In this document: one piece after another, positions 1-64,000 of the stretch
Layout of the letters: every line of letters starts with the position of its first letter
Position numbering within the stretch: position 1 is the first letter of the stretch
Origin: an uncultured Paracoccaceae bacterium
GTDB lineage: Bacteria; Pseudomonadota; Alphaproteobacteria; Rhodobacterales; Rhodobacteraceae
Direction: 5' to 3'
Assembly (NCBI GenBank): GCA_947492825.1
Contig: CANLNT010000001.1
Coordinates: 558,001 to 622,000, forward strand
Length of the DNA stretch: 64,000 bases
The notes under the pieces: generated by a model
Told to the model about the DNA's origin: nothing
The model's input: the letters and a program-made list of their open reading frames with translations, nothing else
The model's database searches: none
Position numbers and translations under genes: made by a program

Positions 1-1749
1 GGCGTGGAACCCGGCTGCCAGAATCGTCACCGCACCAATCGCCGCATAGCGCGAAAAGGCGCCGTTGTGCAGCGGCAGGATCAGGCGCTGGGCCGATGAC
101 ACGGCAGCGGCCACGATGGCCTCAAAAATGGTCTTGGCTTCGGGGCGGGGGGCGGCATCCCATGCGCGCAACAACGGCTTGTAAACCGCCATCAGCAGCA
201 GGCCTCCAACGACCGCTGCGATCGACATGAAAAGGGCGGGCACCAGCCCGTGCCATATCTTGATGTACTTCACTTCAAGCGTATCAACGCCGCCGATCAC
301 GGCCTTGGCGACAAAAATCACGAAGTCCTGCGCAAGGAACGGTGCCACACCGATCACGACAACCAGCACCACCAGAATTGCAGGCGGCAGCCACAAGCCG
401 GGGCCGGGGTCATGCGGTGTTGCGGGGTAGTCGTCGCGCACCGGCCCAAGGAACACATGCCCGATCAGGCGGAAGCAATAGGCAGCCGAAAAGAGTGACC
501 CAACCGTCGCCAGCGCGGGCACCAGCCACCAGACGCCAAAGAGCGTGGTGTGCGTCGTCTCTTCCAGCATCATTTCCTTGGACAAAAAGCCGTTCAGGAA
601 GGGGATACCCGCCATCGACAGGGCCGCCAGCGTCACGATCACAAAGGTGACTGGCATCAGGTGCCGCAGCCCACCAAGGCGGCGAATGTCGCGTGTATGC
701 GCCTCGTGATCGACAATGCCTGCGGACATGAAAAGCGCGGCCTTGAACGTCGCGTGGTTGAGGATGTGGAACACCGCAGCAAAGGCCCCAAAGGTCGTGC
801 CGGTGCCAAGCAGCATGGTGATCAGCCCCAAATGACTGACGGTCGAAAAAGCCAACAACGCCTTGAGGTCATGCTTGAAGATCGCAATCAGCGCACCCAG
901 CACCATCGTTATCAGTCCGGCGGTGGTCACGATCACAAACCACTCCGGCGTGCCCGACAGCACCGGCCACATCCGCGCCATCAGGAAGATGCCCGCTTTG
1001 ACCATCGTGGCCGAATGCAGATAGGCGCTGACCGGGGTCGGGGCCGCCATCGCGTGCGGCAGCCAGAAATGGAACGGGAACTGCGCCGATTTGGTAAAGC
1101 AACCCAGCAAGATCAGGATCAGCGCAGGCAGATACAGCGGATCGGCCTGAATAAGCTCGCGGTTTTGCAAAATGACGCTCAGATCATAGCTGCCGACGAT
1201 CTGGCCGAGGATCAGCATCCCGCCAATCATCGCCAACCCGCCCATGCCGGTGACAGTCAGCGCCATGCGCGCGCCCTGACGACCCTCGGGCAGGTGCTTC
1301 CAATAGCCGATCAGCAGGAACGACGATAGCGAGGTAAGCTCCCAGAAGACCAGCAAAAGCAGGATGTTATCGGACAGAACGATCCCCACCATCGCGCCCT
1401 GAAACAGCAGCAGATAGGTGAAGAATTCGCCCATGTTGTCGTCGCGGCTGAGGTAATGGCGTGCATAAGCAATGATCAGCAGGCCAATGCCTAGGATCAG
1501 CAACGCAAAGAAAAAGCCCAAGCCGTCCAGCATCAGCGTAAAGTTCAGCCCCAGCACTGGCATCCAGTCGATCCGGGCCGTCAGCACCTCGCCGGTCAGA
1601 ACCGTAGGCAGGTTTGATAGCAGGCCGACAAAGGCCAGCAGGCTAACGGTAAAGGTGACACCGGCACAGGCCGCACGGCCAGCCGACATCATCAACCCCG
1701 GCAGCAATGCACCGACAAAGGGGATGGCAAGAATCAGGAAAAGAGACAC
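1..1749 (-). CDS. mrpA: Monovalent cation/H+ antiporter subunit A (MrpA/MnhA/PhaA), C-terminus off the left edge
   Basis: This is the first 583 codons of a multi-pass membrane protein. It resembles the largest subunit of the Mrp Na+(K+)/H+ antiporter and NuoL of complex I. It carries the family core FPFHFWLPHAMAAPTPVSAY followed by LHSATMVKAGIFLMAR, and many hydrophobic helices. The start is GTG at 1749, preceded by GAGGAG about five bases upstream. An ATG further upstream lies in another frame. The remaining Mrp genes would be expected to the left of the window. NuoL is the main alternative, but the PxVSAYLHSATMVKAG context and the lone position favour MrpA. Mrp complexes export Na+ and aid pH homeostasis, which fits a marine lifestyle. 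Confidence 0.88.
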   Translation of the reverse strand, partial: MSLFLILAIPFVGALLPGLMMSAGRAACAGVTFTVSLLAFVGLLSNLPTVLTGEVLTARIDWMPVLGLNFTLMLDGLGFFFALLILGIGLLIIAYARHYLSRDDNMGEFFTYLLLFQGAMVGIVLSDNILLLLVFWELTSLSSFLLIGYWKHLPEGRQGARMALTVTGMGGLAMIGGMLILGQIVGSYDLSVILQNRELIQADPLYLPALILILLGCFTKSAQFPFHFWLPHAMAAPTPVSAYLHSATMVKAGIFLMARMWPVLSGTPEWFVIVTTAGLITMVLGALIAIFKHDLKALLAFSTVSHLGLITMLLGTGTTFGAFAAVFHILNHATFKAALFMSAGIVDHEAHTRDIRRLGGLRHLMPVTFVIVTLAALSMAGIPFLNGFLSKEMMLEETTHTTLFGVWWLVPALATVGSLFSAAYCFRLIGHVFLGPVRDDYPATPHDPGPGLWLPPAILVVLVVVIGVAPFLAQDFVIFVAKAVIGGVDTLEVKYIKIWHGLVPALFMSIAAVVGGLLLMAVYKPLLRAWDAAPRPEAKTIFEAIVAAAVSSAQRLILPLHNGAFSRYAAIGAVTILAAGFHA

Positions 1750-2024
1750 GCGAACTCCTCGGTCATGCGGGACAGGCAGTGAATTTCATGCAAGCAGGTG
1801 CCAATTTCCTCTCCTTGCGTCAATCGGTTTCGCTCTGCATTGCCCCAAAACAGTTTCGTCCACAGATGTGCCAAAAGGTCCACTTTTCCAGCCCGTTGGT
1901 CGCAAAACGATACTTTTTCGATTCCAGGAACGCCAGCCCCCGCGTTTTGATCTGCCGAAAAGTACGCGCGGCCGGACATCGAACCTGCCCAAACGGACTG
2001 AATACGAGGCTTCGAGGTCGGGGC
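1750..2024. other. Intergenic stretch upstream of mrpA, no gene seen
   Basis: This stretch separates the start of mrpA from the tRNA-derived repeats. Reading frames here lack family resemblance, and I see no convincing promoter boxes. It presumably holds the mrp promoter on the minus strand and the end of the tRNA-Thr transcript. Confidence 0.4.
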
Positions 2025-2250
2025 GGATGGTGCTGTGAGAGAGGATTGAACTCTCGCACGCAGGGTGCGCGTCGCGTGCCCGTACGTCGAGACCGCTGGG
2101 TCGGTCTGGGTACCGTCGGAGTTTCGGGGATTGGGGCGGATGGTGCTGTGAGAGAGGATTGAACTCTCGCACGCAGGGTGCGCGTCGCGTGCCCGTAGGT
2201 CGAGACCGCTGGGTCGGTCTAGGTACCGTCGGAGTTTCGGGGATTGGGGC
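2025..2250 (-). repeat. Two tandem 113-bp repeats each carrying the tRNA-Thr 3' end
   Basis: Copies lie at 2025-2137 and 2138-2250 and differ at about two positions. Each begins with the same 32 bases that start at 2251, where the true tRNA-Thr ends. Each therefore reproduces 29 bases of the tRNA: the T-arm, the 3' acceptor strand and CCA. The sequence then leaves the tRNA. The rest of each unit holds two perfect hairpins. In copy 2 these are at 2169-2192 (stem GCACGC/GCGTGC) and 2203-2220 (stem AGACCG/CGGTCT); in copy 1 they are 113 bases lower. The layout recalls the repeats downstream of E. coli tyrT. Confidence 0.93.
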
Positions 2251-2253
2251 GGA

Positions 2254-2328
2254 TGGTGCTGTGAGAGAGGATTGAACTCTCGACCTCACCCTTACCAAGG
2301 GTGTGCTCTGCCACTGAGCTACCACAGC
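2254..2328 (-). tRNA. tRNA-Thr (GGT)
   Basis: A 75-base cloverleaf is encoded on the minus strand, with the 5' end at 2328 and an encoded CCA at 2256-2254. The acceptor strand GCTGTGG pairs with TCACAGC (one G-T). The D-arm starts TAGCTCAGTGG. The anticodon loop TTGGTAA gives anticodon GGT, closed by CACCC/GGGTG. The T-arm is GAGAG TTCAATC CTCTC. The transcript runs towards mrpA through two repeated copies of its own 3' end. Confidence 0.97.
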
Positions 2329-2414
2329 ATCCGTGGGCGGGGAATTAGACGTTTCCGGTGATGTGTGCAAGCCCTCTCTGGACGGTTTTTGGTGGTGCTG
2401 GTAACAGGGTCGGG

Positions 2415-2591
2415 ATGACGCAGAACCCAAAGCCAAAGGGCGGCGATAAGGCCCCGCAAAGCCGCGAAGATCGCCTTAAGGCGGCGCTCAAGGCGAATAT
2501 GGCAAAGCGCAAGGCACAGGCCCGCGCCCGGGCCAGTGCGGCAACAGACAATGACACCCAAAAGGGTGCCGGAACAGAGCAGAAAGAGTAG
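2415..2591 (+). CDS. Small conserved charged protein upstream of murA
   Basis: The product is 58 residues, highly charged (Lys, Arg, Ala, Gln, Asp), with a helix-prone centre, [19 protein letters not shown]. It has no signal peptide or membrane segment. I chose ATG 2415 because the longer upstream frame starts inside the tRNA side and is less typical. It ends six bases before murA, so the two are probably co-transcribed. I believe similar small proteins sit in front of murA in other Rhodobacteraceae, but I know no function. Confidence 0.6.
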
Positions 2592-2596
2592 GCAGG

Positions 2597-3865
2597 ATGG
2601 ATTCGATACGGGTGACGGGCGGCAAGCCGCTGAACGGCAAGATCAGCATCGCGGGGGCCAAGAATGCAGCGCTGACGCTGATGCCAGCGACGCTTTTGTC
2701 AGAGGAACCGCTGACGCTGACCAATGCGCCACGGCTTTCCGACATCAAGACGATGACCGCACTTTTGCAATCGCTGGGGGTCGAGGTGACCTCGATGCAG
2801 GACGGCAAGGTGCAGGTGTTGTCGAGCCATGCAATGACCTCGACCACCGCGGATTATGAGATTGTGCGCAAAATGCGGGCGTCCAACCTTGTGCTGGGCC
2901 CGCTTCTGGCGCGGCACCATGCGGCAACCGTGTCGCTGCCGGGCGGCTGCGCGATTGGCGCGCGTCCGATGGATATTCACGTCACCGCGCTCGAGGCGAT
3001 GGGTGCCGAGATTGAACTGAAGGACGGCTACCTGCATGCCGTCGCCAAAGGCGGGCTGAAAGGTGCAAAAGTGCCGCTGCGTTTTGCATCTGTCGGGGCC
3101 ACGGAAAACGTGCTGATGGCTGCGACCCTGGCCAAAGGGACGACCGTGATTGAAAACGCGGCACGCGAGCCCGAGATTGTCGATCTGGCGACCTGCTTGC
3201 GCAGCATGGGCGCGCAGATTTCCGGCGACGGGACATCGACCATCGAGGTGCAGGGTGTGGACAGGCTGGGGGCGGCGACCCACCCGGTGGTGACCGACCG
3301 GATCGAGTTGGGGACTTATATGCTGGCCCCGGTGATTGCGGGTGGCGAAGTCACGTGCCTGGGTGGTCGGCTGTCACTGGTGCAAAGTTTTGTCGACAAG
3401 CTGGAACTGGCGGGTGTCTCGGTCACGGAAACGGCGGAGGGCCTGACCGTGAAACGGACAGGCGACCGGCCGCGCGCGGTTGATGTCACCACAGAGCCTT
3501 TCCCCGGCTTTCCCACCGATTTGCAGGCGCAGATGATGGCGATGCTGTGTCTGGCGGAGGGAACATCAGTGCTGGAAGAGAAAATCTTTGAGAACCGTTT
3601 CATGCACGCGCCAGAGCTGATCCGTATGGGCGCCGAAATTGAGGTGCAGGGTGGGACAGCGACTGTTACCGGGGTGGAACGCATGAAAGGCGCGCCGGTG
3701 ATGGCGACCGATCTGCGTGCCTCGGTGTCGTTGATCCTCGCGGGGTTGGCTGCGGAAGGCGAGACGCAAGTGAACCGGGTCTATCACCTTGATCGTGGTT
3801 ATGAGCATGTGGAAGAGAAACTGGGCGCTGTTGGCGCGCAGATTGAACGGGTGCCGGGATCATGA
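2597..3865 (+). CDS. murA: UDP-N-acetylglucosamine 1-carboxyvinyltransferase
   Basis: MurA catalyses the first committed step of peptidoglycan synthesis, transfer of enolpyruvate from PEP to UDP-GlcNAc in the cytoplasm. The 422 residues match the usual family length. Visible landmarks are the N-terminal GGKPLNG...AGAKNAAL motif, the mobile loop [11 protein letters not shown] with the PEP-binding Cys at about residue 118 (the fosfomycin target), and the second-domain motif [11 protein letters not shown] near residue 300. The start at 2597 has a purine-rich site (gtaggcagg) just upstream. Its stop overlaps the start of the next gene by four bases, implying coupled translation. Confidence 0.97.
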
Positions 3866-4335
3866 GTGACGCGCGGTTTGAAGACGGGGGCGAGGCCCCG
3901 CTGCGTCTGATTGCGCGGGATGCCGGTGACCTGCAAGTGGTCTCTGCCCTTGTGCAGGACGCTGTGTTTCCAGGGTCCGAGATGCAGTTTGTCGCGCGCG
4001 AGCGGCGCTTTGCGATCCTGCTGAACCGGTTCCGCTGGGAAGATGCTGCTGGGGCGACCCGTCGCAGGCGCGATTACGAGCGGGTGCAGGCGGTGCTGAT
4101 GATTAGCGATGTGCTGGGCGTGCGCAGCCAGGGTGTGCCGCGTGGTGACGCGGATACGGTACTGAGCCTTTTGTCGGTTGATTTCGAGGCGGGTGAAGAC
4201 GGTGCGGATGAGGTGGTGCTGACCTTGGCCGGTGACGGTGTGATTTCGGTCCGGGTTGAGGCGCTGGAGGTGATGCTGAAAGACGTCACCCGCCCCTATA
4301 TCGCCCCCTCCCGTCGCGCCCCTGACCACGATTGA
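3862..4335 (+). CDS. DUF2948 family protein
   Basis: The 157-residue cytoplasmic protein has the DUF2948 pattern: [21 protein letters not shown] at the start, then a basic [14 protein letters not shown] segment and [14 protein letters not shown]. The family is alphaproteobacterial and characteristically sits between murA and hisD, as here; its function is unknown. The start overlaps the murA stop by four bases (ATGA). No catalytic motif is visible. Confidence 0.9.
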
Positions 4336-4432
4336 CCTGATTGCGCGGCGTGCGCCGCACGACATGTTTTTGCGCGCGCCCGGTGGTGGTGTCGCGCGCA
4401 AGGGGCGGTTGGTGGTGTGGGTGTCACGGGCA

Positions 4433-4469
4433 GCGCCTCCGGCGGGGATATTTTTGGCCAGAAGAAGAA
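4433..4469. repeat. Rhodobacteraceae-type intergenic repeat element, one copy
   Basis: The sequence GCGCCTCCGGCGGGG followed by ATATTTTTGGCC and an AGAAGAAG purine tail matches, from memory, a short element that recurs between genes in many Rhodobacteraceae. A small hairpin (CGCC at 4434-4437, GGCG at 4441-4444) precedes a T-rich run, so it might act as a weak terminator for murA-DUF2948. It is the only copy I noticed here. Confidence 0.5.
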
Positions 4470-4533
4470 TGGACCGGGCCCGCATTGCGGCAGCCCGGCG
4501 GGCCTTGTATGAGGCGGTCAAAGGAGAGGGTTC

Positions 4534-5847
4534 ATGCCGCAGTTTCTGTCCACCGGGGATGCCAATTTTGAGGCGCAGTTTGGCGCATTGCTTGCCGCCA
4601 AGCGCGAGGACAGCCCGGATGTGGATGCGGTTGTGGCAGAAATCATTGCCGATGTGCGCGCCCGTGGGGATGCCGCCGTGCTGGAACTGACGGCGCGGTT
4701 CGACCGGGTTGAGATGAATGCCGCTGGCATGCGGTTTTCGGGGGCAGAGGTTGATGCGGCCTGTGCGGCAGTTGACCCCGCCGATCGGGAGGCGCTGGAA
4801 ATGGCAGCCGCCCGAATCCGCGCCTATCACGCCCGTCAGATGCCCGAAGATGCCATGTGGGACGATGAAGCCGGTGCGCGGCTTGGCTGGCGTTGGACGC
4901 CAGTATCGGCGGCGGGGCTCTATGTGCCGGGGGGGCTTGCCACCTATCCATCCTCAGTGCTGATGAATGCGATCCCGGCCAAGGTGGCGGGCGTTGGACG
5001 GTTGGCGATGGTTGTGCCAACGCCGGATGGGGTCGTGAACCCGCTGGTGCTGCTGGCGGCACGGATTTCCGGGGTGGACGAGATCTACCGCATTGGCGGC
5101 GCGCAGGCGGTGGCCGCGCTGGCCTATGGTACGCAGACCATTCCACCAGTCGACAAGATCACGGGCCCCGGCAATGCCTATGTGGCGGCTGCCAAGCGGC
5201 GGGTCTTTGGCAAGGTCGGCATTGATATGATCGCCGGCCCGTCAGAGATTCTGGTGATTGCCGACAGATACAATGATCCCGACTGGATCGCACTTGATCT
5301 ACTGAGCCAGGCCGAGCACGACGAAAGCGCGCAGTCCATCCTGATCACCGATGACGCAGGCTTTGGCCGGGCGGTGGCCGCAGCGGTCGATGTGCGGCTG
5401 GAAACGCTTGAGAGGCGCGCCATTGCGGGCGCCAGTTGGCGCGACTTTGGCGCGGTGATCACGGTGGCGGATATGGACGAGGCGGTGGCCCTGTCAGACC
5501 GGATCGCGCCTGAGCATCTGGAGCTTTGCACCGGTGACGCCGAAGCGCTGGCCAGTCGGATCACCCATGCAGGCGCCATCTTTATTGGCGGCTTTACGCC
5601 CGAGGCAATCGGTGACTACATTGGCGGTCCCAACCACGTGCTGCCCACGGCCCGGTCGGCGCGGTTTTCCAGCGGTTTGTCAGTGATGGATTTTGTCAAA
5701 CGCACCACCCTGTCGCAAATGACGCCCGAGGCGCTGGCCGCCATCGGCCCTGCTGCGGTGCGCTTGGCCAATTCTGAAAGCCTGCAGGCGCATGGGTTGT
5801 CGGTGCAGGCGCGGCTGGACCGCTTGAACAAGGGTCAGTCGACATGA
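4534..5847 (+). CDS. hisD: Histidinol dehydrogenase
   Basis: HisD carries out the last two steps of histidine synthesis, oxidising L-histidinol to L-histidine with NAD+ and zinc. The 437 residues are full length. The family signature GPGNAYVAAAKRRVFGKVGI continues into DMIAGPSEILVIAD, and PEHLEL carries the catalytic Glu-His pair. The ribosome site AAAGGAGAG lies eight bases before ATG 4534. The gene heads a tightly packed train that runs to the nitrilase at 8744. Confidence 0.97.
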   Translation: MPQFLSTGDANFEAQFGALLAAKREDSPDVDAVVAEIIADVRARGDAAVLELTARFDRVEMNAAGMRFSGAEVDAACAAVDPADREALEMAAARIRAYHARQMPEDAMWDDEAGARLGWRWTPVSAAGLYVPGGLATYPSSVLMNAIPAKVAGVGRLAMVVPTPDGVVNPLVLLAARISGVDEIYRIGGAQAVAALAYGTQTIPPVDKITGPGNAYVAAAKRRVFGKVGIDMIAGPSEILVIADRYNDPDWIALDLLSQAEHDESAQSILITDDAGFGRAVAAAVDVRLETLERRAIAGASWRDFGAVITVADMDEAVALSDRIAPEHLELCTGDAEALASRITHAGAIFIGGFTPEAIGDYIGGPNHVLPTARSARFSSGLSVMDFVKRTTLSQMTPEALAAIGPAAVRLANSESLQAHGLSVQARLDRLNKGQST

Positions 5848-6323
5848 GCCGGATTGCCGAGATCAAACTTGATGACGCGGGCCTGCCGGTGCCCACGCCA
5901 GAGATCGAGCAGGAACGCCGCGTGGCGATGTTTGATCTGCTGGAAGACAACACATTTGCCATGATCGCGCGTGACGGGCGCGAAGTCCCACCGGGGCCCT
6001 ACACCCTTGATCTGTCAATTCGTGACCGGCGGCTGGTCTTCGATCTGCGCGATGTGGACAGTGGCGTCGATGGCGCCTTTCATCTGTCGCTTGGTCCGTT
6101 TCGGCAGGTCGTCAAAGACTACTTTCAGATCTGCGAAAGCTACTTTGACGCGGTCAAATCCCTGCCGCCCAGCCAGATTGAGACGATCGACATGGCCCGC
6201 CGTGGCATCCACAACGAAGGCGCGCGCGTGCTTCAGGAACGGCTAGAGGGCAAGGCAGAAGTCGATATCGACACCGCCCGCCGCCTGTTTACGTTGATCT
6301 GCGTGCTGCACTTCGGGGGCTAA
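5844..6323 (+). CDS. UPF0262 family protein
   Basis: The 159-residue protein matches the alphaproteobacterial UPF0262 family from its start (RIAEIKLDD) through the RDRRLVFDLRD segment and the C-terminal DIDTARRLFTLICVLH. It overlaps hisD by four bases, the conserved position for this family. Its function is unknown. It has no signal peptide. Confidence 0.9.
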   Translation: MSRIAEIKLDDAGLPVPTPEIEQERRVAMFDLLEDNTFAMIARDGREVPPGPYTLDLSIRDRRLVFDLRDVDSGVDGAFHLSLGPFRQVVKDYFQICESYFDAVKSLPPSQIETIDMARRGIHNEGARVLQERLEGKAEVDIDTARRLFTLICVLHFGG

Positions 6324-6325
6324 GC

Positions 6326-6799
6326 ATGAAAGAGACGCCCGCAACCATTCAGCCCCTGCCGCAGTCGGTGCTGTTTTGTTGCGACCACAATGCTGTCCGC
6401 TCGCCAATGGCCGAAGGCATCATGAAGCAGCTTTATGGGATGCGGTCCTATATTCAGTCGGTGGGCGTCAAGAACGATCTGGAAATCGACGGCTTTGCCA
6501 TCGCTGTCTGTCAGGAAATCGGCGTCGAACTGGCCCGCCACCGCAGCCGCAGCTTTGACGAGATGGAAGATTGGGGCGATGACCTGTCATCCTTTGATCT
6601 GGTGTTGGCACTCTCGCCCGCCAGTCAGCGCCGTGCGCTTGATCTGACGCAGTTTTATCACCTCGAGGTGGAATACTGGCCGATCCTTGACCCCACCGGC
6701 ATGGGGGATAGCCGCGACGCGCGGCTGGCGCTTTATCGGCAGGCCCGCGACCAGATCCGCAACCGGCTCATCGCCCGTTTCGGCCCGGCAATGGAGTGA
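6326..6799 (+). CDS. Low-molecular-weight phosphatase family protein
   Basis: This 157-residue protein has the LMW protein-tyrosine phosphatase/arsenate reductase fold. The phosphate loop is CDHNAVRS (Cys19-x5-Arg25-Ser), followed by PMAEGIMKQLYG. The general-acid Asp sits in ILDPTGM near residue 113. Such genes usually follow UPF0262 in Rhodobacterales. The substrate is unknown. An ArsC role is possible, but no arsenic genes are nearby, so a phosphotyrosine role is at least as likely. It starts two bases after the preceding stop. Confidence 0.85.
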   Translation: MKETPATIQPLPQSVLFCCDHNAVRSPMAEGIMKQLYGMRSYIQSVGVKNDLEIDGFAIAVCQEIGVELARHRSRSFDEMEDWGDDLSSFDLVLALSPASQRRALDLTQFYHLEVEYWPILDPTGMGDSRDARLALYRQARDQIRNRLIARFGPAME

Positions 6800-6802
6800 C
6801 AG

Positions 6803-7201
6803 ATGGACGCCAGATCAACCTTGGAACGCTACTTTGCGGCCTTTAACGCAGGCGATGTGGATGGGATGCTGACCTGTCTGACGGACGATGTGGCGCATCA
6901 CGTGAACGAAGGCGCTGTGCGTGTGGGGCGGGACCAATTTGCCGCGTTCTGCATCCATATGAATCGCTGCTACCGCGAAGAACTGACCGAGATGGTGCTG
7001 TTTTCGACGGATGATGGCACGCGCGGTGCGGCAGAATTCATGGTCAACGGCACCTATCTGGAAACCGATGACGGCCTGCCGCCCGCGCACGGCCAGATCT
7101 ACCGGTTGCCCGGTGCCTCGCTGATGACGCTGCGCGACGGGCTGATTTGCCGGGTCACCACCTATTACAACCTAGCGGACTGGCTGAAACAGGTGTCATG
7201 A
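6803..7201 (+). CDS. SnoaL-like / NTF2-fold protein
   Basis: At 132 residues, it has the size and pattern of a ketosteroid-isomerase-like (NTF2-fold) domain: a YFAAFNAGDVDGMLTCLTDD start, a central strand region, and a C-terminal RDGLICRVTTYYNLADWLKQ. Many members bind small hydrophobic ligands, some are enzymes, and the substrate here cannot be told. The gene starts three bases after the phosphatase stop and its own stop overlaps the next start by four bases. Confidence 0.8.
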   Translation: MDARSTLERYFAAFNAGDVDGMLTCLTDDVAHHVNEGAVRVGRDQFAAFCIHMNRCYREELTEMVLFSTDDGTRGAAEFMVNGTYLETDDGLPPAHGQIYRLPGASLMTLRDGLICRVTTYYNLADWLKQVS

Positions 7202-7785
7202 CCCTGACCTATCAGACGGTGACTGGCGAGGGGATCGCCGCATTGGTGCCAGATCTGGCAGCACTTCGGATCGCTGTATTTCGGGACTGGCCCTATCTTT
7301 ATGCCGGATCACAGCAGAACGAGGCGCGGTATCTGGCAAGTTATGCCACCGCGCGCGCTGGCGTGATCGTCGTGGCGCGCGACGAAGGCAAGATTGTCGG
7401 TGCAGCAACGGGCATGGCGCTGGAAGACCACGCAGATGACTTTGGCGCGGCGCTGCCGGATGTGGACCCGGCGGACGTCTTCTATTGCGCGGAAAGCGTG
7501 CTGTTGTTGCCTTATCGCGGGCAGGGGGCCGGGCTGCGTTTCTTTGCAGAACGCGAGGCACAGGCGCGCGCCGCAGGTCGGCGTTATGCGATGTTCTGCG
7601 CGGTGATGCGGCCCGCTGACCATCCCGCGCGCCCCGATGATTATGTGCCACTTGATGCATTCTGGCGCAGACGTGGCTATGCCCCTGTAGAAGGGGCCGT
7701 GGCGCAATTCGCGTGGCATGATGTGGGCGCAGATGAAGAGACGACAAAGCCCTTGCAGGTCTGGCTCAAGGATTTGACGGCGTGA
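7198..7785 (+). CDS. GNAT family N-acetyltransferase
   Basis: The 195-residue protein fits the GNAT fold. The acetyl-CoA loop is about residues 100-120, CAESVLLLPYRGQGAGLRFF, followed by AEREAQARAAGRRYAMFCAV. The start at 7198 gives the usual four-base ATGA overlap with the preceding gene; an upstream ATG in frame lies inside that gene. The substrate is unknown. The stop overlaps the GTG of a 29-codon mini-ORF. Confidence 0.85.
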   Translation: MTLTYQTVTGEGIAALVPDLAALRIAVFRDWPYLYAGSQQNEARYLASYATARAGVIVVARDEGKIVGAATGMALEDHADDFGAALPDVDPADVFYCAESVLLLPYRGQGAGLRFFAEREAQARAAGRRYAMFCAVMRPADHPARPDDYVPLDAFWRRRGYAPVEGAVAQFAWHDVGADEETTKPLQVWLKDLTA

Positions 7786-7871
7786 GGCGGCCAGTGTTGC
7801 TGGCGGTTCTTTTGGGGTTGGCTGTGATCATGTTGGGCTGGCCCCTACTGGGCTGGATGGGAGCACTTTAG
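7782..7871 (+). CDS. Candidate 29-residue hydrophobic mini-protein
   Basis: GTG at 7782 overlaps the acetyltransferase stop (GTGA). The frame runs 29 codons to TAG at 7869-7871, and the next gene starts immediately (TAGATG). After a short basic start (RRP), the peptide is almost wholly hydrophobic (Leu, Val, Ala, Gly, Trp, with one Pro), long enough for one membrane helix. The exact filling of the gap between two genes suggests a real coupled frame, but it could also be a random leftover. I know of no family. Confidence 0.5.
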   Translation: MRRPVLLAVLLGLAVIMLGWPLLGWMGAL

Positions 7872-8744
7872 ATGAAACTTGCCGTAGCAGCCTACACCCC
7901 CGAATGGCACCCGACGTGGGACGCGCTTGCGGCCAAGCTGGACGCATGGGTTGCCGACGCATCGGCGCAAGGCGCTGATCTGGCAATCTTTCCTGAATAT
8001 GCCGGGGCAGAGGTTGCGCTGATTGGCGCGCCGGGGGCGGACCCCGGCCCGGTGGCGTGGCGCGATGCGATGGCGGCCAAGGCGGACGATTGGGTCGCAC
8101 TCAACAGTGCGCTGGCCCAACGCCACCAGATCACGCTGCTGGCAGGCTCGATTGCGCAGGGTAGTGGCGGCGGTGTCGTCAATGCTGCACACCTTTGCTT
8201 GCCCAGCGGGGCCATTGGCACCCAGCCCAAGATCATCCCAACGCCATACGAGCGCATTGAAATGCAAGTCACCGGGGGCAGGGGATTGTCCCTCTTCGAC
8301 ACGCCCCTTGGCCGGATCGGAATCTTGATCTGCTATGACAGCGAATTCCCAATGCTGGCGCGCGCGCTGATCGCCGCAGGCGCGGATATGATCCTTGTCC
8401 CGTCCTGCACCGAATTCCCCGCTGGTCAGACCCGCGTGCGGCAATCCGCCCGCGCCCGCGCGATCGAGGGGCAATGCCTGATCGTGCAAGCACCGCTTGT
8501 GGGTGATGTGCCGGGGTGTGATGTGGTCAGCGCCAACACTGGGCGCGCGGGCGTGTTTTGCCCGCCGGATTACGGCCTGCCCTCTGACGGGATCATCGCC
8601 CAAGGTGAAACCGATGCCCCCGGATGGACCTTTGCCGATGTTAACCCCGCCCAGATCGCGGCTGCACGCAAGACGGGGCAGGTGGGCAATTTCGCCGATT
8701 GGCCGCTGCAAGACGGCATCGCGGCCACGCTCACGCCATTGTAA
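7872..8744 (+). CDS. Carbon-nitrogen hydrolase (nitrilase superfamily)
   Basis: The 290-residue cytoplasmic amidohydrolase has the complete Glu-Lys-Cys triad of the superfamily: Glu42 in IFPEYAG, Lys120 in QPKIIPTPYER and Cys154 in ILICYDSEFP. It cleaves an amide or nitrile bond, but the substrate is not evident. The sequence resembles amidase branches more than true nitrilases. It ends the co-directional gene train that began with hisD and converges on the DUF5765 gene. Confidence 0.88.
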   Translation: MKLAVAAYTPEWHPTWDALAAKLDAWVADASAQGADLAIFPEYAGAEVALIGAPGADPGPVAWRDAMAAKADDWVALNSALAQRHQITLLAGSIAQGSGGGVVNAAHLCLPSGAIGTQPKIIPTPYERIEMQVTGGRGLSLFDTPLGRIGILICYDSEFPMLARALIAAGADMILVPSCTEFPAGQTRVRQSARARAIEGQCLIVQAPLVGDVPGCDVVSANTGRAGVFCPPDYGLPSDGIIAQGETDAPGWTFADVNPAQIAAARKTGQVGNFADWPLQDGIAATLTPL

Positions 8745-9485
8745 TCACGCGGCCCACCGCATCCAGATGGGCGCGCGTTTGACCGTGAACCACGGCCAGA
8801 CCTTGGGTGTCAGCAGAATGATCAGCATGGCAATCGACAGCAGGCACCAGATCGCGGGCTGCTCGTCGAGGTTATCGGTCAGGAATTGCACCAGAAATGG
8901 CCCGGTGACGTAGAAATAGAGCGCCAGCCGCCACGCCCCATAGATCATCGGCATAAAGAAGAACGCAGCCTGATAGGCTATGAACCCGTCCTCTGCGATC
9001 CACAGGAACCAATGATCCCGGAATCCGTTGCCCCAGCCGTTGAACGGCAACTCCCACGCCAGATGCCATTCGCCCATATAGGTGCACATCCGGCGCGCGC
9101 ACATCATGCGCTCATCGTCACATAAGCCTGCCGATTCAAGGGGATAAAGCATCGCAAGCGATCCCACCGCCGACACCAGACACAGCGCAAAAACCGGCCA
9201 GCGGATGCGCTGGGCGTAGGCCACTGGCAACGCAAACAGGCATAGGATGTTGAAGAACAGTGGCTGAAACGCGATGTGGACATAGCCCAGCAGGGTGACC
9301 AGCTGATTTGAGCGCAAGCTACACTGATCGACCACCGGATAGGACAGGGCCTGCAAGATCTCCATGCCGGTGAAATAGGCCACCGGCAGCCACATCGGCG
9401 CAGGTTTGCCCTTGGCGATCAGGTAGCCTGTCGCGGCGATCCCTACCGCCGACATCCCAACTGATGCCCCCATCGACCAACACAT
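8745..9485 (-). CDS. DUF5765 family multi-pass membrane protein
   Basis: The 246-residue protein has about seven hydrophobic segments. It opens with MCWSMGASVGMSAVGIAATG and carries MEILQALSYPVVDQC, the signature of DUF5765, and a His/Cys-rich middle. I chose ATG 9485 because GAGGGG lies just upstream and the homologous start is at MCWS; a longer frame from 9587 adds a charged extension. The function is unknown. It is divergent from infA and ends where the nitrilase ends. Confidence 0.8.
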   Translation of the reverse strand: MCWSMGASVGMSAVGIAATGYLIAKGKPAPMWLPVAYFTGMEILQALSYPVVDQCSLRSNQLVTLLGYVHIAFQPLFFNILCLFALPVAYAQRIRWPVFALCLVSAVGSLAMLYPLESAGLCDDERMMCARRMCTYMGEWHLAWELPFNGWGNGFRDHWFLWIAEDGFIAYQAAFFFMPMIYGAWRLALYFYVTGPFLVQFLTDNLDEQPAIWCLLSIAMLIILLTPKVWPWFTVKRAPIWMRWAA

Positions 9486-9631
9486 GCGCCGCCCCTCGTC
9501 GTCCTTTGCGTTACCCTGCGGCGTTTGGCCGGGCAAAAAAACCCCAAAGCTGCCTTTGCCCTTGATATTTTCGCGCGTCAGGCGCATTTAGTCCGCGCGC
9601 AGCAAGCGCAGGAACATGAACAGGAGACCAC

Positions 9632-9850
9632 ATGGCCAAGGAAGATATTCTCGAATTCCCCGGTGTCGTGAAGGAACTTCTGCCGAACGCGACATTTCGG
9701 GTCGAACTTGAGAACGGCCATGAGATCATCGCGCATACGGCAGGCAAGATGCGCAAGAACCGCATCCGGGTTCTGGCTGGCGACAAGGTGCAGGTCGAAA
9801 TGACCCCCTATGATTTGACCAAAGGTCGGATCAACTATCGGTTTAAGTAG
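9632..9850 (+). CDS. infA: Translation initiation factor IF-1
   Basis: IF-1 is a 72-residue single OB-fold protein that occupies the ribosomal A site during initiation. The sequence is textbook: [19 protein letters not shown], then [20 protein letters not shown] and the C-terminal KGRINYRFK. The start is supported by a purine-rich AGGAGA site. A perfect hairpin begins at its last stop base. It leads infA-maf-RNase E/G-yacG, a conserved order in this family. Confidence 0.98.
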
Positions 9851-9870
9851 GGTCAAGCCGTGCTTGACCC
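9850..9870 (+). terminator. Perfect hairpin beginning at the infA stop codon
   Basis: Nine-base arms GGGTCAAGC (9850-9858) and GCTTGACCC (9862-9870) flank a three-base loop. No T-run follows, so it is either a non-canonical terminator or an mRNA 3'-end stabiliser separating infA from maf. Confidence 0.6.
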
Positions 9871-9975
9871 AGTGCGGGTAAGCGGTTTGCCAATGGCAAA
9901 CTGCGGCCGTCACCCGGTGGCAATCCTGTTGCCCGCGCGAAGAGGGACGACAGGACCGATGAGCGGCGCGCCCCG

Positions 9976-10581
9976 ATGACAACCCTCACACCCAATCCCG
10001 ACCTCAAACTGATCCTCGGCTCTGGCTCGCCCCGGCGGCTGGAATTGCTGGCGCAGATCGGCGTCACCCCACACGCTATCCGCCCCCCCGACATTGACGA
10101 GGATCCGGCCAAAGGCGAAGTGCCGCGCGACTACGTCAACCGGATCGCCGCTGAAAAGGCCGCTGCCGTTGCCATCACAGATGATGAACTGGTGCTCTGC
10201 GCCGATACCACCGTGGCCCTTGGCCGCCGCATCTTGGGCAAACCCTGCGATGCGGGTGAAGCGCGTGCCTTTCTGACCCTGCTCTCGGGCCGTCGCCACA
10301 AGGTGATCACCGCCATGGCTGTCAAACGTGGCGACCGCATCTGGCAAAAGGACGTGCAGTCCACTGTCGCCGTCAAACGCCTGTCTGCGGCAGAAATCGA
10401 CTGGTACCTCGCAACCGGCGACTGGCAGGGCAAGGCAGGCGGCTATGCCATCCAAGGGCCGGCCTCGGCCTTTATACCGTGGATCAACGGGTCTTTTCAC
10501 GCGGTCATGGGCCTGCCGCTGCCCGAAACCGCCGGGCTCTTGACCGCCGCAGGCTTCCCGCTTTTCAAAGGTGACACATGA
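9976..10581 (+). CDS. maf: Maf-family nucleotide pyrophosphatase
   Basis: The 201-residue protein hydrolyses non-canonical or modified nucleoside triphosphates to monophosphates (house-cleaning). The Maf signature [16 protein letters not shown] lies at residues 14-29, then DTTVALG and [10 protein letters not shown], with a C-terminal GYAIQGPAS. The stop overlaps the next ATG by four bases. Whether it acts on dTTP/UTP or m7GTP cannot be settled by eye. Confidence 0.93.
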
Positions 10582-11600
10582 AGGGCCGCACAATTGTTCT
10601 GGACCATCTGAACGGGGTCGAGGCTGCGGCCCGCCTTCTTGACGGCAAGCTTGATGACCTGTTGGTCGATGCGCCCGACGCCCCGCGCCCCGGCGCGATC
10701 TTTCGCGGCATCTGTGACCGGCCCTTGAAGGGGCAGGGCGGCATGATGCTCCGCCTGCCCGATGGTGAGACGGCGTTCCTGCGGCAGGGCAAGGGGCTGC
10801 GCCCCGGCCAACCACTGCTGGTGCAGGTCACTGGCTACGCCGAAGGCGGCAAAGCCGTGCCGGTGACCGATCGCGTGTTGTTCAAGAGCCGCTATGCCAT
10901 CGTCACGCCGGGCAAACCCGGCGCCAATATCAGCCGCCAGATCGCTGATGATGATGAAATTGACCGCCTGCGCCTGTTGATCAATGAAACCTATGATGCC
11001 GAACACGGTCTGATCCTGCGGTCGTCCTGCGCTGGCGCCGACGAAGAAGCAATCGTCGACGATATCAACGCCATGCTGGCCCTCGCAGATGCGGTCTTGG
11101 CCGATGCCACTGGCACCGACCCCGAAGCACTGACCGAAGGCGATGGCCCGCATCTTGTGGCTTGGCGCGAATGGGTGGCACCCGCCAATGTGGTGACCGA
11201 GCCAGGCAGTTTTGACCACCTTGGCGTGCTCGACCAGATCGAGGTGCTCAGCAATCCGATGGTGCCTTTGGACGATGGCACCATGTATGTCGAACCGACC
11301 CGCGCGCTGGTTGCGGTCGATGTGAATACCGGCGGCGATACCTCGCCAGCCGCGGCGCTCAAGGCGAACCTTGCCGCCGCCCGCGCCTTGCCACGCGCCT
11401 TGCGCCTGCGCGGGCTTGGCGGCCAGATCACCGTTGATTTCGCGCCGATGTCCAAGGCCCACCGCAAGCAGTTGGAACAATCGCTGCGTGCCGTGTTCAA
11501 GGCTGATGGCATCGAAACCTCGCTTGTGGGCTGGACGCCGATGGGCTGCTTTGAATTGCAGCGCAAGCGCGAACGCCGCCCGTTCAAAGGGATCGCGTGA
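10578..11600 (+). CDS. Ribonuclease E/G family protein, short form
   Basis: The 340-residue protein has the RNase E/G catalytic region. The metal-binding acidic motifs are [10 protein letters not shown] near residue 245 and ITVDFAPM near residue 290, in the usual [10 protein letters not shown] context. It is shorter than E. coli RNase G (about 490) and ends soon after the DNase-I-like subdomain. The CPxCxGxG zinc-link motif is absent. A genuine full-length RNase E is presumably elsewhere. It overlaps maf and yacG by a few bases, so translation is coupled. Confidence 0.85.
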
Positions 11601-11782
11601 TGGCCGATTGCCCGATTTGTGCCCGCCCCACAGATGCCAAGTACCGCCCGTTCTGTTCCAAACGCTGCGCAGATGTGGACCTCGCCAAATGGCTGACTGG
11701 TGGCTATGCAATCCCGGCGGCTGACAGCGATGACCCTGACGATGCACCGCCGCTGCCGCCGACCGACGACACTGCGCACTAA
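11600..11782 (+). CDS. yacG: DNA gyrase inhibitor YacG-type zinc protein
   Basis: A 60-residue zinc-binding protein. Ligands Cys4, Cys7, Cys19 and Cys23 form CPICARP...FCSKRC, followed by ADVDLAKWLTGGYAIP, the YacG (DUF329) signature. In E. coli YacG binds GyrB and inhibits gyrase. ATG 11600 overlaps the RNase stop (TGATG); a GTG three bases earlier is an alternative. Confidence 0.93.
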   Translation: MADCPICARPTDAKYRPFCSKRCADVDLAKWLTGGYAIPAADSDDPDDAPPLPPTDDTAH

Positions 11783-11975
11783 CGCTTGAAAACGCCGCTG
11801 ACCCCGTGCAAAATATGGGCGCGGGCAGGCGATGGCGTCGCCGCTACCCTCTGGTGGTCCCCCCGCATTACCCATCCTGAACGCCGGGATCTTGCTTTGC
11901 CGTTTGCGCGGTGGGCGAAGGTGTCGACATGCGCGCCGTCTTTGCCCCGCGCGCGGCCTGAACAGGAGTCATCCG

Positions 11976-13202
11976 ATGGACGGAACATCCAACCGCACAA
12001 CACGCCCCGAGTTCTACCGCTTTCATCAGGGCGAAAAGACACTGCCATTTGCCGACACCGAGTATGAGGCACGCCTGACCGGCCTGCGCGCGATCATGGC
12101 CGACAAGGGGGTAGAGGCTTGCGTGCTGACCTCCATGCATAACGTCGCCTATTACTCCGGCTTTCTCTATTGCGCCTTCGGGCGGCCCTATGCGCAGGTG
12201 GTCACGGCCACCGATACGGTCACTTTCAGCGCAGGCATTGATGCAGCCCAGCCGTGGCGGCGGTGTTACGGCGACAACATTACCTATACCGACTGGCAAC
12301 GGAACAACTACTGGCGCGCAATCCTGTCCGTGGCAGGTCCGGGCAAAGTCATCGGTTTCGAGGGCGATCATCTCTCTGTCGCGCAAATGGCCCTCTTGGA
12401 GGATTTCCTGTCACCCGCAGCCACGGTTGATATCGCGCCCGCCACCATGACCCAACGGATGCACAAATCCACAGCAGAGCTTGACCTGATCCGGGCAGGG
12501 GCCGCCACCGCAGACGTCGGCGGCTATGCCATCCGTGACGCGATCAAGGTCGGCGCACGCGAGATTGACATCGCCATGGCGGGCCGCGACGCGATGGAGC
12601 TTGATATCGCCCGCCGGTTTCCAGATGCCGAATACCGCGACACATGGGTCTGGTTCCAATCGGGTCTCAACACCGATGGCGCGCATAACCCGGTGACCAG
12701 TCGCCGGTTGGAACGTGGCGACATCCTCAGCCTCAATACCTTTCCGATGATCTCTGGCTACTACACGGCGCTGGAACGCACACTGTTTGTCGGGGACGTG
12801 GATCCGGCGTCGCTGCGGGTTTGGGAAGCGAACGTTGCCGCCCACGAACTGGGCATGCGCCTGCTCAAACCCGGCGCGTCCTGCGCCGAGGTCACCAACC
12901 AGATCAATGCGTTTTTTGCTGAACGCGATCTGCTGCAATATCGCACCTTTGGCTACGGCCATTCGTTCGGTGTGCTCAGCCACTACTACGGGCGTGAAGC
13001 GGGGTTGGAACTGCGAGAGGATATCGACACCGTGTTGGAATCGGGCATGGTCATCTCAATGGAACCGATGCTGACCATCCCAGTGGACGAGCCGGGGGCT
13101 GGCGGCTACCGCGAGCATGACGTCCTGATCATCACCGAAGATGGTAACCAGAACATTACCGGCTTCCCCTTTGGACCGCAGTCCAACGTGATCGGTTCTT
13201 AG
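11976..13202 (+). CDS. Creatinase (creatine amidinohydrolase)
   Basis: The 408-residue enzyme would hydrolyse creatine to sarcosine and urea. It uses the M24 'pita-bread' fold without metal. It closely follows Pseudomonas putida creatinase in FLYCAFGRPYAQVVT, QPWRR, YTDWQR and FQSGLNTDGAHNPVT, with the catalytic His at 237, and in RTFGYGHSFGVLSHYYGREA. I chose ATG 11976 because AACAGGAG precedes it; a longer frame is unlike the family. It stands alone, with no sarcosine oxidase or urease genes nearby. A related M24 amidinohydrolase with another guanidino substrate is the alternative. Confidence 0.88.
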   Translation: MDGTSNRTTRPEFYRFHQGEKTLPFADTEYEARLTGLRAIMADKGVEACVLTSMHNVAYYSGFLYCAFGRPYAQVVTATDTVTFSAGIDAAQPWRRCYGDNITYTDWQRNNYWRAILSVAGPGKVIGFEGDHLSVAQMALLEDFLSPAATVDIAPATMTQRMHKSTAELDLIRAGAATADVGGYAIRDAIKVGAREIDIAMAGRDAMELDIARRFPDAEYRDTWVWFQSGLNTDGAHNPVTSRRLERGDILSLNTFPMISGYYTALERTLFVGDVDPASLRVWEANVAAHELGMRLLKPGASCAEVTNQINAFFAERDLLQYRTFGYGHSFGVLSHYYGREAGLELREDIDTVLESGMVISMEPMLTIPVDEPGAGGYREHDVLIITEDGNQNITGFPFGPQSNVIGS

Positions 13203-13243
13203 GCCGGGCAGGGCGCGTAGCCCTTTGACAGTGGCGTCAAACG

Positions 13244-13276
13244 AACAGGTGTTGCACCGCACGGTTAACACCTGTT
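13244..13276 (+). terminator. Inverted repeat after creatinase, possible terminator
   Basis: Ten-base arms AACAGGTGTT (13244-13253) and AACACCTGTT (13267-13276) enclose a 13-base loop that can itself pair (CCG/CGG). The sequence TTAGACCTTTT follows. It could end the creatinase transcript or be an operator. Confidence 0.5.
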
Positions 13277-13446
13277 TAGACCTTTTGCGGCCCGCGATGT
13301 GTATGGTTTGTGCATCGGTTCTGCATCCACCGTTCGGTGCTATTCCGTTTCCTGACGCACGGGTGGAAATTTCATCCATTTGGCGCTGGACACCCCTGAT
13401 ATGTCCCACTAAAACCCCGCTACCCGATGGCCTTAGCCATCCCCGT

Positions 13447-13521
13447 GCCCGGGTAGCTCAGGGGTAGAGCAGTGGATTGAAAATCCTCGTGTCGGTGGTT
13501 CGATTCCGCCCCCGGGCACCA
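13447..13521 (+). tRNA. tRNA-Phe (GAA)
   Basis: A 75-base cloverleaf with encoded CCA. The acceptor strand GCCCGGG pairs with CCCGGGC, the D-arm starts TAGCTCAGGGG, and the anticodon loop TTGAAAA gives GAA. The T-arm is GGCGG-type around TTCGATT. The anticodon stem GTGGA/TCCTC contains one T-T mismatch at its second pair. Confidence 0.96.
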
Positions 13522-13780
13522 CTTAACAAGATGATATGATTGTGTTTTCTTCTAATGACCGATCCTCGTGTCGATCAGGATTGACGATTTGCGCCCGCTG
13601 TTGGCTGGCTTTTCCAGCGCGGCCACTGTCTGACCGCGAGATTTCAGATCGTAGTTGGCGGCCTGTAGGTGCGCTGTCTGACCGGTACTCATCCATTGGC
13701 GGGGCCGCCCAAAACCGGTTCAAAACAAGTCGCTTAAGCTGTTTTGCACTGTGCCGCGCGATGATAAACACGGGCGCAGC

Positions 13781-14809
13781 ATGATCAAAGATACATCGCC
13801 TCTGATATCAACGGTTTCAGGTCAATTTGTTGCCGATTGGCTAGATGCGCTGCGTCCTCTTTGTGCCGATGATCACTTTCATTCACTTTTGGAACGCGCA
13901 GATCTGCAGCCGGACCATCATAATCCCCATGGCCGGGTGACGCTTGACCAAATCGTCCGACTTTACCAGATAGCTGCCGTTGAAACGGGTGATGAGATGA
14001 TGGGGCTTTGGTCACGTCCTATTCGTCCGCGGGCCCTGCAACACCTTCTGACCTCGGTTCGCGAAGCGACATCGCTGGCCTCTGCGCTGTACCGGTTTTC
14101 AACGTTTTGGAACCTGTTGTTGGATGACTATCAATGCGCACTGATCGAAACAGAGGATGCGTTGACGCTGAAGCTCATCCCGCAAGCGGACCATGCAGTC
14201 CAACGGTTTGGGCATATGCTGATCCTAAAGCTTGCCCACGGTCTGCTGTCCTGGCTTGCGCGGCATGAAGTGGCTGTCAAAGGAGTGGGCTTTGCCTTTG
14301 CGCGCCCGGACTTCGAAGAAGACTATGCTGTGATCTTTCCGTCGCAAGTCCAATTTGGCCAACCGGTCACATCGCTTTCGTTTTCGTTGGATGCCCTGGG
14401 GCCTGTTCAGGTGCGAAGCACGGCTGATTTGGACCGGTTTCTGGGAAAAGCACCGCGCGACTGGATCTTTACGCGATCCCAAGAACACACGCAGTCATTG
14501 CGCGTCCGCACCTACCTGAGCCAGGCAGGATGGGACAGTGCAAACCTGACCGAGGCAGCGAACGCCATGCACATGACGCCGCGCACGCTGATCCGAAAGT
14601 TAGAGGCCGACGGCACAACGTTTCAGGCGATCAAGGACGCCTTGCGCCGCGATATCGCGATCCGCCATTTGCAAACAGGGCTCTACTCGATCGAGGCCAT
14701 CGCACATGAGGTCGGGTTCTCATCGGCGGCCAATTTGCACAAGGCATTTCAGAGATGGACCGGCAACACACCCAGTTCGTATCGGCGCAAATCATCCGTC
14801 GATGCATAG
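13781..14809 (+). CDS. AraC-family transcriptional regulator
   Basis: The 342-residue protein combines an N-terminal arabinose-binding-like domain (PF12625 type, LDQIVRLYQIAAVETGDEMMG) with a C-terminal pair of helix-turn-helix motifs from about residue 240. These are LTEAANAMHMTPRTLIRKLE and IEAIAHEVGFSSAANLHKAF, ending TGNTPSSYRR. ATG 13781 is chosen; an in-frame GTG ten codons upstream is possible. The acyl-CoA dehydrogenase follows 168 bases downstream in the same direction and is its likely target. Confidence 0.88.
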   Translation: MIKDTSPLISTVSGQFVADWLDALRPLCADDHFHSLLERADLQPDHHNPHGRVTLDQIVRLYQIAAVETGDEMMGLWSRPIRPRALQHLLTSVREATSLASALYRFSTFWNLLLDDYQCALIETEDALTLKLIPQADHAVQRFGHMLILKLAHGLLSWLARHEVAVKGVGFAFARPDFEEDYAVIFPSQVQFGQPVTSLSFSLDALGPVQVRSTADLDRFLGKAPRDWIFTRSQEHTQSLRVRTYLSQAGWDSANLTEAANAMHMTPRTLIRKLEADGTTFQAIKDALRRDIAIRHLQTGLYSIEAIAHEVGFSSAANLHKAFQRWTGNTPSSYRRKSSVDA

Positions 14810-14977
14810 AGTTGTCACTTTTCGACAATAGGCTGTCATTTCGCGAGATGGCGAAAGAAGTCTCAAACTGTTAATTCATTGCCAGAAACGTCAATTCAAC
14901 TTCATTGACCTGCAACTGTACCGCATTGCGGAAACGGCAAAATGCGACAGTGCGCGTCTCTCACAAGGAACAGCTCG

Positions 14978-16183
14978 ATGTCAGATAAACTGGACACCAT
15001 TCTCGCGGCCGCGCACGCGCACGCGATGGATGTCATCGCCCCAAACGTGGACGCGTGGAACGCTGCAAAGTCGTGGCCACGCGACGCATCGGATCAGGCA
15101 GGTGCGGCAGGTCTGACCGGGCTTTATGCGCCTGAAGAATGGGGCGGTCAGGGCTTGCCATTGTCTGAAGGCATTCAGGTTTACGAACAATTGGGTCTGG
15201 GCGACGGGGCTTATGCCTTTGCCCTGTCGATGCACAATATCTGCACCTTCGCAGGCTGCGGATACGGGACCGACGCGTTCAAGGAAAAATGGGCGCGCGA
15301 TCTGACCTCGGGCCGCAAGCTGGCGAACTTCGCGTTGACAGAGCCGCAATCCGGCTCCGACCCAATGAAGATGTACACGCGCGCGCACATCAATGACGAT
15401 GGCACGTGGACGATCAGCGGATCAAAGGCCTGGGTCAGTCTGGCGACCGAGGCGGATATCTACTTCACCGTCGTCAAAACCAGCGACTCACCGGGCCACA
15501 AAGACATGGCGATGATCGCCATTCCGGCAGATGCACCGGGGGTCAGCTTTGGCCCGCGCTATGACACCGCGTCCTACAACTTTCTGCCGTTGTCCGAGAT
15601 GTACCTCGACAATGTGGTGGTCAGCGAAGACAACATCATTCTTCCCGTTGGTCAGGGCCTGCAAGGATCGCTGATGGCAATTGATATTGCGCGGGTTTCC
15701 ATCGCGTCAGGGTGCTGTGGTCTTATGCAAGCGGCCCTTGATACCGCACTTTCCTATTCAAAGAATCGGAAGATGTTTGGTGGGAAAAACCTCGATCTCG
15801 ATGGGATTCAGTGGATGCTTGGTGAAGTGGCCACTGACCTGGAAGCGTCAAAGTTGCTCTACCGCAAAGCCGCCGAGGCGCTTGGCACCCCAGAAGGTCC
15901 CTTGATGGCTGCCCATGCAAAGCGGTTTGTGCCGGACGCGGCGGTGAAAGCTGCCAATACCTGCACGCAAGTTCTGGGTGGGATGGGGCTTTTGCAGCCC
16001 TATGGTTTGGATCGCCTGTCGCGTCTTGCGCAGATGCTTCGGATCGTCGACGGCACGACAGAGATCAGCCGCGTCGTCATCGGGCGCGCCCTTCAAAAGC
16101 GTGCAGCAACCTTGCCAGACCTGCCAGTACCCAAAGGGTTTGGCGAGACGGCGGAAGGCGCAGCCTCGGTTGCCGCCGAGTAA
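14978..16183 (+). CDS. Acyl-CoA dehydrogenase family protein
   Basis: A FAD enzyme of 401 residues with the ACAD order: helical N-domain, a central barrel ([14 protein letters not shown], then [13 protein letters not shown]), and a C-terminal helical bundle ([20 protein letters not shown], then [17 protein letters not shown]). The position of the MCAD catalytic Glu (YEGT motif) reads VDGT, so an Asp replaces Glu, and the alternative Glu of the isovaleryl type is also not seen. ATG 14978 has AAGGA upstream. The substrate is unknown. It probably oxidises a short or branched acyl-CoA under the upstream AraC regulator. Confidence 0.88.
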
Positions 16184-16210
16184 TCGGCAGTCATTTGCGA
16201 AACGACTTTG

Positions 16211-16244
16211 CGGCCGCTCATCCTTTGTGATGGGCGGCCGTTTT
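16211..16244 (+). terminator. Intrinsic terminator of the acyl-CoA dehydrogenase gene
   Basis: Twelve-base arms CGGCCGCTCATC (16211-16222) and GATGGGCGGCCG (16229-16240), with one wobble and a six-base loop, are followed by TTTT. Confidence 0.85.
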
Positions 16245-16359
16245 GCGTCCGGCGGGGCCCACAACCTTCATGCAAATTGGTCAATGCCCAAAGCGCGGGC
16301 GGGGTGTCCGCCGATGCCCAGACTTAACAGATTGTCTAAGAAGAAGGGTGCTTTGACGA

Positions 16360-16393
16360 TGTCTGACGGGGTGTGTGTGGAGAGTGTCAGACA
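16360..16393. promoter_or_regulatory. Inverted repeat upstream of the LacI-type gene
   Basis: Perfect eight-base arms TGTCTGAC (16360-16367) and GTCAGACA (16386-16393) lie in the 455-base gene-free stretch between the terminator and the regulator gene. It could be an operator or part of a leader. The rest of the stretch shows no gene. Confidence 0.4.
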
Positions 16394-16446
16394 CCGCCAA
16401 AGCTGTATTCACGTGATGTCCAGAGTGTGGACCTGTGAGTAGTGAT

Positions 16447-16480
16447 GTGATTACGTCAGACTGTGACGCAATGCAATCAC
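16447..16480. promoter_or_regulatory. Nested inverted repeat upstream of the LacI-type gene
   Basis: Outer arms GTGATT (16447-16452) and AATCAC (16475-16480) enclose inner arms CGTCA (16454-16458) and TGACG (16464-16468). A candidate operator for autoregulation, otherwise unassigned. Confidence 0.4.
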
Positions 16481-16699
16481 GATATCTCTGCCCGCCAGTC
16501 TAAATTGGTCGTACTAGTCATGCAAAAACCTGCATTGGTTGCGGCATTTCATCCTGTTTCCAGCGGAACCCGCTGACAATATGATTAAATCGTGATGCTT
16601 TTGTCTCAAATTTCCCCGCGACCCCCTATGCGTTCCATGTTTGAAGGGGACGTATCAGTTGCGCTGGGTTCGGTCTGACTGATGGCAAAAGGGGGGAGA

Positions 16700-17713
16700 A
16701 TGACGAACAACCGGGCACGCATGGGTGATGTCGCCGCATTAAGCGGCCTCTCGCGGTCCACGGTCGACCGGGTTTTGAATGGTCGGGCCGGTGTCCGCGC
16801 GGAAACCGTGGCGCGGGTTGAGGCAGCAATGCGGTCTCTGGGTTATGCGCCTTCATCCCTGTCGGCCCGCAAGGTCGTTGCCCACAAGAACGTCGCACTT
16901 GTCCTGCCGGAAGGCACCAACCCGTTTTTTGATGTGGTCATTCGCAGCGCGGGCCAAATCTCGGGCCTTGACGCTTTTGTCGGGCATACATTCCACAGCC
17001 ACCGCTATGATACCTATGCACCGGACAGCGTGATCCCGGTGCTGCAATCGCTGCCACCCGAGACGGATGCGCTGGTAATTGTGGGTGTCGACAATGATGA
17101 TGTGACCGATGCGCTCAGTGGGCTGAGCGCGCGCGGCGTGCGGGTGATCACCATCATCTCGGATGCCCCGCGCGCGCAGCGATTTGCTTATGTCGGACAA
17201 GATAATTTTGCCACCGGGTGCACCGCTGCACGCCTGCTGGCGACAATGATACCCCAAGGCGCGGGCGAAGTGGCACTTTTGCTGGGGCACCTGCAGTTTC
17301 GGCACCTTCTGGACCGCATGTCGGGTTTTCGTCAGACGCTGGGGTTGTCGCGCCCAGATCTGACTGTCATCCAGCCCGCAGCCTATGGCAGTGACCCGGC
17401 CATGACCGGCCAGGTCGTGGCAGAGCTTGCCGCGCGAGGTGATGCACTGCGCGGGGTCTATCTGGCCGGTGGGGGACAGCCGTCACTGATTGATGCCTTT
17501 GCCGATGGCTGCCCGGCACCGCTAAAGATTATCGGGCACGAGATTACACCCTATACCCGCAAGGCCTTGAATGAAGGACGTTTTCAGGCCGTTTTGGCCC
17601 ATGACATGGACCGTGTGATGCAGCAGGCGCTTGAAGTGGCTCTTGATCTCCGCAGCCCCGAAGACGTGCATTGCGCGATCAATATCTTCGTCCGTGACAA
17701 CTTGCCGGACTAG
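16700..17713 (+). CDS. LacI-type transcriptional regulator
   Basis: The 337-residue protein has an N-terminal helix-turn-helix with the LacI recognition pattern (VAALSGLSRSTVDRVLNGRA), a hinge, then a periplasmic-binding-type sensor domain (NVALVLPEGTNPFFDVVI through AYVGQDNFATGCTAARLLA to the C-terminus). ATG 16700 is chosen because GGGGGGAGA lies directly before it; ATG 16682 is in frame but lacks a site. It stands alone and its target and sugar-like ligand are unknown. Confidence 0.88.
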   Translation: MTNNRARMGDVAALSGLSRSTVDRVLNGRAGVRAETVARVEAAMRSLGYAPSSLSARKVVAHKNVALVLPEGTNPFFDVVIRSAGQISGLDAFVGHTFHSHRYDTYAPDSVIPVLQSLPPETDALVIVGVDNDDVTDALSGLSARGVRVITIISDAPRAQRFAYVGQDNFATGCTAARLLATMIPQGAGEVALLLGHLQFRHLLDRMSGFRQTLGLSRPDLTVIQPAAYGSDPAMTGQVVAELAARGDALRGVYLAGGGQPSLIDAFADGCPAPLKIIGHEITPYTRKALNEGRFQAVLAHDMDRVMQQALEVALDLRSPEDVHCAINIFVRDNLPD

Positions 17714-17810
17714 GCACAGGACAACGTTTCCCTGCGCCGCTGGTGAAATACCTGCGACACATCGGTGGTTTCGCGGGCACCAGTCGATGCCGGATGAACG
17801 TGTATTCAGC

Positions 17811-18287
17811 CTAGCAGCCGCGCGCGACCACCAGCACCCAGTTTGGCCCTTTTGGCCCTTGGGTGATCGCCACACCGAACTCGGCGGCGCGGGGGTGCAG
17901 CATGTTGCTGCGGTGCCCGGCAGAATTCATCCAGCCAGAGATGATCTGCTGTGAAGTGGGATAGCCCCAGGCAAGGTTTTCAGCCACCAGACAGTCACGG
18001 TACCCGGCCTGACGCACACGCGCTTGGCTATTGGAACCATCGGTGCCGCGGTGCCCGAAGAATCCGTTTACGGCCATGTCGCAGGCATGTTTCATCGCGG
18101 CCTGAGACAGGCGGCGGTTGTAGGATAGGCTTGACTGGCCATAAGCGCGGCGGTTGGCGTTAACGCCTGCTGCGATCTCATTGGCCATGGCATTGACGTT
18201 GGGCGGGGTGACGCAGGCGTTTGATGCAGCCGCCGCACCGGCGGTCAGGGACAGGGCACAGGCGATCATCAGGGTGCGCAGAAACAT
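17811..18287 (-). CDS. Secreted CAP-domain (SCP/PR-1) protein
   Basis: The 158-residue precursor has a signal peptide (FLRTLMIACALSLTAGAAAA, cleavage near residue 22). A CAP domain follows, with the conserved ANRRAYGQSSLSYNRRLSQA, FFGHRGTDG, AENLAWGY and SAGHRSNMLHP. Bacterial members of this size act in the periplasm or outside; their biochemical roles vary. ATG 18287 with AAAGG upstream is preferred to an ATG five codons earlier. Confidence 0.88.
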   Translation of the reverse strand: MFLRTLMIACALSLTAGAAAASNACVTPPNVNAMANEIAAGVNANRRAYGQSSLSYNRRLSQAAMKHACDMAVNGFFGHRGTDGSNSQARVRQAGYRDCLVAENLAWGYPTSQQIISGWMNSAGHRSNMLHPRAAEFGVAITQGPKGPNWVLVVARGC

Positions 18288-18442
18288 GGGGCGGCCTTTC
18301 ATCTGGTGCAGAACAGGCCTTAGAAGTGGCGCACAATTCCGGCAATCAGATGGCGCGCAGGGGTCACTGACGCGGCAATTCCCTGCCGTTTAAGGTGATG
18401 TTTCGGCTGATTGTCGCCAGTCGTGATGGGCGGCTGGTTGGC

Positions 18443-18886
18443 CTATTCGGCGGTGTCCAGCCAGACCGTGACCGGGCCGTCATTGGTCAGGCTCACGGCC
18501 ATATCGGCCCCAAATGTGCCGGTTGCGGTGGGCACATCTAGGGCGGCCATATCCGCAACAAAGCATTCATAAAGCGCGCGGCCCACGTCCTGTGGGGCCG
18601 CGCGTGAAAAGCCGGGGCGATTGCCGCGAGACGTGTCGGCGGCCAGCGTGAACTGGCTGACGATCAGGGCGGACCCGCCCGTCTGGATCAGGCTTTGGTT
18701 CATCTTGCCAGCGTCGTCGGCAAAGATGCGCAGTTTGCTGATCTTGGCCGCCAGCGGTGCGGTCACTGCATCGGTATCGTCCTGCATCGCGCAGACAAGG
18801 ATCAAAAGGCCCGGCCCAATTTCTCCGATCACATTTCCATCGACGCGCACCGCAGCTGCGGTGACCCGTTGCAGCAATGCTCTCAC
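18443..18886 (-). CDS. dtd: D-aminoacyl-tRNA deacylase
   Basis: DTD removes D-amino acids (and glycine mischarged on tRNA-Ala) from tRNAs. The 147 residues are the normal length. Both hallmark motifs are present: SQFTL at residues 77-81 and the Gly-Pro loop NDGPVTV near residue 137. The start is GTG at 18886, overlapping the kinase stop (GTGA), so the two genes are translationally coupled. Confidence 0.95.
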
Positions 18887-19788
18887 AGTTCGGACTGCCA
18901 GGGCGGGTTGGCACCTGCGCGGCTGACAGTGATCGCAGCAGCCGCAGCGCCAAGCTCTGCCGCCTTCACAAGTTCATCCATCGCCGCCGTTTTAAGCGCG
19001 GGCTTGGTTAGCAGACCTGCGCGGCGCAATCCGGCCAGAAAGCCCGCATTGAAAGTATCGCCTGCGCCGACTGTATCAACGACCTGCGCCTTTTGCGCGG
19101 CCACATGGGCCTGACCGTCGCGGGTGTGGATCGTGACACCTTCGGCCCCACGTGTCAGCAGGATCACCCGCGCGGCGGTGGCCGCAAACAAGGCCGGGAT
19201 GTCGTGCTGACCGGTCAGCCAATCCAGATCTTCGTCACTGGTCTTGATGACATCTGCGGCAGCCATCATCGCAGACAGCCGAGCGCGATACGCGGCTTCG
19301 TCCTTGATGAATCCGGGCCGGATGTTGGGGTCAATCATCGTCAGCTTGCCGGGGGCTTCGCGCAGCATCAGCGCCTGATAGGCCGAGGCGCAGGGTTCTA
19401 CCACCAAAGAGATGCCGCCAAAAAACAGCGCCTCTGCCGTGACATCGGGCAGGTCGGACACGGTCAGCATCCGTCCGGCGGTGTTTTCGTCGTAAAATGC
19501 GTACTCTGCATGTCCGTCGGTCAGTTTGACAAAGGCTAGCGTGGTGGGTCGGTCGCTCACGTGGCTGGGGCTGGCATCCACACCGCTGGCAGACAGCCCC
19601 GCGCGCAGCACATCGCCAAACAAATCAGACGACAGCCCGGTGAACAACTGCGCATCCTCGCCCAGCCGTCCCAGCGCAATTGCCGTGTTGAACACAGCAC
19701 CACCCGCATGGGGCGCAAAGGCCGGTTCATCCGCCGTGCTTTGACGCGGCAGCATATCAATTAGGGCTTCACCACAGCACAGGATCAT
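18883..19788 (-). CDS. PfkB-family carbohydrate kinase, fructokinase-like
   Basis: A 301-residue ribokinase-fold enzyme that phosphorylates a sugar with ATP. The N-terminal strand is [13 protein letters not shown], with a glycine pair in [18 protein letters not shown]. The C-terminal PfkB signature [17 protein letters not shown] carries the catalytic Asp in GAGD. The start at 19788 has AGAGGT upstream; a longer frame is not supported. Fructose or a ketodeoxy-sugar are likely substrates. It is coupled to dtd. Confidence 0.85.
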
Positions 19789-19807
19789 GTCGGCACCTCT
19801 CAGATGT

Positions 19808-20899
19808 TTATTGGCTGTTAGCGATAACAAAGCCCGCAATCAAGGCGATGATCAGTCCGAGTATGACGGCAAAGGTGATTTTCCAAGCCGAATAGGGCCG
19901 TTCGCCCTGCACCCGGCCCGTGCGTCCATTCACAACAAAGCGGAATGTGCGGCCCCGGTATTTGTAGGCGGCGAGCCATACGGGCAGCAGCACGTGCTTG
20001 AACGTCACATCGCTGATCTGCGTGTTGACATTGCTGACCCGCTGCCGGTCACCGCCGATGTCATATTTGACGTCGCGCAAGATCATCCGGTCCATATAGG
20101 CGCGGGCCTGCGTGAATCCGTCGGCCAGTTCGATCTGATACCCCTCAGCCCGGAACCCGGCGAGGTATTCGGGGTTGTAGGGTTCAAGCTCTGACAAATC
20201 CCATGGTTCCAACCCGTCGGTGTATTTCTTGGGTAAGGACTGCGAGGCCAGCACGAGCACATCATCAAAGAACCGCGCAAGCCGACCGCGCGCCGCGCGC
20301 CAGCGGGTCTTGCGCACGCGCACCTGTTTACGCTTGCCGTTGCGGGTGACGGTCTTGGTTTCAAAGTAATCGTCGCCGCGCTGTCCGGTGTAGCTTGATT
20401 TGGTGTCTGCATCGAAGGTCCAGTAGGGCACATAGATGCCGTTCATCGCACGGCCCTTGCGCGCGTAATCCTGCACCCCGCCCGGGGCAAACCAAAGGCT
20501 GCCCAGCCAACCGGTCAGAGCCGCGCGCGCCTGACCTTCGTCCAGCGCAAAGGGAAGCAAACCGCGCGGTTTGATATGGCGGTGGGTGCCGGTATCGGTG
20601 ACCACGGGAGTTGCACAAAACGGGCATTCGGCGGCATGGGTGTCGGGGTCAAATTCTGTCGTGGCACTGCAATTGGGGCAGGTGACGACACGGGTCTCTT
20701 CAATCTCGGCCTCGGACAGGGTGTTGTTGACGGCAGCACGAAAATCCAGCTCGCGCAGGCCGCCCGCCGCTACGCGGTCGGTTTCAATCGCCTGGCTGTT
20801 GCCGCAATGGTCGCAAGTCAGTTGATCGGCACCAGGATCATACCGCAGATCGGACCCGCAGGTGTCGCAAGGAAAATGGTGGTCGGCCAGTGCTGTCAT
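19808..20899 (-). CDS. Double zinc-ribbon protein with C-terminal membrane anchor
   Basis: The 363-residue protein has two four-cysteine zinc ribbons at the N-terminus (CDTC at 11-14, CDHC near 29, CPNC near 74, CPFC near 92). A large mixed domain follows (VPYWTFDADTKSSYTGQRGD), and one C-terminal transmembrane helix (ITFAVILGLIIALIAGFVIA). It resembles 'TFIIB-type zinc ribbon' proteins that accompany SPFH/TelA genes. The ribbons probably face the cytoplasm and mediate protein contact rather than transcription. The function is unknown. Confidence 0.75.
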   Translation of the reverse strand: MTALADHHFPCDTCGSDLRYDPGADQLTCDHCGNSQAIETDRVAAGGLRELDFRAAVNNTLSEAEIEETRVVTCPNCSATTEFDPDTHAAECPFCATPVVTDTGTHRHIKPRGLLPFALDEGQARAALTGWLGSLWFAPGGVQDYARKGRAMNGIYVPYWTFDADTKSSYTGQRGDDYFETKTVTRNGKRKQVRVRKTRWRAARGRLARFFDDVLVLASQSLPKKYTDGLEPWDLSELEPYNPEYLAGFRAEGYQIELADGFTQARAYMDRMILRDVKYDIGGDRQRVSNVNTQISDVTFKHVLLPVWLAAYKYRGRTFRFVVNGRTGRVQGERPYSAWKITFAVILGLIIALIAGFVIANSQ

Positions 20900-20929
20900 G
20901 CCGCATGGATAGCAAGCCCTGCGGGGTTG

Positions 20930-21502
20930 TCACAGGTATTTATGCAGTCTTTTTGGGGCCATGATCCGCAGGGCATTGTCGCGCACTGCCAGATGTCGCC
21001 AGATATGAAACCCCGCATGGATCGCAACGATCCCACCGAGAAGATAGAATTCGTAGATGTGAAATGTGCCAATGATCTCATTGGCTTGCGGCAGGCCCAG
21101 CGGCGGCGCAATAGGTAGAAAGCCGCCCGCTTTCAACATCCGCTCTGACGTGAGCCCCAGTAGGAAACCGGTGATCGCCACACCAAAGAGGCCCCAGATG
21201 ATCGCGGTGTTCAGGACCTTGTGCAGCACCCGGGCCTTTGGCCCCAACTTTGGCCCCGGACGCCCGGCCAACCCTCTGCGGGCATAGTCGGCCATCCAGA
21301 TCAGCGACAAGGTGACAAAGACCAGCGCAAGGATGGAATGAAACTGAAACGCCATCGGGCCTATCGGCACCACATCTTCTGGCGTCACAACAATAAACCA
21401 GATCAACAGCGGGATCATCGCGGCATGCATCGCCTTGAGCCAGCTGCGCCGATGGGGCAGGCGCTGCATCACTCGCGCAAAAATGGATCCGGGCGCTTTC
21501 AT
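20930..21502 (-). CDS. Cytochrome b/b6-domain membrane protein
   Basis: The 190-residue protein has four hydrophobic helices and histidines placed as in cytochrome b561-type haem proteins: MHAAMIPLL, FQFHSILALVF, ARVLHKVLNTAIIWG, and FHIYEFYLLGGIVAIHAGFH near the C-terminus. It would carry electrons across the inner membrane, perhaps to a periplasmic partner not visible here. The start at the Met of MKAPGS is chosen; an upstream TTG is possible. Confidence 0.82.
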   Translation of the reverse strand: MKAPGSIFARVMQRLPHRRSWLKAMHAAMIPLLIWFIVVTPEDVVPIGPMAFQFHSILALVFVTLSLIWMADYARRGLAGRPGPKLGPKARVLHKVLNTAIIWGLFGVAITGFLLGLTSERMLKAGGFLPIAPPLGLPQANEIIGTFHIYEFYLLGGIVAIHAGFHIWRHLAVRDNALRIMAPKRLHKYL

Positions 21503-21555
21503 GTCAGAACACACGTCGCCCCCTTGCAAATAGTTTCAACCTCAGTCCGGTTGGG

Positions 21556-22029
21556 TCAATCCGGCCTAGACAGGGCTTTTGCCAAGACAACCTCGCCTTC
21601 GTCGATTTGTCCGGTTTTGGCATAGCCCGCGCGTTCGTAAAACGGGATCGCCGAACCCGACCCGGGCACAGCACTGGTTACGACTTTGACCCGGCCTCGG
21701 TCACGGGCAATCTGGTCAAAAAGACCAAGGGCGGCCGCCCCATGTCCGTGCTTTTGGTGCGCCTGATCAACCATGAAGCGCCACAGATACAGGCTGTCGG
21801 GCGTATCGCCCTCTTCCAGCTCTGCGTCGGGGTGCGACATGTCTATGAACGCCATCAAACCGACCGGCGCGTCACCGTCGTAGATGCCATAAATCTCGGC
21901 GGCCTTGTCGAACATGGCTTGGGCCATCGTCACCGCATTGGGTGCGACAAAACCGGTTTGGTCGGGCTGCACCGCCAGATCAAGCAGCGGTACGACCGTG
22001 TCAGCATCAATCTTGCGCACCGTTGTCAT
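21556..22029 (-). CDS. GNAT family N-acetyltransferase
   Basis: The 157-residue protein has the acetyl-CoA-binding segment LYLWRFMVDQAHQKHGHGAA and the C-terminal FYERAGYAKTG typical of GNAT enzymes. The pattern is close to spermine/spermidine- or diamine-type acetyltransferases (VGLMAFIDM), but the substrate is not certain. It sits between the cytochrome and SPFH genes on the same strand. Confidence 0.82.
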   Translation of the reverse strand: MTTVRKIDADTVVPLLDLAVQPDQTGFVAPNAVTMAQAMFDKAAEIYGIYDGDAPVGLMAFIDMSHPDAELEEGDTPDSLYLWRFMVDQAHQKHGHGAAALGLFDQIARDRGRVKVVTSAVPGSGSAIPFYERAGYAKTGQIDEGEVVLAKALSRPD

Positions 22030-22044
22030 GACGGCCCCTGACCC

Positions 22045-23136
22045 TTAGGCGCCCGGTGGCGGCGGTGGCATCACGGTGAAAAGCTGGGCAAGTTCGGCCA
22101 CATCCTCGGCGGGCTGCCAGCCGTCCTGGCCCTGGGTCCAGACCATGCTGTCGCGTGTGAACTTGCCGTCCGTGACCATCCGGCCCAAAGCGGCCTTGGA
22201 AAACGGGCCTGTGACCTCTCCTGCGGCGGCGATATGCCAGACGTGTTCAACCGGCGGCGGTGGCGGTGGCGGCGGGGCCATAGACGGGGCGGCACCCCAT
22301 GGCCCTTGCGCCATCTGCATCCCCATGCCCGCGCCCAGACCCATGCCCATCGCCTGACCCGTGCTTGACCCTTGCATGGTCATGGATTCCGCGGCCTTCC
22401 ACTTGAGATGCTCATCCAAATTGCCAGCCAACCCGCGCGAGGTGCGGGCATCGAGCGCTTTTTCCACCGTTTCGGGCAGGCTGATGTTCTCGATATAAAG
22501 CTCTGGGATCGCCAGCCCGTATTCAGCGATTGTGCTGTCAATGGCGCTGGCGACATGCTTGCCCAGATCAGCCGTATTCGCCGCCATATCCAGCACTGGA
22601 ATGCCCGACGCGGCGATGACGCGTGAGAATTCCTGCACGATGATGTTGCGGATCTGATAGCTGATTTCATCCATCGTGAATTCGCCATCGGTGCCGACGA
22701 TTTCGCGCAGGAACACGGCCGGGTCGCGGACCTTGATGGTATAGGTGCCAAAGGCGCGCAGCCGGGTTGGTCCAAATTCCGGGTCGCGGATCATGATCGG
22801 GTTCTTGGTCCCCCACTTGAGGTCCGAAAACCGCGTCGTGTTCACATAGTAGATTTCCGATTTGAACGGGCTTTTGAACCCGTGATCCCAATGCTGAAGC
22901 GTGGTCATGATCGGCATGTTATTGGTCTCAAGCATATAGAGCCCGGGGCTGAACACATCCGCCAGCTGCCCTTCATGCACAAAGACCGCCGCTTGCCCCT
23001 CGCGCACGGTTAGCTTGGCGCCATACTTAATCTCATGGCCTTCGCGTTCAAACCGCCAGACCATCGTGTCGCGGGTGTCGTCGGTCCAGTGAATGACGTC
23101 AATGAACTGGCCGGAAAGAAAATCCAAGATACCCAT
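22045..23136 (-). CDS. SPFH-domain protein with C-terminal GYF_2 domain
   Basis: The 363-residue protein starts with an YdjI-like SPFH (virion-core type) domain, residues 1 to about 250 (MVWRFEREGHEIKYGAKLTV, EIVGTDGEFTMDEISYQIRN). A Gly/Met-rich linker and a run of eight prolines follow. It ends with a GYF_2 domain (VWHIAAAGEVTGPFSKAALG ... WTQGQDGWQPAEDV) that should bind proline-rich peptides. SPFH proteins build membrane-attached scaffolds. Together with the zinc-ribbon, TelA and XpaC genes it suggests a shared membrane complex. Confidence 0.85.
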   Translation of the reverse strand: MGILDFLSGQFIDVIHWTDDTRDTMVWRFEREGHEIKYGAKLTVREGQAAVFVHEGQLADVFSPGLYMLETNNMPIMTTLQHWDHGFKSPFKSEIYYVNTTRFSDLKWGTKNPIMIRDPEFGPTRLRAFGTYTIKVRDPAVFLREIVGTDGEFTMDEISYQIRNIIVQEFSRVIAASGIPVLDMAANTADLGKHVASAIDSTIAEYGLAIPELYIENISLPETVEKALDARTSRGLAGNLDEHLKWKAAESMTMQGSSTGQAMGMGLGAGMGMQMAQGPWGAAPSMAPPPPPPPPVEHVWHIAAAGEVTGPFSKAALGRMVTDGKFTRDSMVWTQGQDGWQPAEDVAELAQLFTVMPPPPPGA

Positions 23137-23156
23137 CGGGTCTCTCCTTTTTGTCG

Positions 23157-24116
23157 TTAGCTGGGGCCAGAGGCCATGATCTCGCGCGCGATCTGACGGG
23201 CGATAGGGGCGGCCTCTGCGGGGGCCATGCCGGTGCGCAGGCGCGGATCGTAAAGCATCTGCAGCAGCAATTCGTCATGATTGGTCAACAGGCCAAATTC
23301 TTCGTCATCGTTAAAGATCGACGGACGCGCCTGTGGGCTGTCGTTGGCAAGGCCGAGACCCTGCGCCAGTTCTTCGTGGATGCAAGAGGTCCGCAAAAGC
23401 GGGGGATGTTCGCCCCGGATCACCGCAACGGCCTTGGAATAGCTGGCCGTGCCACCTTCAGAAAACGCCACCACAATGCACAGCTGGTCGCGCGGCAGGT
23501 TCAGGATGGCATTCAGCGAACCCGTTGAAATACCTGGCACAATCTCACGCAGGCGGTTGCCATATGCGCGGCGGTCATCTTCGTTCAGGATCAGCACGTG
23601 GAAGTTGGGCGCGCTATCGCTCAGCCGGATGGACTGGCCCGTCACCCGCGCCAGACGCGCGGCATAAGATGACACACTGGCACGGTCGCGGATTCGCTGA
23701 TCGGACGGCACAGAGGGGCCAAATTCGACCATCATGCGCACCGGCTGATCCCAGCGGCGCAGACGCGACAGCGTGGCTTGCGGACGCAGAAAATCACCGT
23801 CGGTGACATATTCATCAAATAGCGCAATGCGCACGAAATTCCGCGCCAGCATCGTATCGGTAAAGGCCGTGTCCTGCCCGCCGCCATCGCCGCGCAACAG
23901 CCCTTGGGCCAGCAGGTCGTTCTGCAGCCGGCGGTAATAAAGCGCCAGCGCTTCGCTTTCCGCACTTGGGGCAGGGGGCGCCGTTGTGGGCAGCACCCCG
24001 CGCGATTGCGGTCGCGGCTCTGGCGGGGCGGTGTTGGGCAGCTCTTCGGTGCAGGCGGCAAGGGTCGTCAGGGCCGCAAGACCCAGCGCCATCCAACCCT
24101 TGCGCAATCCCACCAT
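23157..24116 (-). CDS. DUF2927 lipoprotein
   Basis: A 319-residue lipoprotein precursor: N-terminal KGWMALGLAALTTLAAC with lipobox Cys at about residue 22, a proline-rich linker, then a DUF2927-like domain (FVRIALFDEYVTDGDFL; VRMMVEFGPSVP). It contains the metallopeptidase-like SCIHEELAQGLGLANDSP, where HEE.. might be a zincin-type site, but this is inference. It ends one base before the TelA start region and belongs to the same operon. Confidence 0.78.
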   Translation of the reverse strand: MVGLRKGWMALGLAALTTLAACTEELPNTAPPEPRPQSRGVLPTTAPPAPSAESEALALYYRRLQNDLLAQGLLRGDGGGQDTAFTDTMLARNFVRIALFDEYVTDGDFLRPQATLSRLRRWDQPVRMMVEFGPSVPSDQRIRDRASVSSYAARLARVTGQSIRLSDSAPNFHVLILNEDDRRAYGNRLREIVPGISTGSLNAILNLPRDQLCIVVAFSEGGTASYSKAVAVIRGEHPPLLRTSCIHEELAQGLGLANDSPQARPSIFNDDEEFGLLTNHDELLLQMLYDPRLRTGMAPAEAAPIARQIAREIMASGPS

Positions 24117-25304
24117 TCAGCCAGCAGCCGTGCCGAGGTTGTCGCCGGTGCCGGTTTTTAGCGCCTTGGCGCTGGCCAGCGTGTCTTTCAACTCTTGCTC
24201 CATCTTTTGCAGATCAGCCTCGGCTTCGGCCCGTTTGCGCTTGCCTTCGTCTGCAATTTCAAGGCTTTCGTTGATCGTAGCGATCAGGTCGGCGTTGGCC
24301 TGTTTCACCGCGTTGATATCAAACACGCCACGTTCCATTTCGGTGCGGATTACCTTGTTGGCGTCGCGCAGGTTCTTGGCGTTGGCGGTCAAAAGCTCGT
24401 TCGTCAAATCATTAGCGTCGCGCACGGCCTCTGCTGCTTCTGCGCTGCGCTGGATGGTGACGGCTTGCGCCAGTTGCGTTTCCCACAGCGGCACGGTGTT
24501 CACGAGGGTGGAGTTGATCTTGGTCACCAGTGACTTGTCATTTTCCTGCACCAGCCGGATTGAAGGCAGGGATTGCATCGTCACCTGGCGGGTCAGTTTC
24601 AGGTCATGCACGCGGCGTTCCAGATCATCGCGGGCGGCACGGATGTCGCGCAATTCTTGCGCTTTCATCACGCCCTGTTCTTCGGGGGCGGCCTGCACCT
24701 CTGCTTCTTTTGCGGGGATTGTGGTGCTGTCCAACTCGGCCAGTTTGGCCTCACCCGCTGCGATATAAAGCGCCAGTTCATCGTAGAATTCCAGCGTCTT
24801 GTCATACAGCACGTCAAGGCTTTCGATGTCTTTCAGCAGCACATGTTCGTGGCGTAGCAGATCATCAGTGATATTGTCGATCTGGCCCTGAACGTCTTCA
24901 AAACGCGCAACAAATTTCGCCATCGGTGCCGCACGCCCCAATAGCCGTTCCCACCAGGACCGCTTGCGCCGCACGTCCAGCTCGCTGACAGAAAACCCGC
25001 GAATGGTGCTGACGATGTTGCGCAGGCTGTCACCGGCTGGGCCCACGTCCTTGTTGCGGACACCGGCCAGCATGGATTGGCTGATCTCTTGCAACTCGGC
25101 CTGTGCGCCGGACCCGAAACGGACGATGGAATTGGTGTCTTCCATGTCAATTTCGGCCATGCGCGTGGTGATCTCGGCGCTTGTGGGCGCGTCTGCGGCC
25201 TCTAACGTGATCAGGTCGCCCTTGGGCTCTGCCAGCACAACGGCTGTCACTTTTTCAACTTCGGCAAGTGCGGCCTGCGCCTTGGCTTGGATGGTCTCGG
25301 ACAT
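24117..25304 (-). CDS. Toxic anion resistance protein TelA family
   Basis: The 395-residue protein is mostly helical, with long coiled-coil stretches, and matches TelA/KlaA (PF05816): TIRGFSVSELDVRRKRSWWE, then LLRHEHVLLKDIESLDVLYD, and RQVTMQSLPSIRLVQENDKS. TelA proteins are linked to tellurite and envelope stress resistance, but their mechanism is unknown. The ATG at 25304 has AAGGGGGA upstream. It sits directly before the lipoprotein gene and after the XpaC gene, the standard TelA/XpaC pairing. Confidence 0.9.
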   Translation of the reverse strand: MSETIQAKAQAALAEVEKVTAVVLAEPKGDLITLEAADAPTSAEITTRMAEIDMEDTNSIVRFGSGAQAELQEISQSMLAGVRNKDVGPAGDSLRNIVSTIRGFSVSELDVRRKRSWWERLLGRAAPMAKFVARFEDVQGQIDNITDDLLRHEHVLLKDIESLDVLYDKTLEFYDELALYIAAGEAKLAELDSTTIPAKEAEVQAAPEEQGVMKAQELRDIRAARDDLERRVHDLKLTRQVTMQSLPSIRLVQENDKSLVTKINSTLVNTVPLWETQLAQAVTIQRSAEAAEAVRDANDLTNELLTANAKNLRDANKVIRTEMERGVFDINAVKQANADLIATINESLEIADEGKRKRAEAEADLQKMEQELKDTLASAKALKTGTGDNLGTAAG

Positions 25305-25316
25305 ATGGGTCCCCCT

Positions 25317-26186
25317 TTATTTCAGGCTTACGCCTTCACGCTGCAGCCGGTCGCGCAGCACTTTGATTTCAATATCCATATCACTGCGGTCATCGCGCAG
25401 CAGCTTTTCGGTTTTGGCGGCGAAATTCTGCTCAAGATCGTCCAGCAGCGCCGCATAGGATGCGCGCGCCTCTGGATCGGTTTTGCGCTGGGCAAGGTCC
25501 ACGAACTTCACCGTCGCATCGCGGGCGCCCATCAGATAGACGCCCAGAAACTTGCGCGCTCCGGTCAGATCACGCGGGTCTTCTTCGACCGTGCGGATCA
25601 TCCGCCGTGCAGCAGCTTGAAAGCCCGCCACACGCGTGTCCAGCTTGCGGTCACGCAGCAGCGCGATCTGGCCTTTCATGACCTCCAAATGCGCCTCGGC
25701 CTCTTCCACCACGCGGGCAACACGGTCTTGCTGGAAGGTGTCCACACCTTCCATACGCTTGTTTTTCAACGGATCAACACCAAAGGCCGCAACATGCAGG
25801 GCAAGCGCGACCACGCCATAAAGCAATGATCCGAAAATTCCGCTATCGCCAACATAGGCGGCCAATGCCACGCCTGAACCCGTCAACGCGCTGGCCAGCA
25901 TCTTGCGCGGAATGGCCGGGCGGCGCGCGACCTTGCGCGCATCATAGGCCGCTTCGGCACGCAACCCTTCGCGCAGCAACCACGCGGCCAGTGTCAGATC
26001 GGCGGCGGCCACCAGCCCCAGCGCCAGCGACACTGGACCATTTCCAAAGGCGGTAAAGGCCACGATCAGGCCCGGAATGAACAGTATGTTGGCGCGCGCA
26101 CCCGCTGCATCGACGCGGCGGTCGTCCACGCTTTCGCGGCCGTCGCCCTGACCGGGGCTATATTTGCCACCAAACTTCTGCGCCAT
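25317..26186 (-). CDS. XpaC-family (5-bromo-4-chloroindolyl phosphate hydrolysis) membrane protein
   Basis: At 289 residues it has hydrophobic helices in the first half (ILFIPGLIVAFTAFGNGPVS; ALAAYVGDSGIFGSLLYGVV) and a helical cytoplasmic half (VARVVEEAEAHLEVMKGQIA). It matches PF10112, which is paired with TelA in many bacteria. The name comes from a Bacillus phenotype; hydrolase activity is not shown by the sequence. It overlaps the small gene upstream by one base. Confidence 0.8.
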   Translation of the reverse strand: MAQKFGGKYSPGQGDGRESVDDRRVDAAGARANILFIPGLIVAFTAFGNGPVSLALGLVAAADLTLAAWLLREGLRAEAAYDARKVARRPAIPRKMLASALTGSGVALAAYVGDSGIFGSLLYGVVALALHVAAFGVDPLKNKRMEGVDTFQQDRVARVVEEAEAHLEVMKGQIALLRDRKLDTRVAGFQAAARRMIRTVEEDPRDLTGARKFLGVYLMGARDATVKFVDLAQRKTDPEARASYAALLDDLEQNFAAKTEKLLRDDRSDMDIEIKVLRDRLQREGVSLK

Positions 26187-26389
26187 CAGGCCGCACCCAG
26201 CCAGCCGGTCGCCACACCGAACATCAGCATGATCAGCAACACATAGGCGATGGTCGAAAAGGTCTTTGGCATCGTGTCCCCCACAGCCCCTTTATCTTGC
26301 GGCGAAATGGCGCGCAGCGCCAGCGCGATCGCAGAAAACGCCACGGCAAAGGCTGCAACCAGCAACACCAATAAGATCAGTCGCCCCAT
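26186..26389 (-). CDS. Small two-helix membrane protein
   Basis: A 67-residue protein with two predicted transmembrane helices (LILLVLLVAAFAVAFSAIAL near residues 4-24; IAYVLLIMLMFGVATGWLG near the end) joined by a short polar loop (RAISPQDKGAVGDTMPK). An ATG four codons upstream is an alternative start. It overlaps the XpaC start by one base (TGATG), so it is likely co-translated with the TelA/XpaC group. No known family. Confidence 0.7.
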   Translation of the reverse strand: MGRLILLVLLVAAFAVAFSAIALALRAISPQDKGAVGDTMPKTFSTIAYVLLIMLMFGVATGWLGAA

Positions 26390-26433
26390 CGTGGCCCCCA
26401 TTCGGTGTCACAGATATGTGCGGCATTTGCATA

Positions 26434-27279
26434 TTACGAGTGCTTCTGCCGGGCCGCACGTTCCGCATTCAGCTTGCGGGAATAGCCCGATTGAATGATC
26501 TCGACCGCCACGAGCACCACAACCGAGAAGTAGAAGGTCGATTTCGACATTGGCACGATTTCCTGCCCAAATATCTTGAGTGCCAGTTCCTTGGCTTCTT
26601 CGTGAGGTACGCCCATCGCCTCGACTCCGTGAACAGCAGCTTGCCCGGCTTCACCCAGCAGAACGACACCGACGATCAGCAAGATGAATAGGCCAAGAAC
26701 TTCGTACATGCGGTTGTTTTCAAGAAATTTTGTCACCCCGTCCGCCAGCAGTAGCATTGCCAGACCCGACAGCAGGATCGCCGTGGCAAGCACCGGGAAG
26801 ACATCCGTGATCGCAAGGGCAGAGAGCACTGAATCAAACGAAAAGATCAGGTTCATGAAGACGATCAGCATGACCACCTGCACCGCTGATTTGCCGCCTT
26901 TCCCTTCGATATCGTGGCCCAGATGGTCCATCGACAGCATATGCGCGATCTCCTTGACGGCCGTGTACATGATGAATGCGCCGCCAAAGACAAAAACCAC
27001 CGTTGCAAAGTTCACCGCCCCGGTAATCACCCCGTCCCAAGTGAAAGTGTAGAAAGGCTCTGACAGAGCGTCGATCAGGCTGATCATCACAAACAGCAGC
27101 ACAACCCGCAGCGCCACGGCAATCAGGATCCCCCACATTCGCACCGCCTTTTGCTGTGCAACGGGCGCGCGTTTGCTTTCGATCGAGATGTAAAGAAGGT
27201 TGTCGAACCCCAGCACGGCTTGCAAAAAGCAAAGCACAAGCAGGTTCATCGCGTTTTCCAGCGTCAGTAAGTCGGCCAT
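26434..27279 (-). CDS. TerC-family integral membrane protein
   Basis: The 281-residue protein has about seven to eight helices and the TerC acidic membrane motifs, FLQAVLGFDNLLYISIESKR near residue 20 and NLIFSFDSVLSALAITDVF near residue 135. TerC proteins are tied to tellurite resistance and, in other bacteria, to Mn2+ export and loading of secreted proteins. ATG 27279 is chosen. It ends 45 bases before the small membrane gene, so it may lead the TelA/XpaC cluster. Confidence 0.88.
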   Translation of the reverse strand: MADLLTLENAMNLLVLCFLQAVLGFDNLLYISIESKRAPVAQQKAVRMWGILIAVALRVVLLFVMISLIDALSEPFYTFTWDGVITGAVNFATVVFVFGGAFIMYTAVKEIAHMLSMDHLGHDIEGKGGKSAVQVVMLIVFMNLIFSFDSVLSALAITDVFPVLATAILLSGLAMLLLADGVTKFLENNRMYEVLGLFILLIVGVVLLGEAGQAAVHGVEAMGVPHEEAKELALKIFGQEIVPMSKSTFYFSVVVLVAVEIIQSGYSRKLNAERAARQKHS

Positions 27280-27432
27280 AAATCCAGTCCCAATTGGCGT
27301 TTGGGCTAACATGCCGAACCCTGCGGGACGGGGCAAGGTTCAACAACCGGGGAATTTCCCCCTGCGCGAATTCGCCGGTGTCACGGTATTCGTAGATCGG
27401 TCCCAGTACAGCTTGAAACAGTTTTGGTGGGG

Positions 27433-28212
27433 CTAGTCGTTACGCCGCGGCGGTTTGCGCTTGCGCTCGGGCTTGGGCCGCGGGTCGATACCCAACTGAT
27501 CGCGGACCACCCGGCGCTTGACTTCTTCAACCTCACCGGCCTTCAACTCGCCCAACTGAAAAGGCCCGTAAGAGACGCGGATCAGCCGGTTCACCACCGC
27601 GCCAATCGCCTCCATCGCGCGGCGAATCTCGCGGTTCTTGCCTTCGCGCAGGCTGATCGTCAGCCAGGCATTGGCCCCCACCTGCCGATCAAAGGTCACG
27701 ACCATGGGCTGGTATTGCAACCCGTCCACGGTGATCCCTTGGCGCAAGAGGTCAAGTTTGGCCTCTGACGCGGTGCCCTTGATCCGCACGCGGTAGCGGC
27801 GCAGCCAGCCGGTGCTGGGCAGTTCCAACCGTCGCTTGACCTCGCCATCGTTGGTCAGCAGCAGCAACCCTTCGGAATTCAGGTCCAAGCGCCCGACGGA
27901 CATCACGCGCGGCATGTCTTCAGGCAGGGACGCAAAGACGGTCGGGCGGTCCTTTTCGTCCCGCTCGGTCGTCACAAGGCCTGCAGGCTTGTGATAAAGC
28001 CAGATGCGCGGCGGCTCTGGCTCACCCACAGGCTTGCCATCAGCGGTGATCTTGTCCGCAGGCGTGACGTTCAGCGCGGGGCTGTCGATCACCTTGCCGT
28101 TCACCGTGATCCGTCCGTCGGCGATCATACGTTCGGCTTCGCGCCGGGACGCAATGCCCGCGCGCGACAGGACTTTGGCGATGCGGTCGCCCTTGGGGGT
28201 GTTGTCAGTCAT
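27433..28212 (-). CDS. rluB: 23S rRNA pseudouridine synthase RluB type
   Basis: The 259-residue enzyme has an N-terminal S4 RNA-binding domain (RIAKVLSRAGIASRREAERM) and a pseudouridine synthase domain. Its catalytic Asp110 is in VGRLDLNSEGLLLLTNDG, with the KNREIRRAMEAIG motif near residue 208. It modifies 23S rRNA (or, if RluE/F-like, another site). A C-terminal basic tail (RPKPERKRKPPRRND) follows. The methyltransferase gene lies just upstream on the same strand. Confidence 0.92.
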   Translation of the reverse strand: MTDNTPKGDRIAKVLSRAGIASRREAERMIADGRITVNGKVIDSPALNVTPADKITADGKPVGEPEPPRIWLYHKPAGLVTTERDEKDRPTVFASLPEDMPRVMSVGRLDLNSEGLLLLTNDGEVKRRLELPSTGWLRRYRVRIKGTASEAKLDLLRQGITVDGLQYQPMVVTFDRQVGANAWLTISLREGKNREIRRAMEAIGAVVNRLIRVSYGPFQLGELKAGEVEEVKRRVVRDQLGIDPRPKPERKRKPPRRND

Positions 28213-28221
28213 GACAGGGCT

Positions 28222-29004
28222 TTAGGCTGCAGGATCATGCGGCGCAACGGGCTTTGTGCCCGCAACAGAGGTGGCACATCCGAAAAAGTGCCGTTTGAGC
28301 GTGACGTTCAGGCCCGCATCCCGCAGCGCGCCCTGCATATGGCTGCAATCCCCAAAATTGCGCGTATAGGTTCCGATCATCGAAAAGTCCTGCGCGCCCC
28401 GAAGGAACAGCCGTTCAAGCAGGGGCAGGGCGCGGTCCAGGTAAATCCGATAAAGCGGCCGCAGCAGCCAGCCCTTTGGGTCCGACGCCTCGATCATCGC
28501 AAAGCTGCCGCCGGGGCGCAGGATACGGGCCACCTGTTGCGCCAGAACCGCCTGCTGTGCGGCGTCAAAGGTTTTGAGCCCAAAGGTCGCCACTAGCTTA
28601 TCCGCACTGTTCTCCGGCAGATCAGTGCCCAGCGCATTCGCTTGCAGATGGGTGATCTTGTCGGCACGGGTGCCGTGCAGGCGTTCCACCGCTTCGGTGT
28701 GCATCCGGGCCGAGATATCAATCGCCGTGATCCTCGCGCGGGGGAAGGCAGACAAAAGATGCGGCCAGACTTCACCCGTGCCAGCCATCAGATCAACAAC
28801 TTGCGGGGCAGGTGTGGCGGGCTGCCCAACCTTGCCCGCGCTGATCCGGCTGATTTGTTGTTGTCCGATCAACCGCGCAACGCATTGTTTGCGCCAAAGC
28901 CAGACGAAACCAAAGGAACTGACCGCGCTCCAGTTGCGATACCGGGCAGAGCAGCGATCAAACAGGGATGCAACGTAGTCCGGATCGTAGATATCTTCAG
29001 TCAT
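28222..29004 (-). CDS. Class I SAM-dependent methyltransferase, UbiE-like
   Basis: The 260-residue protein has the SAM-binding motif VVDLMAGTGEVWPHLL near residue 68, an acidic ITAIDIS, and KLVATFGLKTFD, in an arrangement reminiscent of the UbiE/COQ5 branch (LRPGGSFAMIEASDPKGWLL). The substrate is not evident. The start is divergent from tadA, with 63 bases between the two starts, so they share a control region. Confidence 0.78.
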   Translation of the reverse strand: MTEDIYDPDYVASLFDRCSARYRNWSAVSSFGFVWLWRKQCVARLIGQQQISRISAGKVGQPATPAPQVVDLMAGTGEVWPHLLSAFPRARITAIDISARMHTEAVERLHGTRADKITHLQANALGTDLPENSADKLVATFGLKTFDAAQQAVLAQQVARILRPGGSFAMIEASDPKGWLLRPLYRIYLDRALPLLERLFLRGAQDFSMIGTYTRNFGDCSHMQGALRDAGLNVTLKRHFFGCATSVAGTKPVAPHDPAA

Positions 29005-29067
29005 GGCGCAACATGCCCGCTTGATGTCGGGGGTTGCAAGTCGGCGTGTTGCGCGACACCAAAAGAT

Positions 29068-29517
29068 ATGACGTTTCGCAGTTACATGGATGTGGCCTTG
29101 TCAGAGGCGCGCGCCGCCGCCGCACGGGGCGAGGTTCCGGTGGGCGCCTGCGTGGTTCAGGACGGTCAGGTGATTGCCCAGGACGGCAACCGCACGCGCG
29201 CCCTGAATGACCCCACCGCCCATGCCGAGGTGTTGGTGATCCGTGCAGCCTGTACTGCATTGGGGCAGGAACGGCTGACCGGCTGCGATCTTTACGTGAC
29301 GCTGGAACCTTGCCCGATGTGCGCCGCGGCCATCAGCAATGCCCGTATCGCGCGGCTGTATTATGGTGCCGCAGACCCCAAATCCGGTGGCGTGGCGCAG
29401 GGGCCGCGGGTGTTCAGCCACCCGCAATGCCACCACGCGCCAGAGGTCTACGATGGTCTGGCCGCCGAAGACTGCGCGGCATTGCTCTTGTCCTTTTTCT
29501 CAGCTCGCCGAACTTGA
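29068..29517 (+). CDS. tadA: tRNA-specific adenosine deaminase TadA
   Basis: TadA converts A34 to inosine in tRNA-Arg(ACG), an essential reaction. The 149 residues include the zinc motifs His52-Ala-Glu54 in NDPTAHAEVLVIRA and PCPMC (Cys82, Cys85), plus the TGCDLYVTLEP context. ATG 29068 starts the family domain; a longer upstream frame would run through the divergent promoter and is rejected. Confidence 0.95.
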   Translation: MTFRSYMDVALSEARAAAARGEVPVGACVVQDGQVIAQDGNRTRALNDPTAHAEVLVIRAACTALGQERLTGCDLYVTLEPCPMCAAAISNARIARLYYGAADPKSGGVAQGPRVFSHPQCHHAPEVYDGLAAEDCAALLLSFFSARRT

Positions 29518-29542
29518 CTGAACTACGTTCATGAACTATGTT
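29514..29542 (+). promoter_or_regulatory. Sigma-70-type promoter of the DUF5671 gene
   Basis: A -35 box TTGACT (29514-29519), a 17-base spacer and a -10 box TATGTT (29537-29542) precede the DUF5671 start by 31 bases. The -35 lies over the tadA stop region. The promoter is almost fully covered by two palindromes (see the next entry). Confidence 0.65.
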
Positions 29543-29544
29543 CA
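29519..29544. promoter_or_regulatory. Two abutting 13-bp palindromes over the promoter
   Basis: TGAACTACGTTCA (29519-29531) is directly followed by TGAACTATGTTCA (29532-29544). Each is a perfect TGAAC-N3-GTTCA inverted repeat. They are centred 13 bases apart and cover the promoter from the end of its -35 box through its -10 box. This is the layout of a repressor operator. It does not fit the alphaproteobacterial LexA spacing. Confidence 0.7.
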
Positions 29545-29573
29545 ATTTTGTTGTCGCGAAATAGGACCATGAC

Positions 29574-30197
29574 ATGTCATCAAAACAAGATCTCAAGGAA
29601 TTTGTCGGCTCCGCGCTCAGCGCCGGTCAGTCCCGACCTGATATCAAAGCCGCGCTGACGCAGGCCGGTTGGTCCGCCGATGAGGTGAATGATGCCCTGT
29701 CTGCATGGTCGGACGTGGCGTTTTCGCAACCGGTGCCAAGCCCGCAGTCTGTGGTCTCCGCGCGGGATTTCTTTGTGCATGGGCTGACATTTGCGCTGCT
29801 CTTCGGTGCAGCCATCTATTTGAATTGGCTTTGCTTTTCGATCATCGACCTTGTTCTGGCAGATGACCACCTTCCAAGGTGGACCGTGCGCTCTATCCGC
29901 AATGCCATCGCCGGGTTGATCGCCACAGCGCCGCTTTTCGCCTATCTGACCTACCGCGAGGGGCAGCTACAGGCCGCAAACCCCGGTCGCAGCCGGTCGG
30001 TCATCCGCAATTGGCTGACTTATTTGACCCTTTTGGCGACAGCTTTGACCTTCCTTGGCAATTTCGGCTGGACGCTCGCGCAGTTCCTGAACGGTGAACT
30101 GACCGATGTCACGATCTTGCGGACCTTGGTGGTCGCAGTGATTTCAGGGTCCATTTTTCTGTTTTACCGGCGGCAGGTCGGGAAGGGCATGTCATGA
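29574..30197 (+). CDS. DUF5671 membrane protein
   Basis: The 207-residue protein has a short helical N-terminal domain (residues 1-55, QDLKEFVGSALSAGQSRPDI, resembling a UBA-like 'SHOCT' type segment). A DUF5671 membrane domain follows with about four helices, opening at SARDFFVHGLTFALLFGAAI. The function is unknown. It is expressed from a promoter with an operator-like double palindrome and overlaps the next gene by four bases, so the two form a regulated pair. Confidence 0.8.
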   Translation: MSSKQDLKEFVGSALSAGQSRPDIKAALTQAGWSADEVNDALSAWSDVAFSQPVPSPQSVVSARDFFVHGLTFALLFGAAIYLNWLCFSIIDLVLADDHLPRWTVRSIRNAIAGLIATAPLFAYLTYREGQLQAANPGRSRSVIRNWLTYLTLLATALTFLGNFGWTLAQFLNGELTDVTILRTLVVAVISGSIFLFYRRQVGKGMS

Positions 30198-30598
30198 AAA
30201 AGGTCTTAGGTATCACCATGGCCGGCGTGGCCATCGCGGCGATCGCCGTGGGGCTGTTCTTGGCCGGCGGGCCCAGTGCAGCCCGCGCCGAGAAACGCGA
30301 CGAACAGCGCCATGCCGATCTACGGAACATCACCCGCGCCCTCTATTGTTCGGGCGGCACAGCACCTGACGCCGTGCCCACCAATGGCGAAAGCTACTGC
30401 GACTCAGTTTTTGCGATCAAAAAGGATATTTCAGACGCTTTGGAAGACGGCACATATCGCTACACCAGCTTGGATGAACAGCGCTACACCCTTTGCGCGG
30501 ACTTCGAAAGCGGCTTACCTGCAAGTCATTTCCGCTATAGCCATTCAGCCTTCGACGAAGACACCGGCTGTCTGACCGCCACCATCAAAAGTCGATAG
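30194..30598 (+). CDS. Uncharacterised exported or anchored protein paired with DUF5671
   Basis: At 134 residues it has an N-terminal hydrophobic helix (VLGITMAGVAIAAIAVGLFL) serving as an anchor or signal. A cysteine-containing periplasmic domain follows (RNITRALYCSGGTAPD, NGESYCDSVFAIKK, YTLCADFESG, DTGCLTATIKS), so four cysteines could form two disulfides. I do not recognise the family. It overlaps the DUF5671 gene and its 3' end overlaps the convergent UPF0173 gene by 14 bases. Confidence 0.65.
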   Translation: MKKVLGITMAGVAIAAIAVGLFLAGGPSAARAEKRDEQRHADLRNITRALYCSGGTAPDAVPTNGESYCDSVFAIKKDISDALEDGTYRYTSLDEQRYTLCADFESGLPASHFRYSHSAFDEDTGCLTATIKSR

Positions 30599-31274
30599 GG
30601 GCCATCACCTCGGGAGTTTGCACATCAACACCCGGAAGCCCGTCAATCAGCGCTTGCGCCGATTGCTCGAGCAGCGGGAAGGTCTTGTAATGGCAGGGAA
30701 TAACCGTCTTGAAGTTGAAATAGCGTTTGGCCGCATAGGCAGCGCCTTTCATTCCCATCGTGTAGTGGCCGCCTGCACACAGGATGCCGATGTCGGGCTG
30801 ATAAAAATCGCCCATCCAGTCCATATCCGCCATGATGTCGGTGTCGCCCGACACATAGATCATGTGGCCTTCGCCCCCGATCATGAATCCACTTTCGGTG
30901 CCGCTGTAGATGACCCCGTCAGCAGTTGGCATGGATGACGAATGCACCGCATTGACCATCGACACTTTGGCGCCCGCACAGTCAATCGTCCCACCCTTGT
31001 TCCAATCGACCACAGGATGACCCATCGCCTCGATCATTGCGGCCATTTCCGGGATGCAGCAGACCGTTGCCTGCGTTTCAGCCGCAATGTCGCTGATTTC
31101 AGCGGTATGATCAAAATGCCCATGGGTCAGCAGGATATGCGTTGCGCCCGCCAAGGCCTCAGCCCGGCGATCATCAGGAAAAGAGGGGTTTCCTGCCAGC
31201 CAGGGGTCGATCAGCAACACCGCCCCTTCAATTTCGATGCGAAAACTTGCATGTCCCAACCATGTGATCTTCAT
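30585..31274 (-). CDS. UPF0173 metal-dependent hydrolase (metallo-beta-lactamase fold)
   Basis: The 229-residue protein has the metallo-beta-lactamase motif HGHFDHTAEI near residue 51 and starts with MKITWLGHASFRIEIEGAVL, the UPF0173 pattern. Further ligands are the VNAVHSS and CHYKTFP segments. It binds two metals and hydrolyses an unknown substrate. It converges on the preceding gene with a 14-base overlap. Confidence 0.9.
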   Translation of the reverse strand: MKITWLGHASFRIEIEGAVLLIDPWLAGNPSFPDDRRAEALAGATHILLTHGHFDHTAEISDIAAETQATVCCIPEMAAMIEAMGHPVVDWNKGGTIDCAGAKVSMVNAVHSSSMPTADGVIYSGTESGFMIGGEGHMIYVSGDTDIMADMDWMGDFYQPDIGILCAGGHYTMGMKGAAYAAKRYFNFKTVIPCHYKTFPLLEQSAQALIDGLPGVDVQTPEVMAPIDF

Positions 31275-31330
31275 GACGCGCCCTTTCGGTTCATGGGGGG
31301 CAGTGTAATGACCTGAGGGTAAGGGGCAAG

Positions 31331-31987
31331 ATGAACTGGACCGATCAAGTTGACGGATACTGCGAACGGGTCGATCTGACGCTCTGGTCAGAGCCGATCA
31401 ACGCGGTGACCAATCTTGCGTTCTTGATTGCCGCCGTGGTGATGTGGCGGCGCACTGCGGGGGTGATCCCAGCGCGGGTGCTCTGCGTGATCCTGTTTGC
31501 AATTGGCATCGGCAGCGGGCTTTTCCATACCCATGCGACTGTTTGGGCTGCCTTGACCGACGTAGCCCCCATCGGGCTTTTCATCCTGACCTACCTCTTT
31601 TTGGTGCACCGCGATGTGCTGGGCCTGCCGCTGTGGATCGCACTGATCGCCACGGCGCTTTTTGTGCCCTACGCGGCCATCGTCGTCCCTATCCTAGATC
31701 AGATCCCCTTCGTGCAAATCTCGAACTTCTACTGGACAGTGCCGATCCTGCTGGTGGCCTACGGGGTGGGCCTGCGCCGCACACAGCCTGAAACGGCGCG
31801 CGGTTTCATGATTGGTGCCGCGATCCTTGTGACCTCGATCATCATGCGGTCACTGGATGAAATCGTCTGCCCCAGCCTGTCGATTGGCACACATTTTCTG
31901 TGGCATATCCTGAATGCGATCATGCTGGGCTATATGATCCATGTTTACACCGCACATGTCCTTGCAGGTCGCTGGGCGCGGCGGTAA
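31331..31987 (+). CDS. Ceramidase-domain (CREST) membrane protein
   Basis: The 218-residue protein has about seven helices. It carries the alkaline-ceramidase/CREST landmarks: [20 protein letters not shown] with early Cys and Glu-Pro, [20 protein letters not shown] with Ser and His, and a C-terminal [15 protein letters not shown] with two histidines for zinc. Some alphaproteobacteria make sphingolipids, but members of this family also hydrolyse other lipid amides, so the substrate is open. It stands before gatC without overlap. Confidence 0.78.
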
Positions 31988-32022
31988 ACGCGACAGCAGC
32001 AAAAACCGACGAGAGAACGCCC

Positions 32023-32310
32023 ATGTCGATTGACACCGAAACCGCCCGCCGCGTGGCGAAACTCGCCCGGATCAAGGTCGAAGACGACGCGCTGCCTGCG
32101 CTGGCGCAGGAATTTGGCGCGATCCTTGGGTTCATCGAGCAATTGAACGAGGTGGACGTTGACGGCGTGGAGCCGATGACATCGGTGACGCCGCAGCGGC
32201 TGAAGCGGCGCGACGATGTGGTCACCGACGGTGATCAGCAGGACGCTGTGTTGAAAAACGCGCCCGATGCGCGTGAGGGGTTCTTTGCCGTACCAAAGGT
32301 GGTTGAATAA
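32023..32310 (+). CDS. gatC: Glutamyl-tRNA(Gln) amidotransferase subunit C
   Basis: GatC (95 residues) stabilises the GatCAB complex that converts Glu-tRNA(Gln) and Asp-tRNA(Asn). The family pattern is clear: [20 protein letters not shown] at the start, then [19 protein letters not shown] and the C-terminal [12 protein letters not shown]. Its stop shares one base with the gatA start (taATG). gatB is not in the window. Confidence 0.95.
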
Positions 32311-33779
32311 TGTCCGAGCTGTCCAAACTCACTATCGCTGCCGCCCGTGACGCCATGCGCAAGGGTGATCTGACCTCTGCTGAACTGACGGGCGCCTGTC
32401 TGGCCGAGGCAGAGGCCGCAGGCGCGCTGAACGCTTTTGTCCACCACACGCCTGATTTGGCGATGGAACAGGCCAAGGCGGCAGATGCCCGCGCCGGTGC
32501 AGATGCGCCCGCGCTCAACGGGATTCCGGTGGGGATCAAGGACCTCTTTTGCACCAAAGGTGTGGCGTCGCAGGCGGCCTCCAAAATTCTGGAAGGGTTC
32601 AAACCGGAATATGAATCCACCGTTACCACGCAGCTTTTTGATGCCGGTGCTGTGATGCTGGGCAAGCTGAACATGGACGAATTTGCCATGGGCTCGTCCA
32701 ATGAAACCAGCGTCTATGGCAATGCGGTGAACCCTTGGAAGATAGACGCCGCATTGACACCGGGTGGTTCCTCTGGTGGCTCTGCGGCGGCGGTGGCGGC
32801 TGATCTGTGCCTTGCGGCCACAGGCACCGACACCGGCGGATCAATCCGCCAGCCAGCCGCCTTTACCGGCATCACAGGCATCAAGCCGACCTATGGCCGC
32901 GTCAGCCGCTGGGGCATTGTTGCCTTTGCCTCTTCGCTGGATCAGGCCGGGCCGATGACCAAGGATGTGCGCGACAGCGCCATCATGCTACAGGCCATGT
33001 GCGGCCACGATCCCAAGGACAGCACCAGCGCCGACATCGCTGTGCCGGATTTTGAGGCGGCGCTGACCGGCGACATCAAGGGCAAGACCATCGGTATCCC
33101 AAAAGAATACCGCATGGACGGCATGCCCGCCGAAATCGAAAAGCTTTGGGCCGATGGCACCGCGATGCTGAAGGATGCGGGCGCAAAAATCGTCGACATC
33201 ACACTGCCGCACACCCAATATGCGCTGCCCGCCTATTATGTGATTGCCCCGGCAGAAGCCTCGTCAAACCTTGCCCGCTATGACGGCGTCCGCTTTGGCC
33301 ACCGCGCCAAGCTGGAACAGGGCGACGGCATCACCGAGATGTACGAGAAGACCCGCGCCGAAGGCTTCGGGGCAGAGGTGCAGCGCCGCGTTATGGTCGG
33401 CACCTATGTGCTGTCCGCAGGCTTCTACGACGCCTACTACAACCGCGCCCGCAAGGTCCGCGCCTTGATCAAGCGCGACTTTGAAACTGTGTTTGCCGAT
33501 GGTGTTGACGCGATCCTGACGCCTGCGACACCTTCTGCCGCATTTGAACTGGGGGCCAATTTCGACCCGATTCAGATGTACCTCAACGACGTCTTTACGG
33601 TGACGGTGAACCTCGCTGGTCTGCCCGGCATCGCGATCCCTGCGGGTCTGGACGGGCAGGGTCTGCCCCTGGGCTTGCAGTTGATCGGAAAACCCTGGGA
33701 AGAGGCCGAATTGCTGAACGTCGCCTATTCACTGGAACGTGCAGCGGGATTTGTAGCCAAGCCCGCCAAGTGGTGGTAA
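32310..33779 (+). CDS. gatA: Glutamyl-tRNA(Gln) amidotransferase subunit A
   Basis: GatA is the glutaminase-type subunit that releases ammonia for transamidation. At 489 residues it is full length. The amidase-signature catalytic triad is visible as Lys77 ([10 protein letters not shown]), cis-Ser154 ([14 protein letters not shown]) and Ser178 ([12 protein letters not shown]). It is co-translated with gatC. Confidence 0.97.
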
Positions 33780-33803
33780 ATCCGTCAAAACGGCAAAATA
33801 CGG

Positions 33804-34550
33804 GTGGCGGTCTTGTCCAAGGGTATCATTGTTCTGGCGCTTAGCGTTATGGTCGCGGGCTGCGCGTCAAGCGTGCCAGAAAGCAACCGCGGTGTGGGCT
33901 TTGGCGATCCGATTGAGTTCGAGCGCCAGCGCCTCGCGCGTGAGGCGGCGCTGACAGGGTCCGGGACCACGAACTTTGGCCCGCCGTCGGCTGTCCAAAC
34001 CCAAGCGATCCCATCCTCCGATCTGGCTGCTGCGGGCATCGGACAAGGGGCAGGGCCGGGCGGACAAGTGGGCGCGCCGCTGTCCGCACTTGACCCCAGC
34101 CGCACGCAGGGTGTGCAGGCCAGCCCCACCAATGCTGCACCCGAACTGCAGAACAACCCCGGTATTTCGGACGAGCAGGATTTCAGCGCTGTCAGCAGCC
34201 GGGAATCAATTGAATCGGACGCGCAGCGCCGTGCGGCTCAAGCGGCACAGCGTGAGGTGATCGCACCGACCGCCCTACCGACCCGTCCCGCAGATACCGG
34301 CCCCAATATCGTGGAATTTGCGCTGAACGCGCCAAACCGCAAAGGGCAGGAATGGTATTCCCGCTCGATCCTGTCGGGGCAGGGTCGGTTCCAGCGCAAT
34401 TGCGCCACCTATAATTCGCCCGATGCGGCGCAGCGCGATTTTCTGGCCCGCGGCGGGCCAGAGCGTGACCCGCGCGGTATTGACCCCGATGGCGATGGCT
34501 TTGCCTGCGGTTGGGATCCCGCACCATTCCTTCTGGCGGCAGGCAACTGA
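33804..34550 (+). CDS. Lipoprotein with C-terminal Excalibur domain
   Basis: A 248-residue lipoprotein precursor (lipobox VAGC, Cys at about residue 20). A long low-complexity Gln/Ala/Pro/Ser-rich linker follows. The C-terminal domain RNCATYNSPDAAQRDFLARG ends in DPRGIDPDGDGFACGWDPAP, the Excalibur calcium-binding-like signature. The start is GTG 33804; a TTG further on is possible. It overlaps the amidase frame and could help position that enzyme at the envelope. Confidence 0.75.
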   Translation: MAVLSKGIIVLALSVMVAGCASSVPESNRGVGFGDPIEFERQRLAREAALTGSGTTNFGPPSAVQTQAIPSSDLAAAGIGQGAGPGGQVGAPLSALDPSRTQGVQASPTNAAPELQNNPGISDEQDFSAVSSRESIESDAQRRAAQAAQREVIAPTALPTRPADTGPNIVEFALNAPNRKGQEWYSRSILSGQGRFQRNCATYNSPDAAQRDFLARGGPERDPRGIDPDGDGFACGWDPAPFLLAAGN

Positions 34551-35230
34551 GGCTGACGCGCCGCGATAGCCCCAATTGCGGGCCGCGCCGGGATGGTGCC
34601 ACGCCTGACCTTGTTGTGATCCATTACACTGCAATGCAATCGGCAGCGGCGGCGTGTGACACGCTGTGCAATCCCAAGACCGAAGTATCGGCGCACTACC
34701 TCATCGCGGAAAATGGCGAAGTTGTCGCGCTTGTGCCGGAAGAACTCCGCGCCTGGCATGCCGGTGCGGGCCGTTGGGGTGCGGTGACCGACGTCAACAG
34801 CCGGTCCATCGGGATCGAGCTTGCCAACCCCGGCGATTGCCCCTTTGCAGCCCCTCAGATGGATGCGCTCGAGGAACTGCTGGCCGGAATAACACAGCGC
34901 TGGGCGATCCGGCCCGAACGGGTCATTGGCCATTCCGACATGGCGCCGGGACGCAAGATCGATCCCGGCCCCCGGTTTGACTGGCGGCGTCTCGCGCGTG
35001 CGGGGCTGTCTGTTTGGCCCTCATCGGTTGCTGGCGCGCCCTCTTCGGATTTTGACGCCGCGGCGCGCCGGTTTGGCTATACGGCAGATGTCTCGGACGA
35101 CCTGCGCCTTGCGGCGTTCCGCTTGCGCTTTCGTCCGCAGGTCACTGGCGCCCTTGATGACATCGACCGCACGTTGATGGCGGACTTGGCAGGGCGCTTC
35201 CCCGTTGACGCAAGCGGCGTGACCGCCTAA
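34511..35230 (+). CDS. N-acetylmuramoyl-L-alanine amidase (AmpD/AmiD type)
   Basis: The 239-residue zinc amidase cuts the amide between MurNAc and L-Ala in peptidoglycan fragments. The amidase_2 motifs are LVVIHYTAMQSA, AHYLIAENGEVVALV, and the C-terminal RVIGHSDMAPGRKIDPGPRF, with His and Asp zinc ligands. No signal peptide is evident, fitting cytoplasmic AmpD-like recycling. The start is uncertain: TTG 34511 is used, but it overlaps the lipoprotein gene by 40 bases, and a CTG near 34547 is an alternative. Confidence 0.88.
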   Translation: MGSRTIPSGGRQLRLTRRDSPNCGPRRDGATPDLVVIHYTAMQSAAAACDTLCNPKTEVSAHYLIAENGEVVALVPEELRAWHAGAGRWGAVTDVNSRSIGIELANPGDCPFAAPQMDALEELLAGITQRWAIRPERVIGHSDMAPGRKIDPGPRFDWRRLARAGLSVWPSSVAGAPSSDFDAAARRFGYTADVSDDLRLAAFRLRFRPQVTGALDDIDRTLMADLAGRFPVDASGVTA

Positions 35231-35240
35231 GCCATCCGTC

Positions 35241-35619
35241 GCGCGGATGGCTGGATGATCGCGGGCGGGCAACCGTTCGAGGAAAGTCCGGACTCCATCA
35301 AAGCATGGTGCCGGGTAACGCCCGGCGGGGGTAACCCCAGGGAGAGCGCCACAGAGAACAGACAGGCCGGGTCCGCCCGGTTAATGGTGAAACGGTGGGG
35401 TAAGGCCCACCGCGCGGCTGGCAACAGACGCGGCACGGCAAGCCCCACCAGGAGCAATGCCAAATAGGGACCGCGTGCCGGACAACCGGCGGGGAGGCTT
35501 GATCCCCAGCAGGTCCGGGTTGGCAGCTAGAGGGCCGTTGGCAACAGCGACCCCAGATGAATGGTCATCCATCCGTGGCAACACGGGGGACAGAATCCGG
35601 CTTATAGGCCATCCGCGCA
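35241..35619 (+). ncRNA. rnpB: RNase P RNA (bacterial class A)
   Basis: The RNA subunit that cuts 5' leaders from pre-tRNAs. All signature elements are in order: GAGGAAAGTCCGGACTCC near 35278, ACAGAGAACAGACAGG near 35352, the P4-type AGATGAATGGTCATCC near 35554, and GACAGAATCCGGCTTATAGG near 35590. The 5' CGCGGATGGC and 3' GCCATCCGCG pair as P1, which fixes both ends to within a few bases. An extra GCCATCCG just upstream of the 5' end could pair with the same strand. Confidence 0.96.
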
Positions 35620-35779
35620 TTCATTGATCTTTTACCACGTTGGTGTTGGGTAGAGGCATGACATCACTTGCCCGTCCCCAATCTCCTGAATGCTGGATCG
35701 CGCAGATATTCTCGGCCAAGTCCGCGATGTCTGGCGGCGTGGTCCGCCATGCCGGACCGATCCGCGTCCTGTTCTGGCG

Positions 35780-35800
35780 CGAATTTTCGTCGAAAATTCG
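35780..35800. repeat. Perfect 10+1+10 palindrome in the gene-free stretch before rpmG
   Basis: Arms CGAATTTTCG (35780-35789) and CGAAAATTCG (35791-35800) flank a single T. It lies in the 332-base stretch between rnpB and rpmG (35620-35951), which shows no gene. It may be a protein-binding site or a dispersed repeat. Confidence 0.65.
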
Positions 35801-35868
35801 AATCCCCGATTATTCAGCGAAGAATCGCAACTCCGCGCGGTCATAACTGGGAATCACGGTGTTTGCGG

Positions 35869-35896
35869 TTGACAGGCAAAACGCGCCCGGTAAAAG
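35869..35896 (+). promoter_or_regulatory. Candidate promoter of rpmG
   Basis: TTGACA (35869-35874) with a 16-base spacer to TAAAAG (35891-35896), some 56 bases before the rpmG start. The -35 box is perfect; the -10 box is weak. Confidence 0.4.
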
Positions 35897-35951
35897 GCAG
35901 CATCAATGAGATTCACGCCCGCGCCAGACGCGGCGCAGCCGGAGAAGACAC

Positions 35952-36119
35952 ATGGCGAAGCCAACCACGATCAAGATCCGCCTGAACTCCACCGCGGGGA
36001 CCGGGCATTTCTACGTTACCAAGAAAAACGCGCGCACGATGACCGAAAAGATGGTTGTCAAAAAGTATGACCCGGTCGTGCGCAAGCATGTGGAATACAA
36101 GGAAGGCAAGATCAAGTAA
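35952..36119 (+). CDS. rpmG: 50S ribosomal protein L33
   Basis: L33 is a 55-residue protein of the large ribosomal subunit. The sequence is typical of the alphaproteobacterial form without zinc-binding cysteines: [20 protein letters not shown], then [22 protein letters not shown] 35952 is preceded by a GGAGAAG ribosome site. It is followed 26 bases later by a strong terminator. Confidence 0.97.
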
Positions 36120-36145
36120 GCGATCTGCCAAACGAACCTTTCAAA

Positions 36146-36175
36146 GGGCCGCGCTGATCAGCGCGGCCCTTTTTT
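36146..36175 (+). terminator. Intrinsic terminator of rpmG
   Basis: Perfect ten-base arms GGGCCGCGCT and AGCGCGGCCC with a four-base loop, followed by six T. Confidence 0.95.
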
Positions 36176-36178
36176 GCA

Positions 36179-36664
36179 TTACGAAGGCGTTTCGCCCAGT
36201 ACAGATGGGTTTGACGCCGGATTGCCTGCGTGATCCGTCCAGCGCCGCGTCTGCTTCGAGCGATCCCAATGCAGAATCCGGTCGTTGTCGGGATAAGAAA
36301 CGACATCACCGCTGCTGCGCGTGCCTATGACCAAATAGCTCGCGTCTTGGGCGCTGGTGTTCTCGACGAAATACCCGGCCGGATCACCAGCTTTGAACGT
36401 GGCCGCAGTGCCGGGACCGATCACGCTCTGGCAGTCGCCTTCAAGTAGCGTATCTCCGCCGGTCAGGACGCAAAGCATCTCATTCTCGCCCGCATGCCAG
36501 TGTTTATTGGAGGACTTCGACCCCGGCGTTAGATGTTCAACAAATGCACCGAATTGGGCCGGCTCGCCGTTGTCACAGTAATGCTCTGCACAGTTGGGGC
36601 AGCAGGGATTGCCTGCGCCGTCGCTGGCATCGGTCTTGCCGGTCTTGGGGGTGAAGATGGGCAT
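36179..36664 (-). CDS. Cupin-domain protein
   Basis: The 161-residue protein has a cupin beta-barrel: the histidine-rich motif HWHAGENEMLCVLTGG near residue 55 and a second motif GPGTAATFKAGDPAGYFVEN, which would bind a metal. Close N-terminal cysteines (CCPNC near residue 20, and CDNG) may form a small zinc site or be redox active. The start is the second ATG at 36664 because GGAGG lies just upstream. The substrate is unknown. Confidence 0.78.
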   Translation of the reverse strand: MPIFTPKTGKTDASDGAGNPCCPNCAEHYCDNGEPAQFGAFVEHLTPGSKSSNKHWHAGENEMLCVLTGGDTLLEGDCQSVIGPGTAATFKAGDPAGYFVENTSAQDASYLVIGTRSSGDVVSYPDNDRILHWDRSKQTRRWTDHAGNPASNPSVLGETPS

Positions 36665-36698
36665 CATGTCCTCCAGAGATAGAGTCCGAAGTTCCACG

Positions 36699-36728
36699 AA
36701 AAAGGGCCGGTGTTTCCACCGGCCCTTT
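36699..36728 (-). terminator. Terminator downstream of the Bax-inhibitor-1 gene
   Basis: Twelve-base arms AAAGGGCCGGTG (36701-36712) and CACCGGCCCTTT (36717-36728) with loop TTTC. On the minus strand a T-run follows. It also lies in front of the cupin gene start. Confidence 0.85.
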
Positions 36729-36750
36729 CATATTCGATCTCAGTACGAAG

Positions 36751-37521
36751 TTATTCGCGGCTGCCCAGCAGGTTCAGCAACATGATGAACAGGTTGATGA
36801 AGTCCAGGTAGAGTGACAACGCGCCGTGGATCGCAGCCTTGCCCAGCCATTCCTGATCGCCGTGTGCGGCATGCGCGATATAGGTCGTCTTGATCTTCTG
36901 GGTGTCATAGGCGGTCAGGCCTGCAAAGATCAGCACACCAATTGCCGAAATCGCAAATTCCATCGCAGACGACTGCAGGAAGATGTTCACGATCATCGCC
37001 ACGATCAGGCCGATCAGACCCATGATCAGGAATGATCCCCAGCCAGAGATGTCCTTCTTCGTGGTGTAACCCCAGATCGAAAGACCCGCAAAAGCGATGG
37101 ACGTGATCAGGAAGACCTGCACGATCGAAAACCCGGTGTAGACCAGGAAGATCGCGCTGAGCGACAGACCAACCGCGGCGGCATAGGCGTAGAAGTAGGT
37201 TTGCAACCCGGCGGCCGACGCACGGTTTGACACCGCGCCAAAGCCAAACACCATGCCCAGCGGCAACAGCATCACCACCCACTTCAGCGGGGTCGCGAAC
37301 AAGGCATAACCAAGCCCGGTCAAATACTCATTCGCACCGATCTGGTATTCTGTCGGGGTGGATGTGACAGACAGGCCGGCAATGGCCCAAGCCGCCACAA
37401 ATGTGATGATCATGCCCACGGACATCGTGCCGTAGACCTTGTTCATGTGGGCGCGTAGCCCCTGATCGATCTCGGCAGAGCGTGCGCCGCTCGCGGTCCG
37501 GATCGTTTGATATTCAGCCAT
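36751..37521 (-). CDS. Bax inhibitor-1/YccA family membrane protein
   Basis: The 256-residue protein has seven hydrophobic helices and the BI-1 family C-terminal patterns (FAGLTAYDTQKIKTTYIAHA and GALSLYLDFINLFIMLLNLL). In E. coli YccA modulates the FtsH protease; eukaryotic BI-1 affects calcium leak. ATG 37521 is supported by GGAGG eight bases upstream; a longer frame is unlike the family. A promoter and repeat system lies directly upstream. Confidence 0.9.
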   Translation of the reverse strand: MAEYQTIRTASGARSAEIDQGLRAHMNKVYGTMSVGMIITFVAAWAIAGLSVTSTPTEYQIGANEYLTGLGYALFATPLKWVVMLLPLGMVFGFGAVSNRASAAGLQTYFYAYAAAVGLSLSAIFLVYTGFSIVQVFLITSIAFAGLSIWGYTTKKDISGWGSFLIMGLIGLIVAMIVNIFLQSSAMEFAISAIGVLIFAGLTAYDTQKIKTTYIAHAAHGDQEWLGKAAIHGALSLYLDFINLFIMLLNLLGSRE

Positions 37522-37570
37522 ATTGACCTCCAATTTAGACAACAAACGGATTTGTGCCCGCTTTACGGTC

Positions 37571-37599
37571 AATATCGGCACAGACCCCCTTGTTTTCAA
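37571..37599 (-). promoter_or_regulatory. Candidate promoter of the Bax-inhibitor-1 gene
   Basis: On the minus strand TTGAAA (37599-37594) and GATATT (37576-37571) are separated by 17 bases and lie about 50 bases before the ATG. The boxes sit between repeated CGGCACAGACC-type elements (see the next entry). Confidence 0.5.
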
Positions 37600-37645
37600 G
37601 AGGAACCTGAGGGGTCCGTGCCGGTTTTCGAATGGTCTGTGCCGG
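37576..37645. repeat. Three CGGCACAGACC-type elements with two exclusive pairings
   Basis: The left arm (37576-37588, CGGCACAGACCCC) can pair with 37611-37623 over 13 bases with one wobble. It can instead pair with 37634-37644 over 11 perfect bases. The elements flank and overlap the candidate promoter of the Bax-inhibitor-1 gene, so they may be operator copies, or alternative hairpins in a leader of the DUF1127 gene. Confidence 0.7.
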
Positions 37646-37666
37646 AATGTCGCAGTTGGCCGCCGG

Positions 37667-37891
37667 TCACTGCACCCAAGTGGCCGGAACATCCCAAAGC
37701 GGGCGCGATGCTTCGGCCTGGGCTTCGGCAAAGGTCAGCCCCAGATCATGCAGTTGCGCGTCGTCCATCCGGGCCAGTGCCTTGCGCTGCTTGTGCAGGG
37801 CAATGAGCTTGCCAATCAGGCCAGAAACCGGTGCAGGCTTGGCAGCGATTACAGGGGTGTTGATCGCGGTGAAGGAAGATGCAGTGTACAT
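37667..37891 (-). CDS. DUF1127 small protein (first copy)
   Basis: A 74-residue basic protein. The C-terminal half carries the DUF1127 motif: RKALARMDDAQLHDLGLTFA, then EAQAEASRPLWD. DUF1127 proteins of alphaproteobacteria act in RNA turnover and stress or phosphate responses. ATG 37891 is chosen over a longer frame that has no motif. A second DUF1127 gene lies 180 bases upstream on the same strand. Confidence 0.85.
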   Translation of the reverse strand: MYTASSFTAINTPVIAAKPAPVSGLIGKLIALHKQRKALARMDDAQLHDLGLTFAEAQAEASRPLWDVPATWVQ

Positions 37892-38071
37892 GATGAGGTG
37901 TCCCAATATTTTGATTTCATTTACTGTTTTCGTGTCTTGCCACTTTGCTAGACGCGGCTCTTGCAACCCGACAGTCTGGCAAACCATACCTTTGGCTGCG
38001 GGCGGGTCAGGTATTCCTTACGTTTGGTCAACAAAGGTCTGGAATACCGGACTGCGCCGCCGCTGGGTGGC

Positions 38072-38284
38072 CTAGCGCCAGTGTTCGGGGGCGTCCCAAA
38101 TGCTGCGATTGGCTTCTGTGCGGGCCTGGGCTTCTGTTACGCCGATATCGTTCAGCAAGTGCGGCTCAAGGCTCGCCAGGTCGATCCGCTGCCGTCGCAC
38201 TTGGGTCAACCGCTGGATCAGTTGCATCAGGCCCGCGTGGCGGGGCCAGGGGGCGGAGCGGGTGATCTTGAAGGTCTTGGACAT
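38072..38284 (-). CDS. DUF1127 small protein (second copy)
   Basis: A 70-residue basic protein with the DUF1127 motif RRQRIDLASLEPHLLNDIGV followed by EAQARTEANRSIWD. ATG 38284 has AAGGAG upstream. It is clearly a relative of the copy at 37667 (shared EAQA...S/PLWD ending), so the pair likely arose by duplication. Confidence 0.85.
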   Translation of the reverse strand: MSKTFKITRSAPWPRHAGLMQLIQRLTQVRRQRIDLASLEPHLLNDIGVTEAQARTEANRSIWDAPEHWR

Positions 38285-38398
38285 TGCATTCTCCTTCGTG
38301 ATGAATTCGCGCTGTCGTATATGTATGGTTGATATGTGGGTCAAAACGTGAGATAAGGGAAATGAATGTTTGGAAACTGAAGTATCAGGAATTGTGAT

Positions 38399-39283
38399 AT
38401 GCCCAGAAATCTAGATCTGACCGCCCTGCGTTCCTTTGTGGCTGTAGCTGATACCGGTGGCGTGACGCGGGCCGCCGGTTTCCTGAATCTCACGCAATCG
38501 GCAGTGTCGATGCAGCTCAAGCGGCTTGAGGAATCGATTGGTGTCGAACTGCTCGACCGCTCTGCGCGTACAATTGGGCTGACGGCATCGGGCGAACAAC
38601 TGGTCAGCTATGCGCGGCGCATGCTGGACCTTAATGACGAAGTTTACGGCAAGCTCACCTCGCAGGAATTCGAGGGCGAGATCAAGTTGGGCGTGCCGCA
38701 TGACATCGTCTACCCTGCCATTCCGCAGGTGCTGCACCGCTTCAATGCGGCCTACCCACGCCTGCGGGTGCGATTGCTGTCATCCAATACGCAGGCGCTC
38801 AAGACCCAGTTCAACCGAGGCGAGGTTGAGTTGATCCTGACAACAGAATCCGAAGGCAGCGAGGGACGCCGGACCTTGTGTACCCGCAACCTGGTCTGGG
38901 TCGGGGCCCCCGGCAGCACCGTCTGGCGGGCGCGTCCGTTGCCGCTGGCGTTTTGCCAAAGCTGCCTGTTCCGACCGCGTGTGCAACGGTCACTTGATGA
39001 CGCGGGCATCGCTTGGGAAATGGCCGTAGAAGGCGACGGCGACCGCGCGATCGAGGCGACGGTCAGCGCTGATCTGGCGATCCACGCGGTGCTGGACGGG
39101 ACCGAACCGCCCTATTTTGACCGACTGCCGGCCAGCACCGGGTTGCCCAAGCTCGACCAGATGCAGATCAACCTTTACCGCGCTGAATTGGCGACAGGGG
39201 CTGCAATGGATGATCTGACGCGCATGTTGGAAGACGCCTTTCGCCCCGCACCGATTGCGCTGCCACAGGTGGTTACGGCGTAA
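38399..39283 (+). CDS. LysR-family transcriptional regulator
   Basis: The 294-residue protein has an N-terminal winged helix-turn-helix (LTALRSFVAVADTGGVTRAA, then LNLTQSAVSMQLKRLEESIG) and a substrate-binding domain from residue 90. It is divergent from the second DUF1127 gene, the usual control arrangement for this family, and its 3' end overlaps the quinone oxidoreductase gene by 11 bases. The target is unproven. Confidence 0.92.
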   Translation: MPRNLDLTALRSFVAVADTGGVTRAAGFLNLTQSAVSMQLKRLEESIGVELLDRSARTIGLTASGEQLVSYARRMLDLNDEVYGKLTSQEFEGEIKLGVPHDIVYPAIPQVLHRFNAAYPRLRVRLLSSNTQALKTQFNRGEVELILTTESEGSEGRRTLCTRNLVWVGAPGSTVWRARPLPLAFCQSCLFRPRVQRSLDDAGIAWEMAVEGDGDRAIEATVSADLAIHAVLDGTEPPYFDRLPASTGLPKLDQMQINLYRAELATGAAMDDLTRMLEDAFRPAPIALPQVVTA

Positions 39284-40232
39284 CCACAACCTTGCCAGTG
39301 GCCTTGCGGCTGGACAGCAGGTCCAGCGCGTCCTGCGCCTGTTCAAGGGGCAGGGCGTGGCTGACATGGGGCTTTAGCCGGCCATCCACGTACATCTCCA
39401 TCAGCGCGCCCAGACTGTCGGTCAGCGCGGTTGGATTGAATTTCAGATAGCCACCCCAGTAGAACCCGATCACCGTGATGTTCTTGACCAGAATAATATT
39501 GGCAGGCACCTGCGGCACGTCTCCGCTGGCAAATCCGATGGTCAACACACGCGCTTCGCGGTTGGCCGCGCCAAGCGCTGCCTTGAACGCATCCCCGCCC
39601 ACCGGGTCATAGATCACGTCTGCGCCGCCCAAGGCCTTGACGGCTGTCTTGATGTCAGCGGTCGTGCTGTCAATCAGGTGGTCTGCCCCTGCGGCCTTGG
39701 CCACGGCCAACTTGTCGGCCCCGCGGGCAACCGCAATCACCGTGGCCCCAAGCGCCTTGCCGATTTCCACCGCAGTCAGCCCGACGCCGCCTGCCGCCCC
39801 CAGCACTAGCAGTGTTTCACCAGCCTGCAGATGCGCGCGGCGGGTCAGTGCAAGGTGCGACGTGCCGTAAGCCACCTGAAACCCCGCCGCAACCGTGGCG
39901 GGCATTGCATCTGGCACCGCGCGACACAATGCGGCCGGGAAAACCCCTTGCTCAGCCAATCCACCTTGCCCGCCGAAAACCGCCACCCGTTTACCAATCT
40001 TTGGCGTCGTGACATCGGGGCCTTGCGCAATCACCGTTCCGCAAACCTCCATCCCAAGGGTAAAGGGTGGCTTTGGTGTATCCTGATAGGTGCCCTTCGC
40101 CATCAGCAGATCAGCGAAATTCAGCCCGCATGCCTTTATTTCCAAAAGAACTTCGCCGCTTTGGGGTTTTGGTGCTACAACCTCTGACAATGCTGCGGGA
40201 ACAGCGAAATCTGAAACTTGAAAGGCGCGCAT
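39273..40232 (-). CDS. NADPH:quinone oxidoreductase-family protein (zinc-free MDR)
   Basis: The 319-residue protein has the MDR fold: N-terminal VLLEIKACGLNFADLLMAKG, the Rossmann motif LLVLGAAGGVGLTAVEIGKA near residue 143, and no zinc-site cysteines. It is similar to quinone reductases and enoyl reductases. It probably reduces quinones or reactive aldehydes with NADPH. It converges on the LysR gene. Confidence 0.9.
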   Translation of the reverse strand: MRAFQVSDFAVPAALSEVVAPKPQSGEVLLEIKACGLNFADLLMAKGTYQDTPKPPFTLGMEVCGTVIAQGPDVTTPKIGKRVAVFGGQGGLAEQGVFPAALCRAVPDAMPATVAAGFQVAYGTSHLALTRRAHLQAGETLLVLGAAGGVGLTAVEIGKALGATVIAVARGADKLAVAKAAGADHLIDSTTADIKTAVKALGGADVIYDPVGGDAFKAALGAANREARVLTIGFASGDVPQVPANIILVKNITVIGFYWGGYLKFNPTALTDSLGALMEMYVDGRLKPHVSHALPLEQAQDALDLLSSRKATGKVVVTP

Positions 40233-40521
40233 AAGAGGTTTTCCTTTGTTGGCTTGTCCGGGCCGATGGTGACCTGATGCGCTCCAAAGGTAAACGGGCG
40301 CAAGTCTTCCTCTGACGCAGCGTCGAAAAAGTGATCAAATATGTTCTGTTTCAGTAAAAAGGTGGTGAGACCTGTCCTTTAGTTACCTTGACCACCTGCA
40401 ACCGTTGCGTGTCTTGTTGGCAGCGGGTTAAGACAAGCTCAGGCCAAATGGCAAGGTCGCGCCAATCGGTGTTTTGGTGGGGAAACGCGGCCACAACAAG
40501 TAACGTAGTAAAGGATGTGTC

Positions 40522-40890
40522 ATGAAACATGCAGTAGATGTCCACGTCGGGAAGCGTATTCGCCACCGCCGTTGGATGAACGGAACCACCCAGCAACAGC
40601 TGGCAGAGGCTGTCGGCATTAAATTCCAGCAGATCCAGAAATACGAAACCGGCATGAACCGCGTCAGCGCTTCGCGCTTGTGGGATATCAGCCGGGTTCT
40701 GAATGTGCCCGTGTCCTTCTTCTTTGAAGGTCTTGCGGCCCAGCAGGACGACAAAGCCAAAAACGATCTGCCCGGTGATATCCTGACGGACAAAGAGGCG
40801 CTTGAACTGCTTCGGTCCTACTATGCGATCCCGGAAAACCAGCGCCGTCGCCTGTTCGATCTCGCAAGGGTCCTGAGCGAGGCCGCTTGA
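40522..40890 (+). CDS. XRE-family helix-turn-helix regulator
   Basis: The 122-residue protein has a Cro/CI-type domain at residues 9-65: GKRIRHRRWMNGTTQQQLAE, GIKFQQIQKYETGMNRVSAS and LNVPVSFFFEG. A C-terminal tail (ALELLRSYYAIPENQRRRLF) follows. It is a type broadly conserved in Rhodobacterales. The ribosome site is AAAGGATG. Upstream (40233-40521) I see no gene, only an AGGTGGT...ACCACCT inverted repeat. Confidence 0.9.
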   Translation: MKHAVDVHVGKRIRHRRWMNGTTQQQLAEAVGIKFQQIQKYETGMNRVSASRLWDISRVLNVPVSFFFEGLAAQQDDKAKNDLPGDILTDKEALELLRSYYAIPENQRRRLFDLARVLSEAA

Positions 40891-40945
40891 CCCCACTGTG
40901 CTGCCCACGTTACCGCTAGGGGGCAGCAAAACAGCGGGGAACGGC

Positions 40946-41764
40946 ATGACAGCATCACCAGATCAGCCGACGCGGGACACATTGATCCGCGTCGCGCATC
41001 GTCTGGCCGACGCCGCGCGCCCCGAAACCCTGCGCCTGTTCCGTCAGGCAGGGCTCGTCGCTGACGACAAGACCGGCGGCGAAGGGTTTGACCCCGTCAC
41101 CGAAGCGGACCGCGCCGCAGAGCGTGTGATGCGCGATATTCTTGAGGCCGAACGCCCGCACGACGGCATTCTGGGCGAGGAATACGGCACCAAATCCGGC
41201 ACCAGCGGTCTGTCATGGACGCTTGATCCGATCGACGGCACGCGCGGATATATCAGCGGCACGCCCACATGGGGTGTGCTGATCTCGGTCGCGGATGCCA
41301 CCGGCCCGCTCTTTGGGATCATTGATCAGCCGTTTATCGGTGAACGCTTTGCCGGTGGTTTCGGCGTGGCCGAGGTTTCAGGTCCGCTGGGCTCCCAAAC
41401 CCTTGAAACCCGCAAACGCCGCGCCTTTCCCGATGCGACCTTGTTGACGACCTTCCCAGAGGTCGGCACGCCAAAAGAAGGCCGCGCCTTTCAGAAGGTG
41501 GCCGAAAAGGTCAAACTGGTCCGCTATGGGATGGATTGCTATGGCTACGCGCTTTTGGCCGCGGGACAAGTTGATCTGGTGATCGAGGCGGGGCTGCAAC
41601 CCTATGATATTCATGCACCAATTGCCGTGGTGCAGGCGGCAGGCGGCGTTGTATCCAACTGGCAGGGCGGGGCGGCCCATCATGGCGGCCGGGTGATTGC
41701 CGCGGCCAACCGCGATGTCCATGCGGTGGCGCTTGAGATGTTGCAGGACGCCATGGATGACTGA
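40946..41764 (+). CDS. hisN: Histidinol-phosphatase (inositol monophosphatase fold)
   Basis: The 272-residue enzyme removes phosphate from L-histidinol phosphate. Metal-binding motifs are GEEYGTKSG, then LDPIDGTRGYISGTPTWGVL near residue 90 and YDIHAPIAVVQAAGG near the C-terminus, as in IMPase-type HisN of alphaproteobacteria. Since hisD is in the same window, a histidine role is consistent, but inositol-1-phosphate or a related sugar phosphate remains possible. It overlaps the 8-oxoguanine deaminase start by eight bases. Confidence 0.8.
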   Translation: MTASPDQPTRDTLIRVAHRLADAARPETLRLFRQAGLVADDKTGGEGFDPVTEADRAAERVMRDILEAERPHDGILGEEYGTKSGTSGLSWTLDPIDGTRGYISGTPTWGVLISVADATGPLFGIIDQPFIGERFAGGFGVAEVSGPLGSQTLETRKRRAFPDATLLTTFPEVGTPKEGRAFQKVAEKVKLVRYGMDCYGYALLAAGQVDLVIEAGLQPYDIHAPIAVVQAAGGVVSNWQGGAAHHGGRVIAAANRDVHAVALEMLQDAMDD

Positions 41765-43094
41765 AACGCTGCTGGTCGGTGCCGATGTCATCCTGACCAT
41801 GGATGACGCTGATGCGCGCTTGACCGGGCAAGACATCCTCATCCGCGACGGGGTGATCGCCGCCATCGGTCCTGACCTGCCGCGTCCTGACACCACTATA
41901 AATGCAGCAGACTGCGTCGTGACGCCGGGGTTGGTGAATGCCCATCACCATCTCTATCAGACGCTGACCCGCGCAGTGCCCGGCGGGCAGGACGCGCTGC
42001 TGTTTGGCTGGTTGCAAACGCTCTATCCGATCTGGCAAGGCTTTGATCCCGAAGCGTTCTTTGTCTCTGCTCAGATAGGTCTGGCGGAACTGGCCTTGTC
42101 CGGTTGCACGCTCACCTCTGACCACCTTTACCTGTATCCCAACGGTGCGCGGCTGGATGATACCATTGCCGCCGCAGGCGAAATTGGCCTGCGCTTTCAT
42201 CCCACGCGCGGATCAATGAGCATTGGAGAAAGCGACGGCGGCTTGCCGCCCGATGCGCTGGTCGAGGATGAAGACGCGATTCTGAACGATTGCATCCGCG
42301 TCGTTGACGCCTTCCACGACCCGTCGCCCGGCGCGATGGTCCGTGTGGGGCTTGCGCCTTGTTCGCCGTTTTCCGTCAGCCGCGATCTGATGGCAGAGAC
42401 CGCCAAGCTGGCCCGTGACAAAGAGGTGATGCTACACACCCATCTGGCCGAAAACGACGAAGATATTGCCTATAGCCTTGAAAAGTTCGGCTGCCGTCCC
42501 GGTCAATACGCCGAAGATCTGGGCTGGACGGGGGACGATGTCTGGCACGCACATTGCGTGAAACTCGACAGGCAAGAGATTGATCTTTTTGCCAAATCCC
42601 GCACCGGTGTGGCCCATTGTCCCTGTTCCAACTGTCGCCTTGGGTCCGGCATCGCCCCGGTGCGCGCAATGTTGGATGCCGGCGTTAACGTTGGATTAGG
42701 GGTTGATGGCGCTGCCAGCAACGATGTGGGCAATTTGGTTAACGAAGCGCGGCAGGCGATGCTGCTGCAACGGGTTGCCAATGGTGCTGACCAGATGTCC
42801 GCGCATGAGGCGCTGCGGATTGCCACACGCGGTGGTGCGGCGGTTCTGGGGCGTGAAGATTGCGGTCAGATCGCCTTGGGTAAACGTGCTGATATCGCGA
42901 TTTGGGACACGCAAACCATTGAAAACGCTGGATCCTGGGATCCCGCGGCGCTGCTTTTAGCCGGGCCAAGCAAGGTGCGGCATCTGTTTGTGGAAGGCCG
43001 GCAGATCGTGGCAGAGGGGCATGTGACCACAGTGGATTTGCCCCGCGTGATCGCCCGGCAAAACGGCATCGCACGGCGGTTGATGGAGCGATAG
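41757..43094 (+). CDS. 8-oxoguanine deaminase
   Basis: A 445-residue zinc amidohydrolase. The N-terminal NAHHHLYQTLTRAVPGGQDA, middle LHTHLAENDEDI and VWHAHCVKLD, and C-terminal LGVDGAASNDVGNLVNEARQ give the Zn-binding HxH, H, H and Asp set of the guanine/8-oxoguanine/cytosine deaminase group. It would convert 8-oxoguanine to urate. ATG 41757 overlaps hisN. Confidence 0.82.
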   Translation: MTETLLVGADVILTMDDADARLTGQDILIRDGVIAAIGPDLPRPDTTINAADCVVTPGLVNAHHHLYQTLTRAVPGGQDALLFGWLQTLYPIWQGFDPEAFFVSAQIGLAELALSGCTLTSDHLYLYPNGARLDDTIAAAGEIGLRFHPTRGSMSIGESDGGLPPDALVEDEDAILNDCIRVVDAFHDPSPGAMVRVGLAPCSPFSVSRDLMAETAKLARDKEVMLHTHLAENDEDIAYSLEKFGCRPGQYAEDLGWTGDDVWHAHCVKLDRQEIDLFAKSRTGVAHCPCSNCRLGSGIAPVRAMLDAGVNVGLGVDGAASNDVGNLVNEARQAMLLQRVANGADQMSAHEALRIATRGGAAVLGREDCGQIALGKRADIAIWDTQTIENAGSWDPAALLLAGPSKVRHLFVEGRQIVAEGHVTTVDLPRVIARQNGIARRLMER

Positions 43095-43126
43095 CCGGTT
43101 GGGCCCAAAATCGCGATGCAGAAACC

Positions 43127-43155
43127 ATGCACATCCCATGCACAGCCCATGCAGA
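43127..43155. repeat. Three 11-bp tandem CATGCA repeats
   Basis: CATGCA starts at 43127, 43138 and 43149, an 11-base period in the short stretch between the two converging deaminase genes. Too short to assign; 11 bases is about one helical turn. Confidence 0.6.
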
Positions 43156-43198
43156 CGCAAATCTTAACAGCGGGACGGTGCCCCATAGCGGTGCGGCC

Positions 43199-44497
43199 TT
43201 AACCTGACACCTTGTCGCGGCGCACCCCCGCCACCCAGACGTCACGCACGGCCCGGTCATCACCCATCATGATGGTGGGAAAAAGCGCGTCCCAAAACCC
43301 TGTGGCCGGCGCGGACCGCTGCGCAATGGCAGGGGTCGAGGCGAGGTCCAGTACACACAGATCAGCCGCCGCACCGGGCCCCAGATGACCGATCCGCCCA
43401 CCCATATGCAGGGCTTGCGCTGACCCTTCTGTCGCCAGCCACATCAGTTGCGCCGGATGCAGTGCTGTGCCACGCAATTGCGCGATCTCATAAGCTGCGG
43501 CCATCGTGCGCAACATCGAAAAGGATGATCCGCCGCCGGTGTCTGTCGCCAGGCCGATGCGTATCTGTTGGGCCGCAAGGCCCATAAGATCAAAGAGGCC
43601 CGACCCAATGAAGGTATTCGACGTCGGGCAATGCACCACGGCCGCACCCACCTCTGCCAGCCGGTCCACCTCGCGCGGGGTCAGGTGGATCGCGTGGCCA
43701 TAAAGCCCTTTGGCACCCAAAAGCCCAAAGGCCTCGTAGGTGTCCAGATAGTCGCGGGCGTCAGGGTAGAGATCGCGCACCCAGTCGATTTCGGGCAATT
43801 GCTCGGACAGGTGTGTCTGCATCAGGCAATCGGGGTGTTCCGCCCAAAGCGCCCCCAGAGCCGCCAATTGGTCGGGTGTTGAGGTCGGCGAAAACCGCGG
43901 CGTGATGGCATAAGACGCGCGGCCCACCTCGTGCCATTTTTCCAGAAGCGCCTTGCTATCGTCATAGGCGGATTTTGCGTCGTCGCGCAGGTCCTCGGGC
44001 GCGTTGCGGTCCATGCAGGTCTTGCCAGCCACCACCGCCATATTGCGCGCGGCCGCCGCGCTGAAAAACGCATTCACACTTTCGGGGTGGATCGTGCAAA
44101 AGCTGGTCAGCGTCGTGGTTCCGTGATCCAGCGCCAGATCAAGCGTGCGCGCCGCCACATCATCGGCAAAGGCCCGGTCGCCAAAGCGTGATTCCTCGGG
44201 GAAGGTGTAGGTGTTCAGCCAATCAATCAGCTGTTTGCCCCAGCTGGCAATCATCCCGGTCTGGGGGTAGTGCATATGCGCATCGACAAAGCCCGCACTG
44301 ATCAGCGCATCGCCATAGTCGGTGACCTGCGCATCAGGATGTTCCGCACGCAGACTGGCCCCGTCGCCAACCGCTGTGATCACACCATCCGCGATCAAGA
44401 CACCCCCGGTACTGTTGTGCCGGGTCGCGTCCTCCCACCCCAGCAGGGGATTGCCGGTAAAGCCAAGGGTTTGCCCCAAAAGAAGATGCGTGGTCAT
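43199..44497 (-). CDS. guaD: Guanine deaminase
   Basis: The 432-residue zinc amidohydrolase converts guanine to xanthine. It has the ISAGFVDAHMHYPQTGMIAS motif near residue 66, CLMQTHLSEQLPEI near 225, GHAIHLT near 265 and VVHCPTSNTFIGSGLFDLM near 286, followed by LATDTGGGSSFSML. Length and motifs match GuaD. It is transcribed towards the 8-oxoguanine deaminase gene, so the two purine deaminases meet tail to tail. Confidence 0.93.
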   Translation of the reverse strand: MTTHLLLGQTLGFTGNPLLGWEDATRHNSTGGVLIADGVITAVGDGASLRAEHPDAQVTDYGDALISAGFVDAHMHYPQTGMIASWGKQLIDWLNTYTFPEESRFGDRAFADDVAARTLDLALDHGTTTLTSFCTIHPESVNAFFSAAAARNMAVVAGKTCMDRNAPEDLRDDAKSAYDDSKALLEKWHEVGRASYAITPRFSPTSTPDQLAALGALWAEHPDCLMQTHLSEQLPEIDWVRDLYPDARDYLDTYEAFGLLGAKGLYGHAIHLTPREVDRLAEVGAAVVHCPTSNTFIGSGLFDLMGLAAQQIRIGLATDTGGGSSFSMLRTMAAAYEIAQLRGTALHPAQLMWLATEGSAQALHMGGRIGHLGPGAAADLCVLDLASTPAIAQRSAPATGFWDALFPTIMMGDDRAVRDVWVAGVRRDKVSG

Positions 44498-44603
44498 GGC
44501 CCGACATTACGGCGCACAAGCGGGGGCCACAATCGGGCAAAGCAGTGCTTGTGCGCGCGCGGCACCGGCTTATGTTGCCAATCAGCACGACCTCGGGGGC
44601 GCC

Positions 44604-45995
44604 ATGTCACAATCCGATCCACATCCCATCCCGCATGACGAGGACGGCGAAGAGGCATTCGGCATCTCGCAATCCCTGTTTGACGATGCGCTAGATGCGG
44701 TCGAGGCGCAGGATGCCGCGGCCCTGCACGCGCTGCTGGACCCCGAACACCCCGCCGACGTTGCCCATCTGATCGAACAGCTTGATGGCAAGGACCGCCG
44801 CGCCCTGATGGCCCTGTGGAAGGGCGGGATGGACGGGGAAACCCTGTCCGAGCTTGACGAGCATCTGCGCGAAGAGATCATCGAAGGGCTGGCCCCTGAA
44901 GAGCTGGCCGATGCGGTGCGCGAGCTTGATTCCGATGATGTCGTGGATCTGGTCGAATACCTCGACGAAGATCAGCAAGAGGCGGTGCTGGACGCGCTTG
45001 AACCCTCTGACCGGGTGGTTGTCGAACAATCGCTGACCTACCCAGAGGAATCGGCCGGGCGTCATATGCAGGTTGAACTGGTGCGCGCGCCCGAACACTG
45101 GACGGTGGGCGAGGCAATTGACTACATGCGCTCTGACGTGGTGCTGCCGGACCAGTTCTATCACATGATCCTTGTCGATCCCCGGCTCAAGGCGCTCGGC
45201 TATGTCACCCTAGGGCGAATCCTGTCTCACCCGCGCGACATGCCGCTGAAAGATTTGATGGAGGACAGTTTTCGCACTTTTCACGTGGCTCAGGACGTTG
45301 AAGAAGTGGCGCAGGCCATCAACCACTATCACATGATCACAGCACCCGTTGTCGATGACGATGACCGCATTGTCGGGGTGATCACCATTGATGACGCGAT
45401 GATGTTCCTTGAAGAAGAAGCCGAAGAAGACCTGTTGCGGCTGGCCGGTGTGGGCGAAGGGTCATTGTCGGACCGGGTGATTGAGACGACCAAGCAGCGT
45501 TTTCCTTGGCTGGCGGTCAATCTGGTCACAGCAATCCTCGCCTCGATGGTCATTGCGCTGTTTGAAGAGGTCATCGCTGGGTTGGTCGCCTTGGCGGTGC
45601 TGATGCCGATCGTCGCCAGCATGGGCGGCAATGCCGGCACGCAAAGCCTGACCGTGGCGGTGCGCGCGCTGGCGACCCGCGATCTGACCGGGTCCAATGT
45701 CTGGCGGGTGATCCGGCGCGAGGTGCTGGTGGGCCTTGTGAACGGTGTAATTTTCGCCGTTGTGATGGGTGTCGTCGGGGTGATCTGGTTCGGCTCTCCC
45801 ATGCTGGGCGCTGTGATCGGGGTGGCGATGGTGGTCAACCTTGTGGTCGCCGGACTTGCGGGCACGGGCATCCCGATCCTGCTGGAGAAGCTTGGGATTG
45901 ACCCCGCACTTGCATCGGGCGCTTTTGTGACGACCGTGACGGACGTGGTTGGTTTCTTTGCCTTTTTGGGTTTGGCGGCAGCATGGCTACTTTAA
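44604..45995 (+). CDS. mgtE: Magnesium transporter MgtE
   Basis: The 463-residue channel has an N-terminal MgtE helical domain (ALLDPEHPADVAHLIEQLDG), two CBS domains (PRDMPLKDLMEDSFRTFHVA; ITAPVVDDDDRIVGVITIDD) and a five-helix membrane domain with VLMPIVASMGGNAGTQSLTV. CBS domains sense Mg2+ and close the pore. ATG 44604 is chosen; an upstream in-frame extension overlaps the guaD promoter and is rejected. The 3' end overlaps the next gene by 13 bases. Confidence 0.93.
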   Translation: MSQSDPHPIPHDEDGEEAFGISQSLFDDALDAVEAQDAAALHALLDPEHPADVAHLIEQLDGKDRRALMALWKGGMDGETLSELDEHLREEIIEGLAPEELADAVRELDSDDVVDLVEYLDEDQQEAVLDALEPSDRVVVEQSLTYPEESAGRHMQVELVRAPEHWTVGEAIDYMRSDVVLPDQFYHMILVDPRLKALGYVTLGRILSHPRDMPLKDLMEDSFRTFHVAQDVEEVAQAINHYHMITAPVVDDDDRIVGVITIDDAMMFLEEEAEEDLLRLAGVGEGSLSDRVIETTKQRFPWLAVNLVTAILASMVIALFEEVIAGLVALAVLMPIVASMGGNAGTQSLTVAVRALATRDLTGSNVWRVIRREVLVGLVNGVIFAVVMGVVGVIWFGSPMLGAVIGVAMVVNLVVAGLAGTGIPILLEKLGIDPALASGAFVTTVTDVVGFFAFLGLAAAWLL

Positions 45996-46534
45996 GCGAA
46001 CGCAAAGATGCAGCGCGCCGCGCGGCATTTGCCCGGCGCAAGGCGGCGCATCGCGGGCAGGCGGCGGCGGGCCATCTGTCAGAGGTGCTGGCAGGCTATC
46101 GCGGTGTGCCTTTGGCAGGATACGCACAAATGCGCACAGAGATTGACCCGACCCCCGCCATGGAAGAGGCCGCTGCCCACGGGTCTGTCGGTCTGCCAGT
46201 GATCATGGGCGCAGGCCAGCCGCTACAATTCCGGGAGTGGTCGCCGGGCTGTGCGATGGTGCCGGGCGCATTTGGGGCCGCAATCCCTGAATCCGGTGAT
46301 TGGATGACGCCCGAGATCGTGATCGTTCCGCTGGTCGCGTTTGACCGTGGCGGTGGGCGTTTGGGCTATGGCGGCGGCTTTTATGACCGCACGCTGGAAT
46401 TGTTGCGCGCGCAAAGGGCGACGTTGGCCATCGGCTTTGCCTATGCCGCACAAGAGGCAGAGGACCTGCCGCTTGAACCCACCGATCAGCCGCTTGATCT
46501 GATCGTCACCGAAAGCGGCGTGCTGACGCCATAG
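45983..46534 (+). CDS. 5-formyltetrahydrofolate cyclo-ligase
   Basis: The 183-residue enzyme converts 5-formyl-THF with ATP to 5,10-methenyl-THF. Family motifs are ERKDAARRAAFARRKAAHRG at the start and VAFDRGGGRLGYGGGFYDRT near residue 118. It overlaps mgtE by 13 bases and converges on cysG. Confidence 0.92.
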   Translation: MATLSERKDAARRAAFARRKAAHRGQAAAGHLSEVLAGYRGVPLAGYAQMRTEIDPTPAMEEAAAHGSVGLPVIMGAGQPLQFREWSPGCAMVPGAFGAAIPESGDWMTPEIVIVPLVAFDRGGGRLGYGGGFYDRTLELLRAQRATLAIGFAYAAQEAEDLPLEPTDQPLDLIVTESGVLTP

Positions 46535-46542
46535 GGGCGCGT

Positions 46543-47946
46543 TCAGGCGCTGGCGCGGGCCAGGTGCAGCGGGGCCAGTTGAACCGCAGCCAGTGCCTTG
46601 GGCCATGTGACAAGCAGCACGGCAGAGCCGGTGATCTGATGGGCGGCCAGCGCATCCACCAGTGTGGCCAGCGTGGCGGTCAGGTGCCGCGCGCCGGGTT
46701 TTGAGACATCCACGCAGATATCGACGGTGACATCGGGCGGAATGCCCTGTGTGATCCACTGATCCGCCAAGCGCCCCGCCTGCCGCGTTGCCATGTAAAG
46801 CGCCGTTGTGGTGCCGGGGCCGGACAGGCGCGTGGCCGCGGGCAGGGGATCATCAGCGCTGCCGGTGCCGGTGGTCAGGATCAATGTATCGGCCACGCCG
46901 CGTTCCGTCAGGCTGCGGGTCAGGCTGGCCCCGGCGGCGGATGCTGCCGTAACACCGGGCACGACCTCGATGGGGATGCCAGCGGCGCGGGCGGCGTCAA
47001 TCTCTTCGGTCGCGCGGCCAAAGATGCCCGGATCCCCCGATTTCAGGCGCACAACGCGCGCGCCCTTGCGGGCGGCGGCCACGATCATCTGGTTGATCCG
47101 GTCCTGCGGCCATTGATGCGCGCCCACATGTTTGCCCACAAACACCCGCTCTGCGTCGCGCCGCGCCAGTTCCAGCACCTCGGCGTCCACAAGCCGGTCG
47201 TAAAAGATCACGTCCGCCTCTTGCAGGCGTTCCACAGCGCGCAGGGTCAACAGATCGCGCGCGCCGGGGCCCGCACCCACCAGCGCGATGTGACCCATGT
47301 CGCTGGCCGTATCAGGCGCGCGCCTGGCCTTGATGGCGTCTTTGATCGCGCCCGCTGCGGCCCGTTCGGCCCCACGCGTCCAATCTGTGCGCGGCGCCCC
47401 TTTGAACACCCAGGCCCAAAACGCGCGGCGCTGGCCTTGCGGCACCCGGCGCGCCACGGCAGGGCGCAGCCGCCCGGCAAGCGCCGCTAGCCCACCCAGA
47501 TTTTGCGGCAAGCTGCGTTCCAGCTGCGTCTTGATCTGCCGGGTCAGCACCGGCGCAGTCCCTTCGCTGCCAATCGCCACCACAATCGGGTCCCGGTCTA
47601 CGATTGCGGGAGTTGTGATGTCACAAAGCGCGGGCTGATCGACCACATTGACCGGACAGCCTGCCGCCTTGGCAAGCGCATGGGCGGCTGCGTCAAATCC
47701 GGGGCAGCCGGTCCCGACAAAGACCATTGCGGCATCCGTAAACACCGATGCGTCGAGCGTCTTGACCTGCAGCGCGCGGCCCGCCGCGACCAGATCGGCC
47801 AATTCATCCTCGAGCGTTGCGGCCACAAGCACCAATTGCGCATCGGTCTTGAGCAGCAGCCGGGATTTCTGCGCGGCCTGTTCACCACCGCCGACGATCA
47901 CGACGCGGCGACCTGTCGTGCGGAAAAACATCGGAAATGACTTCAT
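46543..47946 (-). CDS. cysG: Siroheme synthase CysG (multifunctional)
   Basis: The 467-residue protein joins a precorrin-2 dehydrogenase/ferrochelatase domain (VVIVGGGEQAAQKSRLLLKT near residue 14) with a uroporphyrinogen-III methyltransferase domain (HIALVGAGPGARDLLTLRAV; VRLKSGDPGIFGRATEEI). It makes siroheme, the cofactor of the nitrite reductase in the same cluster. ATG 47946 has AAAGGAC upstream; a longer frame is unlike the family. Confidence 0.93.
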   Translation of the reverse strand: MKSFPMFFRTTGRRVVIVGGGEQAAQKSRLLLKTDAQLVLVAATLEDELADLVAAGRALQVKTLDASVFTDAAMVFVGTGCPGFDAAAHALAKAAGCPVNVVDQPALCDITTPAIVDRDPIVVAIGSEGTAPVLTRQIKTQLERSLPQNLGGLAALAGRLRPAVARRVPQGQRRAFWAWVFKGAPRTDWTRGAERAAAGAIKDAIKARRAPDTASDMGHIALVGAGPGARDLLTLRAVERLQEADVIFYDRLVDAEVLELARRDAERVFVGKHVGAHQWPQDRINQMIVAAARKGARVVRLKSGDPGIFGRATEEIDAARAAGIPIEVVPGVTAASAAGASLTRSLTERGVADTLILTTGTGSADDPLPAATRLSGPGTTTALYMATRQAGRLADQWITQGIPPDVTVDICVDVSKPGARHLTATLATLVDALAAHQITGSAVLLVTWPKALAAVQLAPLHLARASA

Positions 47947-47959
47947 CGCGGGGGTCCTT

Positions 47960-48907
47960 TCAGGCGGCCAAATGCGCGCAATGGGCATCCCAAAGCGCGC
48001 GGGCTGTTGCGTCGGGCCGAGCACATCCCACTGTGTTCAGTGCCATGGCGGCCGTGCCAGTGATTATCTCGGTCTGGAACGGGGTCAGGCGGGTCGGATT
48101 CCAGTTTTCCAGCCGCGCGGGGGCGGCATCCTGCAGCCGCGTCGTCAGCGGGGCCAAGGCGGGAAAACGCGCCTCCCACATTTGCCCGCCGCGCAGGCCA
48201 AACCCGGTGATCTCTTTGCCGGGGTGCCGCTCGAATTCGCCACCGCCACCTTTGATGATGGTGAGCGATTGCCAACCGCGCAATGCAGCAGCTTCGGCCT
48301 GTAACAGTCTGTAAGATGGGTGAAAAACGCCTTGCACACTGGTGGGCGCGGCACCGGGGTTCAGCATCCGGCAGACCGTGTTGATGCAAGACCGCAGCCC
48401 CAGCACATCGCGCAATTGCAACAGCCTGAACAGCGCAGGGTGAAACACCTCAAGCGGCAGATAGGCGATCCGGTCGCGGTCCAACAGGCGCGACAGGTCC
48501 TTCAGATTGTGTGCTGTGGCAATCCCTGCCGGGGCCAGTCCGGCGCGCACGGCCTTGTCCTGTCCGTTCCAGCCGTGCAACAGAACGCGGTGCCCCGCTG
48601 CCGCCACCAGTTTCGCCGACAGCAAAAACCACGGCGCACCGCGCGTGCGCCCGGCGGCATAGGACGGCCAGTCAAGGTCCACGGCGGGCAAGGCAGGCAA
48701 GGCGGCCTGTGCCGCACCAGACAGGCCCGCAATTTCAGCCGCTGTTTCCCCCTTCATCCGCAGCAGCATCAGCACGGCACCCACCGCCTCTGGTGCCGTT
48801 CCATCTGCCAGCATCAGGCGCATGGCATCCGCTGCCTCGTCTTGGGTTAGGGACCGCGACCGGCCCGGGCCACGCCCCAGCATGCGGACATGATCTGCCA
48901 GCGTCAT
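47960..48907 (-). CDS. Anthranilate phosphoribosyltransferase-like (TrpD2-type) protein
   Basis: The 315-residue protein resembles TrpD2/YbiB proteins of the phosphoribosyltransferase family 3 fold: helical N-terminal domain, then SAKLVAAAGHRVLLHGWNGQ, LGLRSCINTVCRMLNPGAAP and GWQSLTIIKGGGGEFERHPG. True TrpD motifs for anthranilate are weak, and such proteins bind DNA or unknown ligands. It overlaps nasA by four bases, so it is co-translated with nitrate reductase. Its place in nitrate assimilation is unclear. Confidence 0.78.
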   Translation of the reverse strand: MTLADHVRMLGRGPGRSRSLTQDEAADAMRLMLADGTAPEAVGAVLMLLRMKGETAAEIAGLSGAAQAALPALPAVDLDWPSYAAGRTRGAPWFLLSAKLVAAAGHRVLLHGWNGQDKAVRAGLAPAGIATAHNLKDLSRLLDRDRIAYLPLEVFHPALFRLLQLRDVLGLRSCINTVCRMLNPGAAPTSVQGVFHPSYRLLQAEAAALRGWQSLTIIKGGGGEFERHPGKEITGFGLRGGQMWEARFPALAPLTTRLQDAAPARLENWNPTRLTPFQTEIITGTAAMALNTVGCARPDATARALWDAHCAHLAA

Positions 48908-51534
48908 TCTGCGGCCTCGCGCACCATGACCCGCTGCAACAGCTCGGCCAGTTCGGGCTTGCAGGACCCGCAGTTGGTTCCCGCGCTCAGGGCTGCGCCG
49001 ATCTGCGCAACGCTCAGCAACCCTTCGGTCTCGATTGCGGTGACGATCGTGTTCACACCGACGCCGAAACAGGCACACAGCACCGGGCCGGGCTGCGGGA
49101 CATCGGCTGCGGGACGGCCCAACAGCGCATCATCGCCCGCCGTCCCCGGCATTGCGGCCAGATAGTCGCGCATCACCGCCACTGGGGCGCTAGCGGCGTA
49201 CAGCGCCCCGATTAGCAGGCCGTCCTTGTGCGCCACAATCCGTGCGCTGCCGCGCCGACCGTCAATGATCGAACTGATATCGGCGTCTTTGGCGTCAAAC
49301 AGGCGGCGGGCCTCTGCCTCCCAATCGGTGACGTCGTTTTCGCCTGCAAGCTCTGCCCGGTAGCCCTGACCGGTCCGCGCCAGCGCCCAATAGCTGCTGT
49401 TCAGCCGCATCGGGTCGCGGGCCACGGCAAACCCGTACCACGCCGCATCAAAGCGGTGCAGTGCCACCACGCTGGCCTTGCTTTCCGGCTGGCCAGAGAT
49501 CGGGTCGACCGCGCCAGCAACCAGCGCGCAAACGCGCGCGGCGGCAGAGGTTTCACCGGTCCAGTGCATCGGCGCAAAGACCTGTCCGGGCTGGACCGCA
49601 TCGGTGATCCGGGCGCGTAGGATCGCGCGGCCATGGGTGCTATCGACCTGCACCAGATCGGCGGCTGCGATGCCAAGATGGCGGGCGTCCTCGGGGTGCA
49701 GATCCACAAAGGGCTCGGACAGATGCGCCGACAGCCGGGGGCTTAGCCCGGTGCGCGTCATGGTGTGCCACTGGTCGCGCACGCGGCCTGTGTTGAGCCG
49801 GAAAGGATAGCGCGGACCAGTGCGTGCCGCCGGGGGCTGCCAGGTGACCGGCAAGAGCCGCGCCTTGCCGTCGGCGTGATAAAACTGTCCATCCGCAAAG
49901 AACCGCCCGCCCATGCGCGCTGCGGTCACCGGCCAGCGTTGCGGGGGCAGGGCGGCATAGCCCGCGTCGGTAATGTGCGCCAATCCAGAGATGTCAAAGT
50001 CGCGCCCCAGCCCGCCTGCAATGCCCGATAGGGCGGCGTGCTCTCGGAAAATCTCGGCCGGGTTTGCGTAATCAAATGCCGCACCAAACCCCATGCGCTG
50101 GCCGACCTCGGCCAGAATGGCCCAATCGGGGCGCGCGCTGCCGGGTGCGGGCAACACGCGGCGCTGGCGGCTGATGGTGCGGTCGGAATTGGTAACGGTG
50201 CCGTCCTTTTCGGCCCAAGCGGTGGCGGGCAGCAGCACGTCGGCAAGCCGCGCGGTATCGGTGGCCGCCGTGATGTCGCTGACCACGGTAAAGGGGCAGG
50301 CGGCGATGGCGTCGCGCACCGCGTCTGCGTCTGGCATCGATACGGCGGGGTTGGTGTGAATAACCCACAGCGCTTTGATCCGGCCGTCGCCGACTGCGCG
50401 GAACATATCCACGGCGCGCAGGCCCGGCGCTGAGGGCATCGCCGGGGAGTTCCAGAACGCTTGCACCGCGTGGCGGTGGTCGGCGTTTTCCAGATCGAGG
50501 TGACACGCCAGCATATTGGCCAACCCGCCGACCTCTCGCCCGCCCATCGCGTTGGGCTGGCCGGTGACAGAGAAAGGGCCCATGCCGGGCTTGCCAATGC
50601 GGCCTGTCGCCAGATGGCAATTCAGGATCGCGTTGACCTTGTCACTGCCCGATGTCGATTGGTTCACGCCCTGGCTGTAGATCGTCACGACCTTGTCAGT
50701 GCTGGCCCAAAGGGCGCAGAAGGCGTCAATCTGGGCCTCGGTCAGGCCGGTAGGGGCTGTGGCATCGGCGCGCGCGGATGCCACGGCGGCATCCAGTCCG
50801 GTGGTGTGGGCCTGAAATTCCGGGTCGATCTTTCCGCCCGCGTCCAAAGCCACCAGCAGCCGGTTGAACAGGGCTACATCCGCGCCGGGCGCAATGGCGA
50901 GATGCATATCCGCGCTGTCGCAACTGGCCGTGCGGCGCGGGTCGATGACGACGATCTTGGTGCCCCGCTTGGCGCGCGCAGCCAACAGCCGCTGGTGCAG
51001 CACCGGGTGGCACCACGCAAGGTTTGATCCGACCAGCACGACCAGATCAGCGGCATCAATGTCTTCATAGGTGCCGGGCACCGTGTCGCTGCCAAAGGCG
51101 CGTTTATGACCCGCCACCGATGAGGCCATGCACAACCGCGAGTTCGTGTCGATGTTGGCCGACCCGATGAAACCCTTCATCAGCTTGTTGGCGACATAGT
51201 AATCTTCGGTCAGCAACTGGCCCGAGACGTAGAAGGCCACGCTGTCGGGTCCATGCGCTGCAATGGTCTGGCTGAAGCGGTCAGCGACAGTTTGCAGCGC
51301 GTGGTCCCACGCGGTTGGTGTGCCGCCCACCTGTGGGGACAACAGGCGCTGATCCAGCCCGACCGTTTCACCCAAGGCGGTGCCTTTGGAACACAGCCGC
51401 CCCTTATTGGCGGGATGATCTGGGTCACCCTGCACGTCCAGCCCGCCTTGCCCGTCCGGGCGCAGCAACACACCGCAGCCAACGCCGCAATAGGGGCAGG
51501 TCGACCGCACCTGCGGCAGGGCTGTGCCGTCCAT
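48904..51534 (-). CDS. nasA: Assimilatory nitrate reductase catalytic subunit
   Basis: The 876-residue molybdopterin enzyme reduces nitrate to nitrite. The N-terminal [4Fe-4S] site is CPYCGVGCGVLLRP with a fourth Cys in LCSKG near residue 48. The Mo-bis-MGD domains follow (HPVLHQRLLAARAKRGTKIV; TGRIGKPGMGPFSVTGQPNA). The C-terminus has a BFD-like [2Fe-2S] domain (CACFGVGVNTIVTAIETEGL, NCGSCKPELAELL), as in Klebsiella-type NasA. The FAD partner NasB is not in the window. Confidence 0.95.
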   Translation of the reverse strand: MDGTALPQVRSTCPYCGVGCGVLLRPDGQGGLDVQGDPDHPANKGRLCSKGTALGETVGLDQRLLSPQVGGTPTAWDHALQTVADRFSQTIAAHGPDSVAFYVSGQLLTEDYYVANKLMKGFIGSANIDTNSRLCMASSVAGHKRAFGSDTVPGTYEDIDAADLVVLVGSNLAWCHPVLHQRLLAARAKRGTKIVVIDPRRTASCDSADMHLAIAPGADVALFNRLLVALDAGGKIDPEFQAHTTGLDAAVASARADATAPTGLTEAQIDAFCALWASTDKVVTIYSQGVNQSTSGSDKVNAILNCHLATGRIGKPGMGPFSVTGQPNAMGGREVGGLANMLACHLDLENADHRHAVQAFWNSPAMPSAPGLRAVDMFRAVGDGRIKALWVIHTNPAVSMPDADAVRDAIAACPFTVVSDITAATDTARLADVLLPATAWAEKDGTVTNSDRTISRQRRVLPAPGSARPDWAILAEVGQRMGFGAAFDYANPAEIFREHAALSGIAGGLGRDFDISGLAHITDAGYAALPPQRWPVTAARMGGRFFADGQFYHADGKARLLPVTWQPPAARTGPRYPFRLNTGRVRDQWHTMTRTGLSPRLSAHLSEPFVDLHPEDARHLGIAAADLVQVDSTHGRAILRARITDAVQPGQVFAPMHWTGETSAAARVCALVAGAVDPISGQPESKASVVALHRFDAAWYGFAVARDPMRLNSSYWALARTGQGYRAELAGENDVTDWEAEARRLFDAKDADISSIIDGRRGSARIVAHKDGLLIGALYAASAPVAVMRDYLAAMPGTAGDDALLGRPAADVPQPGPVLCACFGVGVNTIVTAIETEGLLSVAQIGAALSAGTNCGSCKPELAELLQRVMVREAAE

Positions 51535-51863
51535 CAGGCGGCGCTCCGGTTGGAAAGCTTGTCGGCATCAATCAGAATGCGGCCTGCGTTGACTTCGACC
51601 GGGTAGGTTTCAATCGCGCCATCCTCGCCCTGCGCCTGCCCGGTATTGAGGTCAAAGACCCAATTGTGCAGCGGGCAGGTCACCGACTGGCCGTGCACGA
51701 TGCCCTCGGCCAAGGGGCCGCCCTTGTGCGGGCAGGTGTTGGAGACGGCAAAAACCTCTGCCGGACCGGTGCGAAAAATGGCGACACAGCCCAGTGCGGT
51801 CTTGATCTTGCGCGCCCCACGCAGGGGGATGTCGTCAACGGCACCAATATCAATCCAGCTCAT
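51534..51863 (-). CDS. nirD: Nitrite reductase (NADH) small subunit
   Basis: The 109-residue Rieske-type protein carries CPHKGGPLAEG and CPLHNWVFDL, so the [2Fe-2S] ligands (Cys-His and Cys-His) are intact. Many NirD proteins have lost this cluster. It assists NirB in nitrite reduction to ammonium. ATG 51863 overlaps nirB by four bases. Confidence 0.93.
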   Translation of the reverse strand: MSWIDIGAVDDIPLRGARKIKTALGCVAIFRTGPAEVFAVSNTCPHKGGPLAEGIVHGQSVTCPLHNWVFDLNTGQAQGEDGAIETYPVEVNAGRILIDADKLSNRSAA

Positions 51864-54292
51864 TCCGCGGCCTCCAATGTCAAATCGGCAAGGGGTTGAT
51901 AGGTTGCGGCCCGGGTTTGAACGTGGTCGTCCCACGGATCGCGCCGGTAGATGGACTGCGACAGTTCAAACGCCGCGATCAGGCGGGCGCGTTCATCCGG
52001 GTCGGCGATCTTGTCCTGCACCCAATCCAGCCCCACCTTGGCGACCCATTTGTAGGGCCGGTCGAGGTATTTGGCGTTCTCGCGGTAAAGCTGAACAAAG
52101 GCGACGGTCACATCAATTGCCTCTTGTTCAGTTGGCACATCACACAGACGCTCGGTTTCTTTCAGATCCATGCCCGCGGCCCCGGCGACACCCACCTGAT
52201 AGCCACTGTCGACGCAAATAATCCCCACGTCCTTGCAGGTGGCCTCGGCGCAATTGCGCGGGCAGCCCGACACGGCCAGCTTGACCTTGTGCGGCGTCCA
52301 TGACCCCCACAGCGCCTGTTCCAGCTTGATGCCCAGCCCGGTGCTGTCTTGCGTGCCAAAGCGGCAGTGATCGGTGCCAACGCAGGTTTTGACCGTGCGC
52401 AGACCCTTGGCATAGGCGTGGCCCGACACCAGCCCGGCGCGGTTCAGATCGGACCAGATGGCGGGCAAATCCTCACCCTTCACGCCCAGCAGATCTATCC
52501 GCTGGCCGCCGGTAACCTTGACGGTGGGCACGTTGTATTTGTCCGCCGCATCGGCAATCGCGCGCAATTCGGACGGGTTGGTGATCCCGCCCCACATGCG
52601 CGGCACGACGCTGAACGTCCCATCCTTCTGAATGTTGGCGTGCTTGCGTTCATTCACGAACCGGCTTTGCGGATCGTCCTGATATTCAAGCGGCCAATCG
52701 GCCAGCAGATAGAAATTCACCGCCGGACGGCAGGTGGGACAGCCGTTGCGGGTCTTCCAGCCCAGCTCTTGCCAGACAGCATCCTGGCTTTTGAGTTCCT
52801 GGCTCTTGATCAGCCGCCGCACGTCTTCGTGGGTTAGATCGCAACAGCCACAGATCGGCTGCGCCGTCGGCATCTGAAAGGCGTCGCCCAGCGTGACCTG
52901 CAAGACCTGTTCGACCAGCCCGGTGCAGGTGCCGCATGACGCGCTGGCCTTGGTGGTCGCGCGCACGGCGGCCAGATCGGTGGCACCATTTGCGATGGCG
53001 TCGGTGATGGTGGATTTGCAAATGCCGTTGCAGCCGCAAATTTCCGCCTCAGGCGGCAATGCTGCAACGGCTGAGAGCGGGTCCGCAGTATCGCCCCCCT
53101 GAAAGGCCGGACCGAAGATCAGCGTCTCGCGCATGTCATCGACCTCGGTGCCGTCCTTAATCAGCTGAAAGAACCAGTTGCCGTCGGCGGTATCGCCGTA
53201 CATTACCGCGCCGATCAGCCGGTCATCCGCGATCACAAGACGTTTGTAGATGCCCTTGGCCGGGTCGCGCAGCACGATGTCCTCCCGGCCTTCGTCATCG
53301 GCGAAATCGCCCGCGCTGAACAGATCACAGCCGGTCACCTTCAGCTTGGTCGCGGTGTCCTTGACTACAAAGGCATCCGCATCACCCATCAGCGTGCGCG
53401 CCAGCACCTTGGCCTGATCGTAAAGCGGTGCAACAAGCCCAAAAAGGTTGCCATCAAACTCGATACATTCGCCCACCGCAAAGACATCCGGGTCCGAAGT
53501 CTGCATCTGCGCCGTCACTTCAATGCCGCGCGCCACATCAAGGCCCGCGTCTGTTGCTAGCCGGGTTTCGGGGCGGATGCCCACGGCCATGACCACCAGA
53601 TCAGCGGGCAGGGTCTCGTCGTTCTCCAGCAGGACCGCCTCGGCGCGGCCGTCGCCGATGATCGCCTTGGTCGAGGCCTGGGTGCGGATCGTGATCCCGC
53701 GCTTTTCCAGATCGCGGCGCAAAAGGTAGCCCGCAGCCTCATCCAATTGCCGTTCCATCAGGTGACCCATCAGGTGCACCACGGTCACGTCCATGCCGCG
53801 CTCTGCCAGTCCGGCGGCGGCTTCCAACCCCAGCAACCCGCCGCCGATCACCACAGCCGTGCCGCCTTTGGCAGAAGCGTCGATCATCGCGTTGGTGTCG
53901 TCGAGGTCGCGGTATGTAATGACGCCGGGCAAGTCCTTGCCGGGCACCGGAATGATAAACGGGGCAGAGCCTGTGGCGATGATCAGCTTGTCATAGGGCA
54001 CATGGCCATTCTGGCCCTCGACCACCTTCATCTCGCGGTCGATCCGCACCACGTGTTCGCCGAACCTACAGGTCACGCCGTGGGTGGCGTACCAGTCATC
54101 ATCATGGGTGACGATGTCGGCATAGGTCTTTTCGCCCGACAACACCGGCGACAGCATGATGCGGTTGTAGTTGCCGCGTGCCTCGGCGTTGAAAAGCGTG
54201 ATGTCGTAGGCGTCGGGGGCCTGTTCGACCAGATGCTCGATGACCCGGCCAGAGGCCATGCCCGCACCGATAATGACCAATCTTTGCTTCAT
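51860..54292 (-). CDS. nirB: Nitrite reductase (NADH) large subunit
   Basis: The 810-residue enzyme reduces nitrite to ammonium with NADH. It has an FAD/NAD domain (LVIIGAGMASGRVIEHLVEQ; TAVVIGGGLLGLEAAAGLAE), two BFD-type [2Fe-2S] motifs (CGCNGICKSTITDAIANG, CGCCDLTHEDVRRLI), a ferredoxin-like half, and the siroheme/[4Fe-4S] region (TCVGTDHCRFGTQDS, SGCPRNCAEATCKDVG). ATG 54292 has GGAG at the right distance; GTG 54301 is an alternative that overlaps the nrtC stop. Confidence 0.95.
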   Translation of the reverse strand: MKQRLVIIGAGMASGRVIEHLVEQAPDAYDITLFNAEARGNYNRIMLSPVLSGEKTYADIVTHDDDWYATHGVTCRFGEHVVRIDREMKVVEGQNGHVPYDKLIIATGSAPFIIPVPGKDLPGVITYRDLDDTNAMIDASAKGGTAVVIGGGLLGLEAAAGLAERGMDVTVVHLMGHLMERQLDEAAGYLLRRDLEKRGITIRTQASTKAIIGDGRAEAVLLENDETLPADLVVMAVGIRPETRLATDAGLDVARGIEVTAQMQTSDPDVFAVGECIEFDGNLFGLVAPLYDQAKVLARTLMGDADAFVVKDTATKLKVTGCDLFSAGDFADDEGREDIVLRDPAKGIYKRLVIADDRLIGAVMYGDTADGNWFFQLIKDGTEVDDMRETLIFGPAFQGGDTADPLSAVAALPPEAEICGCNGICKSTITDAIANGATDLAAVRATTKASASCGTCTGLVEQVLQVTLGDAFQMPTAQPICGCCDLTHEDVRRLIKSQELKSQDAVWQELGWKTRNGCPTCRPAVNFYLLADWPLEYQDDPQSRFVNERKHANIQKDGTFSVVPRMWGGITNPSELRAIADAADKYNVPTVKVTGGQRIDLLGVKGEDLPAIWSDLNRAGLVSGHAYAKGLRTVKTCVGTDHCRFGTQDSTGLGIKLEQALWGSWTPHKVKLAVSGCPRNCAEATCKDVGIICVDSGYQVGVAGAAGMDLKETERLCDVPTEQEAIDVTVAFVQLYRENAKYLDRPYKWVAKVGLDWVQDKIADPDERARLIAAFELSQSIYRRDPWDDHVQTRAATYQPLADLTLEAAE

Positions 54293-54297
54293 GTTGT

Positions 54298-55962
54298 TCA
54301 CTCCGCTGCGATGCTTGTGGGTTTCGGTTTCGGTTGCGCGCCGTGCTCGTATTCCTCAAGGAAATCAAGCACCTCTTGCCGGTAGTTGTAGTAGTCTGGA
54401 TGCGCCAGAAGCGCCTTGCGGGTGCGTGGGCGCGGTAGATCGACCTTTGTGATCTTGCCGATGGTGGCCTGCGGGCCGTTGGTCATCATCACCACGCGGT
54501 CGGCCAGCAAGATCGCCTCATCCACATCATGAGTCACACAGATTGCGGTCACCTTGGTGCGGGACCAGACCTCCATCAGGACCTCTTGCAGCTCCCACCG
54601 GGTCAGGCTGTCGAGCATTCCGAAGGGTTCGTCCAGCAACAGCAGTTTCGGCGACAGCGCAAAAGCGCGCGCGATGCCGACGCGCTGCTGCATCCCGTTG
54701 GACAGATCCAGCGCGGGCTTGTGCATGGCGTCAGCAAGGCCGACCCGTTCAAGGTAGTATTCCACCACATCCTGCCGCTCTGCCTGACTGGCGCGGGGGT
54801 AGACCTTGTCGACCCCGATGGCCACGTTTTCGCGCGCGGTCAGCCAGGGGAAGAGGTTGGGCGACTGGAACACAACCGCCCGTTCGGGGTCTGCCCCTTC
54901 AACGTGGCGGCCATCGAGCTTGATCGCCCCCTTGCTGATCGGGTTCAGTCCTGCGGCCATGGTCAGCACGGTGGATTTGCCGCAGCCCGAGTGTCCGATC
55001 AGGCTGATGAATTCGCCGCGATCCACCTTGAGGTCAAAATCCTCGACCACGGTCAGCGGGCCCTTGGGGGTGGGGTAGACCTTGTGCAACTGGCTGAAAT
55101 CCAGAAACCTGTTGTCGATCAGCCCGTCTTGCGCGTCTTTGACCGCTGCCGGGATGCCGTGGATCGGTGTGACGTCGGGCAGCAGGCGGGTGCCTTCGAC
55201 CTTGGCCTCGATACCCACATCCATCAGGTATTTTGTCACCTCCGCGCGCAACTGCTTGAAGGTTTCGTTTGTGTTCATTTCCATCCGGTCGCGCGGGCGT
55301 GGGATGGTCACGTTGAATTCTTCGCCCAAGGTCCCATCAGGGTTCAGCGCAATGATCCGGTCGGCCAGAATGATCGCTTCGTCGACGTCATTGGTGATCA
55401 GCACGCAGGTTTTCTTGTCAGCCTCCCAGATTCCCTCGATCTCGTCGGCCAGATTGGCGCGGGTCAGCGCATCAAGCGCCGACAGCGGCTCATCCAGCAG
55501 CAGCATCTCGGGGTTCATCGCCAGCGCGCGGGCCACGTTGACCCGCTGGCGCATCCCGCCCGACAGTTCCGCCGGGCGACGGCTGGCGGCGTGCGACAGG
55601 CCCACCATATCGACGAAATGCGCGACTTTTTCGGCCTTTTCCGCCTTGGGCAGACCGGGATAGACCGTGTCCACAGCCAAGGCCACATTGCCGGTCACCG
55701 TCAGCCAAGGCATCAGTGAATAGCTTTGAAAGATCACACCGCGTTCGGGGCTTGGTTCCTTGATCGGCTTGCCTTTGAAGATGACGTTGCCCTTTGTCGG
55801 GGCCTCAAGCCCCGCCATCAGGTTGATCAGTGTGGTCTTGCCGGTCCCGGAAAAGCCCAGCAGCACCAGAAACTCGCCTTCTTGCACATCCAGGTTGATG
55901 TCGCGCAGAACCGGCGTGTCGCCATAGCTCTTGCAGACATTTTCAAACGTCAGAATACCCAT
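54298..55962 (-). CDS. nrtC: Nitrate ABC transporter, fused double ATP-binding protein
   Basis: At 554 residues it holds two ABC domains. Domain 1 has Walker A GFSGTGKTT, signature LSGGMRQR, Walker B MLLLDEP, and an H-loop reading TNDVDEA, where Asn replaces His. Domain 2 has GHSGCGKST, LSNGMQQR, KLLLLDEPFG and a normal THDVDEA. Thus one composite ATP site looks degenerate. It would power NrtB for nitrate/nitrite uptake. A linker (MEMNTNETFKQLRAEVTKYL) joins the domains. Confidence 0.9.
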   Translation of the reverse strand: MGILTFENVCKSYGDTPVLRDINLDVQEGEFLVLLGFSGTGKTTLINLMAGLEAPTKGNVIFKGKPIKEPSPERGVIFQSYSLMPWLTVTGNVALAVDTVYPGLPKAEKAEKVAHFVDMVGLSHAASRRPAELSGGMRQRVNVARALAMNPEMLLLDEPLSALDALTRANLADEIEGIWEADKKTCVLITNDVDEAIILADRIIALNPDGTLGEEFNVTIPRPRDRMEMNTNETFKQLRAEVTKYLMDVGIEAKVEGTRLLPDVTPIHGIPAAVKDAQDGLIDNRFLDFSQLHKVYPTPKGPLTVVEDFDLKVDRGEFISLIGHSGCGKSTVLTMAAGLNPISKGAIKLDGRHVEGADPERAVVFQSPNLFPWLTARENVAIGVDKVYPRASQAERQDVVEYYLERVGLADAMHKPALDLSNGMQQRVGIARAFALSPKLLLLDEPFGMLDSLTRWELQEVLMEVWSRTKVTAICVTHDVDEAILLADRVVMMTNGPQATIGKITKVDLPRPRTRKALLAHPDYYNYRQEVLDFLEEYEHGAQPKPKPTSIAAE

Positions 55963-55967
55963 GTCGA

Positions 55968-57044
55968 TTACCGGTTATTCGTGAAGGTGAAAAGCGACTG
56001 CAGCGCATACATCACGCGGTCCAGCATGAAGCCGATCACGCCGATGGTCAGCACCGCCACCATGATCTTGGCCAACGAGCTTGAGGACCCGTTCTGGAAT
56101 TCGTCCCAGACGAATTTACCAAGGCCGGGGTTCTGCGCCAGCATCTCGGCGGCGATCAACACCATCCAGCCCACACCCAGCGACAGGCGCAACCCGGTAA
56201 AGATCAGCGGCAGGGCAGAGGGCAGGACCAGCTTGGTGATTTTGGTCCATGTGTTCATCTTCAAGACCTTGGAGACATTGACCAGATCCTTGTCGATGCT
56301 GCTGACACCCAGAGCGGTGTTAATCAGCGTTGGCCAGAGAGAGCAGAGCGTCACCGTGATGGCCGAGGTCAGAAAGCTTTTGGCGAACCAGCCGTCAGAG
56401 TTTGTGTAGACCGCCGAGACCACCATTGTGACAATTGGCAGCCAAGCCAGCGGTGAGACGGGCTTGAAGATCTGGATGATCGGGTTCAGCGCGGCGTTTG
56501 CAGTGGGCGACAGGCCCGCGGCAATGCCCAAAGGGATCGCAACCGCGCTGGCGATCAGAAAGCCAAAGAAGACTGTCTGGATCGAGGTCCAAATCTGGCT
56601 GTAGTAACTTGGCGCGCCGGTATAGGCGCGTTCGACGGGCTCTTTGCCCTGCTCAGCCCGCTTTTCATTCAGCGTGGCCAGTTGTGTTTCAAACTTTGTC
56701 CGGCTTTCCGCCTTGGCCTGCGCGTCTTCGTGCAGGGTGACCGCTTCGGCCCAGACCTGTCCCGGTCCGGGGATCGCCCCAAGTGAGGTTTGCACCGTGG
56801 GGGCCAGCGTGGCCCAAAGGGTCAGGAACGCGGCAATCGCCAACAAAGGCACCCCTAGCAAGCGCCAGATATCGCCCATCTGCGCGCGCGGGTTGTCGCC
56901 CGCTGCGGCTTTTAGGATCGGTGTCAGCCAGGCCAGGCCCAACACCTGAAACCATTTGTCGGCGGTGTTGATCCGGGTGAAAAGCCGGGCGCGGCGCGCC
57001 TCTTTGGCGGCCTCTGCGGCGAAATTGGGGTCTGCGGTGCTCAT
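55968..57044 (-). CDS. nrtB: Nitrate ABC transporter permease
   Basis: The 358-residue inner-membrane protein has a long N-terminal cytoplasmic and linker region with Gln/Glu-rich segments (KFETQLATLNEKRAEQGKEP), which is longer than in NrtB of cyanobacteria. A core of about six helices carries the coupling motif (AAEMLAQNPGLGKFVWDEFQ) near residue 310. It forms the channel for the NrtC ATPase. ATG 57044 has AGGAGA upstream. It is separated from nrtA by a strong hairpin. Confidence 0.92.
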   Translation of the reverse strand: MSTADPNFAAEAAKEARRARLFTRINTADKWFQVLGLAWLTPILKAAAGDNPRAQMGDIWRLLGVPLLAIAAFLTLWATLAPTVQTSLGAIPGPGQVWAEAVTLHEDAQAKAESRTKFETQLATLNEKRAEQGKEPVERAYTGAPSYYSQIWTSIQTVFFGFLIASAVAIPLGIAAGLSPTANAALNPIIQIFKPVSPLAWLPIVTMVVSAVYTNSDGWFAKSFLTSAITVTLCSLWPTLINTALGVSSIDKDLVNVSKVLKMNTWTKITKLVLPSALPLIFTGLRLSLGVGWMVLIAAEMLAQNPGLGKFVWDEFQNGSSSSLAKIMVAVLTIGVIGFMLDRVMYALQSLFTFTNNR

Positions 57045-57069
57045 GTGCCTGTCTCCTGGGGGATGGGTC

Positions 57070-57097
57070 GTGCGAGGCGGCATCTGCCGCCCCGCAC
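57070..57097 (-). terminator. Strong hairpin between nrtA and nrtB
   Basis: Arms GTGCG/CGCAC and GGCGGC/GCCGCC form an 11-pair stem with one mismatch and a four-base loop, just after the nrtA stop. No T-run follows, so it more likely stabilises the nrtA mRNA 3' end, raising binding protein relative to permease, than terminates. Confidence 0.55.
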
Positions 57098-57106
57098 CTC
57101 GGGGCC

Positions 57107-58474
57107 TTAGCCCTGAACTTCGTCGCCAACGACGATCTGCGCGCCCTTCAAGCCAATCGGCAGGCTTTCAAGATAGGCGTTGGGGGACCGGCCATCGTAG
57201 GGGATGCCATCAATAATGTCGGCGGCAGGTGTCGGCGCTTTGAAGCCGTCACTGTCCCATGGAAAGTCTTCGGCATTCGCCAGACCTTCATCAACCAGCG
57301 ACTTGGCCGCATCCAGATAGATGTCCGGGCGGTAAACGCGGGCCGCGACGTCCTTGTACCACTCGTCTGTCTGCGGCTCTGCGATCTGACCCCAGCGGCG
57401 CATCTGGGTCAGGTACCAGATCGCGTCAGAGTAATAGGGATAGGTCGCATTGTAGCGGAAGAAGACGTTGAAATCGGGGATGTCGCGCTTGTCGCCCTTC
57501 TCGAACTCGAAAAAGCCGGTCATCGAGTTTGCGATCACGTCGTAATCGGCGCCGACATATTCCGCCCGGCTCAGGATCTCGACCGCCTCGGGGCGGTTGG
57601 CGTTGTCGTTTTCATCCAGCCACATCGCGGCCCGGATCAGGGCGCGGACCACCGCCTTGGTGGTGTTGGGGTTGGCCTCTGCGAATTCCTCTGTGATGCC
57701 GAACACCTTTTCGGGGTTGTTCTTCCACAGCTGGTAGTCGGTGATCACCGGCACACCGATACCCTTGAACACCGCCTGCTGGTTCCACGGTTCACCCACG
57801 CAGTAGCCGTGGATCGTGCCTGCATCCAAGGTGGCGGGCATTTGCGGCGGCGGCGTCACCGACAGGAAAACGTCCGCACCGATCTGGCCAGAGATATTTT
57901 CGGGGCTGTAGTAGCCGGGGCTGATCCCGCCGGCTGCCAGCCAATAGCGCAGTTCGTAGTTATGGGTCGACACCGGGAAGACCATGCCCATGTTGAATGG
58001 CTCGCCACGGGCGTTGAAGTCTTCGATCACGGGCACCAGTGCCTCGGCGCTAATCGGATGCTGCGGGCGGCCATCGTCCATGCTGGGGATATGCGGGCGC
58101 ATCATGTCCCAGACTTCGTTGGATACGGTGATCCCGTTTCCATTCAGGTCCATCGAGAACGGCGTGACAATCGCCGCTTCGGTGCCATAGCCGATGGTCG
58201 CGGCCAGCGGTTGGCCGGCCAGCATATGCGCGCCGTCCAGCTGCCCGTCGATTACACCGTCCAGCAGTACCTTCCAGTTGGCCTGCGCTTCGAGCGTTAC
58301 AAACAGACCTTCGTCCAGAAAGTAACCCTGCTCATAAGCGACCGCCAGCGGTGCCATATCCGTCAGCTTGATAAAGCCAAACGTCAGCTCGTCCTTTTCA
58401 AGATCCAACAGCTCGGCCATCGCCGGACTGGCAAGGGCGGTGCTGGCCGCAAGAGCAAAGATAAGTTTCTTCAT
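57107..58474 (-). CDS. nrtA: Nitrate/nitrite ABC transporter substrate-binding protein
   Basis: The 455-residue periplasmic binding protein starts with a signal peptide ([19 protein letters not shown], cleavage near residue 20). The CmpA/NrtA domain follows ([40 protein letters not shown]). The ligand pocket motifs [20 protein letters not shown] and EPWNQQAVF are present. It delivers nitrate to NrtBC and is the first structural gene behind the regulatory leader. Confidence 0.93.
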
Positions 58475-58529
58475 TGTTATTCCTTTCCAAAACGCCCGGC
58501 GGGGGAGGAGAACCGCCAAAGGCCAAAAC

Positions 58530-58582
58530 AAAAAAGGCCGACCACTGACCGCCGAAGACTTCGGCAGAAAGTGAGCGACCTT
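58530..58582 (-). terminator. Leader terminator in front of nrtA, exclusive with P2
   Basis: On the minus strand, 13-base arms (58582-58570 and 58546-58534) pair with one mismatch and two wobbles and run straight into six T (58535-58530). A nested hairpin (TGCCGAA/TTCGGCG) fills the loop. The 5' arm uses the loop and 3' stem of hairpin P2, so terminator and P2 cannot coexist. Confidence 0.75.
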
Positions 58583-58587
58583 GCTCA
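58572..58587 (-). promoter_or_regulatory. ANTAR target hairpin P2 of the nrtA leader
   Basis: TGAGC-AAGGTC-GCTCA: perfect five-base stem with hexaloop AAGGTC, A at position 1 and G at position 4, the ANTAR-binding consensus. It overlaps the terminator arm. Confidence 0.8.
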
Positions 58588-58616
58588 GACATTCCCATGC
58601 GAGGGAGGTGCAGGGC

Positions 58617-58636
58617 GATCCACCCCGTTGTGGACC
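58617..58636 (-). promoter_or_regulatory. ANTAR target hairpin P1 of the nrtA leader
   Basis: GGTCCAC-AACGGG-GTGGATC: seven-pair stem (one wobble) with hexaloop AACGGG, again A1 and G4. P1 and P2 are 29 bases apart. I see no clear promoter boxes between nasS and P1. Confidence 0.8.
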
Positions 58637-58725
58637 CTTGAACCGATCATGCGGCGGTGCAGCATTGGCGAAAACCGCAAACCCGGCGATCAGCGGTGCC
58701 GGGTTGGGTGATCGGGGCGAGCTGC

Positions 58726-59913
58726 CTAGAAATTCATCACTTCGTCCGCAGTTGGATCAAAAATCCGGCCATCAAAGAACTGATCTGGCAGCAGCGTCAG
58801 CGCGCCACCTGCCGATGCAACCGGTGTGGCGCGTCGAATCGCGCCTTCGACCTTTTGGGATGCGCCCGGCAGATCAATGCCGTCAGCCCCCAGATGCATC
58901 CGGTGCAAATCCGCGCGAAAGACCTGTGCTGCGGCGCCGAGGTCGGTATCCCGCGGCACCCCATGCCGTGCGGCCAGTTGCCCGGCGATCCATTGCGCCT
59001 GACTGCGCCATGGAAATGTCGCGGCCCCGTGGTGAAAGGCGACAAAACGGTCCACCTGGCGAAGGTCGCCGCGCGCGGTGACCGTCAGATGGCCCGACAG
59101 CGCCCGGTCAATCAATTCCGCAGGGACATCGAGATAGGCTTTGCGCGACAGGATTTCGCCCGCCATCGCCCGCGCCTCTGGCTGGCCCAGCCAGCGCCCG
59201 GCCCGCCAAGTGGCGCGCATCAGTCGGCCCAGCAGGTCTGGCTCTGTTTCGGCCCAGCCGGTGCGCACGGCCAGCACCTTTTCAGGGGCAAACTGCCAGA
59301 TCGCACTGCCCGGCAGCACCAACGCGCCCGCACCCTGTTCAACCGCGACCGATCCCCATGGTTCACCCACGCAAAAGGCGTCCACGTCGCCTGCGGCCAA
59401 TGCGCTGGCCATCAGGGGCGGCGGCACAGTGCGGATTTCGATACCGCGTGCGCCAAGGGCGGTGGCATTGGCCCAATAGCCCAGCAGGGCCACATGCATC
59501 GAAAACGGAAACGGGACACCAAAGACGATGGGCCGGTCACAGACCCGCGCCAAAGCCTCTGCCGCGGCAACGGGATCGGTGAAGTCAAAGGTATAGCCAT
59601 CGGCGCGCAGCCGGTTTTCCAGCGGTTTGCCCACGCCAACCACATTGCCATTGACCGACAGGACCGACACCGCCGACAGCGCGGTGGCAACGCCGCCAAG
59701 CCCCATCGCCATCGCCACCGGCACGGGCGACAACATATGTGCGGCATCCACCCGGCCAAAGGCCAGCATGTCGCGGACCGATGACCATGACGGTGCGGCG
59801 ATCAAATCAAGGGCGATGCCCTCGGCGGCGGCAAATCCCATTTCCTGAGCGATGATCAGCGGGGCCGCATCAACCAGCGGTACATAGGCGGTGGGCACGG
59901 TGACAAGCTTCAT
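58726..59913 (-). CDS. nasS: NasS-type nitrate sensor protein
   Basis: The 395-residue protein is a CmpA/NrtA-like binding protein without a signal peptide (starts [20 protein letters not shown]). It therefore stays in the cytoplasm, as NasS does. The pocket motifs [20 protein letters not shown] and [10 protein letters not shown] parallel NrtA. In known systems NasS holds NasT when nitrate is absent and frees it when nitrate binds. It overlaps nasT by four bases. Confidence 0.9.
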
Positions 59914-60494
59914 CCCAGCAGCCCCGATGCGGTCACCAAGGCCTCGGCCACATCTGCCACGCGGCGGCCCTGATCCATCGCAGTTTTGCGCAGCAGGGCA
60001 TAGGCCGCGTCTTCATCAATGCCGCGCGCCTTCATCAGTACGCCCTTGGCGCGGTCAATGACTTTGCGTTCCTGCAAGGCACGGCGCGTCTCGGCCAACT
60101 CATCGCGCATCTGGCGCACCATCGCAAAACGCGCAATTGCCGTGTCGATCACCGGTTTCAGCCGTTCCGGCGACAGCCCGTTGACCACATAAGCCGACAC
60201 GCCCGCCTCAATCGCGGCCTGCGCCAGCCCGCCTGCCGCCTCAGAGACGAACATCGCCACCGGCCGGTCCAGCGGGCCAGAGGCGAGGGTCAGTTCCTCC
60301 ATCATGTCGCGGGTCGGGTTGTCGATGTCGATCAGCACGATATCGGGCGCATGTTGAGCGATCTTGCGCGCCAGCCCGCTTGAGCCGCCGATCACATGCA
60401 CCTCGCAGGGGCTGGCGTCTTTCAGCGCATCCACAATGGCAATCGCGCGGTTGCGGTCTTCCTCGACAACAACAATGGTCAGTATCTTTGACAT
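59910..60494 (-). CDS. nasT: NasT-type ANTAR antiterminator
   Basis: The 194-residue protein has an N-terminal receiver-like domain (ILTIVVVEEDRNRAIAIVDA; IVLIDIDNPTRD) and a C-terminal ANTAR RNA-binding domain (LQERKVIDRAKGVLMKARGI, DEDAAYALLRKTAMDQGRRV). It binds paired hexaloop hairpins and blocks terminators. ATG 60494 is chosen; an upstream extension has no receiver pattern. It is the first gene of the nitrate cluster. Confidence 0.92.
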   Translation of the reverse strand: MSKILTIVVVEEDRNRAIAIVDALKDASPCEVHVIGGSSGLARKIAQHAPDIVLIDIDNPTRDMMEELTLASGPLDRPVAMFVSEAAGGLAQAAIEAGVSAYVVNGLSPERLKPVIDTAIARFAMVRQMRDELAETRRALQERKVIDRAKGVLMKARGIDEDAAYALLRKTAMDQGRRVADVAEALVTASGLLG

Positions 60495-60793
60495 GAAAAG
60501 GGGGATGCAACAGCGCCACACGGGGCGCAACGCGCAGGCGTGCCGCGGCGCAGCAAAGGACAAAGCGTTGAATGATTGCCTCAAAATTCAGCGTGCCCGC
60601 CTAACGAACCGGCGCCGCGCGCACCGCCAAGGGGTTCAGTTCCATGCCGGGCTTGGCATTTTTCGTCTATATGGCCGCTGCCAAAGTCATGGATTCACGC
60701 CTTGCTTTGCAGCCGATTCCACTCAACACTTCAACGATATTTGGGTTTTTGGCCTCTTCAGAGGCATTTGCTGTGATTTTGGAGGGTTATTGA
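60495..60793. other. Gene-free control region between nasT and a divergent gene
   Basis: This 299-base stretch between the divergent starts of nasT and the gene at 60794 presumably holds both promoters. I see no gene or clear ANTAR hairpin pair in it. A GGAGG ribosome site belongs to the right-hand gene. Confidence 0.4.
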
Positions 60794-61777
60794 ATGAGCT
60801 GGAATAACATCTGGATTGGTTTCATGGGCGGCGGCTTTGGGGCCTCTGCCATTGTCGGCGGCAGCTATTATTGCCTGCCTCTCTATAACATGGGCCTCAA
60901 TCAGGATCCGCTGCACGTGGCCGTCTTTGGGCGCAGGCTGGGGCTGACACTGCAGGCCGAAGCCGCTGCCGCCTGCTGCATCATGACTGGCGTGCCATCG
61001 GGCGACCGGTTCGAGCGGATGGAATCCTCTGGCGTTGATTGGGCGCTGGGTGCGGGGTTCAACATCAGTGCGACGGTGCAGAACGGGTCCGAGGCGCTGA
61101 ACGCGCTCGTCAACCTTGCGGTCACTACCGTGGGGTGGTCGCTCGAGGAAACTGCCAAGAACCTCGTTCGGTCGGTGATGGGCGATGTCGAGGCGAACGC
61201 GAGCACGCAAAACTTTGTCCTTCTGCCCACGCCTGCCTCGCTCTCGATCGGTGCGGGGATCTGGTACGAATGGTCCGATGTGCTGCGGATCGGGCATAAC
61301 CTGATCTGGCAACGCGAACCGCCGCAATGGGGGATCGAAACGATGGGCGGTGGGGTCAAACTTCGGATGCAGAACATTCCCATGCGCGACGGTGAGACAA
61401 TCAGCCTGGCGATCACCCATGACGTGCTAGGCCCTGACGACTATCTAGAATGGGAAACCAACGGCATGCGCACAGGGCGGCTGCATGGCGTGGTCTGGGG
61501 CCAAAAGCTTTATCCTTTGGGCACCCGTGCCGCGCAATCCGGCGGGCCCGATGGTATCAGCCTGAGCGATCTTGCAATTTGCGGTCGGAACGTGGGGCAT
61601 GTCTTTTCCATGGGCACGCGCAGCGATGAGGTTGTGCGCAACGACACCCTCGACATCGGCGTCAACGTGATGAGCGGCGCGCTGGAACTGTTTACGTCCG
61701 ATGACTACTGCGAAGTGCGCGCCGATGCGCGTGGCCGCATCGTCAGCAGCGTCGGTGGGCGTCAGTGGCGCGATTAG
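60794..61777 (+). CDS. Unrecognised 327-residue protein
   Basis: I do not recognise the family. The N-terminus (NIWIGFMGGGFGASAIVGGS) is hydrophobic and glycine-rich and could anchor or insert. The remainder is soluble-looking, with an AAACCIMTGVPSGDRF segment, two Trp-rich regions (TVGWSLEETAKN; GIWYEWSDVLRIGHNLIWQR) and a beta-rich end. No catalytic signature is seen. GGAGG lies before ATG 60794. It is divergent from nasT, so it may share nitrate control, but that is inference. Confidence 0.75.
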   Translation: MSWNNIWIGFMGGGFGASAIVGGSYYCLPLYNMGLNQDPLHVAVFGRRLGLTLQAEAAAACCIMTGVPSGDRFERMESSGVDWALGAGFNISATVQNGSEALNALVNLAVTTVGWSLEETAKNLVRSVMGDVEANASTQNFVLLPTPASLSIGAGIWYEWSDVLRIGHNLIWQREPPQWGIETMGGGVKLRMQNIPMRDGETISLAITHDVLGPDDYLEWETNGMRTGRLHGVVWGQKLYPLGTRAAQSGGPDGISLSDLAICGRNVGHVFSMGTRSDEVVRNDTLDIGVNVMSGALELFTSDDYCEVRADARGRIVSSVGGRQWRD

Positions 61778-61848
61778 GGGCAGCGCCCCCGCGGCGCGCG
61801 TGCACTTTATGCTAGCCCCCACAGGGCAGACACCCTAACAGAGGCGGC

Positions 61849-62670
61849 ATGAAGATCATGTTTCTGGGCGATGTGATGGGCCGGGCAGGCCGCACCGCCA
61901 TTGCCGACTTGCTGCCCAAGCTGCGCGCCGATTGGCGGCTGGATTTCGTCGTGGTCAACGGCGAAAACGCGACCTCGGGCCACGGGCTGTCAGCGGATCA
62001 TGCCAAGCTGATCCTGGACGCTGGTGCCGACGTAATCACGTTGGGCGATCACGCTTTTGACCAGAAAGAGATGCTGAGTTTCATCGACAAGGAACCCCGC
62101 ATCATCCGCCCGCTGAATTATTCCAAAGCCGCCCCCGGTGCCGGTGCGCGCGTCTTCAGCGATGCGCGCGGGCGCAAGGTGCTGGTGGCGCAGGCGCTGG
62201 GGCAGGTGTTCATGAAACGCCCCTTTGATGACCCGTTTTCGGCCATTGATGCGGTGCTGCGGCAATATCCGATGGGCGGGGCCGTGCAGGCCAGCCTGAT
62301 CGACATCCACTGCGAAGCAACGTCCGAGAAGATGGCAATGGGCCACTTCTGCGATGGCCGTGCCAGCATCGTGGTCGGTACCCACACTCATGTGCCCACA
62401 GCTGATGCGATGATCCTGCCGGGTGGGACGGCGTTCCAAAGCGATGCGGGCATGTGCGGCGACTACAACTCTGTCATTGGTATGGACAAGGCCGAGCCGC
62501 TGCGCCGATTTATCACCGGCATGCCCAAAGCGCGGTTCTCGCCCGCCAATGAGCCCGCGACCCTGTCCGGGCTGTATGTTGAAACCGACGACAAAACCGG
62601 CCGCGCCACAAATGTAGCGATGGTCCGGCAGGGCGGGCGGCTGGCGCAGGCAGGGCCTGATGCGGGTTGA
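61849..62670 (+). CDS. YmdB-type (TIGR00282) metallophosphoesterase
   Basis: The 273-residue protein has the di-metal phosphoesterase motifs: MKIMFLGDVMGRAGRTAIAD, VVVNGENATSGHGLS, ITLGDHAFDQKE, and a C-terminal VVGTHTHVPTADAMILPGGT. YmdB hydrolyses cyclic mononucleotides in Bacillus. A hairpin GGGGC-AGC-GCCCC separates it from the preceding gene. It overlaps the next gene by 11 bases. Confidence 0.93.
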   Translation: MKIMFLGDVMGRAGRTAIADLLPKLRADWRLDFVVVNGENATSGHGLSADHAKLILDAGADVITLGDHAFDQKEMLSFIDKEPRIIRPLNYSKAAPGAGARVFSDARGRKVLVAQALGQVFMKRPFDDPFSAIDAVLRQYPMGGAVQASLIDIHCEATSEKMAMGHFCDGRASIVVGTHTHVPTADAMILPGGTAFQSDAGMCGDYNSVIGMDKAEPLRRFITGMPKARFSPANEPATLSGLYVETDDKTGRATNVAMVRQGGRLAQAGPDAG

Positions 62671-63601
62671 GGGGCGGCTGGCGCTGACCCTCATCCTGAT
62701 TTGCCTTGGCGCGGGCTGGGGCATGACGATCCCGCTGATAAAAATCATCGTCGAAGCAGGGTATCCGCCGCTGGCCATCGTGTTTTGGCAGTTTGTCATC
62801 ATCTCATTTCTGCTGGCCGCCCTGATCGCGCGGCGCGGGACATGGCCGCCAGTGGGGCGGGTGCCGCTGTTGGTCTGGCTCTTTATCGCGCTGGTGGGCA
62901 CGCTTATTCCGAATGCGGCCAGCTACCGGGCCACGCTGTTTCTGCCTGCGGGCGTGATGGCGATCATCATCGCCTCTGTTCCGATGTTTGCGCTGCCGAT
63001 TGCGTTGTTGCTTGGCACTGACCGGCTGAGTTTTGTGCGGCTTTTGGGGCTTTGCGCGGGGCTTGCAGGCGTTGCCCTGATCGCCTTGCCAGAGGCGAGC
63101 CTGCCGGATCGCAGTATGGCCGCCTTCCTGCCGCTCGCGCTGATCGCCCCGTTTTGCTACGCAGTCGAAGCGAATGTCGTGGGCAAATGGGGCACCGGTC
63201 CGCTGGACCCGGTGCAGGTGCTGTTCGGGGCCTCGGTGCTGGGGGCGGTGCTGACGCTGCCGCTGGCGTTGGCAACCGGTCAATGGGCCGCGCCGCAGAC
63301 ACCCTATGACGTGGCAGATGTCACATTGGTGGTCACCGGGCTGATCCATGGCGCGGTCTATACCGCTTACGTCTGGCTGGTGGGCCGGGCAGGGGCCGTC
63401 TTTGCCGGGCAGGTCGCCTATCTGGTCACTGGCTTTGGTGTGATCTGGTCGATACTGCTTTTGGGTGAACGCTATTCGGGCTGGGTTTGGGCCGCACTTT
63501 TGCTAATGCTGGCCGGGCTTGCGCTGGTGCAACCGCGCGAAAGGCTTGAAAGCGATGCAACACCGGGCGACACTGCACCTACATCGGCCAAGGGGCGGTA
63601 A
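62660..63601 (+). CDS. DMT-family (EamA) transporter
   Basis: The 313-residue protein has ten hydrophobic helices arranged as two EamA repeats. The N-terminal helix is LALTLILICLGAGWGMTIPL, and the second repeat begins LALIAPFCYAVEANVVGKWG near residue 160. Such exporters move amino acids or other metabolites; the substrate is unknown. It overlaps the phosphoesterase gene, so the two may be co-expressed. Confidence 0.88.
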   Translation: MRVEGRLALTLILICLGAGWGMTIPLIKIIVEAGYPPLAIVFWQFVIISFLLAALIARRGTWPPVGRVPLLVWLFIALVGTLIPNAASYRATLFLPAGVMAIIIASVPMFALPIALLLGTDRLSFVRLLGLCAGLAGVALIALPEASLPDRSMAAFLPLALIAPFCYAVEANVVGKWGTGPLDPVQVLFGASVLGAVLTLPLALATGQWAAPQTPYDVADVTLVVTGLIHGAVYTAYVWLVGRAGAVFAGQVAYLVTGFGVIWSILLLGERYSGWVWAALLLMLAGLALVQPRERLESDATPGDTAPTSAKGR

Positions 63602-64000
63602 ATGAACGCCATTTTTGAACTGACACAAGCGCAGGGCGCCTATCTGACCATGGCTGTGGTGGCAGGCATGTTCGTGATGTTCCTGCGCGAGGTCTACCCG
63701 ACAGAGGTGGTGGCGATGATCGGCGTCAGCGTGCTGCTGATCACCGGGGTGCTGGCCTATGACGATGCGGTGGCAGTCTTTGCCAACCCCGCACCCTGGA
63801 CGATTGCGGCCATGTTCGTGATCGTGGCGGCGCTGGTGCGCACCGGCGCGCTGGACGCGCTGACCCACGTGGTGGAACGACAGGCCAAGCGGAACCCGGC
63901 ATTGGCCATCGGTGGCGCGCTGTTCTGCGTGGCCTTCGCCTCTGCGATCATGAACAACACGCCACTGGTGGTGGTGATGATCCCGATTTTCATCCAACTG
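63602..64000 (+). CDS. SLC13/DASS-type permease, N-terminal fragment
   Basis: The first 133 codons of a gene that runs off the right edge. The start is ATG 63602, immediately after the transporter stop. Features are YLTMAVVAGMFVMFLREVYP, EVVAMIGVSVLLITGVLAYD, and FASAIMNNTPLVVVMIPIFI; the last is the conserved MNNTP of the divalent anion/Na+ symporter (SLC13, sulfate or dicarboxylate permease) group. The substrate is unknown. Confidence 0.85.
   Translation, partial: MNAIFELTQAQGAYLTMAVVAGMFVMFLREVYPTEVVAMIGVSVLLITGVLAYDDAVAVFANPAPWTIAAMFVIVAALVRTGALDALTHVVERQAKRNPALAIGGALFCVAFASAIMNNTPLVVVMIPIFIQL

Follow-up and report, generated by a model that had tools for sequence, protein, structure and literature searches.

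A predicted NasT-controlled leader upstream of nrtA with two widely spaced ANTAR hairpins and a third hairpin between them

The 251-nt leader between nasS and nrtA on the minus strand of the window (the whole 64,000-nt stretch of DNA that was analysed) is probably a NasT-controlled transcription attenuator, in which the antiterminator hairpin P2 is partnered by a distal hairpin, P1, and a middle hairpin, M, occupies the slot where P1 canonically lies. We put the probability of this reading at roughly 80%. Judged by its sequence, the leader is a NasT-type ANTAR antitermination leader, to which NasT is predicted to bind. NasT is already known to act by antitermination on nas leaders; what appears new here is the spacing of the two hairpins and the presence of the middle one.

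Genetic context of the leader

The leader is part of a series of minus-strand genes in the order nasT, nasS, 251-nt gap, nrtA, nrtB, nrtC, nirB, nirD, nasA and cysG, located as follows.

59910..60500, minus strand: nasT, with a receiver-like domain and an ANTAR RNA-binding domain (Pfam ANTAR, 4e-22)
58726..59913, minus strand: nasS, NrtA-like (NMT1_2, 2.5e-59)
57107..58474, minus strand: nrtA, the first gene downstream of the leader
46543..57047, minus strand: nrtB, nrtC (two ABC domains), nirB, nirD, nasA and cysG, the remainder of the putative operon

The initial annotation stated that NasT and NasS are encoded next to the leader, and both genes were found immediately upstream of it. The nasT product aligns with EutV (6wsh, 4e-14) and NasR (4akk, 4e-11), and no other ANTAR match was found in the genome. 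NasS is thought to keep NasT inactive without nitrate, as described in the available text of PMC3795266. The locus therefore holds what defines a NasS-NasT regulon, namely nasT, nasS and a nitrate/nitrite assimilation target. The operon had been given as nrtABC-nirBD-nasA-cysG, and this order held when it was assigned by position and family matches, but the name nasA is contextual: the product in that position is a molybdopterin oxidoreductase that scored below the cut-off for each of the 25 NCBIfam models shown. The genes from nrtA to cysG presumably form a single transcript.

Two ANTAR hairpins and an overlapping terminator

The two A1/G4 hexaloop hairpins that had been proposed for the nrtA leader, with the loops AACGGG and AAGGTC, were both located on the minus strand, together with a hairpin between them and a terminator downstream.

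58617..58636, minus strand: P1, the distal hairpin (GGTCCAC-AACGGG-GTGGATC), with an A1/G4 hexaloop at 58629-58624 closed by a C-G pair
58593..58606, minus strand: M, the middle hairpin (TCCC-TCGCAT-GGGA), with neither A1 nor G4 in its loop
58572..58587, minus strand: P2, the antiterminator hairpin (TGAGC-AAGGTC-GCTCA), with an A1/G4 hexaloop at 58582-58577
58534..58582, minus strand: stem of the intrinsic terminator; the P2 loop and the P2 3′ stem make up the beginning of its 5′ arm
58530..58535, minus strand: U-run of the terminator, six T, read from the sequence
58650..58664, minus strand: imperfect dyad (TGCTGC-ACC-GCCGCA) just upstream of P1, of uncertain membership in the switch

P2 and the terminator had been predicted to exclude each other, and folding of the stretch from P2 to the U-run agreed with this. 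The 5′ arm of the terminator takes up 6 of the 6 P2 loop bases and 4 of the 5 bases of the P2 3′ stem, so that both structures draw on the same strand. With the terminator, the stretch has an energy of −28.4 kcal/mol; with P2 forced, the value is −19.0 kcal/mol. The U-run ends 55 nt upstream of the nrtA start codon.

The 116-nt piece covering the hairpins and the terminator (58525-58640) was more stable than all but one of 200 dinucleotide shuffles (z −3.05). The P1-P2 piece alone was no more stable than its shuffles (z −0.35; 61/200 equally good), and the case for P1 and P2 therefore rests on conservation and not on stability. A scan of 57900-59200 gave two terminator-like sites, both within the terminator described above, which is not above the number seen in shuffles (mean 1.4). 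No sigma-70-type promoter was found by pattern scan of the same stretch. The leader matched no Rfam family at gathering level; at E up to 10 there were four sub-threshold matches, the best being to ar14 (18.3 bits versus a gathering value of 58.8).

Conservation among homologous leaders

To follow the leader through relatives, genome contigs were searched with NasT, and 80 of 87 loci, mostly from Rhodobacterales, were retained. In 76 of these nrtA lies 3′ of nasS, which gives 77 leaders with the window; the remaining loci (L004, L006, L078 and L080) were left out as having no nrtA in the DNA examined. Locus L006 (Marivita geojedonensis) encodes a close NasT relative (match 4001-4582), and in the 4 kb on either side of it tblastn, with E up to 1e-10, detected neither nasS nor nrtA. 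All leaders were analysed as a fixed 300-nt stretch.

The P2 pattern with a stem of 4 bp or more was present in 76/77 leaders (200 shuffles: mean 0.07, maximum 2), the exception being L038 with the loop GAGGCC. This figure is a presence count, because the pattern used to locate P2 demands A1 and G4. When the best hexaloop hairpin of the P2 stretch was picked by its stem alone, it carried A1/G4 in only 49 of the 77, the pick in the other leaders being mostly the terminator top or M. For the distal hairpin, the best hexaloop hairpin 36–80 nt upstream, chosen by structure alone, had A1/G4 in 69/77 leaders, compared with a mean of 5.1 and a maximum of 11 in 100 shuffles. A strict distal C-A1..G4..-G hairpin was found in 75/77 (shuffle mean 3.2, maximum 8), that is in all but L042 and L052, and under a looser stem rule every leader (77/77) had a distal A1/G4 hairpin. 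An early P1-locating script misassigned P1 in L035, L042 and L052.

Covariation across homologous leaders had been suggested as a check, and for this we aligned 72 of the 77 leaders, excluding L028, L050 and L051 (near-duplicates by sight) and L043 and L067 (long spacers). The rows were selected independently of P1. In P1, all 72 rows have the same A1, G4 and C-G closing pair, and the stem below them varies freely and stays paired. The C-G closing pair of P2 is likewise seen in 72/72 rows, but the search pattern required it. P1 covaries strongly: 87.6% of cells are paired and the covariation score is 0.399, values reached by 0/500 shuffles (means 74.5% and 0.172) in statistics that ignore relatedness. 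When the structure was slid along the alignment, at most 47% of cells were paired. Two weaker measures were the number of pairs with a double change (11 versus 8.3 in shuffles, reached by 5/500) and the number of further pair types (40 versus 35.9, reached by 13/500). RNAalifold, given the alignment alone, predicted P1 and P2 and no other helix, M being absent from the consensus.

The initial annotation had made its reading depend on homologous leaders keeping two A1/G4 hexaloops and a terminator arm that overlaps P2. Both hexaloops are kept, and the minimum-energy fold of the stretch from P2 to the U-run is a terminator that includes the P2 loop and 3′ stem in 75/77 leaders. In the two exceptions, L024 and L028, no U-run directly follows the terminator arm. 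P2 itself formed in none of the 77 folds, and forcing it cost a median of 9.9 kcal/mol. Part of P2 thus has two roles: bases that act as an ANTAR loop in one state belong to the terminator arm in the other. Loop position 3 of P2 varies together with its partner in the 3′ arm of the terminator and stays paired with it, as A-U in 39 leaders, G-C in 35, G-U in 2 and U-A in 1.

A dyad of the class CTGC-N3/4-GCxG was also observed upstream of P1 in 48/77 leaders (200 shuffles: mean 3.6, maximum 10), mostly 31–35 or 85–86 nt upstream of the P1 loop. It resembles the site bound by the polyhydroxybutyrate regulator PhaR and may point to a link between carbon storage and nitrate uptake.

Spacing and the middle hairpin

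The leader had been described as following the established ANTAR target pattern. This is true of the two A1/G4 hexaloops, but the description overlooked both the spacing and the intervening hairpin. P1 and P2 of the window are separated by a linker of 29 nt, longer than the short linker typical of ANTAR dual-hexaloop leaders, and their loops are 47 nt apart. The linker measured 24–37 nt in 54 of the 58 measurable leaders (window included). Over all 77 leaders the loop distance had a median of 50 nt and fell between 46 and 53 nt in 69.

According to the available text of the respective papers, the linkers of eut leaders measure 5–12 nt and a linker of 14 nt drastically lowered induction (PMC3369931), a 20-nt insertion eliminated antitermination by EutV (PMC8934654), and curated actinobacterial ANTAR RNAs were limited to linkers of 2–25 nt (PMC8164766). 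If NasT followed the same rules as EutV, a leader with a 29-nt linker would therefore not be expected to work. The search definition in PMC3369931, in the part available, calls the linker only “variable”, and the short linker is thus a functional and not a defining feature.

In the window M lies in the canonical P1 slot and ends 5 nt before the P2 stem. An M score of at least 7 was reached in 72/77 leaders (200 shuffles: mean 26.9, maximum 35). The M of the window scores just at this threshold (7), which about a third of shuffles reach, and M covaries little across the alignment. Its loop is an A1/G4 hexaloop in 6/77 leaders and a heptaloop with A1/G4 in 28/77; 43/77, the window among them, have neither, one of these 43 being without any M call. 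The loop AATGACA in CCC/GGG, seen in M of the clade, closely resembles the adjacent hairpin of leader L168, with the loop AATGAC in CCC/GGG. Comparison of these sequences suggests that M is most likely a decayed P1 surviving as a structured spacer.

Co-occurrence with NasT and further targets

A model of the leader matched 48 of 149 genomes of the family (E ≤ 0.001), and NasT was found in 60 of the 149 (E ≤ 1e-30). The matches fell in 48/60 genomes with NasT and in 0/89 without it, in a set of genomes some of which may be near the leaders used for training; 12 genomes with NasT had no match at E 0.001. A Sulfitobacter plasmid leader from outside the model training (L212) scored 61.1 bits.

In 3 of the 48 matched genomes a second leader of the same layout precedes genes of the CysG family (siroheme synthase):

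L244, 316-391, plus strand: second leader before a CysG-family gene
L245, 283-359, plus strand: second leader before a CysG-family gene
L246, 3952-3877, minus strand: second leader before a CysG-family gene

Siroheme is the cofactor of NirB, and leaders in these positions therefore fit the nitrate-assimilation target. They suggest that the NasT regulon spans more than one operon. In the genome of the window the model gave no convincing further target beyond the leader itself, the next match having an E of 0.48. A 12.5-bit match at 47010-47089 lies within the cysG frame and was taken as chance.

Leaders outside the family of the window

NasT was found in 42/289 genomes of the class and in 92/299 genomes of the phylum, two lists that overlap. 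Run over the class, model R1 matched only 7/289 genomes. As R1 is tuned to one family, outside leaders were sought with custom hairpin-terminator scripts. Sixty regions were selected from NasT-positive genomes, excluding the family of the window; they contained 143 gene starts and yielded 37 candidate leaders, of which 28 passed filters on terminator arm, T content and distance. The conservation of P2 in this set is no evidence, because the scripts demand a C-A1..G4-G P2.

The partner of P2 in these 28 leaders from other Pseudomonadota varies in position: 10 leaders have only a distal partner, 7 have only an adjacent one, 5 have the two together and 6 have neither, a tally in which L207 counts as “neither” owing to a misassigned P2, though another scan gives it both partners. 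A distal A1/G4 hairpin was thus present in 15/28 leaders (500 shuffles: mean 0.63, maximum 4) and an adjacent one in 12/28 (500 shuffles: mean 0.31, maximum 3). A middle hairpin was found in 8 of the 10 leaders with only a distal partner (null mean 4.2; 8 reached by 5/500 shuffles). The loop spacing in the clade of the window is about twice that of the adjacent class (50 versus 18–27 nt).

These observations incline us, by a narrow measure, to the view that NasT leaders share a three-hairpin plan in which P2 can be partnered by the adjacent hairpin, by the distal hairpin or by both. The clade of the window would use the distal hairpin and keep the old P1 as a structured spacer. Since the partner of P2 could then be distal, tight spacing of the EutV type would not be a general ANTAR rule.

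In L155, L161, L206 and other outside leaders, a sigma54-like promoter directly precedes the first ANTAR hairpin. Counted without a shuffle control, 10 of the 15 outside leaders that have a distal hairpin also have a sigma54-like site. In 9 of these 10, transcription is predicted to begin upstream of that hairpin; in the exception, L198, the distal hairpin overlaps the sigma54-like site and its call is probably due to chance. Within the clade of the window such a site was found in only 4/77 leaders. For this reason no sigma54 promoter is proposed there, and the clade seems to have changed its promoter type relative to the outside leaders.

Proposed mechanism and alternatives

Work on related systems, as far as the available text of these papers goes, provides the steps that the sequence of the leader leaves out. 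In Paracoccus denitrificans, NasT binds the nasA leader RNA, nitrate or nitrite dissolves the NasS-NasT complex, and free NasT forms an oligomer whose size broadly agrees with a hexamer (PMC3795266). By analogy with the studies in Paracoccus, Bradyrhizobium and Klebsiella (PMC3795266, PMC5424462, PMC6759348, PMC7496416), we infer that NasT binds the leader of the window and that read-through depends on nitrate. By default, the nascent RNA would fold into the strong terminator (58582-58530) and transcription would stop before nrtA. Nitrate or nitrite bound by NasS would free NasT, as in P. denitrificans, and NasT may then load on P1 as P1 emerges. Some 50 nt later it would hold P2 until RNA polymerase has cleared the U-run; as the fold shows P2 and the terminator competing for one strand, holding P2 would permit read-through. 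M could act as a structured spacer that keeps P1 and P2 near each other, or an oligomeric NasT could span the distance between them.

NasT might also contact all three hairpins, through successive recruitment or as an oligomer, and M only weakly. A1/G4 hairpins are both distal and adjacent in 5 of the 28 outside leaders, one of them (L198) doubtful. Leader L214 of Rhodobacter sp. CZR27 has three A1/G4 hexaloops by eye, the third on a 3-bp stem, and the oligomeric state reported for free NasT (PMC3795266) would suit such contacts. We regard this arrangement as doubtful for the clade of the window, in which the majority of M hairpins, that of the window included, have no A1/G4 loop of six or seven bases.

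It is less probable still that M and P2 form the working ANTAR pair at normal short spacing, with the distal A1/G4 hairpin as an accessory. The 5 nt between M and the P2 stem lie inside the eut linker range, an A1/G4 hairpin occupies the place of M in 12/28 outside leaders, and the 6 hexaloops and 28 heptaloops of M described above could be read in the same way. Against this stand the M loop of the window, TCGCAT, which has neither A1 nor G4, and the 43/77 leaders in which M has no such loop, whereas the distal A1/G4 hairpin is present in 75/77 leaders by the strict rule and in 77/77 by the looser one.

It is very unlikely that NasT acts chiefly on how the nrtA message is translated or on how stable it is: a translational layer has been proposed for the P. 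denitrificans nas genes in the available text of PMC5424462, but in the window P2 overlaps a terminator whose U-run stops 55 nt short of the nrtA start codon. It is scarcely credible that the leader is simply a constitutive attenuator, or a nasTS terminator independent of NasT, for although the terminator alone is strong and would reduce read-through, P1 keeps its A1, G4 and C-G closing pair unchanged above a freely changing, covarying stem, and the leader co-occurs with NasT (48/60 versus 0/89 genomes).

We therefore retain the reading of the leader as a NasT-controlled attenuator in which P1, and not M, is the partner of P2.

Comparison with known systems

The closest known systems, within the available text on them, are the NasT/NasS leaders, among them those of Paracoccus denitrificans nasA and Bradyrhizobium nosR, which share the nasTS-nitrate target, leader hairpins and a proposed antitermination. 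In the nasA leader of P. denitrificans HAMBI_2443 (L211), the A1/G4 loops are 25 nt apart and no T-run is seen, whereas the leader of the window has loops 47 nt apart, M, and a U-run terminator. The published P. denitrificans mutants consequently do not map directly onto the layout of the window. A mapping of the published HI/HII hairpins onto the leader of the window was likewise set aside, as the L211 layout differs and the start codon of that paper is uncertain. The P. denitrificans leader (5879-5946 of L211) has a further strong hairpin; since no T-run was found, its termination step may differ.

The leader of nasF in Klebsiella oxytoca has the same A1/G4 loops, C-G closing pair and nitrate control, the C-G pair closing the loop being known from NasR SELEX, as given in the available part of PMC7496416. 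NasR is a one-component NIT-ANTAR sensor, whereas the window encodes NasS-NasT. The actinobacterial ANTAR RNAs, in the text available of PMC8164766, have the same dual hexaloop with A1/G4 at the shorter curated linkers cited above.

The wide-spaced layout with M was not found in the ANTAR and NasT literature searched, as far as the available text extends, and the supplementary tables of PMC3369931 may list such leaders. Searches with a capped linker length would, as the layout suggests, miss nitrate-assimilation targets in this group.

The eut leaders of Enterococcus faecalis, bound by EutV, likewise have two A1/G4 hexaloops, and there too the second one overlaps the terminator, but their linker is 5–12 nt in the available text (PMC3369931, PMC8934654) compared with 29 nt in the window. 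The EutV-RNA structure led to a model of successive binding, in which P1 is the recruitment hairpin and spacing is strictly limited, in the text available of PMC8934654. By analogy, this model would fit the NasT leader except for its spacing limit. The strict EutV limit becomes directly testable with the leaders described here, whose conserved layout calls into question the spacing rule for ANTAR targets that was derived from EutV.
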